NCBI GenBank assembly: GCA_001599975.1
Contig: BCIO01000004.1
Location: 1,511,885 to 1,575,884 of the forward strand
Source of the DNA: Cystobasidiopsis lactophilus
Taxonomy: Eukaryota > Basidiomycota > Agaricostilbomycetes > Agaricostilbales > Chionosphaeraceae
Reading direction: 5' to 3'
DNA: 64,000 bases
Below the pieces are notes generated by a model. The model was not told where the DNA came from, ran no database searches, and saw nothing but the letters and a program-made list of their open reading frames with translations. Numbering within the stretch: the first letter of the stretch is position 1; every line of letters starts with the position of its first letter. Shown one piece after another: positions 1 to 64,000 of this stretch. A program made the position numbers and the translations under genes.

Positions 1-266
1 TTGAGCCCAACGAACCGATTTGAATAGAGCTGGCGCGCGCGGAGTTGTTGGTCTGGCCGAGATGAAAAAGGGTTTGCCCTCTGGTAGCCCAGATACAGCA
101 ACAGGCAGGCGGCCAAGCTCAACAGATGGCGTTTCTGGTAGCTGACCGAGAGAAGGCTATTACGGAAGGCCTGCCGTCTTGGCGTCAAAGTCGAGGGCTC
201 GAGCGGCGGCAAGGTGTCGCGGTGAGCACGCTTCTCGTCGAAGCCCGTCACAGACATGGATACCAT
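1..266 (-). CDS. Partial membrane-anchored PC-esterase-like protein (N-terminus only)
   Basis: The minus strand is open from an ATG at 266 (a second in-frame ATG is at 257) to the window edge, giving 88 codons. A basic N-terminal stretch is followed by one hydrophobic segment at about residues 47-61 (LLSLAACLLLYLG), the pattern of a type II membrane anchor. Just after it, LRARQLYSNRFVGL matches TQARLVYSDMFAGL at the same place in the next gene (594-2334), which carries a GDS esterase motif. I infer a tandem paralogue of that gene. The catalytic region lies outside the window, so the enzyme assignment rests on this similarity and on adjacency. Confidence 0.55.
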   Translation of the reverse strand, partial: MVSMSVTGFDEKRAHRDTLPPLEPSTLTPRRQAFRNSLLSVSYQKRHLLSLAACLLLYLGYQRANPFSSRPDQQLRARQLYSNRFVGL

Positions 267-593
267 CTCAAGAGTCTCCTTAGGAAGAAGACTAAGGACC
301 ATTTGGAGCGAGCGGGCGGGGTGGTATGTAACAGACGAAGAGTCGACGATCAAACGAGGCAAGAACTTGTTCAGTGGCAGTGCCAGCGTGAGCCAGTGGT
401 CTCGCATTATGGTATATATGCTAAGTACAATGCTATATGCAGGTAAATTCAGCTCAAGGAGGGCCACAGATTGAGTTAAGCCAAAGCTGCAGGATATTGA
501 GATTATAGTGGTCTCTGCAGTCGAAGCCCAGTGGCGCTTTGAAGCCGTCAATGCCAGGCTGGACATTTTGAAGTCAGGGCCTCCTCAAATGAT
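267..593. other. Intergenic, 327 bases
   Basis: This gap lies between two tandem minus-strand paralogues. It should hold the 3' end of the 594-2334 gene and the promoter of the edge gene. I see no supported coding exon. The plus-strand reading frames here are short and antisense. Confidence 0.4.
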
Positions 594-2334
594 CTATGAA
601 GTAATATGAGACGTACGCCGATCGGGCCGTCGAAAAGTTGCAAGATGCCGCAGCCTGGCCCTTTCGTTCAGAACTGAACGCTTCGGGAGAGTTGCATGAA
701 GGGACGCACCAAAGTGGGCATCGTGCAAACAATGCCGTTCGCCTTCTGTTCGGCAGTTTCTTCGAGGGTAGCCGAAATCCTCGATAGCTTTGACGACGCG
801 GTCCGATGGCAGGATGTGAATGTTGCGCCCCTCTCGGTCCGACCGATCCTTGGCGAGATAACGCATTAGAGCTCCTTGTCCGCTGTTCAAAAGAAATGAG
901 TATGTACAGCCCACTAGGGCCCAACCGACAAACCTACACATGCCACCAGCCCTCTTTGCCGGCAAACTCTTGGGGCGCGCTGTACCAGGACAGGATACCA
1001 TTCCATCCAGTCTGGCCATAAAAGTCGTCCAGGATGTTCGGGATGCGGGAAAAGTCGAAGTTGAGCGGATACCTGGGCAGTAGTCTGAGTGTTTACGAAA
1101 AAGGGAGTCAAGACTAGTCACGCACCAATAATTGAAGCCCAGAATACCGATGTCTATATCTAGATCACTTAGAGCTGCACCGTTGTGTGAGTCAGTTCAG
1201 AACGAGGCCTGCCGACCAAAGGCATCGAACTGCTCACGCTGGAAGTTGGCTCGAACATCGTCAATGTGCTCGGCTTGCCAGTCGTAGAAGACATAAAACA
1301 GAGCCCCTGATTTCTCCATGGCCTCGCGGCTGTACAATTTGTCATCGCCTCGCGGGAGCAGCCATTCGTCGGTGCCGTCTGGATATCTGCTCGACGATAT
1401 CGGTCAAGTGGCGCGTTCATGGCAAAGCAATGAGCTCACACAATATACAGAGACCTGTGGCCGTGGTACTGCTCGGCGTACGACAAGATTCTGGTAGAAT
1501 CCCGCATCACGATCTGGACAGCTCAAAGCCAGCGTAACGGAATACTCACTCTCGGTTGTAATGAATAATCCGATGGAAAAGTTGGCGCATCATACTGTCG
1601 CCTTGGACATAAATCCTCTTTCCCAAGAGGCACTTCTGCATCTGCTGGGGCGTGAAAAAGTGGTAGGGTGGCGCGCCTTTCTGCCGCTTGGGTGTCCACT
1701 CTTGCCCGTCCCACGCGCCCTCCACGTCCCACGCTCTAGTCAAGAAGCGCTGCTCCTTGGCCCTTTTCATGTCCTTAGGTGACGGATGAATGGGGTGTGG
1801 GAGCTGCCCCCTGCCCCAATGCACACATGCTCCTTTAGCCCGAACCAGCTCTTCTGGCGCTCCCTCCGCCGGCGGTGCACACATGGTCGGAAGGGGACAG
1901 ATTTGGCCGGGATAATGAGCCAGGCAAGTCTGGCCTTCGTAGGCTGGCCCCTTGGGCACACGCGCTGCTTTGGCGAACGAGATGTTGCGAAAGTCGCCTT
2001 CCATGTCCCGCTGCCCAGGAGGTATTGAAGGATCTTGCAGCCTGATCTCTTCTTGCGTTACTTCGTACTCTGGGTTGAGGCCCGCGAACATGTCAGAGTA
2101 GACCAAGCGAGCTTGGGTGACCTCTCGGTACACCGATAGCCGCCCAACGCCATTGAAGGCCAGGTAAAGCAAGAAACAGGCCCCAAAGGCCACGGCGTGC
2201 TTCTTGTAGGCATGGAGCGAGGCCAGTCGTGTGCCTCCTCCCGAGCGCGCAAAGTCGAAGCTGAAAGGCTCGAATTTCTCCTCTATGGTTAAACCACTCT
2301 GACTCAGGCAATGCGCAGGCAAGAGCTTTGGCAT
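594..2334 (-). CDS. Type II membrane PC-esterase/SGNH-like protein (GDSMMRQLF)
   Basis: Exons 2334-1550, 1490-1455, 1386-1238, 1174-1126, 1072-938 and 882-594 join in frame to about 480 residues. A short N-terminal tail precedes one membrane segment at about residues 46-62. GDSMMRQLF at about residue 245 is the block I nucleophile motif of PC-esterases (TBL/NXPE/Cas1-type SGNH fold). HCLHDAHF near the end is a candidate for the catalytic Asp/His block. Such enzymes act on acyl groups of glycans in the Golgi or at the cell surface. The last exon contains an alternative in-frame GT-AG stretch, so the C-terminus is less certain. The gene is divergent from MED31. Substrate unknown. Confidence 0.7.
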
Positions 2335-2476
2335 CCTGACACACCTCGATCACTCATGGGCTCGCGAATCTATTGCAGCATTTGTCGGTTTTGGTGGAGC
2401 CAGGCGAACCAGCTGCCAAGACTTTTACCAGGGTCTTCCCGTGCCCACCATCGGCCGGACTGATGTTGGTCTCGCG

Positions 2477-2934
2477 ATGAGCGCCCCTGGCGATGAAGAG
2501 GAGCGGCAACAGAACAGGCGCAGGTTCCAGATAGAGGCCGAGTTCGTGCAGGCGCTGGCCAACCCATTTTACCTCTCCCGTTCGTCTCGGTTTGCCCTCC
2601 GCGAAGCCCCTCGCGCCCCTCAACCCGCTGCTGGCCTCTTCAGATCTGGCGTTCGAAGGCGTGTTCGAGGACGAGGCTTTTGTGAACTATCTGGCCTACC
2701 TGAAATGTGCGTTCTTGCTCCCCTTGCGCCCTGAAAGAAGTGGATCGGCTGATGCCTCCGTCGGCGACCACAGACTTTTGCACTCCGGACTACGCCAAGT
2801 TCTTGCACTACCCTCAGGCAACCGCCATGCTCGAGCTGCTCCAGCACAAGTCGTTCAGGGACAATTTGCGGAACGAAGGGTTTGCGGCGGAGCTGTCCAG
2901 GCATCAACTGAACCACTGGGCTACATGGAGGTGA
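2477..2934 (+). CDS. MED31: Mediator complex subunit 31
   Basis: Exons 2477-2579, 2644-2706 and 2774-2934 join to 108 residues, the usual size for this small conserved subunit. The joined protein shows RRRFQIEAEFVQALANP, the LSHLAFEGVF joint, DEAFVNYLAYLKYF, PDYAKFLHYPQ and LELLQHKSFRDNL, matching the Med31/Soh1 family from end to end. Med31 sits in the middle module of Mediator and links regulators to RNA polymerase II. The start is the ATG just ahead of the conserved block; an upstream in-frame start codon would only add an unconserved leader. Both introns are about 65 bases with GT-AG ends. The gene is divergent from the esterase gene, with a 142-base gap. Confidence 0.93.
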
Positions 2935-3723
2935 TACAGTGTACTTCAGTTCGTGATCTGGCCGCAAACGGAGCAGTACGGGTGTAACTTGGCCTGGCCT
3001 TCACCTTCATCACCCTTGCGAGCTGTGACTTTTTTGCTCCAGCCTTCTCTTTCGTTTTCTCTCGTTTTCTCCCCTTTCAAGTTTCTTCACTACTGCTTTG
3101 CGACCAAATCCGGGTTCTCTGGCTCTTAGCGGCTCACGCTGCTTTGTGGCGTTCTCAGAACCTCTCATTAGCGCATCTAGCAAAGACTGATTGCCCTCAT
3201 TTTGCCCCTAACCGCTGCCTTTCTTTTAGAGAGACCTTCTCGGCGCTTGGGCTTTAGTAGCAGGCTTACAATCTTAGCCCTTTCTTTCTTCCTTTCTGCC
3301 CCTTTTGCAATTGGGAAATCCTAGTGGCAAATAGCCTTCACTTTGCATTCTGCATCTGCTGACTTTCCTTATGTCTGTTCTCATTATTAGCTAGAGCGAA
3401 TGAAGAACCTTGGAAACCCGAGACTTGGAAAAATTTGGGTGGCACCGGCTCACTTCCGAAGTCCCCCTCGCTTGCAGTTCTCGCCTCAAAGGCTCTTGGT
3501 GGGCTCAGAATTGCTTTCAGATGTCATTTTAAGTCATCATGGTTGCATCTAGGCCTTTTAATTGCACCCTTGTGAAGGGTCCTGAGTCACAGGCGGCCAT
3601 TGGGTTTGGTGGCGGCCGTTGAAGCCTGGCACCACTTTGAGCGGTCTGGGGCCTTCTACTCTTGCTCCTGCTCCATCACTTTCTTCGTTTCAAGCTGAGA
3701 AATACCCCTTGAGCACACACAAT
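2935..3723. promoter_or_regulatory. 789-base gap with pyrimidine-rich stretches
   Basis: No convincing exon is seen. From about 3025 to 3110, and again near 3280-3310, the plus strand has long C/T-rich runs (ctttctctttcg-like), as seen in fungal core promoters and 5' leaders. It probably contains the MED31 3' end and the promoter or leader of the 3724 gene. No TATA box or operator is clear enough to mark. Confidence 0.35.
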
Positions 3724-4716
3724 ATGGTCAGAGTGCGGTTCCAAGGCGTAGTCTACGACAATGCCTCCCTACCTCTGCAGCCTTTGGTGAGTTTCCACTG
3801 CTCACATCTCACCTCTAGTTAGGCTCAATTAGATCTTTATGTGACTTAGCTCCAACCACGAAGGCCACCTCCCAAAATGGCAGCCAGCGAGCTGGGCTGG
3901 CCCTACTCCGTCTTTCGCCCCCACACCCCGGCCGCTGAAGACACTGACGAAGCTTTCGACTTCACCGAGCACATAGAGTACCGAAGTCCTCAGGAAATCC
4001 GCGATGACTGGGCAAGGGAGTGTGATGGTCTGCCCCGAGCGTCTGAAACTTCGCCGTGGTCGGACGAAGAACGAGCGAGCCTCCTTTTGGGCTGGAACCC
4101 CCTCCTGCAAAAGGTTGTGCCAGCCGGCGAAGAAGGGAGGGACTTTTATTGGTCCTATGAACTTGACTCGGATGATGAGGACGACTTATATTGGCAAACG
4201 GAGGAGGAAGAGGGAGACAATCACGAGGCGAGCAATTGGGACCAGAACACGCACCCTCCCAACCCCCTCGAGCATGTCGCAGCTTCGCCGCCCAGCCCAT
4301 GGCCCCTCCAGTTCCCAGCCCCTCATCTGACTTTCGCACCCGATGAACGGCTCGGCGTTGGCGACATCTACGGCCACACCTTAGAACAAAACGTCCCAAA
4401 GCTGGCGGCTGAGCTGCCCACCAATGTTGTGGTGAAGCTGTTGAAAAGAAGGCGCTCCAGCGAAGAGGCCGAAGAGCGCGCGCACCGAGCAAAACAGCGG
4501 AGGACAGAGGACGAGGTGAAGTCCCCACTGCCGCCGAACCAGCTCGAAGAGCTCTGTCGGTCATTCTTCAATCCCAAGAGGGCCAGGCCAGAGGGCGACG
4601 ACGGCGCAGAACAGAGCACACTGGCCAAGCGCCACCGCTTTGAAACCCAAGCCGAGGACGACCGGCGACCGCTCGACAACACGGTGCCTAAAAGCTTGCG
4701 CCATCTGTTGAATTGA
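3724..4716 (+). CDS. Unknown acidic, nuclear-looking protein
   Basis: Exon 1 (3724-3786) joins in frame over a 63-base intron to 3850-4716, giving 309 residues. I do not recognise a family. It begins MVRVRFQGVVYDN, has an acidic low-complexity middle (DSDDEDDLYW, EEEEGD), and near residues 210-230 a basic run LKRRRSSEEAEERAHRAKQRR-type segment that could be a nuclear localisation signal. A further KRARPEGDD segment lies near the C-terminus. No membrane segments or signal peptide are visible. The long open frame and good splice sites support a real gene. The function is not inferable. Confidence 0.6.
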
Positions 4717-4875
4717 AGAATAGAGAAGGACAACTAGGAGGGAGAGAGGAGAGCTCGGCCGGGTACCGACGCGTTATTGACCGGGTGCCAGATGGCAGGA
4801 TGGTGGCGAAGGCGGATTTCGTTGGCTTGGCGATGTTGTTGTATCACTCTAGGGAAATTGTAACACGGAGCTTCT

Positions 4876-5848
4876 TCAAGTCGCTGATCGACCTCTGGTG
4901 CTTGCTGCTGCCGACCCTCTTGAGCGAGCGCCTCGACCGACGCCGGATACGCTCCGCCCTCTCGCCACCGGCGGCTCTGAGGTGGAGGACGAGGAGGGTG
5001 GGATCTTGGATCGAGTTCCGGCAGTGGCTATTCTCCCCCCGCGACCTCTTGTGCCTGCTGCCGAGCCGCGAGATGCTATTCGTTCCCTCTTTGAGCCCTT
5101 GACAAATTCGAACGACGGCACGGAAGTGGAAGACACAACACACCTTTACGCTCCTCAGCCACTGCCAAATCAGGTGGCGCCGGTGTCTCCCTCTGCCCCT
5201 CCGCCGGCAGCTTGGCCTCCTCGTTGGTGCTCGCCGCTGCCGCTGCTGCTGACGCCCGCGCTGAAGCCGCCGCCTGGTCCTCCTCCAGCTGAAGCGCCTG
5301 CAAGTCCTTGTCCAGCTCCCACTCGCCGTTGAGCAGCAACTGCGACGTGTGCTCGGTCTGCGCCAGGATCCTGGTGTACAAGTCCATCAACGAGTGGGTC
5401 GTCGCAATGTTGTCCTTGAACCGCTGTGGTATCCCTCGTTTGAGCCCATTGCACGTTCAATCTAACAGCGAGAGGCAGTCACCTGCATTTGGCCCTGCGC
5501 CGTCTGGAAGCTGGCAATGACAGACTCCAGGCTCGCATTCACGCCTTGAAGCCGGGCCAACTCCGCTCTGAGCTCGGCTTCTCTGCTTGCTGCGTCTGGG
5601 GCATGAGTGCTGCTACTTGAGGAAGCCTGTTGATGCTCGGCGGCTGCTGCGGCAGGGGCCACGGGAGCATTGTTGGAGATGGAAGCCCGCATCGAGCCCG
5701 TGTAGGCGAACGCCGAGGTCAAGTCCTGGGGCGCCGCTGCTGCCGCCGCCAGGTGCTCGTCTGTGTCGCTGTTGAGCAGGGCGCTCTGCTCCAGCAGGAG
5801 CGAGTCGCCGTTCTCGCTGGCATCGAACGCATAAGACTCGTCCTCCAT
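4876..5848 (-). CDS. DUO1: DASH/DAM1 kinetochore complex subunit Duo1
   Basis: Exons 5848-5483, 5423-5142 and 5097-4876 give about 289 residues. The first splice restores QTAQGQMQRFKDNIATTHSL followed by MDLYTRILAQTEHT, the signature helix of Duo1. The 44-base second intron is short and its donor is chosen to keep frame, so that junction is less secure. The C-terminus is rich in RGR/SRG (RGRSVSGVGRGARSRG), which is common in Duo1 proteins. DASH forms rings that couple kinetochores to spindle microtubules in fungi. The N-terminus is Ala- and acid-rich. A Cnl2/Nkp2-like kinetochore gene lies about 4.3 kb away. Confidence 0.85.
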
Positions 5849-5908
5849 TGGCTGGGCGGGCGCAAGAGGCTCTCACGCTGATTTTGAGGCTTTGGGCTTC
5901 GGGTACAG

Positions 5909-6370
5909 TCATGCATTTGAAAGTAGAGCTCTGATGAGAGCCACAAGCGAGCGAACCAAAGCCTTCTGGGCGTGCCATTCGAAATGCAACAATGCTCTGA
6001 GGAGTCTGAGGGGCGAAGTCCCACTTTGCTGCCTACACTCTCCCTTGAAAGCCTGCCCAAGTATGGTCCAGAGCAACATTGACACCAATAGGGAGCGTAG
6101 GACGGGCGAGGCGATGAGCCCGGACTGCCAGAGGCGAGAGCCATAGGCCCGCGAATAAAGCTTCGACTGGAGCCAATGAGTCAGATCCTTTCGACAGATA
6201 AAACGCACGAAGACTAACAAGAGCATTGCGTGAGGCGAACAACCACCATACGGGAGAGGAGAAAGCAAGTTTAGGCGACGCACGGTGGCCAGACTCAGAG
6301 TGTGCTGGAACGTAAAGCTCAGTCAGCGAGTTGGTAGGCATACACATACTAAGGAGAGCATTACCGTCAT
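5909..6370 (-). CDS. Possible small membrane protein
   Basis: A 6-base coding exon (ATG ACG, 6370-6365) may join over a 60-base intron (branch-like cgctgactgag, acceptor ttccag) to 6304-5909, giving about 133 residues. Two hydrophobic stretches, HAMLLLVFVRFI and VLRSLLVSMLLWTILG, suggest membrane insertion. I do not recognise a family. A second overlapping minus-strand frame (6347-6033) is also open, so the frame choice is uncertain. The gap between DUO1 and the next minus-strand gene favours something being here. Confidence 0.35.
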
Positions 6371-6510
6371 GACGTTAGTGGCAAGGCGACGAAGCAAACC
6401 CAGAAGGCCCTTCTCCACCGACCGGGTTGGCCGATAAAGCTCCTACTTTTCGTCTGGCCGAGACGGCAGAACAGCCAGCACAAAGAAGTGGTTTAAAGGG
6501 GGTGTCCTGT

Positions 6511-6852
6511 TCACTCCTCTTCCTCCTCCTCCTCTTCCTCCTCGTCATCCTCCTCTTGCGAATTGATGTTGTCCGGCTGTGCCGCCTCTTGGGCCGCTTT
6601 CCTCCTTCGATGCTCCTCCTCTGCTCGCTTTTCTCTATCCCTCTCATCGTGTTTCTCCTTGAAATGGGACAAAACTCCGTTCATTTGCATCTGGGCCGAC
6701 TTGAGTGCCTCGGACAGGTTGGCTAATTTTGGCGCCTGCGGCCAGGTGTCTGCGTCTTGGCTGGCTGCGATGGGCACTCGGACCAGACCAGCGTTGGACA
6801 TTTCACTGTCCGAAGGCACCGCAAGCTTGTAGGTGACTTGTAAAGTCGACAT
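6511..6852 (-). CDS. Gon7-like KEOPS subunit (tentative)
   Basis: A single open frame of 113 residues runs from ATG at 6852. It has MSTLQVTYKLAVPSDSE at the start, a helical middle (LSEALKSAQMQMNGVLSHFK), a charged segment and an all-acidic tail. Short length, an N-terminal Tyr strand, a Leu/Gln-rich helix and a polyacidic end match the fungal Gon7 pattern. Gon7 belongs to the KEOPS/EKC complex that makes the t6A tRNA modification. The family is poorly conserved, so this is a pattern match only. It could instead be another small acidic nuclear protein. Confidence 0.4.
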   Translation of the reverse strand: MSTLQVTYKLAVPSDSEMSNAGLVRVPIAASQDADTWPQAPKLANLSEALKSAQMQMNGVLSHFKEKHDERDREKRAEEEHRRRKAAQEAAQPDNINSQEEDDEEEEEEEEEE

Positions 6853-7085
6853 GGTTCGCTGTCCAATGCGAAAGTCGAAAATCTCATTTGCGAGGCAGCT
6901 GTGGCGAATATGTACTTATGGCAGATTCAAAGCTAGTGCGCTAGTTCGCTGCTCTATCAAGAAATAGCGTTGCAAGTGGCCAGATGGCGAACTAACGGTC
7001 TAAACTGTCCCTGCCTGTCTCGTGGCACAACACACCTTCCATCTCTCCTTCGCAGGCCCGATTTGCTGTGCACCCCGGACATCGT

Positions 7086-8457
7086 CTACATCTTGAACAA
7101 AGCCAACCTGCGGCCCACTTCGAGCGCTTCTTCGTCCGACTTTAGGTTGGGAATCGAGAAGCGCATCCAGCCTTGCGCCACACGCTGCCCCCCTGGTGAG
7201 TCGGGCACAAAAAAGCTACCTGGAAGAGCTGATACGCCAATGGTCTTGATCATGGCCTTGACCACCTCGGAGGAAGAGTGCCCGGTGAAAGGGTGCTCGA
7301 CAAAGCAATAGAAGCCGCCATACGAGGTGACTGACCAACCCGGCACCGTGTTCACGGCTTGGCAGAAGAGGTCCATACGTCGATTGAGCACGTCGCATGT
7401 CTGAGAGCGCCACTCTTTGAGGTTGGGAATGGCCCATGCAGCTGCTGATTGCGCGATCTGAGCCGGGCAAATGCTTTGAGAGTCGATGATCTTGAGTGCT
7501 TGCTCAATTAAGACAGGAGATGCGACGAGAGCACCAAGTCGATGTCCAGGGATCGAGTAGCTTTTGCTGACTGTGGATACCAGCGTTTGAGTGAAACTCA
7601 ACGGCCGAAGCAAGCCACGCACAAGAGTAGAGGTGAATCAAGTAGTCTGTCCAATGCCGTCCGACTTTATCTTTGGTGGCAGGTGTGAAGAGGGGATGAG
7701 GCGATGTTGTGGAATGCGAGGACGGTAAGAGGTCCCGGTAGGTTTCGTCCATGATTAGCGCAATACCAGCCTCGCAAGCCAGGGCAGCAATCTCTTGCAG
7801 CAAGCCAGCAGGACAGACAGCCCCTGTCGGATTGTTGGGAGAGACGACGACAATGCCCTTTGTGCGTGGAGAAAGGCGGCGTTTGATCTCAGCAACCTGT
7901 GGCACGAAACCGTCCTCCGGCTCCGTGGTGACATAAACCGGTACAATGCCTAGCTGGCGGAGTGCCATATCATGGTTGAAGAAACTGTCCGATCGGCATC
8001 AGAAGCCTGCCTAAGCATCATCTGGTCGTTCCACCTCACAAAGGCAGGCAAAGGACGATTTCATCGCCAACCTTGGCCAGGGTCTGAAAGACGAGATAGG
8101 ATGCTTGATTGGCCCCCATAGTAATGATGCAGTTCTCTGCGAGAAGGCGCCAATAAAATTCAGGCCACAGTCATCGTGGCGTCGAATGAAAGTCCTCGCA
8201 CCCAGGCTGATATTGCCTTCGGCTTCGTACAGCCCGTCCATCTCTTGGATTAACGCTCTTCTCAGTTCGGATGTACCCTCGCCCAAGCCATACTTTGCGC
8301 TCGCTGAAGTCACAGCCGCTTCTTGCACCCGGGCCAAAAAGGCAGGGTGAGGCGGGTGTGAGGGGTGACCAGGAGCCAGATTGAGCAGCGAGCCTTGCTT
8401 ATGGTCCCATTGAGACAGCCAGAGCGCTACGTCGGGGATTCTGGAGAGGGTCCACAA
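7086..8457 (-). CDS. PLP-dependent class I/II aminotransferase
   Basis: Exons 8457-8202, 8136-8040, 7984-7623 and 7570-7086 sum to 400 codons (399 residues). Splicing restores ENCIITMGANQAS, VGDEIVLCLPFFFNHDMALR, the VVVSPNNPTGAV substrate/cofactor motif, IMDETYRD, and SFSKSYSIPGHRLGALVASP, in which the Lys of SKSY is the Schiff-base lysine and the following Arg binds phosphate. The fold and family are secure. The substrate is not: it could be an aspartate-type or kynurenine/aromatic-type aminotransferase. The start at 8457 is the first ATG of the exon; an upstream exon cannot be excluded. Confidence 0.85.
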
Positions 8458-8655
8458 TCAGTGCTGGACGACTGGCATCGCATGAGATTCAAGACCAACG
8501 GCGCTACAGGTGATTCGGCCACGTCAGAATTCAAAGCATACATGGCAGGGGGAACGAAGGCGTGCGAGACTGCTGGGGAGCGAGCGCTTTCGTGGTGCCA
8601 GGAAAACAAAGTTACATTGAATGCCCGTTCGCTCTTGGTTCGCCCTAGTCTAATA

Positions 8656-10117
8656 CTACTCATCATCATCGTCTGAAAATGGGCCAGGTGAGCCAGCAAG
8701 AATATCACGCAGCAGCAAGTCACCAACCTGACGCCTGAGTGTGTACTTGCTGCTTCATGCGCTCCAACACCTCGTCGCTGTCTTCCTCATCTTCCTCTTC
8801 GTCAATCTGCCGCTGAGCATTGCGGAAGGAGTTGGCCATATTCTTGCTGGCCTGCTGAGCCGACTTCCTGGGCGCACGGGTGCGCGGGGCAGAGTCGGAC
8901 AGCTGATCGTCTTCGTCCTCGTCCACGTCCATGTCGCGCTCTCTCTTGACGGCGCGCTGCTTGCCCTTGCCTTTTGCTTTGGACTTTGGCGCCACCTCTT
9001 CTTCCTCATCTTCATCCATGTCTTCCAGCTCGTCCTCCTCCTCGTCCGCAGTGGCAAACGTGGCTCCAGCCCGCTGGCCCCGATGAGCGTCCGGTCCAAC
9101 TTGCACAAACTCGTGCCTTTCCTTTGGCCAAGGACTGCAGTCGTTTCCCAAAGTTGAGAAAAGAGGCAGTCTTGAGGGAGCGTCAAACTTACTGAGAGCA
9201 AGCAGGGCATTTGTTGCCGGGAGCAACGCTGCTTTTCATGCAATGCCAGTGCACGAAACAGTCGCAGTCATCGTTGGGGCATTTGACACCCTGTATGACT
9301 GATGAGGGACCTGCACAGCGAGTACGAAGCGTCGGCCACCTACCACAGTGACCAGCTCCTCGCAAGAGTGGCAGGTGCCCTCGGTCTCATCGGCGAACTC
9401 GTTGGCTAGGTATTGCTCCAGCTCGGCCAGCGCACGAACAGAGAGGGAGTAGATCTTGCTGTTGGTGCGAGTGAGCCAGCCTTGAGTGAGGAACGAATCG
9501 AGCAGGATTTGTGCGTTGGCTTTGGTGACTTTGGGCGTGCAGTGGCTGGCAACGTTGATGGCCTCGAAGGACGTCAGAGAGAACTTGTAGTCCTCTGCGG
9601 TCATCACGCCTTTGATCTTTGGTCGCCCTTGTCAGCCCAAGTAACCAATCAACACGGGCAAACTCACCAAGAGGCGCAAGTAGTTCAGCTCGTTCGGCGT
9701 GTAGTTCGTGCCAATCTGGGCCAGTTCGTCGCTGCGGGAGTTGATGAAGATTATGTAGGGCTTGCCAGTGATTGGATCAAACGTTCGCTTGAGGGTGAAG
9801 CCGTATTTGTCCAGCGCGCCGATAATGGCGTCCAGCATCTCCTCGAACTCGCCGCGCGAATAGTCCGCTGTGTTGTTCACCCGGTGAGCCCTGCGCTCTC
9901 CTCGTCTGTAAGAAAGGAACTGTAGCACACCCTCGAGCAACGTGGCCGACCTCTTGTGGATCTTCTGAGCGATCTCGACGGACACCATGCGCCTCGACAT
10001 GACCGCCTGCAGGAACAGCTGTGCCACCGGGCTCAGCGGGGTGCCCTGCACTCCCACTTCGTCCTCGCTCTCATCCTCAATCACGTCGGAATCGGCTTCT
10101 TCGGAAGAGGAGGACAT
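8656..10117 (-). CDS. NSE1: SMC5-SMC6 complex RING-variant subunit Nse1
   Basis: Exons 10117-9668, 9616-9344, 9290-9193, 9134-8728 and a 17-base last exon 8672-8656 sum to 415 codons. The N-terminal winged-helix part includes LFLQAVMSRRMVSVEIAQKI and TPNELNYLRLL joined to IKGVMTAEDYKFS. The C-terminal RING-like zinc site is seen as CHSCEELVTV, CPNDDCDCFVHWHC and KCPACSH after splicing. This matches Nse1, which pairs with Nse3 and supports SUMO/ubiquitin functions of SMC5-6 in DNA repair. An acidic linker rich in EED and basic KGKGKQR blocks extends past the RING. The start is 74 bases from the divergent Nkp2-like gene. Confidence 0.88.
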
Positions 10118-10191
10118 TTGTTTGATGGTTTGCTCCAGACCAGGCGAGCGAGCGCTTGTTTTCCCTGCTCAGCCACTTGCTCACTCGACTC

Positions 10192-10864
10192 ATGGGCAAG
10201 CGGAAGCGCCAAGTGACAGCCGAGTCGCTGCTCGTAGACTTCCTGCTCGAGGCGACTCTATTGGCTGAGGCCTTCAATTCGGAGGAGTTTGGCAAAGCCG
10301 TGTCCAAGGCAAACCCCAAGCACAAGCTGTCGGAGTGCGCACCTCCGCCCTCTGTATTGACGGGCAGAGCCTTGTTCAACGCTGAAATGGACGCACAGAG
10401 CCGACGTGAAGCTCTATGCGGCCCTGTTTCAACAAGCGCGGTCTACCTGTCGAGACGAAGTTCGGGCAAATATTCAAGCCTTTGCAGCCACTTGGGAAAA
10501 CGCCTTCGAGCTGACCGATGTGTCTTCCGACGAGGAAGACGAGGAGGAGGATGAAGCCCCAGGGACGACACCCAGCAATGCAAAAGAGAAGCTCACCCTG
10601 CCCAAGCTCAACCGCATCATTCAGGCCCGCGAAAAGGAGCTGCAACAGTCCACCAAAGAGCTCAAGGACGAAGTGAAGGCCTACAAGGAGACTCTGCCCA
10701 AGTAAGGCTCTAGCTTCACGTTTTCCGTCGACCGACTTTCACTTCACCTCGGGCGACACAGGCTGTTGCTTGACTTGAAGGCCGCATTCCAGATGCCGAC
10801 AAACAAAGAGATATCCATGAGTGCCTCTACTGTTGAGCGCGCAACCCAAGAGCTAGTGGTATGA
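10192..10864 (+). CDS. Cnl2/Nkp2-like kinetochore protein
   Basis: Exons 10192-10334, 10399-10701 and 10762-10864 sum to 183 codons. The N-terminal part TAESLLVDFLLEATLLAEAF, then EADVKLYAALFQQARSTCRD and EVRANIQAF, follows the Cnl2/Nkp2 pattern: a LL..FLL start, LY..L..QR and V..NI. An acidic stretch and a coiled-coil C-terminus (REKELQQSTKELKDEVKAYK) follow. Nkp2 is part of the CCAN/COMA inner kinetochore. The family is weakly conserved, so the call is moderate. The gene is divergent from NSE1, and the shared promoter is only 74 bases between starts. Confidence 0.55.
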
Positions 10865-11424
10865 ACCGCTGGCTTCTTATCCTTTGCAAGCTGACGAGAT
10901 TTCGCGTCAGTCCATAATCAGCTATGACCCATGATGCGCTGGTGTACAATGTATTTCTAGTGAGCTCTGAACAACATGAATGTCAGCTGCTGAAGCTCAC
11001 TCCGTCTTGCAGATACGAATGGTTGTGGCTCAAGTGGCCAGACTTCAAAACAGAAACCCCGTCTAAGTCATCCCTAAGCTCCCATATCCGCACCCATTCA
11101 GCTGGCTGGCTGCTTTATTTTATCCACGCGCCTAAGCCATTAAGAACAGTGCCAGATCGAATTCCGTTTCTTTCCTTCTCCTCCGGGCAGCGCCCTCACG
11201 CATCCGCGGGTTCTTTCGCCTCGTGTGAAGAAGCCCTTCTCTCGGGACCGGTGCGGGAGGTGATTATGCCGGGGATTGAAGATGTGAACTGCGGGCGAAG
11301 CAAGGAAAAGAGAGGCGCTCAGTTGGAAGCCTACTTGGCTGGGCGTTGTCAAAGTTTGAAAAAGCCTTGCAAACAATCCAATAACATGCGTTGCACACTT
11401 CCTCCACCACTGCAAGTCCGAGAG
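10865..11424. other. Convergent intergenic gap, 560 bases
   Basis: The gap lies between the stops of the plus-strand Nkp2-like gene and the minus-strand MIT gene, so it should hold two 3' UTRs. A long plus-strand frame running from 10924 into the next gene has no recognisable protein features and lies antisense to the MIT gene's last exons, so I treat it as chance. Confidence 0.4.
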
Positions 11425-12930
11425 CTAGCCAGGCTTCGGAGCGGCCTGCGCCTCGGCCTCTTTCCCTGCCCGCTTGCGCTTGATCGCGTCTCTGAGCTGG
11501 TCGTAGCGGGCCTTGTCTATAACGCACTCGTCAGCACAATGATCAAGGGATCACGGAGAGACGATCAACGCACACTTCGCAGCGCTCAGCTTGCTGGCGG
11601 TCAGCTCCTGCTTGAGGAGCTCCACCTCCTTTTCCAGATCCGACGGCGACCTCTTTAAGCCCTCCATCTCCCCTTCTTTGGAAGAAGACCCTGCTTGCGC
11701 CGGAGGCACACGAAGGACCTTTCCGCTCTCGGAGCGGATGTCCTTGCCCAGGCTGAGAATGCTGTTCTTCAGGGTCTCCCTTTCACGCTTCTGCTCTTGC
11801 ACCATGCGCTGGTACTCTTTCGCCATTTGATCCAGATTTTCCTTCAGAGACGCGTTCTCCAGGGAGAGCTCTTCAACCGTCTTCGACGACGTGGAGGCCG
11901 CTGGCGGCGGAGAGGGAGGCGGGAGGGAAGGGGTGGCGATCCGGCTTCGAGGCAAGAAGGCAGGCTGTTCGGCTGTCGACGCGGGTGGCGGAGCCGCGGG
12001 TGAGACAATGAAAAAGGAATCCGAAATGTCCTTGTCGTCCTCGACCACAGCTGCAGGGGCTGGCGGCGGCTTGTTGCGCTGCTGCCACGATGCCCTATTC
12101 GGGTTGCTTGAAGACGCTGAAGGAGGATGAGGTCTGGTAGGAATGGCTCTAGGTATCGGGCGTTGGGGAACGGCTAGGGGCAAAGCAGCAAACGCCACAG
12201 GGGCCGAGACTTGGGTCAGCAGGCCATCAATGGCCTTGTTGAAGCGCTGAAAAGGATCTGACGAGTTCATCTGTACACACACCTGTGTGAGTCAAAGGCA
12301 GTCAAGATGGATACGCCAGCTCGCCACACATCGTCACGCAGGATCATGTAGCTGCCCTCGGGAAAGATGGAAGCTGCAGGCGAGTGGGTGCTCCGACCTG
12401 TAGGCGAATCGGACCGCCTCGTCAACCTTGAATCCAGCATGGACGAGGAGGCAACCGAGGCGGCTTCGTCTCGAAAGGTCCGCTTTGGCGGAGCGTTGCC
12501 TTTGTGGCCCTCGTGTGTTAAAAGGAGATCAGCAACAGGGAAGAGAGAGCGCAAATCACCTTTCGAAGCCATCATTGGGTCCACCTTGCGCCTTGCAGAA
12601 GGCCCAGCAGCAGAGGCCTTCGAGAGCTTGGGACCGTTCTGTTGCTGCGGTGGCTCGAGAGCCAGCTTCCTGGCGGCTTCGTCCGCAAAGGAGGTTTGCT
12701 TCTGAGCCAACAATCTGATCGTTTTAGCAGCCTGATTTGAGAGCTTGATGAGCTGGGCGAAGAGAAACAGCGAGCTAGCAAGAACTGACACCGGGGTCAG
12801 ACGTCTCCTTGGCGAGTTCGGCAAACATGTCGCTAGCTTGGGCATGGAGTTCGGCAGCGCGAGCATGCTGTCCTTGAGAGGACAAAGCCTGAGCGCTGGC
12901 ATCGAGCGCATGCGCCCGGGCGAGGGCCAT
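11425..12930 (-). CDS. MIT-domain coiled-coil protein, NRBF2/Atg38-like
   Basis: Exons 12930-12790, 12752-12330, 12282-11574 and 11516-11425 sum to 455 codons. Residues about 1-75 form an MIT-like helical hairpin (MALARAHALDASAQALSSQG, HARAAELHAQASDMFAELA, then IKLSNQAAKTIRLLAQKQ). The middle is disordered and Pro/Ser-rich. A coiled coil follows (VEELSLENASLKENLDQMAK, LEKEVELLKQELTASKL), then a basic end (YDQLRDAIKRKRAGKEAE). MIT plus coiled coil resembles NRBF2/Atg38, the autophagy PI3-kinase complex I subunit. A different MIT protein is possible. The first donor is a weaker GTCAGT, and the third-exon acceptor has two in-frame choices. The start lies 62 bases from the divergent cap methyltransferase gene. 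Confidence 0.55.
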
Positions 12931-12992
12931 CTGGTGGGTTCGGCGCAAGTTAGCCTCAGAACACCATCAGCTAGATTTGGTGACCCCTCACT

Positions 12993-14857
12993 ATGCCCGC
13001 TGGTTTGCTTGACCTGCTATCACCAACGCAGCCAGGCGACAGCTTGCAAACGGAATGGGACTTTGAGGGATTTGGCGACGCAGGAGATGGGGCCGTTGTG
13101 TTTGGAAGCCCTCCAGTTGACCAACAAGACGCAGAGGAGGAGGAACAGGCGCACTTGCCGGCTCCCAGCAACGGCATACCAGCTCTGCCCAAGCTGGCCT
13201 ATGACCCACGTCGAATAGGGCCGCCCAAGGACGTGGCCAAGCCGCTGGCGCCCGAAGAAACCGCCAAATTTTATGCGGCGCCCTACAACGTCCTGCGCAA
13301 AGGTCCGGCCGTGCACTCCTCCTACCGCCCTGCTTTGGTCATCTCGACATCAGACCCGACCGAGGTCGAGGCCGGCCCGTCCTCGCGTCCGTATACCCCA
13401 GACCCGGCTTCTTCGCCTGCACCCGTCAACTCGAAGAAGCGACCTGCGTCTCCCTCGCCCTTGGCCGAAGAGGCTGTGCCCAAGCAGGCGCGAAGCTCGA
13501 ACCACTACATTGCAGAAAACTCGCTCCGGGTGGCGAGCCATTGTGCGTACCCTCCAAGTCATTTGATGTTGACCTCAAACCGCTCAACGAGCCAATGCGT
13601 GCTTTGTGCAGACAACTACCGACCTAATACGTCCAGGGACGCTCGAAATGACTCGCCCATCATAGGTCTCAAGAATTTCAATAACTGGATCAAGACCGTG
13701 CTCATCAATCAGTACTGCGTCAATCCGCTGGAGCGCAAGGCGTTGTCCGCGCAACCCAAGCCGCGAGGGGCGGGGAAAGATTTCAACATTGCAGGAGGGC
13801 CAAAGCTGAAAGTGCTGGATTTGGGGTGTGGCAAAGGAGGGGACTTGAACAAATGGGGCAAGGTTGGGACTCGGGAGTACGTCGGCATCGGTGCGTCTCA
13901 AGTCCCTCGTTAGCTTTTACCCATGCTTTGGGAGCTTATGTGAGCTTGTGAACCGCAGACGTGGCCGAGCAATCGATCCAAGACGCCATGAATCGCTACC
14001 ACGGCAGCCACAATGCGCGGGAATACGACGCTTCGTTCTACCAGCTGGACTGCTTTTCTGTTCGTTCAGCCTCCCCTCCATTTCGAATGCGCTTCTGTTC
14101 TGACAAGCGGCCAATCCGCAGAATCCAATCAGCGCCGTCGTTCCCAAACACCAGCTGGAGAAACCTTTCGATGTGGTGTCGATGCAGTTCTGCATGCACT
14201 ACGCGTTTCATTCGGTGGGATCTGTGCGCATCATGCTCGAAAACGTGTCCAAGCACCTGCGATATGGCGGCATGTTCTTGGGGACAATTCCTGACGCGGA
14301 ACTCATTCTGTGAGCGGTGCACCCTATATTCCAGAGAACCCGCGTAACAACACCCACAGCGAGCGACTGGACGAAGTTCCGGAAGGCATTGAGCCGCCGA
14401 GATTCGGCAACGACAAGTACCACATCACGTTCGACGACCGAGAGAACCGGCCACTTTATGGCCACCGCTACGTCTTCAGCCTCGTGGATGCGGTTGACGA
14501 CGTGCCTGAGTACATCGTGCAGTGGGAACCGTTCAAAAAGTACGTGGTTTGCTTCCGCTTCATCTTGGACGCGCTCTGAACCCCAAGCCTCTGCAGTTTG
14601 GCTGCCGAATATGGGCTTAAGCTGGAGTATTTTGCCACCTTTCCCGATGTCTTCACAGCAGCAAGCGAGGATCCTTCGTATAAAGCGTTGATGTCGCGCA
14701 TGCACGTCGTAAACGCTGCGGGCGCGTCCGAGATGGACGATGAGATGTGGGAAGCCTCCAGTGAGTGCTCTTGCCTAGACCTAGACTTCGATTCGTCCGT
14801 AGTTGACCTGTACGGTGACCAGCCATCTACGTCGCTTTTGCCTTCTCGAAGGTGTAG
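12993..14857 (+). CDS. ABD1: mRNA cap guanine-N7 methyltransferase
   Basis: The N-terminal region is disordered and Pro/Ser-rich. The catalytic part begins about residue 180: splicing restores VASHYNYRPNTSRDARNDSP, then IIGLKNFNNWIKTVLI, then the SAM-binding VLDLGCGKGGDLNKW with the following YVGID VAEQS after an intron. Downstream exons give FDVVSMQFCMHYAFHS, YGGMFLGTIPDAE, ENRPLYGHRYVFSLVDAVDD, EYIVQWEPFKKLA and a last exon ending IYVAFAFSKV with stop at 14855-14857. All key motifs of the Abd1/RNMT family are present. The enzyme methylates the GpppN cap on RNA polymerase II transcripts. At least six introns interrupt it. Confidence 0.92.
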
Positions 14858-15280
14858 CAGGACCTCAAAGCTGCAGACGAGGGGGAAGAACGCTCTAGTG
14901 CTTCGGATTGCGCAAGTTGCTCCCTTGGAACAGACACGGCCCTTGTTACAATTGAGACGACGAAAAGAGGAGAGAAAGCGACATCCAATCCCCGGGTTCC
15001 CTAAGAAGTAAACACAATAAACCGATGGCAGCGATACGCCGCCAATTTTCGTAAAAACAGCTGGGAAACCCCGACGCTTGATCTTCTAGGAGGAACGGAA
15101 GAAGCCGAAAGAGGAAAAGTGCTTAGATACAGATGAACGACGACAGTAAAACAGAAACGGTGAGAGAGGAGGAGTAGTATAAGGCGTTGCGAGATCGTCA
15201 GGAGGTCGTTAATGGATGGGAGGTCGTTAGGCCAGGTATAATAAATGTGTATGCTGTTGGACATATGGCGCCACTTTACT
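14858..15280. other. Convergent intergenic gap, 423 bases
   Basis: This is the gap between the ABD1 stop and the stop of the CBM21 gene; both 3' UTRs should lie here. No supported exon is seen. The sequence includes an AT-richer stretch near 15200-15260. Confidence 0.35.
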
Positions 15281-18010
15281 TCAGCTGACCAGTTCTGGTG
15301 CCTTTTCGAATGGCCGCGAGGTCGGAAGAGGCGAACCGTCGGCGGGAGTCGCCGACTCGGAACTGGATCCTGAGGCAGAGGACGTGCCCGAATATGGCAG
15401 GCAAGCCCTTGGTGTCATGAGGTCGGCCGACGGTGGGAAATAAGAGTCGGTATTGATGAGCCCGAGGGCACTTGGCTGACTTCGCGCCGGCATAAAAAGG
15501 GGTTGCGATGGCGCCGGCGGCGGGCCAGATAGTTGGGGCTGGAAGAAGCAGTACTGGAGCAGAGCATCAGAGGCGAAGAGTGTGGCATCTTAACAGACGA
15601 AGCCCACCTTTTCCAAGAAGCCGGAATATGTCTGCGGCTCTTCGGGCAAGGCCACGTAGGATGAGCTGGAGTCTGGCGACATCGACCGTGGCTCCGATTG
15701 TGGTGACGAGTAGCTGTTATCGCTAGACGAAGGCGTCGATATATCGGGCGACGACAGCCGCGGCGGAGGGGACCGCGGGCGACCCCTGCCGTTTGCCGTT
15801 AAAGTAGCTGCAATCTTGTCTGGTGAAGGCGACCGTGGAGAGCTGTCGCCCGCCGAGACTGAGTCGATTGAAGACTGGCGATCATGATAAGGCGCAAAGG
15901 TGTCCTCAAACAGCCTTGGAGTCGACACCGACGATCCGTACGGGCTGCGGTAGCCGCTTTCAGATCGCGTCGGCGGGAACGAGTTGAAGCGTTCGGTTCG
16001 TGGGAGGTACTCTTCGCCGTTGGAGTAAACCGTGCCAGGCTGAAAGCCGGCAGGTGGCGGCTGCTGAGGGAATGGCTGGCCAGCGTAGGCGAAATGCGCA
16101 GAAGGCATGCCATAATCGGTGCGGTAGATACCGTTGCTGTCCTGCCCTTGCGAGAAGCGGGGCTGGCTATAAGGCGACGAAGCTGTCGGAACAGTGGCCG
16201 GCATGCCTCCGATGATATTCGTGGGTGTGATGGGGTGGAAGTAGGGCTGCTGGTTGGGCCTGTTGCTAGCTGTGGCCGTAGCGGCCCGACTGAGGCTGGG
16301 CAGGTTGTCGACCGAGCTTGTCCGGTTGGGCTGCTGCTTGAGCGACGCGCCAAAGTCGTAGCGGTTTGAAAACCCGCGAGACGTCGACGCAGCCAGCGGA
16401 ACATCCACCTGGTCCTCTGATACCAAGCGGTCCAGCACCTTTCGCAAGTCGGCCATGCGCTCCGAAGCCTGGCCCGCCGTCGTGACCGACCACTGATACT
16501 TGCTGCCCGCCTTGTCGGCCGGCACGCTCGACTTAGTCGGCAGCTCCTTTTTGAACTGGACAACGTAGTTCTGGCCTTCGTTGTTGTCCCAGATCTCGCG
16601 GCCGTCGACGACGTACTTGACGGCCAGCAGCATCTTCTTCTCCTCGATCCGCGCCAGCATGTCCTGCAGCTTGATCTTGAAGACCCACTGGTCATAGGCG
16701 CCACCCTCCAACCCTTGGTGGTATTCGGCTGTCGTTTCCGAGATGGTGCTCCAGTCGTCAATGGTGAACCTCACGACCACCCGCTTGTGGAACGAGATGT
16801 TCTTGACGAGGATGATGCCCCGCAGCATCTTGCTATCCTGGACCAGCTCCAACGATTCGACAAAAACGTCCTTGCCGCTCGCGCGCGACGGGTTCGGCGG
16901 GAAGTTGGGGAGGATGAGGGACACCTTGGTGATCATCGAAGTCATCGTTGGGAATGGGTACGCTTCCGAATCTTCCTCAGTCGTCTCGCCGGGGCTGCCC
17001 TGCCGGCTGACGGCAGTAGGGCGCTGCTGGGCGAGGAAGAGCTTGACATGCTCGAGCTGCTTGTCGAAGTGGACATTTTTGGGGCCGGTCGGCGTTGCGG
17101 GTGCTGACTTGGCGCGCACCGAGCGTGTGCTGGGAGCCAAACCGGCCTTCTCCTTCTCGCCAGAATCCGGGGTCACATAGCCGTTGCTACGGGTGTTGGC
17201 GTGGTGCTTGAGTGAGCTTCGGACTAGTTCGCCGCTCTTCTTGCGGACCATGGGCGTCGGCAGCTGGTCACTAGATGTCCTTCGGTCGACTTTTGCAGAC
17301 TCGGTGTCGAGGCGGAGCTTGGTTTTTGGCTGCAGGTGCGGCTTGCCTTTTGGTGTGACGACCCGGCTCGAGGATGAGGACGAGGTGCCGGTGGGTGATG
17401 TGACGCCGTTGGAAACAACGCCACCAAAAGGGAACGAGGTCGAGAGCGGCGGCTGCGCGGGCGGCACCCACGGCAGCTTTAGGTCTTTGGTCCCTCCGAA
17501 CGGCGATTCCTCTGGCACCTCGGTCGAGTCGCCCTCTGGCCAGATGGACTCGACAGGCGACCCAATCTGAAAAAGGGCCATTGCCCTGCTCGGTGGGCTT
17601 AAGTCCGAATCGTCCTCGCCCGGAGACGCGGGGTGAAGGTAGATGAGACTGCTCGACGGGCTGTCTGCCGACTCGCGCCGGTAGCGCAGGCCGTTGCTGA
17701 GACCGGAGATGGCATCATGCGAGTGGGAGCGCATGTGGTTACGCAACGGGCGCAGAAGCGGAATGGAGAGGCCATCCGCTTTCGTTGGGCTGTTGTCCGA
17801 GGACGAGTTGGGCAAGCCGGTATCAGGTGTCGGCGGCGACGAAGACGGAGATATGCGCTCGTCTTCAGAGCCAGACCGCGAGCTGGCCTGCGAGCTCAGC
17901 GTGGGAAGGCTATCGGAGGAGTCGAGCCGAAAGGATATTGAGGTCGGGCTGGGCAAAGCTCCGTTTTGGAGGTTCGGCGATCCCGCCGGTGACGGCAGGA
18001 TATAAGGCAT
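15281..18010 (-). CDS. CBM21 glycogen-targeting regulatory subunit of protein phosphatase 1
   Basis: Exons 18010-15608 and 15553-15281 join in phase to 891 residues; the junction gives GFLEKYCFFQPQLSG. I use the ATG of MPYILPSPAGSP because the longer open frame to 18124 begins with a non-ATG codon. A CBM21 domain lies at about residues 360-475 (ESLELVQDSKMLRGIILVKN, RFTIDDWSTISE, YDQWVFKIKL, WDNNEGQNYVVQF). About 45 residues upstream, KNVHFDKQLEHVKLF contains an RVxF-type PP1-docking motif. The rest is Ser/Pro-rich and likely phosphorylated. This is the layout of Gac1/Pig1/R3-type proteins, which bring PP1 to glycogen synthase. Confidence 0.85.
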
Positions 18011-19463
18011 ATTCAAGCGCTGGGAGGGGCTGAGGTGCTCGTCGGTCCAAACAGCCGCGCGATCTGGGTTGGTAATCCACCGCAGGTCAGCTCCCGTTTC
18101 CTGTGATCGGCAAAGCAGCGCCAAGGGCAGGCCGGCATCCCCTCAAGGCGACACCGGCAGTCCCCTGGTGCTGCAGAGGACGTGCAACGCACCTTTTTAG
18201 ATATAGGCAAGAGGGCGAGAGGCTATTGTCCGGCGAGAGGCACGAATGTTTCGGGCCGCTCTGGACAACGAAGGCGTATTCCTTCCTCTTGATCCGGCTA
18301 GACCTGTGTGCGAAGAGCAGAGATAATGGTCAGTGGCCGAATCTAACGAAGAACGGAGCTAGAGAACAGGAGGAGCGCATTCCCAGTTGAAATTAAAAAG
18401 ACGCGGCTCTCTCTAAAAGTGCGCGGGTCGCTGGAAGGGAACAGGCGCGCGGGAGACAAGTGGACTCAAAAGGCAGTGACAAACCTGTATAGGCCAAACG
18501 AAGCCGGTTCAAGCGCGAAGGGTGGCTAGTGCTCGTGAATCGATGGGCTGCCACCAGATGGTTGGGGCTCGTTCTGTACGAGATGGCAGAGGTGAGCGGC
18601 CTGTCCGGAAGGCTTGCCGCACCGAAGCTGGCACCTACGAGCGATGGAGCTGGAGACCGCCCAACGTGTTTGAGCTGCCACTCCCAACGTCCGCAAAAGA
18701 TGGCAAAAAGAGCGTACCTGACCAGATTCCAAAGGGTATGGCGGCGGCAAAGACGTCGATGGGCGGTCTGGACCGGTCCAGCCAGTGGCTCTGTGGTGAA
18801 CAGCAGTTGTCAGAGAGCCGGCCGGGCACGCCTGAGATGTGCGATAGGAAGTCCGACCTTTCGGGTCTGGCGCTCGCTCTGTTCTCGAAGGCGCTGGCAA
18901 GCGGCCGGGGCTGTCGAGGGAGCCGCGGTTCGTCGCAAGAGGTGTAACCTTGTCGCTCTGAAACGAAGAACGGGCGAGTTCAGCGGAAAGTCGGCGAATC
19001 CAAGGCGCTCGAGCTGGCCCCAGAAGAAGAGTGGGACAGCTTCGCTTCTTTGGTAGAGTGCCTGCCTCTGCCCGCTTCCACCTAATAATGAGACGACCAG
19101 CCGAGGCGACTACTGCGAAGGAGATGGTGGAGCTGAAAAAAAAGCTGGTGCTCCAGGATCTTGCGCCCCAACGGTCCTGATGGCTGATGGCCAACGAACT
19201 TCGAAGCCGCAGTTGATCGACCTTGTAGCAACGAATTGAAAATGAATTGAAGCCAACCCTACTGGGCTCGTCGGAGGGCTAAGGAGCACAACAGAGGGCC
19301 GTAAAGGCCAGTGCAGCAAAGAAGAGCGGAGGTAGGTGACCCACGCGGGTTGAGAACCATGTTTTCTTTTCGACCACCACCCACGTCATAAGTAGGCTAG
19401 TCCTCCACTTTGTCCTCCTTTGTAGCATTAGCAAGCAACGCCTCTAATAAAGTTTCATTTCAC
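18011..19463. other. Long gap upstream of the CBM21 gene, 1.45 kb
   Basis: No exon chain with family support is seen on either strand. A minus-strand frame of 222 codons (19194-18526) has no domain-like composition and I do not call it. The stretch may be a long promoter plus spliced 5' leader of the CBM21 gene. It is one of the largest gaps in the window. Confidence 0.35.
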
Positions 19464-19818
19464 ATGCCCGCAACAAGGCAGGCCGACCCGCCAGAAAATC
19501 GACCGGATCTGCAATATGACCCTGAAGCTCCTTTGCTCAACCGCCCAACCTTGGCCAAAGCCGACGCTTTTTTGGGCCCCTTGCGCAACCCCAATCCTTT
19601 GGGACAAAGACAACATGACCGGTGGGAGCAGACGAGCGAGCCAGATGACCGCATGTGCCAGGTGGCCTTTCGTGCTTGCGCTTAGGGTTGTTGGGGTGCT
19701 GCTTAATGAAAAGCGGTGGCAGATAAGCTTGACGAGCCAGCAACTGAATAGGCAAGTTCGCGCACCTTCTGCCCACTCTCGTAAAGGTGTCTCGTTATCA
19801 AAGGCAAGAGGGCATTAA
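19464..19818 (+). CDS. Possible small protein gene
   Basis: From ATG at 19464 an open frame reads MPATRQADPPENRPDLQYDP and later GPLRNPNPLGQRQHDRWEQ, with a protein-like Asp/Pro/Asn/Arg composition. It might splice from a CAG-GTGGCC donor near 19660 to a cggtggcag acceptor and stop at 19818. I recognise no family. It is the only coding-looking piece in the gap between the CBM21 and GT90 genes, and may equally be chance. Confidence 0.25.
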
Positions 19819-19869
19819 TTAATAATGTAGTTGGTCAGTAGGGGTCCCAGTGGACTGTCGGGAGGAGGA

Positions 19870-21730
19870 TCAAACACCGCCGGGGTCCCACAAAATGCTG
19901 AAGCAGACACACCTCGTTCCATTAAGCTGCAGCAACAAAGGAAAGATGAGCAAGCGCGGCGGGTTCCCGTGCGGAGAAGTCAGAGCGCACTTGAAGGATT
20001 CGTACGAAACGCCGTCGCCTGGACGATAGTCCGGCGCGTCTCTAGAAATGTCGGCCCATGCGCGGAAGAGCTTGCGCCAGTAGCAGTTGGTGCTAGCGGG
20101 CGACAGCCAATACCGCCAAAACCGGTAGCTGGTCTCGGCGATCTGCTTAGTGCGGGCGTCGTTGCGCAAAAGCGACTCCATGGTCTCGCTGAGCGTATTC
20201 CATTCCATGCCTGGGACCAACACCAAGTTTTGATCCGGGGAAGCTGCATCAGTATTGAAGAGATGGTGGAAGTGCTGGATGAACTCGAGGTCGTGCATGA
20301 CCGTGACTGATTTGCACTGGAGCAGGTATCTGCGAGCGCCTGATGTGAGCCATGAACATTTGGACAAACCGCGCAAGCCCACTTTAGCCGCCCGGAGTAG
20401 GCCCAGCCTTCGACGTGGCCCAAAAATTTGTACTGGCAATGTTGGGCGGGCGTGATGACTTTGCCCTGCTGGTTGTCCCACCTGATCTCCTCCACAGCTC
20501 CCCAGATCTTGTCTTTGGCCTTGTCAAGCAGCTTGCGACGGATGTCGACCATCAGAGCTCCTCGCCAGAAGAGCTTGGGGATCTTGTCCGACCAGGCTAG
20601 CTGCGCCTCGTAGGCTTGGCACTGGTCCTGCACTTCGACTGAGGGAGCTGGTCTGAGCTAAGTTCTGGCTTCGAAGGTCGCATCGGCTTACCGAACGAGT
20701 TCACGCCCGGCTGAAGATTGCCAGCCCGTCAGGCTCCATCAATTCAGCGAAAATTTGGAACGGGCATTACCTCTGCAAAAGGAACGGCACAATCAGTAAC
20801 GAGACCCCATACGTGGTTGAAGGATTAAACCCACCTGGCCATGAATTGAAGCCTTTGGAACAGCCACTCAGCTTGAACTCGGAAATCAAGGAGCAGAACG
20901 GCCCAAAAAGCGCACCATAATCTGTCAACGATATTCAACTTCTGACAAAATAGGAGAGGGGTGATGTCCAATGGTTCACCTGGCATGAGCCACAAACTTT
21001 GCTGGTCGGCTTTCCGGTCCAGCACCCAGAGGGGCGCTAATTGATTGATCAGTCAGGTGAGCTGGATACAAAGAGCACTCCGAAGCTCACTTTCACTCTC
21101 CCCATCGCCCGCGTCTGACGTGTGCAGCGTAAACTCGACGTCTGGTAGAGGTTCGACCGCGGTGATAAGAGCCTCGTAGATTGACGCCAGGCTTGCCTGG
21201 GTCCGCTTGCCCTGACCGCCACCGTATCGAGTCACGAACATCCTGTTGTTCTGAATGATGACCGTTGCGTGCCCCTTATCTGCAGCCTTCCGCTTGTCCT
21301 CGGCGGAAATGCGCCCTCTCTTGCGCCAAAACTCGGCCGCGCGGTCCACTTCCAAGTACAACCCTGGGAAGAAAGCGTCACACTGAGCGTCCGTCAAATG
21401 TCTGTCCATTAGGAATTCGACAGAGGCGTTGCGGCTGTTGGGAGAAGCGGGAGCCGCGCAGGCGTTGGCGAGAGAGCCGAACGAAGTCCACTGGGCGTCG
21501 CAGGCCACTTGCTTGAGCTGCTTCGCCTCCAGGAAGGTTGGACCAAGAGCTTTCGGGCGTGTGAGAGTGAAAAGCAAGATGCAAGGGACGAGAGTGTAGA
21601 TGAGGAAGGAGCGCAGGACCGGGTGCATGTTGGACAGACGGGACTTATCGTTGGGGTCGAGCAGGCCATAGCGGCCCCTTGGCCATTCGTTCGACTTCAT
21701 GCGCTCCAAGAAGGAGTTGATAGAAGCCAT
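19870..21730 (-). CDS. GT90 (CAP10-like) glycosyltransferase with micro-exons
   Basis: Eight exons, 21730-21091, 21036-20980, 20921-20916 (6 bases), 20852-20835 (18), 20772-20771 (2), 20710-20692 (19), 20638-20383 and 20329-19870, sum to 486 codons. A membrane anchor (SFLIYTLVPCILLFTL) near residue 30 gives a type II Golgi topology. Splicing rebuilds LWLMPDYGFNSWPEPGVNSF, then YEAQLAWSDKIPKLFWRGAL, YKFLGHVEGWAYSGRLKYLL and VPGMEWNTLSETMESLL, the CAP10/GT90 core. Cryptococcal Cap10/Cxt-type relatives transfer xylose to glycans; the donor here is unknown. The start is ATG at 21730, because the longer frame begins with a non-ATG codon. The 2-base exon is required to keep frame through the SWPEP motif. 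Confidence 0.85.
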
Positions 21731-21979
21731 GCACGCCTTAAGCACCCAGGATGCTCGCGCGCCGGGACTGCAACAATCAAGGCGTGGGAACGGGCCTCCC
21801 TTGCTGCCGCTCAAGGGAGCTCAACAACTATGCAACCGCGTTGATTGCTATACTGTAAGCTGTTCAAGAAGGCGGAAAGCGAGACACCGGCACTGGGTGG
21901 ACGGCGGAGAGAGACCCTTCATCCGGCACGAAATTTTCTTTCCGTTGTCGTCCACCCGAAACGGTTTTGACCTAGCAGT

Positions 21980-23413
21980 ATGGGCGAGAAGATTGCCAAT
22001 AAGATCAAGCGGTCATCCCTCCACCAAGATGCAAAGCGGCAGAAAGCCAGGGACAAGCTCAGCAAGCGCCTGGCCAGGAAGAAAGCAGAGGCCTTGGACC
22101 CCCAGCTTAAAGCCCGCCGCCTGGCAGAGAATGTGCCAAGAACTGTGGACAACACCAAGGTGTGGATAGGAGAGGATCAGGATGACAAAAGGACCCGGCC
22201 AGTCGAGGTGCTCGAGCAGGGCGAGGACGGCGACATTCAGCTCGACATGGCTGGCCTTGAGACGCTGTTCAATGGCGACGAGGCTAGCGGCAAGATCTTG
22301 ATCACCACTTCTCCCAGGCCGAAGAAGGAATTGTTTAAGTTCCTCGACGAGCTGCAGTCACTCTTTGGCGGATTGCAACACGCCGAGATTCGCCCCCGCA
22401 AGAACGCCCGCTTCCAGCTCTCCAGAGTGTGTAAATGGGCCAGCAAAAGAGGCTACTCGGCTTTGGTCGTCGTCGGCGAGATCCACAACGAGTCGAGTGC
22501 GCTTCGTGAATTTGTCTTTCAAATGTAGCTGTGCTCATCGCTTGTGTTTCCAGCCACGCTGACCCTCAGCAAGCTTCCTTTTGGACCAACAGCGCATTTC
22601 AGAGTCACTTCGATAACCTACTCGAAGGAGATCGAGCACCATGGCGCCCCCACGTCGCACGCCCCCGAGCTCGTCCTCTCCAACATGTCGACCCCTCTCG
22701 GCTTGTCGGTCGGCCGCTTGCTCCAGACCCTGTTCCCGCCGATGCCAGACTTTCAAGGGCGGCAGGTTGTTGCCGTCCACAACTCGAGGGACTTTATCTT
22801 CTTTCGGCGGTTTCGCTATATGTTCTCATTGCGAGAGGACGAGCTGTCGATTCAACGGGCAAAGGAAAGGGGGCTTGATACTCTGGTGCGTGCGCGAATG
22901 CAAGAGATCGGCCCGCGTTTGACCTTCAAGCTGCGGTGGATCAAGAAGGGCACTTTGGAGACTGGCCGGAGGAGGGCCAATGGGACAGTCATTGCTAAGG
23001 ATGAAGAGGATGACGACATGGATGACGGCGAAGCACCAGCCGAAATTGACGACGAGGCCGCTAGGGAGTTGGAGCGGCAAGTGCCAGACCTGGCTTCGTC
23101 CTCGCTGGAACTGCCGCCACCTTTGCCTGAGCAAGACGCCGCTGGGTCCTCATCCACCAGCAAGGACAGTGCACCCAACTCATCGGAACCCCCAAAGACC
23201 AAGACGCCACACGACGAGCGGCCGGTCAAGATTCCTCGCCTGCGCGCGCAAGAGCAAGACCTCGAGGTCAACCAGCAACACCGCCGAAAGCGACCAAAAG
23301 CTGGCGCGTCCATCTTGGACTCGGTCAATCTACAAGGTGGCGTCCGCGACAAGGAGAAGGAGTGGAGTTGGAAAACCAAAATGCAGACGAAGAAGAATCG
23401 TTTTGCTCTCTAG
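21980..23413 (+). CDS. RPF1: Ribosome production factor 1 (Brix domain)
   Basis: Exons 21980-22496 and 22554-23413 sum to 459 codons. Residues about 1-60 are basic (MGEKIANKIKRSSLHQDAKR). The Brix domain spans ILITTSPRPKKELFKFLDEL, KLPFGPTAHFRVTSITYSKE, SVGRLLQTLFPPMPDFQGRQ, VVAVHNSRDFIFFRRFRYMF and GPRLTFKLRWIKKGTLE. Rpf1 is needed for early 60S pre-rRNA processing in the nucleolus. The part after about residue 310 is an acidic, disordered insertion before a conserved-looking end, KTKMQTKKNRFAL. Its start is 249 bases from the divergent GT90 gene. Confidence 0.92.
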
Positions 23414-23500
23414 AGAGTGTCTTGGTCGCGTTTTTCTTCTTGTAATAATTGTACAACGAACTAGATGTTTGCATGGGTACAGCCCTGCTGGATCCCGCAG

Positions 23501-26382
23501 CTAGTCCGTGAGGCCTTGCCGATAGTGGCGCACAGTCACCTCGCCTGCATGTGAGCACGACACAGCCTTGCTTTCGTCCGGGCACAGGTCAAATCCATTC
23601 TGTTCGTCTTGATCAGCGCAGTCAAAGACAATCAAAAGACATCTTCAAGCTTACATCAGAAAACCGAGCATTAGGTTGTCTCGCCACCTCGAGCCACACA
23701 CCCTTGACGGGCCGCTGGCAGCGCACTGAAAACCCGCCAGAATCTTTCACAACAGTAACACTCCGTTGAGGAAACTGTGAGTGCTTGAGTGGTTGAGGCC
23801 AGTCGTAAGCTGAAGCCAGTGTAGCCTCGACATAGACCAAAGTAGCCCGGATGACATAGGGTTGTGCGCAAGCTGGCAAGTGGAAACGGCCGAGCTCGCT
23901 GGTACAGTTGGCTTTCAATGTTACTGTCTTTTGGAATGAGTGGAGTTGTAGACCAGATCCAATCGCAAAAGCGGCAAGGCAGAGAGTGGCGGTTTGCGCT
24001 TCCAAAGTCGAGCTGCAGGCCCAAACATCGACTGAATGGTCTGTGTGGCGGCGGATTCCGACTGCCAAAGACGCGCTCTCCTGGAGGTCGCCTTCAGATA
24101 GGTCAAGGCTGCAAAACAAGATCGGACACACCCTTCTAACAGCGTAGAAGCTCATTTTAGGCCTCTTGAAGAAGTCGACCATAGACCAAGAAGCGCAAGG
24201 CCAGACGTCGTTGAGCTGCCAGACCAGAGCACCCTGAAATCGTCGAGTTCAGCACACGCTCAGCGTCGAACTTGAGTAAACTCACGCCACAGTATTCCTC
24301 TTCGGGACCCTTCCACCGCCTCTTCCAATCCTTGAACGCATAAGTGAGGGCCTCGGATTGGATGAGCTGGGTGAGGTAGGTCCACTCCTCCAAGCCCATC
24401 GTCTCCACCCGTACATTCTCCAACACATAGAGCGCCAGCCTTCTCTCCCATGAATCCGCCTTGTTGTGATGTTCCACCGTTTTGCTTTGCGGATAGCGCT
24501 CGGAAGGGTTGTCGATGTAGGAATCGGTGGTGGCCACACAGGGCAGAGACTGCATCCCAAATTCGCTGATGAGACGGGCCGATAGTTGGCTGTAGGATTG
24601 ATAGGGCTGCTGTGAGCCGTGCCAGACGTCCCAAACATGGTTGTCCTTCATTGTCCGGTCCCGAGTGCCGTTGGGACTCCAGGGTGAGCCGAAATGGTAC
24701 GGAGTCTGAACTCCCAATTTCTTGAAAACCTCGGGGAAGACAGTTTCATACAGAGTCCTTGCAGCTGTTTTCGAACGCACTCGTCAAACTTGATTCATGA
24801 GGTAAAGAGGAACGAACGGACGAAAAGAAGTCGCCGTCCAATCGCCCGAGGTGTCCTTTGGATCCCACTGCAAATGCTCAGCCTCTGCAATCTGGTAGTC
24901 CTCATTATTACCGGCCCAAACCACCACCGAACAATGCACGCTCAGCCGCCGAACTTGGTCCTCCGCTTCTTTGGCCACGCTCTCCCTGAATTCGGGGTAG
25001 CAAGGGTATTGGCCGCAGGCGAACATGAAGTCTTGCCAGACCAGCACACCAAGCCGGTCGCACGCGTCGTAGAACGCTTCGCGCTCGTAGTGGCCCCCAC
25101 CCCAGACTCGGAGCATGTCGTGGTTGCCGTCTTTAGCGAGCGCCACCCAGTCTTCGTACTCCTTGTCCGTCAAGGCAGTCTCGAAAGAATGAGCTGGGAT
25201 CCAGTTCGAGCCGTGGGCGAACATGTCGATGCTGTTGATCCGGAAAAAGAATGAAGTGCCCGGCTCGTCCTTGAGGGCATGCTCGACCAATTCGATTTTT
25301 CGAAAGCCGTGCGAGTGCGAGCGACGATCTAGGACTTGACCGGTGGGAACGTGCATCAAAGTGGTGGTGACGGTGTGCAAAGTCTGAGGGCCATGTCGGT
25401 GTGGATACCAAAGCTTGGGCTTGGCGAGGTGGCAGGAACTCTTGAACTGGCCCTCGCTGGAGCGCAAGGTGTGGCTAGCGACCTGAACTCTTTCCAATGT
25501 GAAAGTGACCACCACTTCTAGTTCCTCCAGAGAAGCGCCCAGGACGGCTTGCTGAAGGTGAACGTGCGCATCCATCTCCGGGGTGAAGGCGACGTTGAGA
25601 AGCAAAGGGCCGTCTAAAGCAGCGACGTAGGTTTCCAACACGATGGCTTCGAATAGGGAACACTGAGTCAATGCAATGAAGCGCAAAGTGTATAAACAGA
25701 CAGAGCTCACGGCGAGTGATTCCAGAAGTGAGTAGCGTCGGACCCCCTTTTTGCCATCTCTTAGCTCTCAGCCTGTGCTTATTTTTGAGGGCCGAATCAA
25801 GAAGAGAAGCGCACAATCCCATCCAGCTTCAAACCCCGGCTTGCTGCTCGCCAGGGCTCAACCATCCAGGATGCACCGCACGAAAGGTGAGAGAACGCAC
25901 CGCACATACACCCTCGCCGGGTCTCCGTTCCAAGCCGCCATCTTCCCATGCTGCTTCTCCAAGCTCCACGCGTGCTTGAGGTCGCTCTCGAAGCAGATGC
26001 GCAGCTCGTTCTTCCCGGCCTGGCCAAGGGTGGAGATGTCGACTCGGGTGATGTGGAAGGCGTTCGTATTGGAGTGGATTAGAGAGCCGTTCAGGTACAC
26101 CTTGGCATAGGTGTCCAGCCCATGGAACACGAGGTCGTGCCTGCACTTTGAGGAGGAAGCAGAGTCGAGGTGGAACGAAGTGGAATACGTCCAAGCCTCC
26201 AGTCCCACCCATTGGCACTCCAGCTCATTCAAGCCTACAAAAGGGTCTTTGATCAAGCCAGCGTCTAGGAGGTCCAAGTGGATCTGAACCGTGGGCCGCT
26301 TGGGGTCCTTGCATGCGGTCGGTTTCTCATGCAGCGAGGGCCCTGACCAATGCCAACCCGCGAGCTCTTGCCGCTTGAGCAT
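23501..26382 (-). CDS. GH2 beta-mannosidase
   Basis: The start MLKRQELAGWHW is ATG at 26382. Exons carry the jelly-roll (FHGLDTYAKVYLNGSLIHSN, NAFHITRVDISTL), the immunoglobulin-like region (LAKPKLWYPHRHGPQTLHTV), the TIM barrel (GSNWIPAHSFETALTDKEYE, MLRVWGGGHYEREAFYDACD), the acid/base site WAGNNEDYQIAEAE and the nucleophile site ISEFGMQSLPCV. Near the C-terminus GALVWQLNDVWP leads into MVDFFKRPKMSFYAVRR; the last splice joins RFSD to NGFDLCPDE with stop at 23501-23503. GH2 beta-mannosidases cleave terminal beta-mannose from N-glycan or mannan fragments. No signal peptide is seen, so it is probably intracellular. Several internal introns are not individually fixed. Confidence 0.88.
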
Positions 26383-26480
26383 CACTGCACGCCAAGATCA
26401 CACAACAAAGCACACAGCAATCGGGCAAAAGCAAAAGCGACCAAAAGGGCTCGAGATGACGGTCTTCCGCAAACAACGAG

Positions 26481-27735
26481 ATGGTGGGCAGCTCGCACAA
26501 TAAGGGTGCGCTTTTGAGTGCTGGTCTCTTTAATCGACAACTGATGCATGTGATCTGTTGCAGGCAAGTTTGGCAAAGCGTGAGTCCCCCAAACCCAAAG
26601 CGAGCAAGTGGCCCTGACGCAAACCTCGCCCTTTGCAAAAAGTCGGAGAGGCGGCGGACGCCAGTGCGTGTTCCCTCCCCTTCCACTGCCCCTTGGAACT
26701 CAGACTCAAGGGTTTGGCCACACAGCTTCACTTCGGTGCGGGAGTTGAGCGGCAAGAAGACGGAGGAGGAAGGCATCTGGGGCTCTGGGTTCGTCTCGGC
26801 TGCTTCTTCCCATCTTGCGCTTGGCTGAGCGACAGAGGCGAACAGAGATGAAGACGAAGAATCCAGCTCCTCAGAAGAAGAAGAGGAAGACGAGCCAGAG
26901 CGGCCTGCCAAGCTGGACGAGAACGGGCAAATCATGCGCGACAAGCTGGGCAACATCGTGCTCGACGACGCCGCTCCCGTGCAGGAGCAAACGAGGCAAG
27001 AGCGCAAAGCCGCCAAAGCCGCGTCCAAGGGCAAGACTGTCGACGCTGCCCCAGCTGCGACGCCGGCCAAAGCTGGAGGGTCCAAGGCCGCTGTGGAAGG
27101 GAAGGAGGAGGAGGAGGAGGAAGAGGAGCCGGAGAGGGTGAACAACCAGGCGACCAAGAAGACGGTCAAGATTGCAGAGATTGCAAAGGCCGCCCAGCCC
27201 ATGTCCAGGCGCGAGAGGTAAATTGGCCCTTGCCTTTCTCGCAAGACGTGTTTGAAAAAGGGTGCACGATTACAGGGAGGAGAAGGAGAAGAAGGCGGCC
27301 AAGGAGAAGTACATGAAGCTGCACTTGGTGCGAGCCTTTCCTTCATTCCATCGCCGCCAAAAGTGGCTGAAGTATAATCTGCACACCACAGGAGGGCAAG
27401 GTGAGATCCCGCCGACTAGGCACAGACAGCTTGGGGCGCGCATCTGAAGTGAAAGCTGCAGACGGACCAAGCCAAGGCTGACATGGCCCGGCTTAAGAAG
27501 ATCCGAGAGGAGCGAGAGCGAGCAGCGTTGGTCCTATCTCACTTCCTTGTCTTCCTGCACGGCAGCTCAAGGTGGACGTTGCAGTGCCGTCAAGAAAGCT
27601 GAGACTGAAGGTCAGTTGCCCCCTGCCTTTATCAGACCGCAAATCTAACAACATTTGGGCATCTTTGCAGAGAGGGAGAAGGCCAAGCAGGCCAGCCTGG
27701 CGGACAGCGGCCGGAAGAAGACCATCGCTCGTTGA
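26481..27735 (+). CDS. PP28/PDAP1-like casein-kinase-substrate phosphoprotein
   Basis: The N-terminus is built from tiny exons: 26481-26505, 26564-26579 (16 bases), 26643-26663 (21) and 26726-26788, then 26846 onwards, giving NKGKFGKARRGGGRHFTSV. After an acidic SSSSEEEEEDE stretch comes a Lys/Ala-rich linker and the conserved block AQPMSRREREEKEKKAAKEK, YMKLHLEGKTDQAKADMARL and KKIREERE, the PP28 (HASPP28/PDAP1) signature. The end is REKAKQASLADSGRKKTIAR with stop at 27733-27735. The family is a small, heat-stable, highly phosphorylated protein with no firm function. The splice near 27540-27560 is the least certain. Confidence 0.78.
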
Positions 27736-28146
27736 TTCTTTCCCTATCTGCATTTCCTTCGTGGCCCCTTGCGTCCTTGTCTTTGAGCGTTACACCACCT
27801 TTTGTGCCTTTTGGGTTTCAGCACTCCTTAGAGCTTTGCATTTCTTGCCACTCACAACCGCGACCGACGACGCGCTCGAAATGAGGGTGGACTCCTGCCA
27901 ACGACTTGGTCGTTCGTTAAACCGGTCCAGCGCCCACTCAATACTTTATGACGAGCTCTCGTTCATGTCATGTAAATGCAGTCTTCATTATTAACCTTTT
28001 GCAGAGACCGGCCCCCGAGAGCGCGATCATCAGGGTTTGTTTTCTTTTTGGACCATAGATCCGGACTCTGCTTTCAACGCCTCGCAAGTTGCCGCGGTGG
28101 TCTTTCGACCGTTCTCCAACGCTGTATTCGATATATTGTGTGTTGG
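27736..28146. other. Intergenic, 411 bases
   Basis: The gap lies between two plus-strand genes, holding the PP28-like 3' end and the receptor promoter. T-rich and pyrimidine-rich stretches occur near 27770-27850. No exon is supported. Confidence 0.35.
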
Positions 28147-29599
28147 ATGGAGGCTGCCGCATGGCCTCCGTTAGCGGGCTCGCAACGAAGCGAGGTCTTG
28201 GCGATCGCGCTGTTTGGAGTGCTCTCGTTCTCCCTCACGACCCTTTTCTTGGGCTTCATTCTGGTTTCCAACCTGCAGTATTGTAGGTATCCTTGTGGGC
28301 GCCGGGACCGCTTTGATAGGAGACGCAGATGTCCCTCTTTGGCGGGATCGCTGGAAACCCACCAGGCACAACAACAAGACTCTGGATAGCGCTACTTCCT
28401 CATTGTGCGTGTATCCCTACGCTTAAGTGTCAAGACTCGGATAAACTGAAAGCACCTGGGCAGAACCTCAAAGCCTGACGAACTGGCCATTTTGCACACG
28501 CAGTTTGGCCTGCTCTTTTGCAACCTCTTGATTGCAGATTGGATCCAAGCTGCTGCCTTCAGTGAGTCCCAAAGTATTCATTGTACCGGAAGTGAGAGCT
28601 GGTTGTTGAAACTATGAGGCAGCCCTCAACTTGCACTGGGTGGCGATTAGCGCCCACCCGCCAGCGAAAGCGTACTCGCCCCTGTGTTCTGCGCAAGGGG
28701 GGATGATCACAACAGGCAACGTGGGATCCGCCCTGTGGACACTGGCAATAGCCGTCCACACGCTCTTCGTCGTCGTCCTTAAGTTTCACACCCCGACATG
28801 GGTCGTCCCGGCCACCACCTGCCTGCTCTGGTCTATGGTGTTGACTTTCGAGCTGCTGGGGCGGTTCTGGATGGAGACGCCGGAGAAGGGCGCCTACTTC
28901 ACCTTCCAAGCGCTTTGGTGCTTCATCGGCAGCAACTACGAGAACGGGAGGCTGTGGCTACACTACCTCTGGATGCTGTTGGCGCTGGTGGCGTCCATCG
29001 CCGCCTACATCTCCGTCTTCGTCTGCCTCAACATCCACAACCGCCGCACTGCAGCCTTGATGGCTCAGCCTGTGCAAAAGCAGCTGCGCTCGCTTGCGCT
29101 GACGATGCTCCTCTACCCGTGCCTGTACTTCGCCGTCTCTGTCCCGATCACCGTCTTTCGATTGGCAGCTATGGCAGGGCATCAAGGGCCACAGCAGGTC
29201 CTCACCTTGTGCGGCTGCCTGCTGACCAGCTCCGGGACCGTCAACTGCATCCTGTACTCGCTCACCCGCAAGAGCATCTCCCTCCCTGTCGCCTCGACGT
29301 TTCAAACCATTCGCCGGCGCTCGAGCGTGTTCATCACCGGCGTGGCGCAGCACGGCAGCTTCAGCCGCCGGTCCTCCGTCGCTTCGTTCGACCACAACCA
29401 AAGCCGCCGGGCTTCGGTCGTTTCGTTTGAACGGGTGGAGGGCGGAGAAGAGGACTCAGCACGTCCGGCAAACAGCCGGAGAGATTCAAGGCGATTTTCG
29501 GTGAAGGTGGATTTGGAGCGGATAGACAGTATAGAAGACTTAGAGAGCGCAGAGGAAGAGAAGATGGTGGAGCAAAAGAAGGAGAGTTCGCACCAATGA
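28147..29599 (+). CDS. Seven-transmembrane receptor, Git3/Gpr1-like
   Basis: ATG at 28147 opens TM1 (VLAIALFGVLSFSLTTLFLG). After small exons comes FGLLFCNLLIADWIQAAAF (TM2), then GNVGSALWTLAIAVHTLFVV, TTCLLWSMVLTFELLG, LWLHYLWMLLALVASIAAYI, SLALTMLLYPCLYFAVSVPI and QQVLTLCGCLLTSSGTVNCI. ILYSLTRKSI ends the core. This layout, with a conserved W and a long ICL3-tail, fits fungal cAMP-pathway receptors of the Git3/Gpr1/CrlA type. The cytosolic tail repeats basic R-R-x-S sites. Exon joints between TM1 and TM2 (28280-28540) are not resolved; one candidate is a 15-base RYFLI exon. The ligand is unknown. Confidence 0.68.
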
Positions 29600-30004
29600 A
29601 GAAGGAGAGGGCAGACACCGCGACACCGCTAGCGGGAAGAGGCTGGCTCTCTGGCCTCAGTGTGGCGGCTGTAGAGTGACCTAGCTGAGCCCTTGTAAAA
29701 ACATGGAGCCCTTGTACAACATGTTCCAGTAGACATTTCCAAGGCTTTACAACATTTCGGCACGCCACCTGGGCCATGCGCGAGTTCTGGGCATTACATG
29801 ACGAAGCACTGGGCAGGCGCAATACCGAACGATGAGCGAGCTGTTCAGAGAACAGACCAAGACAGGGGATGTACTTGATATGGACAGGCTTGGGACACGT
29901 CGTATGAGCCATACATTGTGGATGTGACATCGGTTTCTGACAGGCTGTGGCGGATGAGATCTCTTTCGGCTTCAGCTTCCAAAACACTCGGTGTACCACT
30001 TCAA
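29600..30004. other. Convergent intergenic gap, 405 bases
   Basis: This gap lies between the receptor stop and the LIM gene stop on the other strand. A minus-strand frame (29999-29361) runs into the antisense of the receptor and shows no domain; it is treated as chance. Confidence 0.35.
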
Positions 30005-31238
30005 TTAATACAAGCCAGGACGCTAAGAAGAAACGAAGTCAGTGCATGCCAACATTTGAACGAGGAAGAGTGCTGACCGTCATGATACCCATGGAGCCCA
30101 AGCCGGATTGCTCAGACGAGCATTTGCGACAATATCTGTAGTTATGCGGAGCTGTGAGGTACGACACACAGCCGAGTGAGAAAGAGAGACGAACGGCAAA
30201 TCATCCTTGACGTGCAAGTGAGAATCGAGGGTTTTGCCACACTTGGCGCACTTCAGACAACGCTTGTGCCATCTGATCTGGAAGGTCAGCAACGTCACGA
30301 AAACCAAATATGAGAGACTCGCTTGTTTCCAGCAGCCAGGATCTAAGGGGTTCGAGAAATGTCAGGAAGCATCGGATTCTCGAGGCGGTAGTCTCACCCT
30401 TTCGGCAAAGTAAACGACCTCGCCGCACCTCTTGCAAGTGTCTGAGCCTTGACCGATACCGCCCAGCGACTTGGTAGGAGTGGTTGTTGTCGAATAGTTC
30501 GATGGCTTCTCCGGTGATGGGGAGGGCGAGGGCAAGACAGCCTTAGAATCTTCGGCCGGGGGAACCGTAGGTGCAGGAGGAGTCCAAGAGGTAGACACCG
30601 GGCCCAAAGTGGGCCTACGCGGTGACGGTGAGGTTGTAGAAGGGTTGTTGCCTCTGTGTGCCTCTTTCACGTTGGAATCTGGCCTGGATTTCCAATGACG
30701 GGAAGCACGCACAGTCGGTCCGCGTAGTCGCCTCCCATGGATCCGCCATAGCCATAGCCTTTGGGGCCAAAGTTCTTCATGTGGCAAGGCTTACAAAAGG
30801 GCTGGAGACGCGCCTCGCTATCAGCCAGATCTACAAAGGTGCTGAGGCAGCAGACTCACTTCGCCGTCATGTTCCAGCAGAGCGAGCGCATCTAGTGTCT
30901 TGTTACAGTTGACGCATCTGCGGTTGCCTCTGAGCTCGGTTGACGCGAGGGGGGCGGCAGACCCACTTCAAACACATTTTGTGATACGTCCTGGATGCCG
31001 GGCCTAACGCCCGTCTCGTCAGCAATGCTCTCATGCGACCAGAACGGCAGACAGAGGGGAAAGCGCACCCGTCACAGCCTCAGCGAGGTAGACTGATTTG
31101 TCGCAGGTCGGGCACTTGGGCCTGCGAGCGCCACTGAGCGAACCGCTAAGCTCGGGCAAGGGAAGGCACGTACGCGGAGCCCCCAAACCGTGTGGGCTTG
31201 TATGCTGAAGGCGAAGCAGTCGTGATGACGGAAGCCAT
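30005..31238 (-). CDS. Two-LIM-domain protein (CRP-like)
   Basis: Exons 31238-31174, 31121-31069, 31003-30976 (28 bases) and 30917-30860, then from 30801 on, build an N-terminal LIM: KCPTCDKSVYLAEAVTG, then RTYHKICVNCNKTLDAL, then PFCKPCHMKNFGPKGYGYGG. A Pro/Ser-rich linker follows, then the second LIM: DTCKRCGEVVYFAER, ILAAGNKRIRWHKRCLKCAK and CGKTLDSHLHVKDDLPF, with a YCRKC exon after it. The zinc-ligand spacing matches LIM, and the GPKGYGYGG linker is typical of CRP/CSRP proteins that bind actin-associated partners. The splice into YCRKC near 30130-30190 is unresolved and the end RPGLY at 30005 is tentative. Confidence 0.72.
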
Positions 31239-31354
31239 GTTGGTAGCGGGCCAAGAGCATCTTGGAACTTCGCAGCCAGACGGCACCTCACTTGTTGCGT
31301 GTGGGTTTGCTTAGCTCTGCCCAAAGCAGCCCGGCTTCTGACGCTTTGCAGCAG

Positions 31355-34211
31355 ATGGAAGTGCTGGGTGACACCGAGCAGGATGTCGCCAGCTCGCTCA
31401 ACGTGGCTTTGGGCGGAGCCAGTTCGCTCGCAGAGCTTGACTCCAAGCTGGCCGACCTGCTGGTCACCTTTGACGGCGCCAACGCCGAATGTTCGTTCGC
31501 CGTGGACCATATCATATCAGAGATCGCGCGCTCGATACCGAGGCTCTCGTTTGACCTCCAACTCATGCGCGAGCATGCTTTGTTGCTTCGCTTCACCTTG
31601 GATGGCATCCGCAAAAAGTCGCCCGTGGACTCTTCTGCTGGGTGCGGGCTTTCGTTATTGCTTCGTCAGTATAAGACCCGCTCAACCCAGGAGCAACAGG
31701 ATCGGCGCGATAGACCAGAGCACCTCAGCCGTGCTCGATCGCTTGCAACTGCTGGACACGGCGAAAGCGAGAATGGAGGCGGCCAGGGATGTGCTCCGGG
31801 AGGCGGAGTCCTGGTCCACTCTGGATTCAGAGGTCACCGCGCACATTGGAGAGCAAGCGTACGCCAAAGCAGCCGACCGGTTGGCAGAGGCCGCCAAATC
31901 GATGGTCGTCTTCAACAACACGCCCGAGTTCGAGGCCCGCAGAGCGCTCATGGTGAACCTCCAGAACGCCCTGGAGGCCAGTCTGTCGGCTTCGCTGGTC
32001 AAGGCCATCGCCAGCCGGGACGTCAAAGCGTGCAAGACCTACTTCAGCCTCTTTGGCCAAATCCAGCGGGAGACCGAGTTTCGCAACTACTACTACGGCA
32101 GCCGTAGATCAACGCTCATCAGCAAATGGAAGGCCGCCAACCTCAAAGACTGCAGGACAACCGGGTCGCCCGACCCTGGCAGCCACCCTCTCGCCCTGGC
32201 CGACTTCCTGGCCGAGTTCTACGAAGACCTCGTCGCAGTCCTGGATGAAGAACGAGCTTACATCCCCCAAATCTTCCCGGACCCGCTGTCCACGCTGTCC
32301 ACCTTTCTTCAGTCTACTCTAGATGCTCTCCTTCCCTCTTTTCACCAGCGGCTCTCCGAGTGCGCCGACTCTAAAGGCCCCGACTTCCTACCGGAGCTCA
32401 TCCACTGCTTTCACGCCACTGAGGCGTTCGCAGTCCAAGTCGAAGGCATCACCTCCCAGCTCGCTGATCCCGCCCTCACACCTGAAACGTCGCTCACGCC
32501 CTCAGGCGCCTCTATCACAACGCCTTCGTTTGGTTCCTTCCACCCACCTTCTGCACCTCCCACGCCCAGCTCGACGTCGAAAGACAAGAAGCGCCTGTCA
32601 AAGCGCTACTCCATTTCCAACTCGCGCCGGATTTCGATGCGCACTCCTTCATTCTCTGGGTCCACAGCCGGCACACCCCAGTCGTCGTACTTTGCTGGCC
32701 TCAGCATCAGTAACGGGTCCGAGGCGGGATCTTTCTCGGACGAGGCTGCCCGGCCTTGGGAGGTGGCTCTGTTCGAGCCCTTCTTGGACTATCAAGTAGA
32801 CTACGCCACTCTAGAGAAGGTCTACTTGCAGCATCAGGTGGAAGCCACCATTGGGGATGCGGAGCGTTTGACGGCGTGGTGCAACCAGCTGGCGTCAGAC
32901 ACAGAGGCAGGCTCAAGTGTGCGGGCTTTATGGGACAACCTGCAGTCTGTGGTCGGTCTGGCGGAGGACGCACTGGGTCGCCAGATTGCTCTGACCCACG
33001 GCTATGGCTCGGCCGACTTTGTCCAAACCGCGGATTCAGCGATCGCCAACTTCCTGACCCTTCAAACTCGGGCCCTTCGGTCCACTTCCATCATCTCCCG
33101 CAAGGTGGCAGCAATAAACGTGGAGGCCATTGATCTGGAAGGTCTGGACTACTCGGCGGCGGATTGGGCCGTATTCCAGCTGGGGCTTAAGCTGCTGGGC
33201 GCCTGCCGCCAAATCTCAAACCGGCTCGTCAGCTTGGAGACCAAGATCAAGTCTCGGCTCAACATTCTGGCACAGACCATCCAAGACTCGGCCAAAGACC
33301 CGCTAAGCTACAACGTGCCGGGGACCACCAAAGGCGCCCTTGTCCTGCTGCGGCAGTCCACCTTGCAGTCGGCCGAGCTCTCTCGACTCCTCGACAAGGT
33401 GGTTGCTTCCAACGCCAAGAGCAGCCCGATAGCTTTCATCATGTTTGGCGCTTCCCAGCAAGCCCTGACCGACTTCTCTACCGCCAGTCAGCTATTGCTG
33501 CATGACACCATCTTGGGCCCGCTCAATGCCAGTCTGGTCAGCTACCCTTCCCTAGCTGTCTGGAGCTCCACCTCCGACCACAGGGGCGCGACCAAAACGC
33601 CGTTTGACCTCTCTATTCCCACCTTTTCCCTTTCGCCCACCGAGATCATCTCCCGACTCGGCGAGGGCCTCTTCAACTTGCCGCGCCTCTTCGAAGTCTA
33701 CGCCGACGACGATGCTTTGGCGTTCTCCATCCGAACGCTCCCTTTTGTGGACTCCATCCCATTTCCCGATGGCGCGTTAGTGCCGGCTCCAGTCCTTTCC
33801 CCTCCGGTCAACAAGCGGCAATCGTCGTTTGGCGACTTTGAAAGCGCCATGCAACACACGCACGCCGCTCACCACAAAAAAGAGCACGATTCAGCTCCTG
33901 TCCCTCTGTCGACCGAGTTTGTGGTGTCGACCTGGCTCACGTCGCTGGCCACTGCCGTCCTATCCCACCTGACTGGCACCGTCCTACCCGAAATCAAGGC
34001 GCTAAGCAGCCGTGGCGCTTCCCAGCTTGCTTCCGACCTCAGTCACATTTCCAACGTGGCAAAGGCGCTCGATGTGGAATTAGAGGACCTGGAGCGTTGG
34101 CGCGAGTGCGCTGAGATGTCAGACTCAGAAGGGAGGAAGGCAGTGCTGGATGCTGTCAATCAAGGTGATCGCATATTCATGAAGGTAGCTGGAATCAGAA
34201 GCTGGATTTGA
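31355..34211 (+). CDS. COG7: Conserved oligomeric Golgi complex subunit 7
   Basis: Exons 31355-31641 and 31691-34211 sum to 936 codons. I take ATG at 31355 because the frame further upstream starts with a non-ATG codon. The N-terminal coiled-coil region (LAELDSKLADLLVTFDGANA) leads to LQLLDTAKARMEAARDVLRE AESWSTLD and QRETEFRNYYYGSRR, where the Y-Y-Y before a basic stretch and W-K follows Cog7. The length is somewhat above the animal protein, with a Ser/Pro-rich insertion (residues about 390-460) and a polar segment near 830. COG7 belongs to lobe B of the COG tether for retrograde Golgi vesicles carrying glycosyltransferases. Its start is 116 bases from the divergent LIM gene. Confidence 0.8.
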
Positions 34212-34304
34212 AGCTATTCTGTTGAGATCGCGTGGTGTACAAGCCGCAGAGCCCTCCCATCTTCTTTTTGAACGCAAAAATATGCACACGCCCCCTGACC
34301 CATA

Positions 34305-36278
34305 TTAACCGCGCGAGTATGGGTGGTAGTTGGAGTTGCCTCTCGGATTGTGGCGCACCGGGCCACTGCTGTCGCCCCGAGGGCCGCTGCCGTCTCCGCG
34401 AGGACCGGTCTATTGCCACCGTGAGCTATTGAATCTTATACATTCAAGAAGCAAGAAGCTCACGGGAGCGTTGGCTGGAGGTGAGGGGTTGGCGGCACGG
34501 CTTGGACCGGCTGATCCTGCGCCATAGGCGACGGGAGGCTGTGGCTGCGGCTGGCCATAAGCTGGGTAGTTCCACTGGCCGGCACCCATGTCCTGGCCTG
34601 GTTGCTGGCCGTATCCCATCATGCCCATCTGACCCATTGGTGCCATCTGGCCCATTTGAGGGAACGCGCCCGGGTTCATCATGAGCATGGGGTTGAAGTT
34701 GGCCCCTGTCAGCAAATCGTGGTTCAGTTTAAGAGATTCGATAAACTTCCATAGAGATGGACTGACAGCCCATGGATTTGAAGTCTGAGGGTGCAGAGTT
34801 AGTTAGTGATCGTCAGACTGGGGCACAAGAGCGGTGACACACATTCAGCCATCTGGTTGGGGTCAAAGGCGAATGGCTGCTGGCCATATCCAGCGGAGGC
34901 ATCATAGCCGCCTGCGCCACCCATCGGCATAGCGTTCATCGAATTGTGATTGAATGAGTTGTAGCCTCCACCACCTCCGCCGCGACCACGGCCGCGGCCT
35001 CGGCCACCGTCGTCGTCTCTAGCGCGAGGTGCAGACCGGCGCACTTCGATCTGCTGTCCCAAAAAGCTGTACGGCTGGTTCTTGATGACTTGCTCGACCG
35101 TCTCTTCCGACTTAAAGGTCACGAAGCCAAAGCCACGGTGCTGGTTCGTTTCGCGATCCATCATGAGCGTGCAGTCGGCCAAGACGCCAAAATTAGCAAA
35201 GAAGTCTTGGAACATGGGTTGGGTGACGCCGGGCGGGATATTGCGCACAAAGAGCTTGTCGGTTCGGTGTTCGTCCTTTCTTGGGATGGCTCGCTTGGGA
35301 TCAATCTAGCGCGATGTTCAGCTTTGCGATCGCCTCGGTTTGATGGGCACAATCGTTGACGCACCGTTTTACCGTCCAGATAGTGCTCGCGGACCATGAC
35401 ATCGTTGACCGACGACGGGTTCTCAAACGTCAAAAAGGCGAAGCCTCTCGAGCGGCCGGTGCTCGGGTCGCGCATCACGGTGCACTGCATGACCTTGCCG
35501 AATTGTTCAAAGTAGTTGGTCAGGCTCTCTGCACCGCAGTGAGCACGCAGAAACTCGAAGGCAATAGAAGAGCTGGCGGGGCCACAAATTTACCATCCGT
35601 TGTTTCCCAGTTGAGGCCGCCAATGAACATTTTTCTGTGGGATGCGCGCACGACAGCAAGCGTAGAGAAGAGAAGGAAGACGGAGAAGGTGCCAATTCCA
35701 GATTAGCTTGACTGTTTCTAGACGGACAAGAAATACGATACGAAGTGGAACGGGCTATCTCATAACCTATGGTGAAGCTAGACCAGATACGGCGTTCGTA
35801 TGGCGTGGATATCGAGGAGACACTAAGAGGGCAAAGGACAGAGACTTGCCCATCATCGATCCTGCCCGCAGCTGGAATGTCTGCCCGTCCTCCTGGCGGC
35901 GCGATCACGGGTGGTGGCTGTGGCGCCATGGAGGGTTGAGGTTTGGAGGGCACCGGGGCTGCCTGAGGCACTGGCGGCGTGCTGCTGGGTTTGGGCGGCA
36001 GGGACGGCGGGAGGACTTGCTTTGGCGGGTCTTGAGCGACTGGCTTCGGGCCGGGTGCTGGCGGGGCCTTGGCTGGCTCTGGAGCTGGCACAGGCGCTGG
36101 CTCTGCTGCGGCGCCCTCGTCACCTCCACCATCTAAGATGGAGCAACCTTGTGAGCTCTTCGCCCGGAGAAGAGACCGCGACAACTCACAAAGATCGCCG
36201 TCTACACCACCCAGGGCTCAGTCCAAGCTCGTTGACAGCGTTACAGATCTGCTCACAGAGGTCCTCGTCGTCTGCCAT
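34305..36278 (-). CDS. Two-RRM hnRNP-type RNA-binding protein, Hrp1/DAZAP1-like
   Basis: The first exon from ATG at 36278 gives MADDEDLCEQICNAVNELGL; it splices to a Pro/Ala-rich stretch (residues about 30-110). RRM1 shows KMFIGGLNWETTDE and QCTVMRDPSTGRSRGFAFLT; RRM2 shows KLFVRNIPPGVTQPMFQDFF and DRETNQHRGFGFVTFKSEET. A Gly/Arg-rich segment, a Met/Gly/Gln-rich tail and a last exon ending NYHPYSRG (stop 34305-34307) follow. Tandem RRMs followed by RGG and a Q/M-rich tail match Hrp1/Nab4 of cleavage factor I and the DAZAP1/Musashi group. It is probably nuclear, acting in mRNA 3' processing or export; the exact orthologue is not certain. Confidence 0.82.
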
Positions 36279-36630
36279 CTCGCTGCTTGGCTCCAGCCCG
36301 CAGCCTGCCCTTCAAAGACCTGGTTCAAACCGCCTTTCTCTGCTCCGAAACTTGTGGTCCTGGTAAATTCAAATTTCTTGGCGCTGTTAAGCGAAGAAAC
36401 GAGTCGGGAGACAACGACAAATGGTGTCCGAGTGTCAAGCCTTTGAAAGAGGTGTGGCAAAAAAGTCGGGGACTCTCCTGAACAAAGCATGTGTGTGTGA
36501 CGGTCAAAATGGCACTTGGCACTTCTATACTTTGCAAAGAGAAAGGTAATGAGGAAAGATTATATCTCGCCTATACATGCCGGGGCCCTGTCCAGCCCAG
36601 TTTTGCCGCTTTCTTGGACGTTCACGAACT
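36279..36630. other. Intergenic, 352 bases
   Basis: The gap between the Hrp1-like start and the PDI stop on the same strand should hold the PDI 3' UTR and the Hrp1-like promoter. No exon is supported. Confidence 0.35.
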
Positions 36631-38824
36631 TCACAATTCGTCGTGCCCCTCGTGCTCGTCCTCTTCGTCATCATCTCCTCCAAGGACAACTTGTCCAGTG
36701 CCGGCACTGGTAGCTGATTCGGGATCGGGCTTGACGCCGTTGGCCGAGGTCTCGCCGATGTAGTCGATCAAAGACTCCAAAGTGCGGTCGCCCTGGTAAT
36801 CGAGCCACTCGTCGGTGTTGGCCGGCCTGAACTTGATGGTGGGAAACCCTTGGACGCGCTGTGGCCCAAAAGTCAGCTGTGCCACACAACACGAACCATT
36901 GGGGGCATGACCTACAATGCCAGACGACGAGGGAACGTCGTTGTTGTGGGCGTCAAACTTGGCAATCAGGATCTTGTCCTACGCAAGGGCTGAGTCCGAG
37001 ACAAGGGCAGAGCTAGCAAAGAGCGGACCTTGGAACCAATGTAGCGCTCGCCCAAGGTCTCCCAGGTCGGCGCCAACTTCTTGCAGTGGCCACACCAGGG
37101 AGCGTAGACTGCCGGGCAAGCCGTGTGAGCAAAAGCTCGTGCCGGGTGGACTGTAGATAGAACACCCACACTCGATGAAGTAATCCTTGGACTTGTCCGC
37201 GGTGACCTTGTCAAACTCATCCTGCGCGTCGCTGTCAGCGCCGCGTCACAGAGTCGTGCGACTCTGGGGACTCACAGCAACCAAAGTGTAGACACCTTCA
37301 GACTGAGTGGCCGGGATGGGCTCGCTCTTGATGCTGGGCGTAACTTCGCCGTTGATGAACTTGGTGACAAAGTCGCCCACCGTCTTGGCGGAAAAGGTTT
37401 CGGTTTGGGGCAATGGGAACTTAAGCACTGTGCTCGTGGTCAGTATTTGACGCGATGTGCAGCAGAACAAGGAAAGCACGCACTCTCTTGCACGTTCTGG
37501 ATCGCGAACGAGGGCCACTTGGGCTCTTGGAGGTTCAAGCTCTTGGCATGGTCCGAGAACTTGGTGGCGTCGATCCAAACGAAGTTGATCTTGCCCTTGT
37601 GCTCGCGAGCGATGGGTTCGATAGCCTTGACGGTGGTCTCGCGGTTGGGGTCTTCCGATTCGATGAAGATGTAGCCGATGGGGATGCCGGCCTCCGCGTA
37701 GAACGCAAAGTTCTCCGGGGAGATCTCGTCGAGCAGAGGGGTGGCGTGCTCCTTGATAAAGTCGGACAGGGCGGCGGGCTCGAGGGCAGCAGCGGCCAGG
37801 TCGTTGCGGCCTTCGTCAAAGGTCTTGTACAGGACGACGGTAGGCTTGGACACGCCGGCGGCGGTGATGACCTCGGCGTCAGTGACCAGACCAAACAGGT
37901 AGTCATCGCGGTGCTCTTCGGCGAAGTCCTCGAAGACCTTCTTGTTGGCGATGTCTGCCTCATCGAGGTATGCGATGAGGACGACTTTGTCGGCCAACTT
38001 GAACTCGTCGTGGTCTGCGGCGGTGACTGCCGAAAGAGCAGGAAGCGCTTGTCTGGGTGTTCATCCATGTCAGCTAGACGGTCTCTGGAGTCGGCGGACA
38101 GAGCAAACCCACTTCTTCATGTAGCTGATGATGCCGTCGCTCTTGCGGGGGCCGCCGTATTCTGTGGCTTCACCATTGCGGAAGACCTTCAACGTCCTGT
38201 GGTGCCGGAGGCGCGCTTTAGCATCGGTGACAAAAGGCGGGCCCGGCCAAAACGCACGGGTAGCCTTGCACATTGTGATCCGCGCAAAGATCGCTGTCAG
38301 AACGTCTCAGAATGGACGAAAACATCACTGCAAGCCAGGAGGGCGCACCTCTCTGCCGTGCAGTCCACTTTGGCCAACTTAATGCTCGAGTTCTTGAGCG
38401 ACGTGGCAGCCTTTTCGTACTCTGGCGCCAGCGCCCTGCAGCCTGTCGCGTCAGGACCGACCCAGCATATGACAACTAGAGCAGGTTACGCACTTGCAAT
38501 GACCGCACCATGGCGCTACAGGGGCGGCATCAGCACGAATTGGGCGTGTCCTTTTTCAGGCCAACAAGACCCACCAAAGAATCTGAGGCGCCCGCTCTTT
38601 AGCGTAGGCTCTCTGTCGCTGCCAAGAAGCCACTCACTCTACTAAGATCAGCTTCTCCGACGGGACAATGGAGGTGAAGGTCGACTTGGTGAGGTCGAGC
38701 ACGTCCTGCGCGTTTTGGGGCCGCAAATCAGAGGGCGGGCTTCGGCCTGGGGCTCAGGGGCTCTTACGGAGGCCAGCACCGAGGCTGCTAGAAGGACTGT
38801 CGCGGCAAGGAATGGCCCTTTCAT
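36631..38824 (-). CDS. Protein disulfide isomerase with HDEL-type ER retention
   Basis: A signal peptide [19 protein letters not shown] opens the protein. Exons 38824-38768, 38705-38638, 38582-38575 (8 bases), 38515-38494 (22), 38435-38349 and 38293-38258 rebuild [20 protein letters not shown], the first catalytic thioredoxin domain, then [17 protein letters not shown]. The b/b' domains follow ([33 protein letters not shown]), then the second active site [26 protein letters not shown], an acidic tail and a C-terminal GHDEL. This is the a-b-b'-a' layout of PDI, which oxidises and rearranges disulfides in the ER lumen. The intron just ahead of each active site falls at the same place in both repeats. 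Confidence 0.93.
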
Positions 38825-38928
38825 GATGCAGCGCGTCCGCGAGGTTTGTGGAACAGGAGCAAGAGCTTCGCTGAGCTCGCTGATCCCTCGCCTTGCTTAG
38901 TAAACGTTTGCCACCGCCACGTCCGCTT

Positions 38929-41323
38929 CTAGGCACGGCCTGATACCAAAGGCCAGGACGCCGAACCGTAAGCCACCCCGTCCACGAAGAACTGAATCGA
39001 GGCTGAGCGTCCACTCTTGGCTGGGCGGTGGAGGGTATCAGCGAGGCTGTCCAGCAAGCTCTCAAGTCGCTCGGTGTAGGCGCCCTCTCGAACGGAAAGC
39101 GTGAGAGTGGCGAGCCTGGGCAGCCAGATAGTGTTGCCGGCGGCGCGCTCGATCTCCTTGACGATCGCCCAGTCCACGCCGCGGAGGTCGACAGTGACAA
39201 GTGTCCGGGGCAAGTACGCGGTGATCTGAAACCTGGGGCGAGCGCTGGGGTTCTTCTCCCTCTCATCGCGGTACTGGATTCGGCGTCAGAAAGCCCGGCG
39301 GTGGCTGGCAATTGGCAGATGCGAAGGCCTCACAAACTTGTCCAGGTTGGAAACTTCGTCCAACTTCAGCGAGGTCAGGTAAGGGCAGCGCTCCAGCCTA
39401 ATCCAGGTGTGTGAGCTCCTGGGAGGATCGGTTCCAATGTGAGCGCTTACAGCCTTTTGACGAGCTGTCGATAACCTTTGGCAAAGTGCTCCTTTCTTGG
39501 CCGCACTGGGCACTCACCAGCTCTGTCAAGTGGACGTAGTCGTTCCAGATGGACCTAAAATCAAATTAAGCATGGTATTGCGGCAAGTGAATAGCGAATA
39601 CCTACACCGACCAAAGCAGGCTGAAAGTGGTGGCTCTCGTGAGGAGACGCAGTTCTAGGCCAGAGCAAAGACGACGCACTGCAATCCCTTCAAGCTGTAG
39701 CCGAAGCCATCTTCCAAGACTAGAGCCAATAGACTTGTAAGCTGGCACAAAGCGATGCACAAGAAAACCCAACCTTTGAACAAGAAATCTTCGCGAGCGC
39801 CACGACCGTCCATCTCGAAGATGCGTATGCCAGACAAGCACCGACGTAAAGCAGCACTGGTGTCGTCCAGCCAGTAGCACTGCGTTTTGCTGTTCTCGTC
39901 AGCATCCCGAGCCCTTTGGGATTGGGCCACAAACTCTGTCGGCGTTGAAGCGAGTCAATTCGCGAAGGCGATCGGGCAGGCGGGGCTTTTCCAGCGTTCC
40001 TGACACTGAAAAATGGTACCGGCATGAAAATGGGAGGGAAGGGAAGGAACAGAGGTTGTGGCGACACGTACGGTAGACAAGCGAGACGGTGAACGTTCGG
40101 ACGCCTTGCGCGCGAGACAAAAAGTGACACAATGCGCGCTATTGCAAATGAGACGTTGAAAAGGACTCAGGAAGGGCAGAGTGAGTGGACGCACCAGGTC
40201 GATGCTGGTCAACGCGTGGCCCGCCTCGACGCCGGACGTCTCCGGCTGATGGACATGGCTCAGCTTTCGAGATAGGACCGAAAGAAGACACTCACAGAGC
40301 CATCAAGGATGAAGTGCTCGATCCTGAGACTGCTATAGTCTTGCCAGGCGGGAGGGGGAGGCGGCTGCCGCGGCATTTTCTCCATCTTGCGCTCGATGGG
40401 ACCTCTGCGATCGCGATGGGCGCGGCTCCACTCATTGTCCAGGTGTTTTCTGTCCAAGTCCCAGATTGGGAGGGCCACCTGCGCCTCCAACCAGCGAAAT
40501 GTAGCGGGGTCAATTGAGAGCGTGATGTGCTTGGCGCAGTGTCTGGCGAGGCCACGAAACAGCGACTCGTAGAGGACCGCATTCTCTGTAGCATCGTGAT
40601 CGAGTCGGGACGCAATGGTCAAATGCCTAAGCAGGCCCAAAGGGTTCCAAGTGCCGGCCTCGGTGGCAGCGCGGACGGTTTCAACGTAGGTGTCGAATTG
40701 GGAAAAGTGGGTGAGCTTGACGTTGGAGTATGATTGGCTGCAATTGCTTGTTCAGCGGCTGCGCTACTGGTCTTGGATATGAAGAATGGCAATCACTTGC
40801 GGACGTGGGTCAGAAAAACCCTGTGGCAGGCCAAGTCGGCAAACCTCCAAGGCTTGGTGGAGTTCTCAGCGACGTAAGTCACCTCCCCATCGGGGCCAAC
40901 GAGCTCCTTGTACTCTACGCCGAAAAATTCGTAAGCGCTATGCATGCGACAAGCAACGCCACCACAGAAAGCCTCAACTAATGGGAGCTTGTTTGTTGGA
41001 GAAGAAGGCGTCCTCGTCGTACTCCTCGGGCTTGGCAGTGCTTGACTGCTCGACGTCGGCTCCTGGCGCCTCGCTGGCGAAGCCACAGATGGCAGCGAGA
41101 ATCTCCACCTGTCAAACACGGAGTCCGTAAGCCTCTAGCGAATCGATGGTTGCCCAGTTGTGTGCCTGACCGGAAGAGTTTCTAGAATGGGCTTCTCCTG
41201 GGTCGCTTTCCAGTCGAATTTGCTTTGCAGGGTAGGGTGGAAATCATGGGGGTTCAGAATTGTCGCCTTGAGAATCGGGAGGAGCACCGGCTTCTTGCGA
41301 GCGACTGAGCTGTCGGGGTTCAT
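38929..41323 (-). CDS. F-box-like protein, multi-exon
   Basis: The start is MNPDSSVARKKPVLLP at 41323. A splice joins ETLP to VEILAAICGFASEAPGADVE, giving LPVEILAAICGF, which resembles the first helix of an F-box. Later exons include KPWRFADLACHRVFLTHVRK, GTWNPLGLLRHLTIASRLDH and VTVDLRGVDWAIVKEIERA, an LRR-like alternation of hydrophobic residues common in basidiomycete F-box families. The stop is at 38929. I cannot resolve all exons, and the F-box call is weak. If right, it would be a substrate adaptor of an SCF ubiquitin ligase. It is the first gene of a same-strand run that continues into the acyltransferase cluster. Confidence 0.5.
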
Positions 41324-41502
41324 CTGACTCTGAGGTAGCACAGCTAACACTGAAGTTCACAGAGGCCAAAGCTCAGAATCGAGTGAAAAAGAGTCGCTCG
41401 CGGATCCGGATCGGAGTGTGGATTCCTCGAAAGACGGCGAGATCGCGAGCTTGTGGCATGCAGCGTCGCAGCGTTCCAATAACAATGACATATTCAAATA
41501 AT

Positions 41503-43348
41503 CTACGCGTGCTGCGGTGGAGGCGAGAGGAAAGGCACGGCCTCGCCCATCTCCAAGGCTCTATCAGGCCCCTCCCTCTTGCGGGCCAAACTCGTGAGCG
41601 AGCCCAATGCGGACTTCGCAACGAATACTACAGTCTCGGAGGGCGTCCGGTCGGCCTCGATCAACTTGATGAAAGAATGGCCAAATTGAACTGATGGACG
41701 GTCGATGTACTTTTCGAACAAGTGCGACAGCCACAGAATGAGGGCGAAGGTTGGCAAAAAGGCATATAGCCAGACGGCGCGCGTCCAGACTCCAGGCGAA
41801 GGTGGGTCGGTGGCGCTGGCTGGGCCGACTGCCAGAGTGATGATCCAGGTGCCGAGGGACGCAACTTTTGCACGGCACATCGGCACTGTCACGAGCAACA
41901 AGTTCTGATGACGTGTACATACATAAATAACCGTGAACAAGGTAGTAGGCGAAGCTGGTCCGGCCCAAGAAGCGCAAAGGCGCCGAACCGAACAACTTTT
42001 GGCCTGTTGGCGAATTTTGCAAGAAAATAATGATAGCCATGGCGCCAACGCAGCGGATGGAGGCATTCTCGATGCCTAGGTGGCCGAAGAGCAGTCGAAG
42101 CCAGAAGGCCGGCGGCTCCAGGGCGCAGGCTTCGTCGTTGTAGGAGGTCCAAACGGCAATGCCGACCGCCGCCACAGCGGAGAGCAGCAGGGCTCGGGCC
42201 ACTCTGGCTGGTCCTGCGATGAGCAACCGCGAATCCGTCTGGCGGCCGCTGCCGAACAGGAAGTCGTACGCCCCATTGTAGCGGAGATGGGTGAGGAAGA
42301 CGCCCGCTGGGAAGTGGCTGTACATGTCGTAATCCCGCTGGAGAAACCAATGAATGATTAAAAGGAGGGCAATGCCGCCAAATACGGGGTATCGGGGCGT
42401 GAAGGTGCAGAGGATGAATACAATATAGCTTCTGTTTCTTTTAGAGTCAGAATCGGCGGGGCGCCGCCAGAGAAAACAAGGACTCGCCCAATAAATTCAA
42501 TGTGTATAGTCCAAAGAAGGGCGTAGTCCGTGTTCAAGTTGTACGGCAACTGGAGCGTATCGCGGAAAGCCTTGAGTAAGGTCGTCTTGCTAAAGTTCCG
42601 GCATAGAGCATGCTCGGCCCAGTTTTCCCAGCCAATTGGAGCAATATGAGAGTCGTAACGAGCCAATGTGGCCGAGGAAATTGGCGTCCAGCCAATGACG
42701 ACCAAAATCGATAGCATGGCCAGGATGGGCAGCGCTAGGCGGATGCAGCGGCGAACAACGGCTGAGCGGAGTCGACTCAGGGCATCTGGGGCATTGGCAT
42801 GGCGGTAGAAGCCTGAACACGCCGTTTGGCATTAGGCACGTGGAGGGCCCCTTGTTGAGAATCCGCACGTACTATCAGAGAGGACTACGCCGCTCAACAC
42901 GAAGAAGATGGAGACCATGCTGAGTAGGCCGCTTGGTAAACAAGGAGATCAAGAGAGTGACAACGACGAGCACTCACTGCGACCCGTTGAAGAACATGGT
43001 CGAGTACCAACGACAAGCCGCCGACGCCTCCCCCAGCGGTTTACCCATATAAAACTGGGCTGGTCGTGAGTATCATACAAGATTATTTTCATGTGTGCGC
43101 AGGCTTACATAGACATAGACGTGCCAAACCGACACGCAGACGCAAGCCACCCCTCGGAGCCCATCGAGGTAGGCCAGCTTCTGCTCGCCCGCTGGTGCCA
43201 TTGAAGACTTTCGAGAGCTGAGATGAGGACTGCCCACGAGGACCTCATCCATGCCCGCCTTGCTTTGCGCTGAATTGCGACGGAAGATGGGCTCGCTACT
43301 GCCGCCAGCAATGACCGGGCTCCCACTGGCGAATACTGGCAGATTCAT
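41503..43348 (-). CDS. Acyltransferase family 3 membrane protein
   Basis: ATG at 43348 starts a cytosolic tail with Ser-rich sequence, then QKLAYLDGLRGVACVCVSVW, the hallmark first helix of AT3 (OafA/Cas1-type) enzymes. VSIFFVLSGVVLS follows in a later exon, with further membrane segments (FDFLFGSGRQTDSRLLIAGP region, LLLSAVAAVGIAVWTSY, RFLGRTSFAYYLVHGYLCMY) and a typical end FEKYIDRPSVQFGHSF. The family moves acyl, usually acetyl, groups across membranes onto glycans or sterols. Two SGNH/PC-esterase genes follow upstream on the same strand, a pairing that elsewhere carries out glycan O-acetylation. Internal splice sites are only partly resolved. Paralogues with other acceptors are possible. 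Confidence 0.82.
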
Positions 43349-43632
43349 GCCGGTAGAGAGCAGTACATTTTAGACACGGGGATGGAGCCAGCCGGTCAAC
43401 TTCACAAGACGTCGGTTCCTGGTCTCTGAGAAACAAGGGGCGAAAGCGCGTCTCCCAGTTACTCGTCGCGGTTTTTTTCCACGACTGGTCCAAAGGTGCA
43501 CATTTGACTCAGATCTAGAGTGCAAGGGGTTCACAATAATGATACAGGATTCTAAAACTTTACAGGCTGGGAAGACGAAAGGGCGCCACGCCACCGCTCC
43601 CTTCTCCCAGATGCTGAGTGCGTGCTAATGCA

Positions 43633-45087
43633 TTAATGCAGGGTGCAAGACGAAGGCGCCAGCCCCTTCTCCATCTGGAAGAGGATCGCGTTCAACAGGG
43701 CATAGCGCAGGTTGCTGGCAGGGTGAATGGCATCCTCGTAGAAAGGTTGTTGGCCGAGCGAGAGGCGGTTCAAGTCCACAACTGGGATGTGAGGATACGA
43801 ATTTTCGATGACACTGCGCGAGGCTTCGTGCAGCTCAAACGTTTTGGTGTCGGAGAAGGGGGTTCGCTCGGCCATCGACATATTGCTGATGGCGTCCGTC
43901 CACCACCATATGCCGCCCTGTACATGCAGATTTTGAGCGATGAGCATGGGAGACAACGCCGAAGAGCAAGGCCTTACATCCGCCCTCGAATACGTTACAG
44001 ACCTCCAGAAGAGCTTCGCAGATGGCCACGTCTGGCGCACTAGCTCTACGAAATCTTGCAGCGCACCCCGGAACCAGTCAAGCTGCTCCTGCGGCAAACT
44101 GTTGGACACGGGGGCCCAGGCCATGGCGTCCAAGAGGTTGAAGCGGGCGAGCTCCCACAGCCTAGGCAGACGTTACCTCCTGCTCGCTCTCGCTCCCATG
44201 GACGAAAGACCTACCCGGAATGGAGTAAAATGTGGGTGGCCGGACGGCCGATGCGAGTCAGATTGGTGGCAAACTCCACCACTCGGGCAGAGGTCAGACT
44301 GGGTGCCTGAACGTCCTTGTGCTTCCAAAAAGTGGGATCCGGCTGAAGGCCATACTGAAAGAGGTTGCTGCAGCCGCGGCTTCAACTGTGCCCTAGGCCG
44401 CTAAAAAACTGCTCACTGGATCATGAGGTCGTTGACTGGAAGATAGCACCCTCTTTGCCGTCCCGGTTCCGCCCACAGGCTATCTGCTATGCTTGTCGGA
44501 TAGGCTGCTTGGTTGGAGGTCCGTTCACAAAACTCTTGGACGCTGATCGCAAGGCTGGTCTTCAACGCTAGCTCGCCGCAAATGCGAGCACTCACTTGTT
44601 GCGATCAAGGGAATCCCCAACAAATACAATTGCTGTGTACGGCAGCTCGTGAGGCGTGGTTTCTTTAAACAAGAGTGCAAAGGACGATAAACGCACTCTT
44701 ATTTTGCAAGAAGGCAAGTCTGGGGTCAGTCGGATTGTGCTGAAGGGCAGCCAAGTAGTCGAATGGCCTTTTGGAAGTCCCAAAGAGGCTCCAGTGCATT
44801 GTGCCGCCCTCCCCTTCGACCAATCGCCCGGGACAAGCGTATTCATCATTGGCGACCGGCAGTCGCCCACGATGGAACCAGCCGGGGCCGTGCGGGCCGC
44901 CAGGTGGGCCAAAAGGTCTGCCAAAATGGGATCCGAGGAGGTAGACCGACACAGCGACGGCCACGCCACAGGCGAGCGCTATTCGCCAGGCGAAGGAATT
45001 CGAGGCGCGATCATCTCTCGAGCTCGAGCTCCAAGCAGGCGGCCGCTTGCCCCAGCTCAGACGAGCCTGTTGCAGAGCAGCCTGCAT
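43633..45087 (-). CDS. Membrane-anchored SGNH/PC-esterase protein, copy 1 of 2
   Basis: ATG at 45087 gives a short cytosolic tail and one membrane helix (FAWRIALACGVAVAVSVYLL). A splice builds YTAIVFVGDSLDRNK, the GDS block I. Later exons carry THILLHSG followed by LWELARFNLLDAMAW, TWPSAKLFWRSVTYSRAD, GIWWWTDAISNMSMAERTPF and YEDAIHPASNLRYALLNAIL, where D-x-x-H is the catalytic Asp/His block. The layout matches TBL/PMR5-like and Cas1-like acyltransferase/esterase domains. It is clearly paralogous to the next gene (45488-46789), sharing the W-x-L-x-x-F-N-L and DAIHP blocks. It probably sits in the Golgi lumen and works with the adjacent AT3 protein. Confidence 0.8.
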
Positions 45088-45487
45088 GTCGCTGGCGCCG
45101 TATTGCTATTGCGGTTGTGCGAGCAGAGCGAGCAGAAGCGTATTTTGATGGTTTGTGAGAACTTCTAGCTAGTCTCTCTCAGATGCTCGTGACGCTTCGT
45201 GACGAGTCGTGTCCGCGCCGAGCTCTGTTTGTCGTCTGCAGGCCTCCGATGAGTCCAAGATGTATGGCATCGAGATAAAATGAGTGTCTGCGGTATTAGA
45301 TCCAGTCAGGCACTAAGTCTCAGGGCGCTCCCACGGTCAAGTCTCGGACACACTGAGCCCCTGCATGTGGGCCTTGTGGCCAGTCGCTGGCTTCCACTGG
45401 CTTCCGCGGCAGCTCTGAAACCTCCGGCTCTTGGAAGTGGGCTCTTTATAGCCACTCTCGCTGGGCGCGTTCTGGCGAAGTAGGGCG
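45088..45487. other. Intergenic between the two SGNH paralogues, 400 bases
   Basis: No supported exon is seen. It should hold the stop-side UTR of copy 2 and the promoter of copy 1. Short plus-strand frames are chance. Confidence 0.35.
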
Positions 45488-46789
45488 TCACGCTTGGAGC
45501 AAGAAAAAGAGGTAGTTCAGGACGGCGTAGCAGAGCGCTGGGTTGGGATGGATGGCGTCGATGTAGCTGTGCTCGAAGGCCCCAAAGGTTAGACGAGCGG
45601 CGTCCAGCACCTTGATGTGGCCGTGCTTCTGGACCACTTGAAGCGCAGCCTCATTGAGTTGGAACGTCTTGGCGTGGCTGAAAGGGACTCGGTCTTCGAC
45701 CGACACGTTGGCCTGATAAGCAGGATAAAGTCTGTCAGCATGCTCGACCTCGGGGAAAGGGCCTTTCTTGCGCGCACCACCTGATCCGTCCACCAAAACA
45801 AGCCGGCGTCAACGCGAGAGTAGGTCGTAGTGCGAAAGGCCAGGCGGGCAGAAGGCCAAAGCGTCTCTACTTGAGAAAGCCGGCGAGCCAGTTGGGTGCG
45901 ATAGTGCAGCATTTGGCTCGGGTTCAGCTGGCTGCTCGGTGGCACCCAGTCAATGGCGTCCTGCAGGTTGAAGCCGGCCAGGTCCCAGAGTCCGGAATGA
46001 AAGATGATCTGATCTGGGGCCCGCTCCATTCTGCTGATGTTGCCGGCGAATTGCTTGAGGCGGTCCTCCGTCAATGAGGGACCGGACACCTCGCGGTGCT
46101 GCCAAAAGGTTGCATTGGTTTGCAGGCCATACGTAAAAACGTTTCTGGGTTGCGGCGTCAGTCATGAATCAGACTTTTCGTACAGGCAACCGCACATTAT
46201 GAAGAAGTCGAGGCTGGGAATGTAACAGCCCTGTTGCAATCCGGCAGCATCCAGGTTGGATTCGTAAATTTCGTGCAGGTTTGTGGCGTGCTCGCTGCCT
46301 AAGCTATCGCAGAATGTTTGGACGAAGTACCGGTCCACTGAATCTGGCAGCCCATCAGGGTATTAGCCCTCGGAATCGCACAAACAACAAACCAGCAGAG
46401 TCAAACGCACCCCCGACCAGAACCACTGTTTGGCCTTTGAGGAACTCGATACTGCCATCTAATGCACTACTTTTGAAGGACGCCATGAAGTCTGGCGGCG
46501 CGGAGCCTTCAAAGGGCGACCATTGCCAGAACGGCGCATCACCGCTTTGATCCTTCAATAGCTGGCCACGGCATTCGTAAGGGTTTGAAGAGCAGCCTTC
46601 TTGAGCGGACCGGTGAGGCAGTAGATTGTGCCTCGTTTGGGACAGGAGAAGCCCAAGTGTGAAGAGCGAAATTAGCCCAGCCAGAGCCACTGCGAGCCGG
46701 TGCGCATGAAGGGCCGTGCTGCCATCGTCCGCGGTGTTGCCGCTCTCCGGTTGATGTAGCCGCCCGTAGTCTCCTTTACTGTTGTGCAT
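45488..46789 (-). CDS. Membrane-anchored SGNH/PC-esterase protein, copy 2 of 2
   Basis: ATG at 46789. Exon 1 (46789-46411) includes one membrane segment (LAVALAGLISLFTLGLLLS), CSSNPYECRG and FLKGQTVVLVG; the splice to 46343 completes VVLVGDSVDRYFVQTFCDSL, the GDS block. Downstream come QQGCYIPSLDFFIM, RAPDQIIFHSGLWDLAGFNL, WPSARLAFRTTTYSRVD, VSVEDRVPFSHAKTFQLNEA and YIDAIHPNPALCYAVLNYL ending at 45488. All SGNH blocks are present, so it is probably active. It is paralogous to copy 1, with the same domain order and a similar anchor, which points to tandem duplication followed by considerable divergence. Confidence 0.8.
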
Positions 46790-47070
46790 GGCCTGTCATC
46801 GTCTAGCCAAGAGAAAAGTGCAGCCTGGCGCAAAGCAAGCCTTCCTTGTTGGCCAGCCTATCCTATTCGCTCAAAAAGGCAATGACTACCCGAACGGAGC
46901 CTTTCTTCTCCTCCGCTCGCGTCTGGCATCAACCTGATTAAAGAGGGCCAATTGACATATGTGATGGTATGCGAGAGACGATGGGCAGCCTCAGCATTCG
47001 CCAAATTTCACTGCGTGTGGTGGCGTGCATGCGGCATTACAGTACAACAAAGTAAGTAAGTCCGTGATCG

Positions 47071-50000
47071 TTATGGCCTGGGCTTGCGTACGACAGAAAA
47101 TGAAGTTTCTCCCGGCGGCTCTTCCCCAAGCGCTTCATCGTTTTGACTCTTCGTTTTCCGACCAAAGGGCCACAGGGACTTCAGCATGGGGTGGTGCTGC
47201 TGTTCGTCATCGTCGCTTTCATCGCTCTCGTCAGAGCTGGCAGAGCCCGATCTGCGGCGGCCGAAGCGACCGAAGAAGGTAGGCTTTTTGTCCTCGGGAG
47301 GCCGCAGCGGCGCAGCCGGAAGGGCAGGAGGGAGGAGCTCGGCACCTTTGGGAGATGGGCGAGGGGAAGGCCCTGGCGCCACTTCGACGTCGGCCGAGAA
47401 AGAGCGCGCTCGCGCTCGCCCTTGGGGCTGGAAGTACTCCGCAAGCCCAGGCTCCGGGGTTGTGTGGATGACCTCGACGGCCGGTGGAGTGGGCTGCGCC
47501 CTCGCTGCGCCAGCGGGCAACCCGCTCGTCGTCATAACGTAGGGCTGCTGGTCCGTGGCTTTGCCGCCGCGTACGACGGAGAAGCCAGTCTGGCTGGGGC
47601 CGCCCGGCTCGTTCCAAGAGGGCGAGCGGTCGTGCAGGGGTGGGTAAGTGGCGGCGGCGTATGAGCCGGGCCGAATGTTGTGGGAGGTGGAAGACGAGGC
47701 GGCGTTCCACCGCTCGGTCGACATGGCGTCCATAATATAGCCATCGTCATCGGGCAACTGGAAAGAGGCTGCATCAACATCGTGGATGCTGCTGGTCGTC
47801 GGGCGGTACAAAGCCTGCGAATTGCGAGAGGCGTGGCTGCGTCGGTTGCGCTTGCTGGCGTACTGCCTCGAATGTCGCACCCTTCGCTTGCCGGACCGGT
47901 CCCACCGCCGCAGAGCACCGCCCAAGCCACCCGCCCTTGAGCTCTTGGAGTCGTCGAACGGCACGTTGCCGGCCGCCCGAATCAGCAGCTCGACGACTTT
48001 CGTCAAAAGCACGAAAAAGAGCAGGGCTACCAACGCCCCCTGCATGACGAGGATGACATAGGCGATCCAGCCGGCGACAGTGCTGCCCACGCCAACTTGC
48101 CGGCTGAGGACGATCAGGAGAACGGCAGAGATGACGCGGGCCACCGAGAACACAAAGCTCAGGGGCGCCATTGCCACGCCGTCGCCCCATGGCAGCCACA
48201 GCGACTGGCAGGTTGCATGAGCCAGGGGCTTTTAGGGGGCCACAAGAAAGAGTGGGACGCTCACTGTCACTAGGGTGTCCGCTATTTCCGAGACCAGGAG
48301 CAGGATTGCAATAGCGAGCCCAGACGCCTGCCCAGCGCCAACGGCTACCGATACGACCAGGTTCAAGAGCAGCCTGACGCCCAGGAAGGAATAGGAGCGC
48401 TCGGAGAAGATATTGTAAGCGAAGCCAAACGCGAGTAGCGTCCGCGTGTCGTCCTGCAGATCGGTGACAGGCCGCCGTTGGATTTTGTAGATGAGCACGG
48501 CGGGCCAAACGACTCCGACAATGACGAAGAAGACGACTGCCAGCGCAAAAGAGGCCGTCGATGCACCTTCGTGCAGAAGTGTCATTTGGTAGACGGCAAA
48601 GACCAGGAGCGGGAGCTGGAAGGCCAGCATCACTCGGGTGCAGTTGGCGAATGCAAGCCTCCCATGATAGCCGTACTCGACCCCAAAGTCGCTGGGCGCC
48701 TCAACCTCCGGTTCGCCATGCCACCAGGTGTTGAGAGGCCGGTTGGAGGACGTCACCGATTGGCCTCGATTCTCCGGGTCGGCCACCCAGTCGTACTGTT
48801 GGTCGGCGCTTTCAAAATCTTTGCCGTAGCTCTCAGCGATGCTACCGTCTCCAAATGACGGCTTCGAAGGTGGTCGCCTGGCCGGGTGTTCCCCTAGCCT
48901 TTGCTGCAGAACAGCTCTTGACGCCAACTGGAAGGAGACCCAATCCATCGCTAGACCGACGGCGGACAGGCCCAGGACCAGCGCCAAGCAGCAGAGCAGG
49001 AGAGCGGCAGAGTTGTCGAAGAGATCCTGGGGCCGCAAGCCCACAGCGCGGGCGAATGACTCCAGCCCAGGGTTTGACGGGCCCAGGTCGAGCAGCACGT
49101 TTGGTGTGGCGCTGTCCAAATAAATGGGAGATGTTGGGTCTTCTATCTGGGATGCCCACGCTGCGGGGAAACTCGCATTGAAAGGGGACAAGGGGTCGAC
49201 CAGGCTTGCCTCCGGCTGCGTGAGAGACACATTGAATGCGAGGGTTGACCAGGCCACTTTGGACACGATCGGGTCTGCCGTGCCAATCGTGAGCCAAAGA
49301 TACACAGGGCTGCTGTCGAGCGAGTGAGAGAGCTCCTTACAGACGAAATGCGGCCACTGGACCGAGACCATAGAAAGAAGAGCGATGAATTGGAAGGTCC
49401 ATAAAATTTCACGTGTCGTCGGGGTCACAAACCGCCGGAGGGAGGGGCTGCTTTGGAGAGTGGAGCCGCTGCAAGCTTCCCAGAAGATTGGGCCCCAGCT
49501 GTCGCGGGCGTTCGTGGGCGACAGCTTGGCCGTCAAAGAGGAAGCCAGCTCGGCTTCCCGGTTCAAGACGGCGTTGGTGCGAGCCGCCCAAATGCGCGCA
49601 GCCCAGATGATGACAAGAAAGGCCAGGGTCAGGCCAACGGAGAACCAAAGGCAGAGAACGTAGGGAAAGTAGTGGCGATAGAAAGGGGTCACGGCCACAT
49701 TGACGCAGGCTAGCTCCTGCAGACAAGCGCGCCGGGTCAGGTCACTGCACGCTACGACACAAGACACTGAGGCCGGCCTCACCAGGGAAGGCGACGAGGT
49801 GTCGAGAATTCGTACTTGGGTGTTGATGGTCGTTAATGGGTAGGAGCTGTTGAGGGGCACGGAAAGGCCGATGGCGAAATCGCCCGGGCCGTAAGGGCAG
49901 CCAGTGGAGGATGTGCCGACGATGCTGTCGCACAACGCAGAGTCGTTTGTGAACGCTTGAAAGGAGAGGACTGAGGTCGTGGCAATGATCGTAGCTGGGG

Positions 50001-50368
50001 GAACGGGTTGTGCATGAGCTCCTGCTTTCGATAGAAGAGCTAGCTAGGACCAAGTCTGCTTGCCATGAAGAAGCAGAGCAGGCAGGGACCGAGCCAGCAA
50101 GCCACATAGCACAAGGTGACCCACAGAGAAACCCTGTCACGGAGCTGTACCCCTCGTTGCTGGAGCCTACGGTGCCTATCCCAACTAGCCTGAGGTTGGT
50201 GGAGCCTGACCCCAAATGGGAGTCAAACTCGGCCCAGAAATGAGAGAACGACAGTTGCTGGTCTGCTGCAGCCTGCTCCCCAGAGGCGCAAGTCGTCGGC
50301 AGGACCGCAATCTGCGTGGCCAAAGCCAGCCCATTCGCCAGCAACAATAGCACAAGTGCTAGCTTCAT
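47071..50368 (-). CDS. TRP-like / Flc-type multi-pass membrane protein
   Basis: Exons 50368-50125, 49994-48244 and 48204-47071 sum to 1043 codons. A signal peptide (MKLALVLLLLANGLALATQ) leads to a Cys-containing lumenal domain (CPYGPGDFAIGLSVPLNSSY, CVVACSDLTRRACLQELAC). About nine membrane segments follow, including YVLCLWFSVGLTLAFLVII, ALLLCCLALVLGLSAVGLAM, ALAVVFFVIVGVVWPAVLIY and VSVAVGAGQASGLAIAILLL. The long cytosolic tail is Ser/Pro-rich with repeated acidic blocks. This is the layout of fungal TRP-like proteins (Flc/Pkd2 group), linked to FAD or calcium transport in the ER or vacuole. The member type is not resolved. It ends the same-strand run with the SGNH genes. Confidence 0.68.
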
Positions 50369-50514
50369 GCTTGGGGCGTCAGAACAAGCCCATCGGTGGA
50401 AACGCAAGGCGGTCGCAGAAGCTGAAGCTGTGCTCTTCTTCCTTCTCGCTCGACTACGATCCATCTAGTTTTGGTCCGACATCAAGAGGGCTGTCCGACA
50501 ACGCTACAGCTCTG
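50369..50514. promoter_or_regulatory. Short divergent promoter between the TRP-like gene and CRY-DASH
   Basis: Only 146 bases separate the two start codons, so both transcripts must share control sequences here. I see no clear TATA box. Whether light controls both genes cannot be told from sequence. Confidence 0.35.
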
Positions 50515-52893
50515 ATGTCCAAGTCCACTATCGTTGTCTTGCTTCGCAACGATCTGCGGTGAGTCGTAAAAGCTTGCCAAGTCGGCAAGGGCTGACGTCT
50601 GGATCGTGCTCGCAGACTCCACGACCAGGCCTGCTTCCACGCCGCCCACTCGCCCCAGTACGAGCACGTCGATCACGTCTTGCCATTGTTCGTCTTCGAT
50701 GAGCGCCAGGTCGAGCTCTCGGGCTTGCCCAACTACAAGCGAGACGGTCCAGAGGCAAAGACTCGCTTGTGTGGCTTTTGGCGGACGGGTGTCTTCAAAG
50801 CACGGTGAGTTCGACTGGTCCAATTGCATGGTCTTAAATACTGTCGTCTGAGGATGGAGACTGCGCCAGGTTTCAGCTCGAGTCGGTGTACAGCCTGCAA
50901 GAAGGGCTGAGGGCCAAAGGCTCGGACCTTTTGGTGCGATTTGGCAAGCCAGAACAAGTGTTGGCCAACGTTGTCAAAGCCCTACAAGAACGCGGCGATT
51001 CCGTCTCTGGTGTTTTCATGTCCAAGGAAATCTGCACCGAGGAGGTGGCGTGCGAGCGGGCGATATCCCGGTCGCTAAAGCCTCTGGGCGTACCGCTGAC
51101 CCTTTTCAAGCAACAAACTTTGAGTATGTCCTGTGGGATGCGGATTTCGAGACCGGCGCTTACGCCTTTGCTTGCCCCGACGTCGCAGTCCACGCCGCCG
51201 ACTTGCCCTTTGCCATTGCAGGCAAGCTCTCCCCATTGCGGCCCCCTGGAAAATTTCACTCATCGAGATTCAATCCTGTAGACGTGCCCGACGTTTTCAC
51301 GCCGTTTCGCAAGCGGGTCGAGGCTCTAGGTCCTGCGATGGCCAGACCCCCACTGCCGACGCCGCCTTCGTTCAAAAGAACGCCGCTCATTCCCCAGACG
51401 CCCGATTACGGAGCCCAACTCGACTCGGTGTCCTTTGACGAGCTGTTGGGCTACTTTTTGAGGCCACTCAAAGGCTTGGCCCAACATGGCTTCGATCAGC
51501 ACGGGTCCAAGTCTGCTTTCCCTTACAAAGGGGGTGAAACTCAAGCTTTGGAGCGATTGGATTGGTACTTCAAGACGGGCGGCACCCCTCCGGCAGCTGC
51601 CCAATACAAGCAGACCCGAAATCACCTCCTTGGCCATTCGTACTCGACCAAGCTCTCGCCGTTCCTCTGTGTCGGCTCGATCTCGCCCAGAACGATTATC
51701 GAAGCGTTGAACCAGCACGAGGAAGAGTTTGGCAGCTCGCAAAACACGTACTGGATTCAATTTGAGCTGCTGTGGCGGGACTACTTTCTCTTCGTGACCG
51801 AAAAGTTTGGAAGCCAGCTGTTCAAGCTGGGCGGTTTCGAGGAGATCACTGACCCCAAAAATGCGGCCACCAAGATTGATGGTTGGGGCCAGTGGGACCC
51901 CGACGACAAAAAGCTGCAGGCTTGGATGAACGGCACGACCGGCATCCCCTTTATCGACGCCAATTTGATCGAGCTTGTCGAGTCTGGGTGCGCCTGCTCC
52001 CGTTTGTTCTGCGTCTTTTCGAGGCTGCCGTGCTGACTTTGCGTTTGCTTCCAAAGCTTCATGAGCAACCGCGGTCGGCAAAATGTGGCGTCCTTCCTGA
52101 CCAAAGACCTGTATTATGATTGGAGGATCGGAGCGGAATACTTCGAGTCCCATCTGGTGGACTATGAGCCCTGGTATGGCTTCCCCGAAGCACCTCGGTG
52201 CGGTCCTTGAGTCTAATTTACATCGCAGCGCCAACTACGGCAATTGGCAGTGAGCCTTTCCCATCTAGCCGTTGCGACCGTTTGAGTCCTTAACTACACG
52301 ATGTCACTCTCTTGCAGATACGTGTCAGGGGTGGGCAACGACCCCAGGGCCTCGCGTCAATTCAATCCCATCAAGCAGAGCAGAGATTACGATGTTCACG
52401 GGGACTGTGCGGCTGTCTCACTCTTCCCCGACCGGTCCAGGCTCAATCACTGGGTTGCTGTGTAGACGTCAAGCACTGGCTTCCACAGCTGAGCGCTGTG
52501 CCGGTCTCCAAGATACACGCACCCTGGACCATGGGCAAAGACGAGCGCAAGGCCTGCGGTCTCGATGGTTCTACCTATCCGGTCGCGCCTCTCATCGAGC
52601 AAGAGTCGTGGAAACCACATTACGAGCGCAAGGACAATGAACGCACCAAGATGAAAGGCAACGCCGCCGAACGAGGTTTGGCTTTTCCCTCTCTGAATGA
52701 CGCGCGACCGGGACTCAGCAAATATGATCGCAAAACTCAGTTGGTGCCAAAGAAGATTCAGGAGCTGGTTCCAAGCTCGGCAGCCGACCTTCAGATCGAA
52801 AGAAGCCGTGGCCCAGATCCAATGGGGGCGCCGACTCCAAATCATCGTGGAGGCGACAGTGATCAGGCCATTGGGCTGGCACGTTCGGAATAG
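50515..52893 (+). CDS. DASH-type cryptochrome/photolyase
   Basis: ATG at 50515 gives [19 protein letters not shown], the start of the antenna domain. Downstream are [134 protein letters not shown] and [23 protein letters not shown]- and DNA-binding blocks follow CRY-DASH exactly. A polar C-terminal extension of about 100 residues follows [26 protein letters not shown] proteins bind FAD and a folate-type antenna, repair single-stranded CPD lesions and may act in light signalling. At least five introns are present; one gives a 4-exon C-terminal half. Confidence 0.9.
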
Positions 52894-52933
52894 GACACCC
52901 TGTGTAAAATTGCATGCCGCAAGTGCTAATAGA

Positions 52934-54396
52934 TCACCAGCTCGTAAGATCAATGTCCGCTTCCGACTCGCCGAAGACGCTTGTTTTCGTCACTTTGAAT
53001 CCGGGCCCCGCCTTCTCTTGCATATCCACGAGAGGCGGCCTGGCGTAAACTTCGGGCAAGCGCTCTTTGAGGAAGCGCACAATATGGGAGTTGATCTGCT
53101 CGAATTCGAGGAGGAAGCCATCGTGGCCTTCCGGGCTGTCGACCACTTCAAGCTTGGCGTCCGGGATGTGCGCAGCGAGCTCTTGCATTTCGTTCAGCGT
53201 GAACAATCCGTCCGAGGATATGGCGATCAGAAGGCTGTGCCGAGGCAGCAGGGCCAACGGTGCAGGCCATTCTGGCCGGCTGGCGCCTCGCGCCAGATCG
53301 TGGGAGTCCATCTTGCGGGTGATGGAGATGTAGCAGTTTGCGTCGTAGCGAGTAACGAACTTGTCGCCTTGGTAGCGGAGATAAGACTGGGCCGAGAAGA
53401 TGAGCGGCTGCTGGGAAGCTGGCAGCGGATCAAACGGTGCTTTTGCGCTGGAACCTGACAGCTTTGGGCTGGACGTATTTCGCCGCAGACCGTTGTTGTG
53501 AAAAGCGAGCGCGCGCTCGGCCGGCGTGGCGGCGGTCTCCCATCCTTCGGAGCGCAACGAAGTCTGCTCTTTGCGCCCAAATCGGCTCTCCAGCGAGTCT
53601 CTCGAGCGGTACGTCAGGAGGGCAGCCATCCTCGCCGCAGCCAGGCCAGTCAATGGCGGGTCGCTGGGCGGATAATAGCCATTGTCGTATTTGGGGTCGC
53701 TGTAGATGGACTGGCGCTGGGCCTCGCCCCAAGAAATGCCCCACGCGGAATGCCTGGCTGAGGTCGCTATCGGCACAATGTTCTTGACGAAGCCAACCTT
53801 GCCCTTTTCGGCGGCCACCAGAGGCCACTCCAAAACTTGCATGCCGCCCATGGACCCGCCAATCACAGCTGCCACCCCCTTGACCCCCAGCGCATCCAAC
53901 ACAACCAGCTGTAGCCCAACGTCGTCCCTGATCGTAGTGGCCGGAAACTCTGGGCCCCAGCGCTCGCCGGTGCTCGGGTTCACCGCCACAGGCGAGGAAG
54001 ACCCGTAGGGCGATCCCAGGACGTTGGCACAGAAGATGAAGAAGCGAGAAGGATCAAAAGCCAAGTTTGGGCCCATCAACGGCCCCCACCTGCGTCCGAA
54101 GAGAGCCGGATTGAGCACCTTGGTTTGCGTCTCAAAAAAATTTGGGAAATCATGACTCACCAGTCTTCGACGTCGCTGCTGCCTGTGAGGGCGTGGCATA
54201 TGATAAGCACGTTGTCGCCCGTCTCATTGAGCCTGCCCCAAGTCCGGTATGCCAGCTCGACGTTGTTCAGCACCGTTCCCGACTCGAGGGTGTATTCCGA
54301 TATGAGGGTGATGATCTGATCCGGCACGAACGTCAAGAAATGATTAACGCCGGCAGACGGCGCACGGTTGGGGGTGAAGACTGAGCTTGAGGCCAT
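52934..54396 (-). CDS. MET2: Homoserine O-acetyltransferase
   Basis: Exons 54396-54161 and 54089-52934 sum to 464 codons, from the ATG of [16 protein letters not shown]. The longer frame upstream starts with a non-ATG codon. An alpha/beta-hydrolase core shows [16 protein letters not shown], then [33 protein letters not shown], the nucleophile elbow [14 protein letters not shown], and the Asp and His sites [12 protein letters not shown] and [11 protein letters not shown]. The enzyme acetylates homoserine with acetyl-CoA, the first step from homoserine to methionine and cysteine. Homology to bacterial MetX and fungal Met2 runs end to end. The start is 98 bases from the divergent EF-hand gene. 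Confidence 0.93.
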
Positions 54397-54494
54397 CCCA
54401 GTTGTGCCAGTTCGGCTGCTGAGGACCAAACCTCGCCGCTGGCGGTCGAACTTCAACAACGACCTTTCGCGCCAGACTTGAGGTTGCCTGCCCA

Positions 54495-55100
54495 ATGGCC
54501 GACAGGCTCAGCCAAGAGCAGCAAAGTGAGATTAAGCTAGCATTCGACGCCCTCGACGACGGGTCGGGCAGCATCACCGCCGCCAATCTGCGAGTGGCTA
54601 TCAAGGCGCTAGGCCAAAACGCTCCGGACAGCGAGCTGGATCGGATAGTGCGCGACGTGGACAGCAAGGGAGGGCAGGTCAATCTGAACCACTTCTTAAA
54701 TATAATGGGCGGCTTGATGGGGGACGCGGATGGCGAGGAGGACCTCATTGTGCGGAGTTTCCAGTGCTTCTGCGACCTTTGTCCCATGAGCTCACGCTGG
54801 TTCAGGCGGCCTTCTCAGTCTTTGAGTTAGCCACGCGCACGCTGTTCTACTAAAACGCTGACACCATGGTGTTCAACAGCAAATACGGGGAAGGCACGAT
54901 CAGCGTCGACGACTTCCGCCATGCCATGCAGAACCTCGGCGACGGGCTGCCAAGCCGCGAGGTCGAGCAGATGCTGCAAGTCGGTGGTGTCGCTGGAGAC
55001 AGAATGGAGTTAGCTCTCCCGCACTCCTCTCGATGCACAAACCTGGCGCTAACTCACAAGCAGCTATCGGGCTTGGGTCCAAGCAATGCTGGCAAGTTGA
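54495..55100 (+). CDS. EF-hand protein, myosin regulatory light chain-like
   Basis: Exons 54495-54749, 54806-54825 (20 bases), 54880-55008 and 55061-55100 sum to 148 codons, the usual light-chain size. It shows [20 protein letters not shown], then [34 protein letters not shown] and ending [15 protein letters not shown]. Only the third loop ([12 protein letters not shown]) has canonical 12-residue spacing; the first is a residue short with Asn at position 12, and the others lack key acidic residues. The AF.V.D..G.GTI order and the end match regulatory light chains more than calmodulin. If so, it binds a myosin IQ motif in cytokinesis. It could also be a divergent calmodulin-like or centrin-like protein. 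Confidence 0.62.
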
Positions 55101-55300
55101 AGGGGAAATGTTGGAGTGCCTGCCCTTTTTGGTGCCAATAGGTAGCCCAGGCTTGAGGACACACCAATGCATGCGAGGTCCGGTCCAGGGGCAGGCGCCT
55201 CTCCCAATCTCTTGCCCTTGTCGAGCGGCCAGATCTTTGCAAGGGTGGTGGTGAGAAGGATGGGTCGTTTGGCAGGGTGAGAGCAGTGGACGCCGGATCG

Positions 55301-56617
55301 TCACTCCATTCGCTCCAACACAGCTTCGAGAGCCTCCTTCCCCAGCCGCACCCAAATCCAGTCTCCGACCGCGTCATCGTCGTCCGCATCGTCTGGGGCC
55401 TCTGCCCGCGACGCCACAATTTGATGGTCGCGGAACTCGGATAACAAGGCCTCCATTTGAGTCTCCGTGCTGGCTAGGAAGTTGTCGCGGCAATGAGCAA
55501 AGAGCTTGGCGTAAGGCATGGCTACGGCTGGCGTGCTGGATGTGCTCATGATTGAATTGGATGCACGCCGGGCTGACTCGGGCGACATGCCCTCGTAAAT
55601 GGAAAGGTGCCGCGATGCGAGTGCCTTGAAAGCGCTGCGAGAATTGTTGTTGAGGGAAGAGAGGACCGAGAGCGTCCCTTGGATTCTGCTGGACGCCGAC
55701 ACCCCCGTCTTCGCGCTCGAGAACGAAGGGAAGACGTTGGGCGGAAAGAGGGCGCCCAAGGCGTCAGATCCCAAAAGCTCCTCCGCGAACGGCTGGAGCG
55801 TGGGGACATGGTGGTAGATGACCGAAAACCCACGTCCCCACGGTCGGTCGCCGTCTGCTTCCTCGCTGGGGGCGGTTCTGGCCAGAGCGGAAGGGAAGAG
55901 CAGCAGGGCGCGGGCGTGGTCCACAGAGGCAGCCAAATGGATCTTGGGGTGGTTTGCCAACAGGGCGAGTATGTTGCGCGATTTGGTGAGCTTGAGAGTT
56001 GCGGCGTCAAGGCTGTGGATGACGAGATAGAGGTGAGGGTGAGAGCCGTCCGACATGGCTTCTTTAATGCCCAAGGCCCGGCCCTCCAGCCTGTCGGCTG
56101 TCGCACGAGACGCTGCAGTGGCCGAAAGCCCCATTTGGCTTTCGATAGCTGCCAGCAAATCGCCAATGCCCACCAGCGAGGCCGCGCCGTTCGAAACCAG
56201 GACGCGGCCAAACCGGCAGAGGCACTCGCTCGCAAAGGTGTCCAGCAGCTTGCGCTTCGAACCAGCTCCATGGAAGACGACAGAGAAGCCTTGCTCCAGC
56301 TCGATTTGCCAAATGGCGAATTGCTGGCGGAAGAGCGCCAGAAGCCGCTCGCCCTCGTCTTGCGCACCCGACACCTGCAGCTGATGTTCAACCGCTTGCT
56401 GGACCGCTTCTTTCGTCAAAGGCGCATCGAAATCACGGGAGAACCTGGCTTCGGACGTGCGGGCGGGCCGTGCAACAGCGTGCAAGTACGCTTCGCCGCG
56501 AGTAGCCTTTAGGAAGGGCTTGGTCGTTTTAAACGCGTTGGCCGCAGGTTCCTTGGCAGATATCTGGTCGTCGGCACCTCCTCTATCGCTCTCGCTCTCG
56601 CTGGACGAGTCGGACAT
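55301..56617 (-). CDS. ORC2: Origin recognition complex subunit 2
   Basis: A single exon of 438 residues runs from ATG at 56617 (MSDSSSESESDRGGADDQIS), since the frame before it lacks an ATG. Conserved blocks include LLALFRQQFAIWQIELEQGF, SVVFHGAGSKRKLLDTFASE, LYLVIHSLDAATLKLTKSRN and ILALLANHPKIHLAASVDHA, then a winged-helix region with FKALASRHLSIYEG and an acidic C-terminus. Orc2 has a AAA+-like fold without a working Walker A; the GAGSKRKLL seen here fits that. Orc2 helps form the ring that marks replication origins and loads MCM helicases. It is unusual here in having no intron. Confidence 0.9.
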   Translation of the reverse strand: MSDSSSESESDRGGADDQISAKEPAANAFKTTKPFLKATRGEAYLHAVARPARTSEARFSRDFDAPLTKEAVQQAVEHQLQVSGAQDEGERLLALFRQQFAIWQIELEQGFSVVFHGAGSKRKLLDTFASECLCRFGRVLVSNGAASLVGIGDLLAAIESQMGLSATAASRATADRLEGRALGIKEAMSDGSHPHLYLVIHSLDAATLKLTKSRNILALLANHPKIHLAASVDHARALLLFPSALARTAPSEEADGDRPWGRGFSVIYHHVPTLQPFAEELLGSDALGALFPPNVFPSFSSAKTGVSASSRIQGTLSVLSSLNNNSRSAFKALASRHLSIYEGMSPESARRASNSIMSTSSTPAVAMPYAKLFAHCRDNFLASTETQMEALLSEFRDHQIVASRAEAPDDADDDDAVGDWIWVRLGKEALEAVLERME

Positions 56618-56723
56618 GGCGGCGGTGGGCAAAACAATTCACAAGCGAGCTTGGCTCGCTCCCCCAGAGCCTCGAGGAAGGCGCTAATGGTAAAAGTACA
56701 TTCTGTCTTATGGTAATCAAGTC

Positions 56724-59613
56724 CTAGATATAGTGCGAAGGACTTCCTCCTGCGCGGCCAGCATGAGCCCAATACCCGCGCTGCACTGAAAGGTGAAGGG
56801 CACTTGCCATTTCCTTTTTGCGCCGCCCATCGACTTCGCCGGGATTGGCCGAGTTGTAGTAGGTGACGAGCTTGATCAGCGCAAATTGGAGTTTCTTGGC
56901 TTGGATCCGGGGAAAAGCCAACTCTCGTATGTCGGGGTCCAGGAACTCGAGAATGTTGTCGCTTTGCAGGATGGCGACCATCTGCGACCGTGAAGTGAGC
57001 GAGGAATCTCACCATCTGGCAGAGGCATGCTTACCTGGGACAGCTCTTCGAACACTTGGTCCAAGTGCTCATCTGAGTCAGGGGTTGGCGAAGAGATGTT
57101 GGACGCATGCTGCGAGAGGTACCGCGCATCCGCCGCCAACGACGCCAGGCCATAGTCGTTGAGCCTTGCAGGTTCAGTGCCGGTGAGGTAAGACTGCGAA
57201 AAAACGGCATGAGCCCATAGGCGCACCGCGGTGTGGGCAGAGAAGTCCCGGCTCACCATCAAGTGGTCCTCGCAATGGAGAAGGGCAGCCTTGTAGACAT
57301 CGTTCTTGAGGGCGGCTGGCAGGTTGGCCAAAGTTGAGTCCATGACTAATGTCAAGTAGTCGATCATCTCGCTAAGATACGACGACACCTGATCGAGCTT
57401 GGGGGACGCGGCTGGCGTCCATTCGTAGTAGGCGAGATCAAAGAACTCATCCAGCTTAGCGGCCACCAGGGCGTTCAAGCGAGCTTGGGTGGTCTCCAGC
57501 GTGTCGCGGAAGGACTTCACGCTTTCCAACTCGACGGGCGCATGTTCTACGACCAGGCGCGACTTTTCACTATGTCCTCCGTGAAAGTCAGCATTCGACC
57601 TCAAGCAAACCGAAGAGACTCACCGAAGCGAACCCAGAAGAATTTCGAGCTCGCAGCACGCGGTCTCGAAGAACAGCAGATTCACTGCCACCAGGGCAAT
57701 CTGCGAAATATTGCGCATGTTTCGAACTTGATTTCGGATTTTTAGTGACATTCGCTCAATCAGCATGCGATCCAAGACCTGGGTCCAGCTGAGATCCAAA
57801 GCGGCGAATCAAAATCGAGAGAGAACCACCCACCTTGCGAACGGTGTCATCAACTACCGATCCAGGCCTGATGTCGTTCTCGACAAATTGATAGTATTGG
57901 TCGACGAAATTCCGGATGTCGATGCAGCACAAGGGATAGGTTTGGCTGAACGGAAGGGCCAAAGGGAAGGCGGATCTGCGGGCCACACGGCGTTCAGCGC
58001 GCTGGCCATCGGTGCAGGACAAGAAGAAGGGCCGGCTCACTCGCGCAAGGCGGCCTCGGACCAGATGCCAGATGAAGGCAGCCAGGACACCGACGCCACC
58101 TTCTCAAAATCCTCGAGGTCGTTCACGAGCATGTTGGAGATGTGCTCGTCCTCTTTGATGATAGCTTCCAGCTCCAAGCTCGACTTGCGCTCGAGCAGCT
58201 CCGTGAAGCGACTGAACAAGCTGGACAGGAAGACTTCAAAGGGCCCGAGGTCGTAGCCTTGAGAGGAGAGGGTCTGAGAGAAGAGCACGCAAGCCAACTT
58301 TGCTTCGAGGTAAACTTCGTAATCTTGGCAGGTCGCCAGGCCCTCGGAAATACTGGCAACAGTCCTTTCCAGCATTGACTCCCACAGATCCTGCACAGCT
58401 GTGGTCGTTCGAAAGTCGTTGGCCGCAGTGTGCTGGACGTGCGCTTCAATGATGAAGAAGCCGGTGATTTCTTCGATGAGGGCGTTCAAAGCCGAGAGAG
58501 AGAAGGGGCTGAGGGAGACGCTGGAGAGGAGCAGCGCGGCCTGCGCCCGCCGGTCTGAGGTGTACGACAACTGCAACTCTTCCCGACAGTCCAAGAGGTC
58601 GTGGATCAGGATGCACTGGTAAAGCGGCTGAAAGTTGATGGCGATGGGATCCGCCTCGGTTCGAGTGCCTGAGAAAGCGTCGTACTCTGCAGCGTGCCGC
58701 TCGCTGACGACAAGCTCGACCGCCGAGTTGACTTTGGCTAGCCGCAAAGTGCCATCGACGTCTTTGAGCTTGCGGTGCTGCCACCGCTTCGAGCGCACAT
58801 GCATTTGCTTTAGTGCTTGCGCGCCCAGCGCTTGTGAACTTTCTCTGGCTTCGAAGAACCAGGCCTTCAGCTCTTTCAAGGAGGCATCCTTGATGCTGAG
58901 CCGGGTGGAGGGCAAGGTGGACAGGATTTGGTCGGCAAAGACCGAGCTGACCTGCGACACCGTCTTGATGCGGTCAGAGGCTAGCTCGTCCAGCGCTCGC
59001 AGGGCAGAGTAGTACTTGTGGCGTTGGATGAGGGAGGTAATTTTAGCGGACAAGTCCAAGACGCGGAGGCACGCCGAAAGCGTTTCGATGGTCTCGTCGA
59101 TATTGGCCGCCACCCTCTTGTTATCTAGAAGCAGACGTTTCTGAGAAGAGTGAATCGGTCAGCCCTTCGTATGCCTTAATCCAGAAGAGGACGGCACGGC
59201 ACCTTCGCCGCTACGTGCCCGCCCTTTGACTGAATGTCGTCGTTCAGCTCGGCGACGCGGTGCTTTAAGGACACTGTGCCCTGTCGGACCTTTAGCAGCT
59301 TGTCGGTGGATGCTACGAAGTCCTGTGTGTGCACCCAGTCGCGCGCTTCTCAGCACGGCCATTCACAATGCCCCGGAGGGAAGGAGAGCTGGCAGCAGAC
59401 CTGATAATGAGCCTTGCATATGCCCTCAATCTCTGTCTCTTTGGCGCCCACAAACTGCTTGAGCTGGCGCAAGAAGGCTTCCTCCTGTTTAGACGCGGCG
59501 ATGTTGCGAATCAGCGGCGCCAGCGCAGCAGACAGCGTCGTCTCGTTGGTGCCGACCGTGCTGAAGAGGCCATCCAGCTGGCTCTGCACCTCGCCAGGCG
59601 AGTACCTGACCAT
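56724..59613 (-). CDS. SEC15: Exocyst complex component Sec15
   Basis: I take ATG at 59613 (MVRYSPGEVQSQLDGLF), followed by IRNIAASKQEEAFLRQLKQF, VGAKETEIEGICKAHYQ and, after a splice, the long central part NIDETIETLSACLRVLDLSA, KITSLIQRHKYYSALRALDE and HIHDLLDCREELQLSYTSD-type blocks. C-terminal exons carry YVEYYQFVENDIRPGS-type sequence, IRNQVRNMRNISQIALVAVN, VKSFRDTLETTQARLNALVA, LDEFFDLAYYEW and NILEFLDPDIRELAFP. This matches Sec15, which binds Rab GTPases (Sec4/Rab11) and tethers secretory vesicles at sites of growth. At least four introns are present. Confidence 0.85.
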
Positions 59614-59826
59614 CGCCCCAATTCCAGGATGCGTGCCTGCTTAGGCTGAGACCCGTCCTCAGTAAAGGATCGGCGTGTGTGTCGGTGGAGGCGGAGCAAA
59701 AGAAGCTCAGCCTCGGCGTCGTCTCCTGCCTGCTCCAACCACCAAACCAGCAGTGCCCTCACTGCCATTTGCATGGCCAAGTCTGTTTGAAAGCATGCGG
59801 AGAGCTTACTCTCTGCGCCCAAAGAC

Positions 59827-61975
59827 ATGAACGAGGCAGTTCTGGCTTCCCAAGCAAACGAGGAGATCTTGGCGTCTCCAGCAGACGAACCTTTGCCCAC
59901 CTATGAACCTGGGTAAGGGCGCTTGTGCTAGAGCGAGTTGTCAACACTCATGCTTCTGCTTCGACAGTCGCTTTGGCCGTTGGAGCGGCTGGGTCGAAAA
60001 GAGATCTGTCGAAACAAGGGCCGCTCGCCAGGAGAGCAACGCTGGCCCTCGCTCCTGGCATTTGGTGAGAGACCCTAGAAACGGCATGCCACAAGCTTCT
60101 GACTTTGATGGCCTAGCCGGGTTTCGATGACTCTGGCCAGGACGCGCGCGAACCCTCCCCCTCCCCCTTTCTCGACACGCCAACCACAGAGCCAGCGTCG
60201 GTCTCCAGCCATGCCCAGGTGACTCTCACCGCCGCCGTGTCGTTGCATTCGTTGGGCTCTCGCTTTCTGGCGCAGCTGCCCGACCGACCGCTCTGTCACG
60301 CTGCCCTCTCCGCCCGGTACGTTCTGCTGGGGCTGCCGTCGGGCCTTTGGGTGGTCGACTTGCACCCGCTTTTGTCCGGGGGCTTTGGCGAATCCACCAG
60401 GCTGGAGGACGTCCAGATATGTCAGCTGTGGGTGTCGCCCCCTGTTCACTCCCTCCAAGCCTTCTCGCACCCCTCGGACACTGGCCGTGATGTTGATTTG
60501 GGTGTCCTCGTGGTGCTTCTGGCGGGTGGACAGCAAGAGAGAGTGCCTCGTATCTGGCCCATGCAGGCTATCCTTAACCTGTGCACGGTCGGCTTCTGCG
60601 TTCTACGGCCTCTGAACATGCACCTGACGGATTTGGACCGACCTGTGCAGTATCGCTCAGCCGAAGATCACGAGGCCGCGCCCACTCTATCCCTCCCTTG
60701 GACTATGGCGCCCGTCCTCGCCGCCTCGGCGGGCAAACGCAGCTCCGGATTGTTTGGCCGCCGAAAGCGAGCGTCGCCCGTACCAACAGCAGACCACAGC
60801 CCTGCGCTGGGTGTCAGCTCGACTGATGGGGAGCACGACTTCTGCTTCATCCAACGCGGTGAGTGAGCCAGTGGCGCCTTTTGAGGCGATGCCAGGCAGG
60901 CCCTCTCGCTCACTTCGAATCTATCTCAGACCACCTACAAGGAAGCGTGCCCAGGGCGGTGCAGGAATGGCTGGACTCCAGCGTCCCACTCAAGCTGCCG
61001 CCTGACCACACGCCGCTGCAGCGCGTCTGGCGCTTGACGATCACCGACGGTGGCGCCGCTGCCACCATTGCAGCTGATTATCTGGCCCTCAGCACGCGAA
61101 CCGAGGTGTACCTTTTTACCGCCAGCGCTTCTCAGCCCAGAGCTTTCTCGCTCTCGCATGAGCTCTACGTCCCTGCGCCGCCTAGACACCTGGCCNTGCT
61201 TCGTCTGAACGCCACCCCCGGGAGCTCGGCCCGCCACAGCATGCACCTGTTTGTGGGAATGTCGGAGNAGGCCGTCGCCATCGACCTGTCGACCTCCAAA
61301 GTGACAGAGGTGATCTTTCCGAACGCCGGCGCCCGCGGCCGCTCGGCCAGTCTTACGTCCCTCCCCCACCCGCCATCGCTAGGTGTGCCTTCAAGGAAAG
61401 GGAAAGGCCGACTGCCCACCGCGGCAACGACGTGGCGAGGCAGCTTGGCGTGGCAGCCGTCTGACAGCGCCGGATCGGGGTGGCTGCACTTCTCGCTGGC
61501 GACGCCACCTGGGCCACTTCTTCACTTCTTCACCAAGCACCGAACGACGATTGCCTGCGCGGACCTCATTCTCCCCAACGATTCGGCGCAAGAGCCAGAC
61601 CCCAAGGCCGCCCTCGCGCTGCCGCAGCTCTTCAAGTGGGAGTGGCGGCTCGAGCAGCCGATCGACGAAGTGTCTGGGTCCTTCGTCGCGTTGTCTTCCG
61701 GCGACGAGGCCATCACTTTGGTGGCGCTCTCGTCCGAAGGGGTGGAGGTCCAAAGCTCGGCAGTGCGGTTTGCGGACACAGGGGTGGCCTTCAGCTCGCT
61801 GGCTCCTCTCAACGACACGGAGCTGGACCACAAGGCCCTGTACGCTTTCGGTTCCAGTGTTCTGGCCCTCGGCACCGTCCCGATCGGCTCGACGCCGACG
61901 ACAACCTCGGCTGGGGCGGGCGTCCTGTTTGCTGTTGAAGGGCTGGGGGAGTTCAAGCTTAAGATGGTGGCATGA
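59827..61975 (+). CDS. CNH (citron-homology) domain protein
   Basis: Exons 59827-59912, 59968-60064, 60117-60858 and 60930-61975 sum to 657 codons. The N-terminus is acidic (MNEAVLASQANEEILASPAD). A Ser/Pro linker leads to beta-propeller-like repeats: VSLHSLGSRFLAQLPDRPLC, LSARYVLLGLPSGLWVVDLH, HLFVGMSE, AVAIDLSTSKVTEVIFP and YAFGSSVLALGTVPIGST. The pattern fits a CNH domain, as in Rom1/2 and Vps39/TGFBRAP1. No DH/PH or kinase domain is present, so the role is unclear. Two bases are N (61196 and 61268), each inside a codon. The start is 213 bases from divergent SEC15. Confidence 0.6.
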
Positions 61976-62509
61976 TTCCGTTCGGTGCGTGTGCGTGATA
62001 CCAGCCCTGCCGTTAAGCCAGGCGAGGAAGGATACCGGTCCGAAGAGCATCCCCCGTTGTGTTCAATACCTCGAGTTGGATTACAGCTCATGCATTTGTT
62101 CAAACTGATTCTTCCCTCTCTACTGTTCTTACTGTTCACTCCAAGTCCAAATGCCTTGCACAACGCCATCCCCCACGGCTCGCAAGGCCCCGAATTCTAC
62201 CCCTGCATCCCCCTCTGGGGCCCTGCAACCCTCTCTCCGGAGCGCAAGCGGCAGCTTTCATGCAACTTGTGGGATACAAAAGTTCGAGCGAACTTGGTAA
62301 CGAGCCATCCCCAGCCATTTCTAAGCTCAATTCAGAGCTCCCCATCTAGTAATCGGGCCCCAGGCTACGATCGGAGGTCACATGACCCCAGTCAGCTTTC
62401 TCAACTTTGCCGTTTTTACACCTTTTTTTCTCCTCTTTCTTTTTCAACACACTCTCGCCTGCGCCAACGTCTTCACGTGAGCAAAGGTACGAGGGAACTT
62501 TACAACATG
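61976..62509. other. Gap downstream of the CNH gene
   Basis: No host gene is supported. A plus-strand frame running 61985-62614 overlaps the CNH stop and ends inside a repeat copy; I do not accept it. T-rich stretches near 62420-62450 may belong to a 3' UTR. Confidence 0.35.
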
Positions 62510-62570
62510 CGGAGGTCTACATGCGGGGTAGGTACATTGTCCGCCAAAAGACTTGAAATGGGATTTCATC
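62510..62570 (-). repeat. Diverged copy of a retroelement 3' tail
   Basis: The plus strand reads aggtctacatgcggggtagg and then, past a variable middle, acttgaaatggga. This matches the tail at 63121-63190 (aggtctacatggggggttat, then attgaaatggga), with mismatches and small length differences in the middle. It is in the same orientation as that copy. It is older and lacks the TGAT run. Confidence 0.5.
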
Positions 62571-63099
62571 TACTGGGTCAGGCCCGAAGTCTGACCTCCT
62601 CGTCCGTTGCATGATGTAATCTAAATGGCGGAGACCATGTTTCTCACGCTGGGACTATAAGTTCAACAGCATGAAATGGAAGCAGAAAGGCAGATATGCT
62701 CGTGTTCGCGCTGTCGCTCGCTGCGCTCGCTCCTGCGCTCCCACTCGCAGGAATGGAATTTGAGCAATAAATAAAATAAATAACGGAAGGTGGGCGGGAA
62801 TCGAACTTGGGAGCATGCAAAGGCTAGTTGCGTTTAGCTGGCTATATTCAAGAATAATGACGACTAAATCCGAGAGCGATCGAAAAGCCGCGAAAGGCGC
62901 AGTGAAAAATTCGGACAGAATGGCAAGTGAGGGACTTAAGTTGAACTTAAGTAATTTGACAACCGCTGAGCGAGCCTTCGGTAGGGCCTTGCCCTCGTCG
63001 TCTCGTCGGTCCTGCCTCTTGACTTCAGACAGCCAGCTCTGCGCAATTGAGCACCACAGAGTGGCTTGTACCTATTTTTCGAGTGCTTGGTGTGTCTAC

Positions 63100-63834
63100 G
63101 TCTTGCATGGGTCTAGGGCGCGTAGGTCTACATGGGGGGTTATATTGTACCCCGAACAGATTGAAATGGGAATCAATCAATCAATCAATCTGGTCACTGC
63201 TGACTTGGCGCTGCGGTCAGCTTCCTCGTTCCCGTCTACGTCGAGGTGGCCGAGGCACCAAAAAAACTTGGATCTTGGGGCGCGGGTTCTTGTCCCAAAG
63301 CTGTTGTGCCAGGCGACAACATTCCAGCTCGAGAGCCTGACCTGAGCCACCTCCTGGGTCGAAGACGCGTCGCACAGCCGCTTGGTTATCTGCAAAGAGA
63401 AAGAGGCGGCGGTAGGCATTCTTGTCTGACAGTCGGACAGCGCGCTGAAGGGCAAGCTTGAGGCCTTGCAGCTCGCCAACAAACACGGTCTGAAGCTGGC
63501 CAAGTGCTTGGCTGGTTGCGCGAAACTGTGGCGTGCGCGGGTTTTTGGGGGCTGCAAGTGGGCTTTGTTGGCAGAGGACAGTCGCACATCCCACCGCGCA
63601 CGTCGAGCTCTTCCACCTCCGGCAGCTTGCGCTGAGCTGGACAGTGCACCAACTTGAAGCCCTTCGAAACCTCGTATCGGGCTACATGCCTTTTGCCCCA
63701 GCGCTCTGCTGTGAGCTCAGCCTTCGCTTGAGCGAGTAAATTGGCTTCCCTTACAGTTTTGGCCCAGACGGCATTCGTTAGATCGTCGATCCAGCCCACC
63801 GACCGAGCGGACTTGCAGCGCCGGGCTTCGAGCG
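63100..63834 (-). mobile_element. 5'-truncated non-LTR retrotransposon remnant (RT end plus RNase H), broken
   Basis: Read on the minus strand, the piece starts at the G-run (63834-63850 on plus) with VGWIDDLTNAVWAKT, the catalytic W-I-D-D motif of a reverse transcriptase palm, and AQAKAELTAERWGKRHVARY, then KGFKLVHCPAQR. A RNase H-like part follows: FVGELQGLKLALQRA, RRLFLFADNQAAVR and, in another frame, FWCLGHLDVDGNEEADRSA, with Glu, Asp and His/Asp catalytic positions visible. Two frame changes break it, one at a T-run near 63262. The frame ends RLID-stop inside a TTGA repeat, followed by the shared 3' tail. It is dead as a gene. Elements of this design move by target-primed reverse transcription. 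Confidence 0.68.
63121..63190 (-). repeat. Retroelement 3' tail, copy A, with TGAT repeat
   Basis: On the minus strand, TTGA repeats run into TTCCCATTTCAATCTG, a GGGGTACAATATAACCCCCC block and ATGTAGACCTACGC. The GGGG...CCCC block can fold as a small hairpin. A near-identical copy sits in opposite orientation at 63899-63976. Confidence 0.65.
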
Positions 63835-63850
63835 GGGGGGGGGGGGGGGG
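63834..63850 (+). repeat. Poly-G run (17 bases) at element junction
   Basis: Seventeen G in a row separate the truncated minus-strand element from the plus-strand tail copy. It may mark a recombination or insertion joint, or be the point where assembly is uncertain. Confidence 0.6.
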
Positions 63851-63851
63851 T

Positions 63852-63976
63852 AGAAATGGAACAGCGGGCAGGACAGAGGAGACCCAGTAGGCACGGCGAT
63901 TGATTGATTGATTGATTGATTGATTCCCATTTCAGTCTATTTGGGGTACAATATAACCCCCCATGTAGACCTACGC
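63852..63976 (+). mobile_element. Retroelement 3' tail, copy B, plus strand
   Basis: After the G-run, about 47 bases end in a frame reading GTAID-stop, then TGAT repeats (63900-63925), then TTCCCATTTCAGTCTATTTG, GGGTACAATATAACCCCCC and ATGTAGACCTACGC. This is the same tail as copy A with a few changes, so it is the 3' end of a second, almost fully truncated element on the opposite strand. Sequence beyond 63976 differs, marking its insertion end or the next host sequence. Confidence 0.6.
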
Positions 63977-64000
63977 ATTTTTGAGTGCCCGCCGCTTGAG

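Follow-up and report, generated by a model that had tools for sequence, protein, structure and literature searches.

Micro-exon genes of schistosomes are made up of many short exons. Exons of extremely small size have also been described in fungi and plants. The genome of Cryptococcus neoformans is intron-rich, with a median intron of 56 nt, and RNA-seq revealed exons down to 1 bp (PMC3990503). The CYP621A gene of Fusarium has a single micro-exon of one base in a conserved enzyme motif, flanked by short introns. This exon is found in transcripts and in 20 orthologues, its skipping breaks the reading frame, and an intronless relative marks the expected length (PMC12940212). The single-nucleotide exon of Arabidopsis APC11, which was shown experimentally, is constitutive and keeps the frame, and intron definition with successive removal of the two introns was proposed for it (PMC4674806). 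The P450 genes of Phanerochaete, a multigene enzyme family, have micro-exons of 2-10 codons and introns of 45-55 bp, the shortest exon given there being 6 bp (PMC1184071). In animals, exon definition across micro-exons is held to be sterically infeasible, and recognition across the intron has been proposed instead (PMC8378409). Stwintrons are adjoining fungal introns that are removed in consecutive steps, where one intron splits a splice signal of another. The only chain of micro-exons found in the open-licence literature was in human RPS24, with three microexons, which is no proof that others are absent.

The gene described here lies in the window, the whole 64,000-base stretch of Cystobasidiopsis lactophilus DNA that was analysed. 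Judging from sequence, it very probably encodes a glycosyltransferase of family GT90 (PF05686) with predicted constitutive micro-exons, one of them 2 bases long. The sequence-only reading that drew attention to the gene held that a 2-base exon comes close to the smallest that a spliceosome is known to define. Since 1-base exons have been published in Cryptococcus neoformans, Fusarium CYP621A, and Arabidopsis APC11, the 2-base exon instead belongs to a known kind, and tiny exons as such are not new.

Materials and Methods

A gene model was self-trained without homology on both strands of 264 kb, made up of the window plus a 200-kb part of contig C2. Training yielded 67 genes and 474 introns, each flanked by exons of 25 bases or more, and the median intron was 59 bases. 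The model has no minimum exon length and an intron length range of 38-160. The training data include the GT90 gene itself, which supplied 2 of the 474 introns. In the path-enumeration and 1,000-shuffle tests the GT90 introns were excluded from the site matrices, while the codon and length tables still contained the gene. An internal coding exon of at most 27 bases between spliceosomal introns was counted as a micro-exon.

The enumeration of splicing paths allowed GT or GC donors and up to seven introns, each 45-345 bases long, and very weak sites were dropped. The combined score added splice-site and codon scores to a spliced alignment with the GT90 paralogue on contig C2. For the shuffle tests, dinucleotide shuffles were made of the 341-base stretch that holds the micro-exons, keeping its first 6 and last 20 bases. 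The model stopped early at the 3' end of the paralogue, and its last introns were set by hand, giving 7 introns and 406 residues. The exon that carries the motif in the paralogue is the same in the automatic and hand-edited models.

Results

The predicted protein belongs to the GT90 family. The full spliced protein scores 110.7 bits against PF05686, where the curated cut-off is 24. The match begins at residue 125 of the predicted protein and covers profile positions 10-331 of 396. The protein is also related to GT90 enzymes of solved structure, namely Rumi (4e-09) and POGLUT1 (4.1e-06). The glycosyltransferase activity is putative. A PF05686 search of the genome (22.1 Mb in 8 contigs, with the window in contig C4) gave five stretches in three places, three of them in the window gene and the others on contigs C5 and C2. 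Elsewhere in the window, at 36631-43201 on the minus strand, the model predicts one gene with 31 introns that resembles several genes run together. Its end has two APWCGHC stretches, typical of protein disulfide isomerase.

The homology-free model selects the micro-exon path exactly as first read from the sequence and adds two introns close to the 3' end (Table 1). The same path is returned when zero-length exons are forbidden. All nine introns of the model are GT-AG, and those already in the sequence-only reading were found by direct inspection where it had placed them, as were the exons. That reading counted five introns of about 53-62 bases. Five introns (2 to 6) do touch the motif, all of them close to the genome median of 59 bases, and six lie between exons 1 and 7, with lengths of 54, 58, 63, 62, 60, and 53 bases. 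Its count of eight exons and 486 codons equals 485 residues plus the stop if the last two introns are left out. This 3' end is probably wrong, as the model favours two additional introns there, with a 14-base exon between them, and inclusion of intron 8 restores an F-x-L-x-E-R end like that of the C2 paralogue. The predicted protein then has 456 residues and 10 exons, of which those of 6, 18, 2, 19, and 14 bases fall within the micro-exon size.

Table 1. Predicted exons and introns of the GT90 gene (window positions) and micro-exons in other genes of the genome. Percentiles are relative to 472 reference introns.
Feature	Length (bases)	Position	Strand	Basis and remarks
GT90 gene		21730-19835	minus	homology-free gene model and PF05686 match
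Exon 1	640	21091..21730	minus	gene model; from ATG
Intron 1	54	21037..21090	minus	sequence and gene model; acceptor weak, 1.9th percentile
Exon 2	57	20980..21036	minus	sequence and gene model
Intron 2	58	20922..20979	minus	sequence and gene model
Exon 3 (ATTATG)	6	20916..20921	minus	sequence, gene model, Pfam variants, path enumeration
Intron 3	63	20853..20915	minus	sequence and gene model; stop-free in frame
Exon 4	18	20835..20852	minus	sequence, gene model, Pfam variants, path enumeration
Intron 4	62	20773..20834	minus	sequence and gene model; donor 79th, acceptor 72nd percentile
Exon 5 (AG)	2	20771..20772	minus	sequence, gene model, Pfam variants, path enumeration
Intron 5	60	20711..20770	minus	sequence and gene model; donor 3.8th, acceptor 8.1th percentile
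Exon 6	19	20692..20710	minus	sequence, gene model, Pfam variants, path enumeration; paralogue length fits
Intron 6	53	20639..20691	minus	sequence and gene model
Exon 7	256	20383..20638	minus	gene model and Pfam
Intron 7	53	20330..20382	minus	gene model
Exon 8	339	19991..20329	minus	gene model and Pfam
Intron 8	64	19927..19990	minus	gene model, 2.4 bits gain; absent from the sequence-only reading
Exon 9	14	19913..19926	minus	gene model
Intron 9	58	19855..19912	minus	gene model, 6.3 bits gain
Exon 10	20	19835..19854	minus	gene model; including stop
Rab11-like gene, P-loop region	exons of 30, 9, 13, 22, 5	L028:1515-1848 = contig C2:1131515-1131848	minus	
Pirin-like gene, exon	6	L020:700-705	minus	inside EVQMTSTGTG, gap-free against YhhW
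Aldo-keto reductase-like gene, exon	10	L020:5293-5302	plus	LIHMPVS, gap-free against yeast-type xylose/aldose reductases

Exons 3 to 6 rebuild a conserved GT90 motif, and the AG exon is needed for it. They join in frame to give PDYGFNSWPEPGVNSF, the translation across the joined exons is LWLMPDYGFNSWPEPGVNSFVEVQDQ, and the predicted spliced transcript across the motif is CCAGATTATGGCTTCAATTCATGGCCAGAGCCGGGCGTGAACTCG. The Glu codon of SWPEP (GAG) consists of the last G of exon 4 and the AG exon. When AG is omitted the frame shifts, the protein ends at 284 residues, and the Pfam score falls to 24.3 bits. The full path outscores each of the six altered variants, the others being exon 3 skipped (99.0 bits), exons 5 and 6 skipped (98.1), intron 3 retained (96.4), exon 4 skipped (92.7), and all four micro-exons skipped (91.8). 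The SWPEP-type motif from four tiny exons and the need for AG, as first proposed, are supported by Pfam, the gene model, the path ranking, and the shuffles.

Comparison with the C2 paralogue supports the length and position of the motif. The paralogue carries this stretch in one 340-base exon, where it reads VDFGFWSWPEARTYNYF. Of the 397 columns aligned between the two proteins, 152 are identical, and no gap occurs from S227 through the motif and beyond. Within the motif, 7 of 16 residues match, namely D, G, F, S, W, P, and E. The exon 6 residues PGVNSF have no identities and agree with the paralogue in length only. The alignment with Drosophila Rumi starts at the G of the motif and then continues without a gap. 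The five motif introns all lie at positions where the paralogue has no intron. Pattern searches for relatives gave 37 matches in contigs of other genomes and 31 in viral contigs, none of which was confirmed. The paralogue (L007, minus strand, gene start 3739) has a 22-base exon of its own (RLKYLLN) and no intron in the SWPE motif.

The micro-exon path ranks first among 6,280 in-frame paths. Its combined score is 60.5, compared to 52.2 for the next path and 44.5 for the best path without AG. It is also first on homology alone (105 against 103). In the shuffle test the real stretch scored 52.5 bits, and none of 1,000 shuffles reached this value (mean 20.2, s.d. 2.4, maximum 31.9). Homology-only shuffles are a weaker test. 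None of 300 equalled or exceeded the real stretch with free introns, and one of 300 did at an intron cost of 4; in this test some other path scored 94 against 89 for the micro-exon path.

Splice-site quality is uneven along the path. One weak point is the intron after AG, intron 5, which has poor sites (Table 1). Without homology the best path lacking AG is 9.3 bits worse. Several branch-like words are enriched in 426 reference introns relative to one shuffle of each: GCTGA (87 against 19), CTGAC (64 against 21), GCTCA (62 against 18), and CTGAT (52 against 18). By eye, introns 1, 3, 4, 5, and 6 carry at least one of these words, with GCTGA and CTGAC in intron 5, while intron 2 has only TTGAA and TTGAC.

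A second predicted chain of micro-exons occurs in the same genome. Among internal exons of at most 27 bases in the 264 kb, the model gives a single run of four, that of the GT90 gene, and a single run of three. The latter is in a Rab11-like gene and becomes a run of four (9, 13, 22, and 5 bases) when the 5' end is read against Rab11, the 5' edge of the 9-base exon being placed by eye. Four micro-exons in a row are therefore less unusual than was first suggested. As a positive control, 43 residues across these four exons, from LFK through RSI, are identical to Rab11A. The introns involved are 59-69 bases long, and the acceptors of three of them rank between the 1st and the 6th percentile. Because these homology-backed introns also have weak acceptors, weak sites are not a strong argument against intron 5.

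Many of the smallest predicted exons must be doubtful. With zero-length exons forbidden, the model predicts 542 internal exons; 31 of these are at most 12 bases long and 9 at most 3 bases. About 15 of the 31 gain no more than 3.9 bits over the best alternative, which is the reason for doubt. Ranked by gain among the 31, AG is 3rd and ATTATG is 27th. Homology supported the micro-exons in all three genes compared with PDB, which were hand-picked as recognisable out of seven inspected.

Discussion

Regulated recursive splicing at the AG exon is an improbable explanation of this locus. In that case the sequence AG/AG/GT would be a recursive-splicing point, where use of the first AG leads to the enzyme, and use of the second AG (a zero-length exon) or skipping leads to a frame-shifted mRNA for decay. 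The tandem AGAG right before GTAATG, the weak sites of intron 5, and the end of the AG-less product at 284 residues are consistent with this. However, nothing points to regulation, and weak sites occur in the Rab11 introns too. A zero-length recursive splice site was rejected as a class, as the choice of GAG/GTAATG would lose AG and break the frame. Two further classes were also rejected. The locus differs from a stwintron [D1,2] in that intron 4 is followed by AGGTAATG, where the donor GTAATG is whole, and from introner-like introns in that the only match of the 341-base stretch in the genome is to itself, in a search that skips very common words.

There is little chance that intron 3 is coding. 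Exons 3 and 4 would then form one 87-base exon, inserting 21 residues between PDYG and GFNSW; the 2-base exon would stay and the 6-base exon would disappear. The 63 bases of intron 3 are open in frame and contain no stop, and their retention keeps the frame. The homology-free score of this path is lower by only 0.7 bits, which leaves the 6-base exon almost optional in the model. Homology argues for removal of the intron, since the paralogue has no insert at that place, the Pfam score drops from 110.7 to 96.4 bits, and the combined score is 44.8 against 60.5. In addition, intron 3 has a donor at the 80th percentile.

It is very improbable that the main mRNA has one large intron (20979-20639, minus strand) or other skips, with the four micro-exons present by chance and 15 residues lost. 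The four exons sum to 45 bases, so joint skipping keeps the frame, and the splice sites at the outer ends could be used. At 341 bases the intron would exceed the model range of 38-160 and be much longer than the median of 59, and the paralogue retains the 15 residues. The Pfam score is 91.8 bits compared to 110.7, and this path was open to all of the shuffles, yet every one scored below the real stretch. A decaying gene whose introns splice poorly is scarcely credible, for several splice sites are weak but all nine introns are GT-AG, and the 456-codon open frame matches GT90 over profile positions 10-331 of 396.

The micro-exons of the GT90 gene are probably spliced by ordinary intron definition, one short intron at a time. 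Each intron of 53-63 bases would be recognized alone by its own 5' site, branch site, and 3' site, and exon length would hardly matter because each short intron is defined by itself. There would be too little room at AG for both neighbouring introns to be handled at once, so introns 4 and 5 would be removed one after the other. We infer that intron 4 leaves first, its donor and acceptor both being above the 70th percentile. The CAG of intron 4, the first AG to follow a branch-like CTGAT (in ACTGAT), may be preferred over the GAG two bases on, a choice that would set the exon length at 2 bases. Removal of intron 4 would leave CCAGAG/GTAATG, which would give intron 5 an ordinary, though weak, donor. 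The downstream GAG may be a built-in error route, by which AG is dropped and the protein is truncated. The arrangement most likely has no function beyond building the enzyme.

A broader reading is speculative and, in our view, unlikely. It proposes that chains of near-zero-length exons in motifs are a habit of the whole lineage, and that the two-base acceptor choice at AG/AG/GT sets the amount of enzyme. If it is true, such chains and the stepwise AG/AG/GT site would be a natural test bed for the minimal spliceosomal exon and the order in which crowded introns are removed. If transcripts bear out the GT90 chain, it would offer, together with the Rab11-like chain, a compact system for asking whether there is a set order to the removal of crowded short introns and to what density introns can be gained within conserved motifs. 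Annotation programs that impose a minimum exon length would then miss the GT90 motif.

The locus shares features with several known systems. As in Fusarium CYP621A, an ultra-small exon lies in a conserved enzyme motif of a fungus between short introns, its skipping breaks the frame, and a relative without introns there marks the length. The Fusarium exon is single, one base long, and documented in transcripts and orthologues, whereas the GT90 exon has 2 bases, belongs to a run of four, and is predicted. Cryptococcus neoformans has a similar median intron (59 bases here); its exons come from RNA-seq, and the section on introns describes no run of micro-exons. Arabidopsis APC11 is alike in its constitutive, frame-keeping exon and the proposed mechanism, and unlike in being a plant gene with a single, experimentally shown micro-exon. 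The Phanerochaete P450 genes are comparable in intron length, micro-exon size, and membership of a multigene enzyme family, and their shortest exon is longer than AG. As with stwintrons, adjoining introns would be removed in consecutive steps, but here intron 5 has an unbroken donor, and the introns are separated by two coding bases. The Rab11-like gene likewise has four micro-exons in a row in a conserved motif; its smallest exon has 5 bases, and its homology is much stronger. What stands out in the GT90 gene is density, with five introns within 45 coding bases. If transcripts agree, those 45 bases are in four pieces across the five introns, and one of the pieces is 2 bases long.
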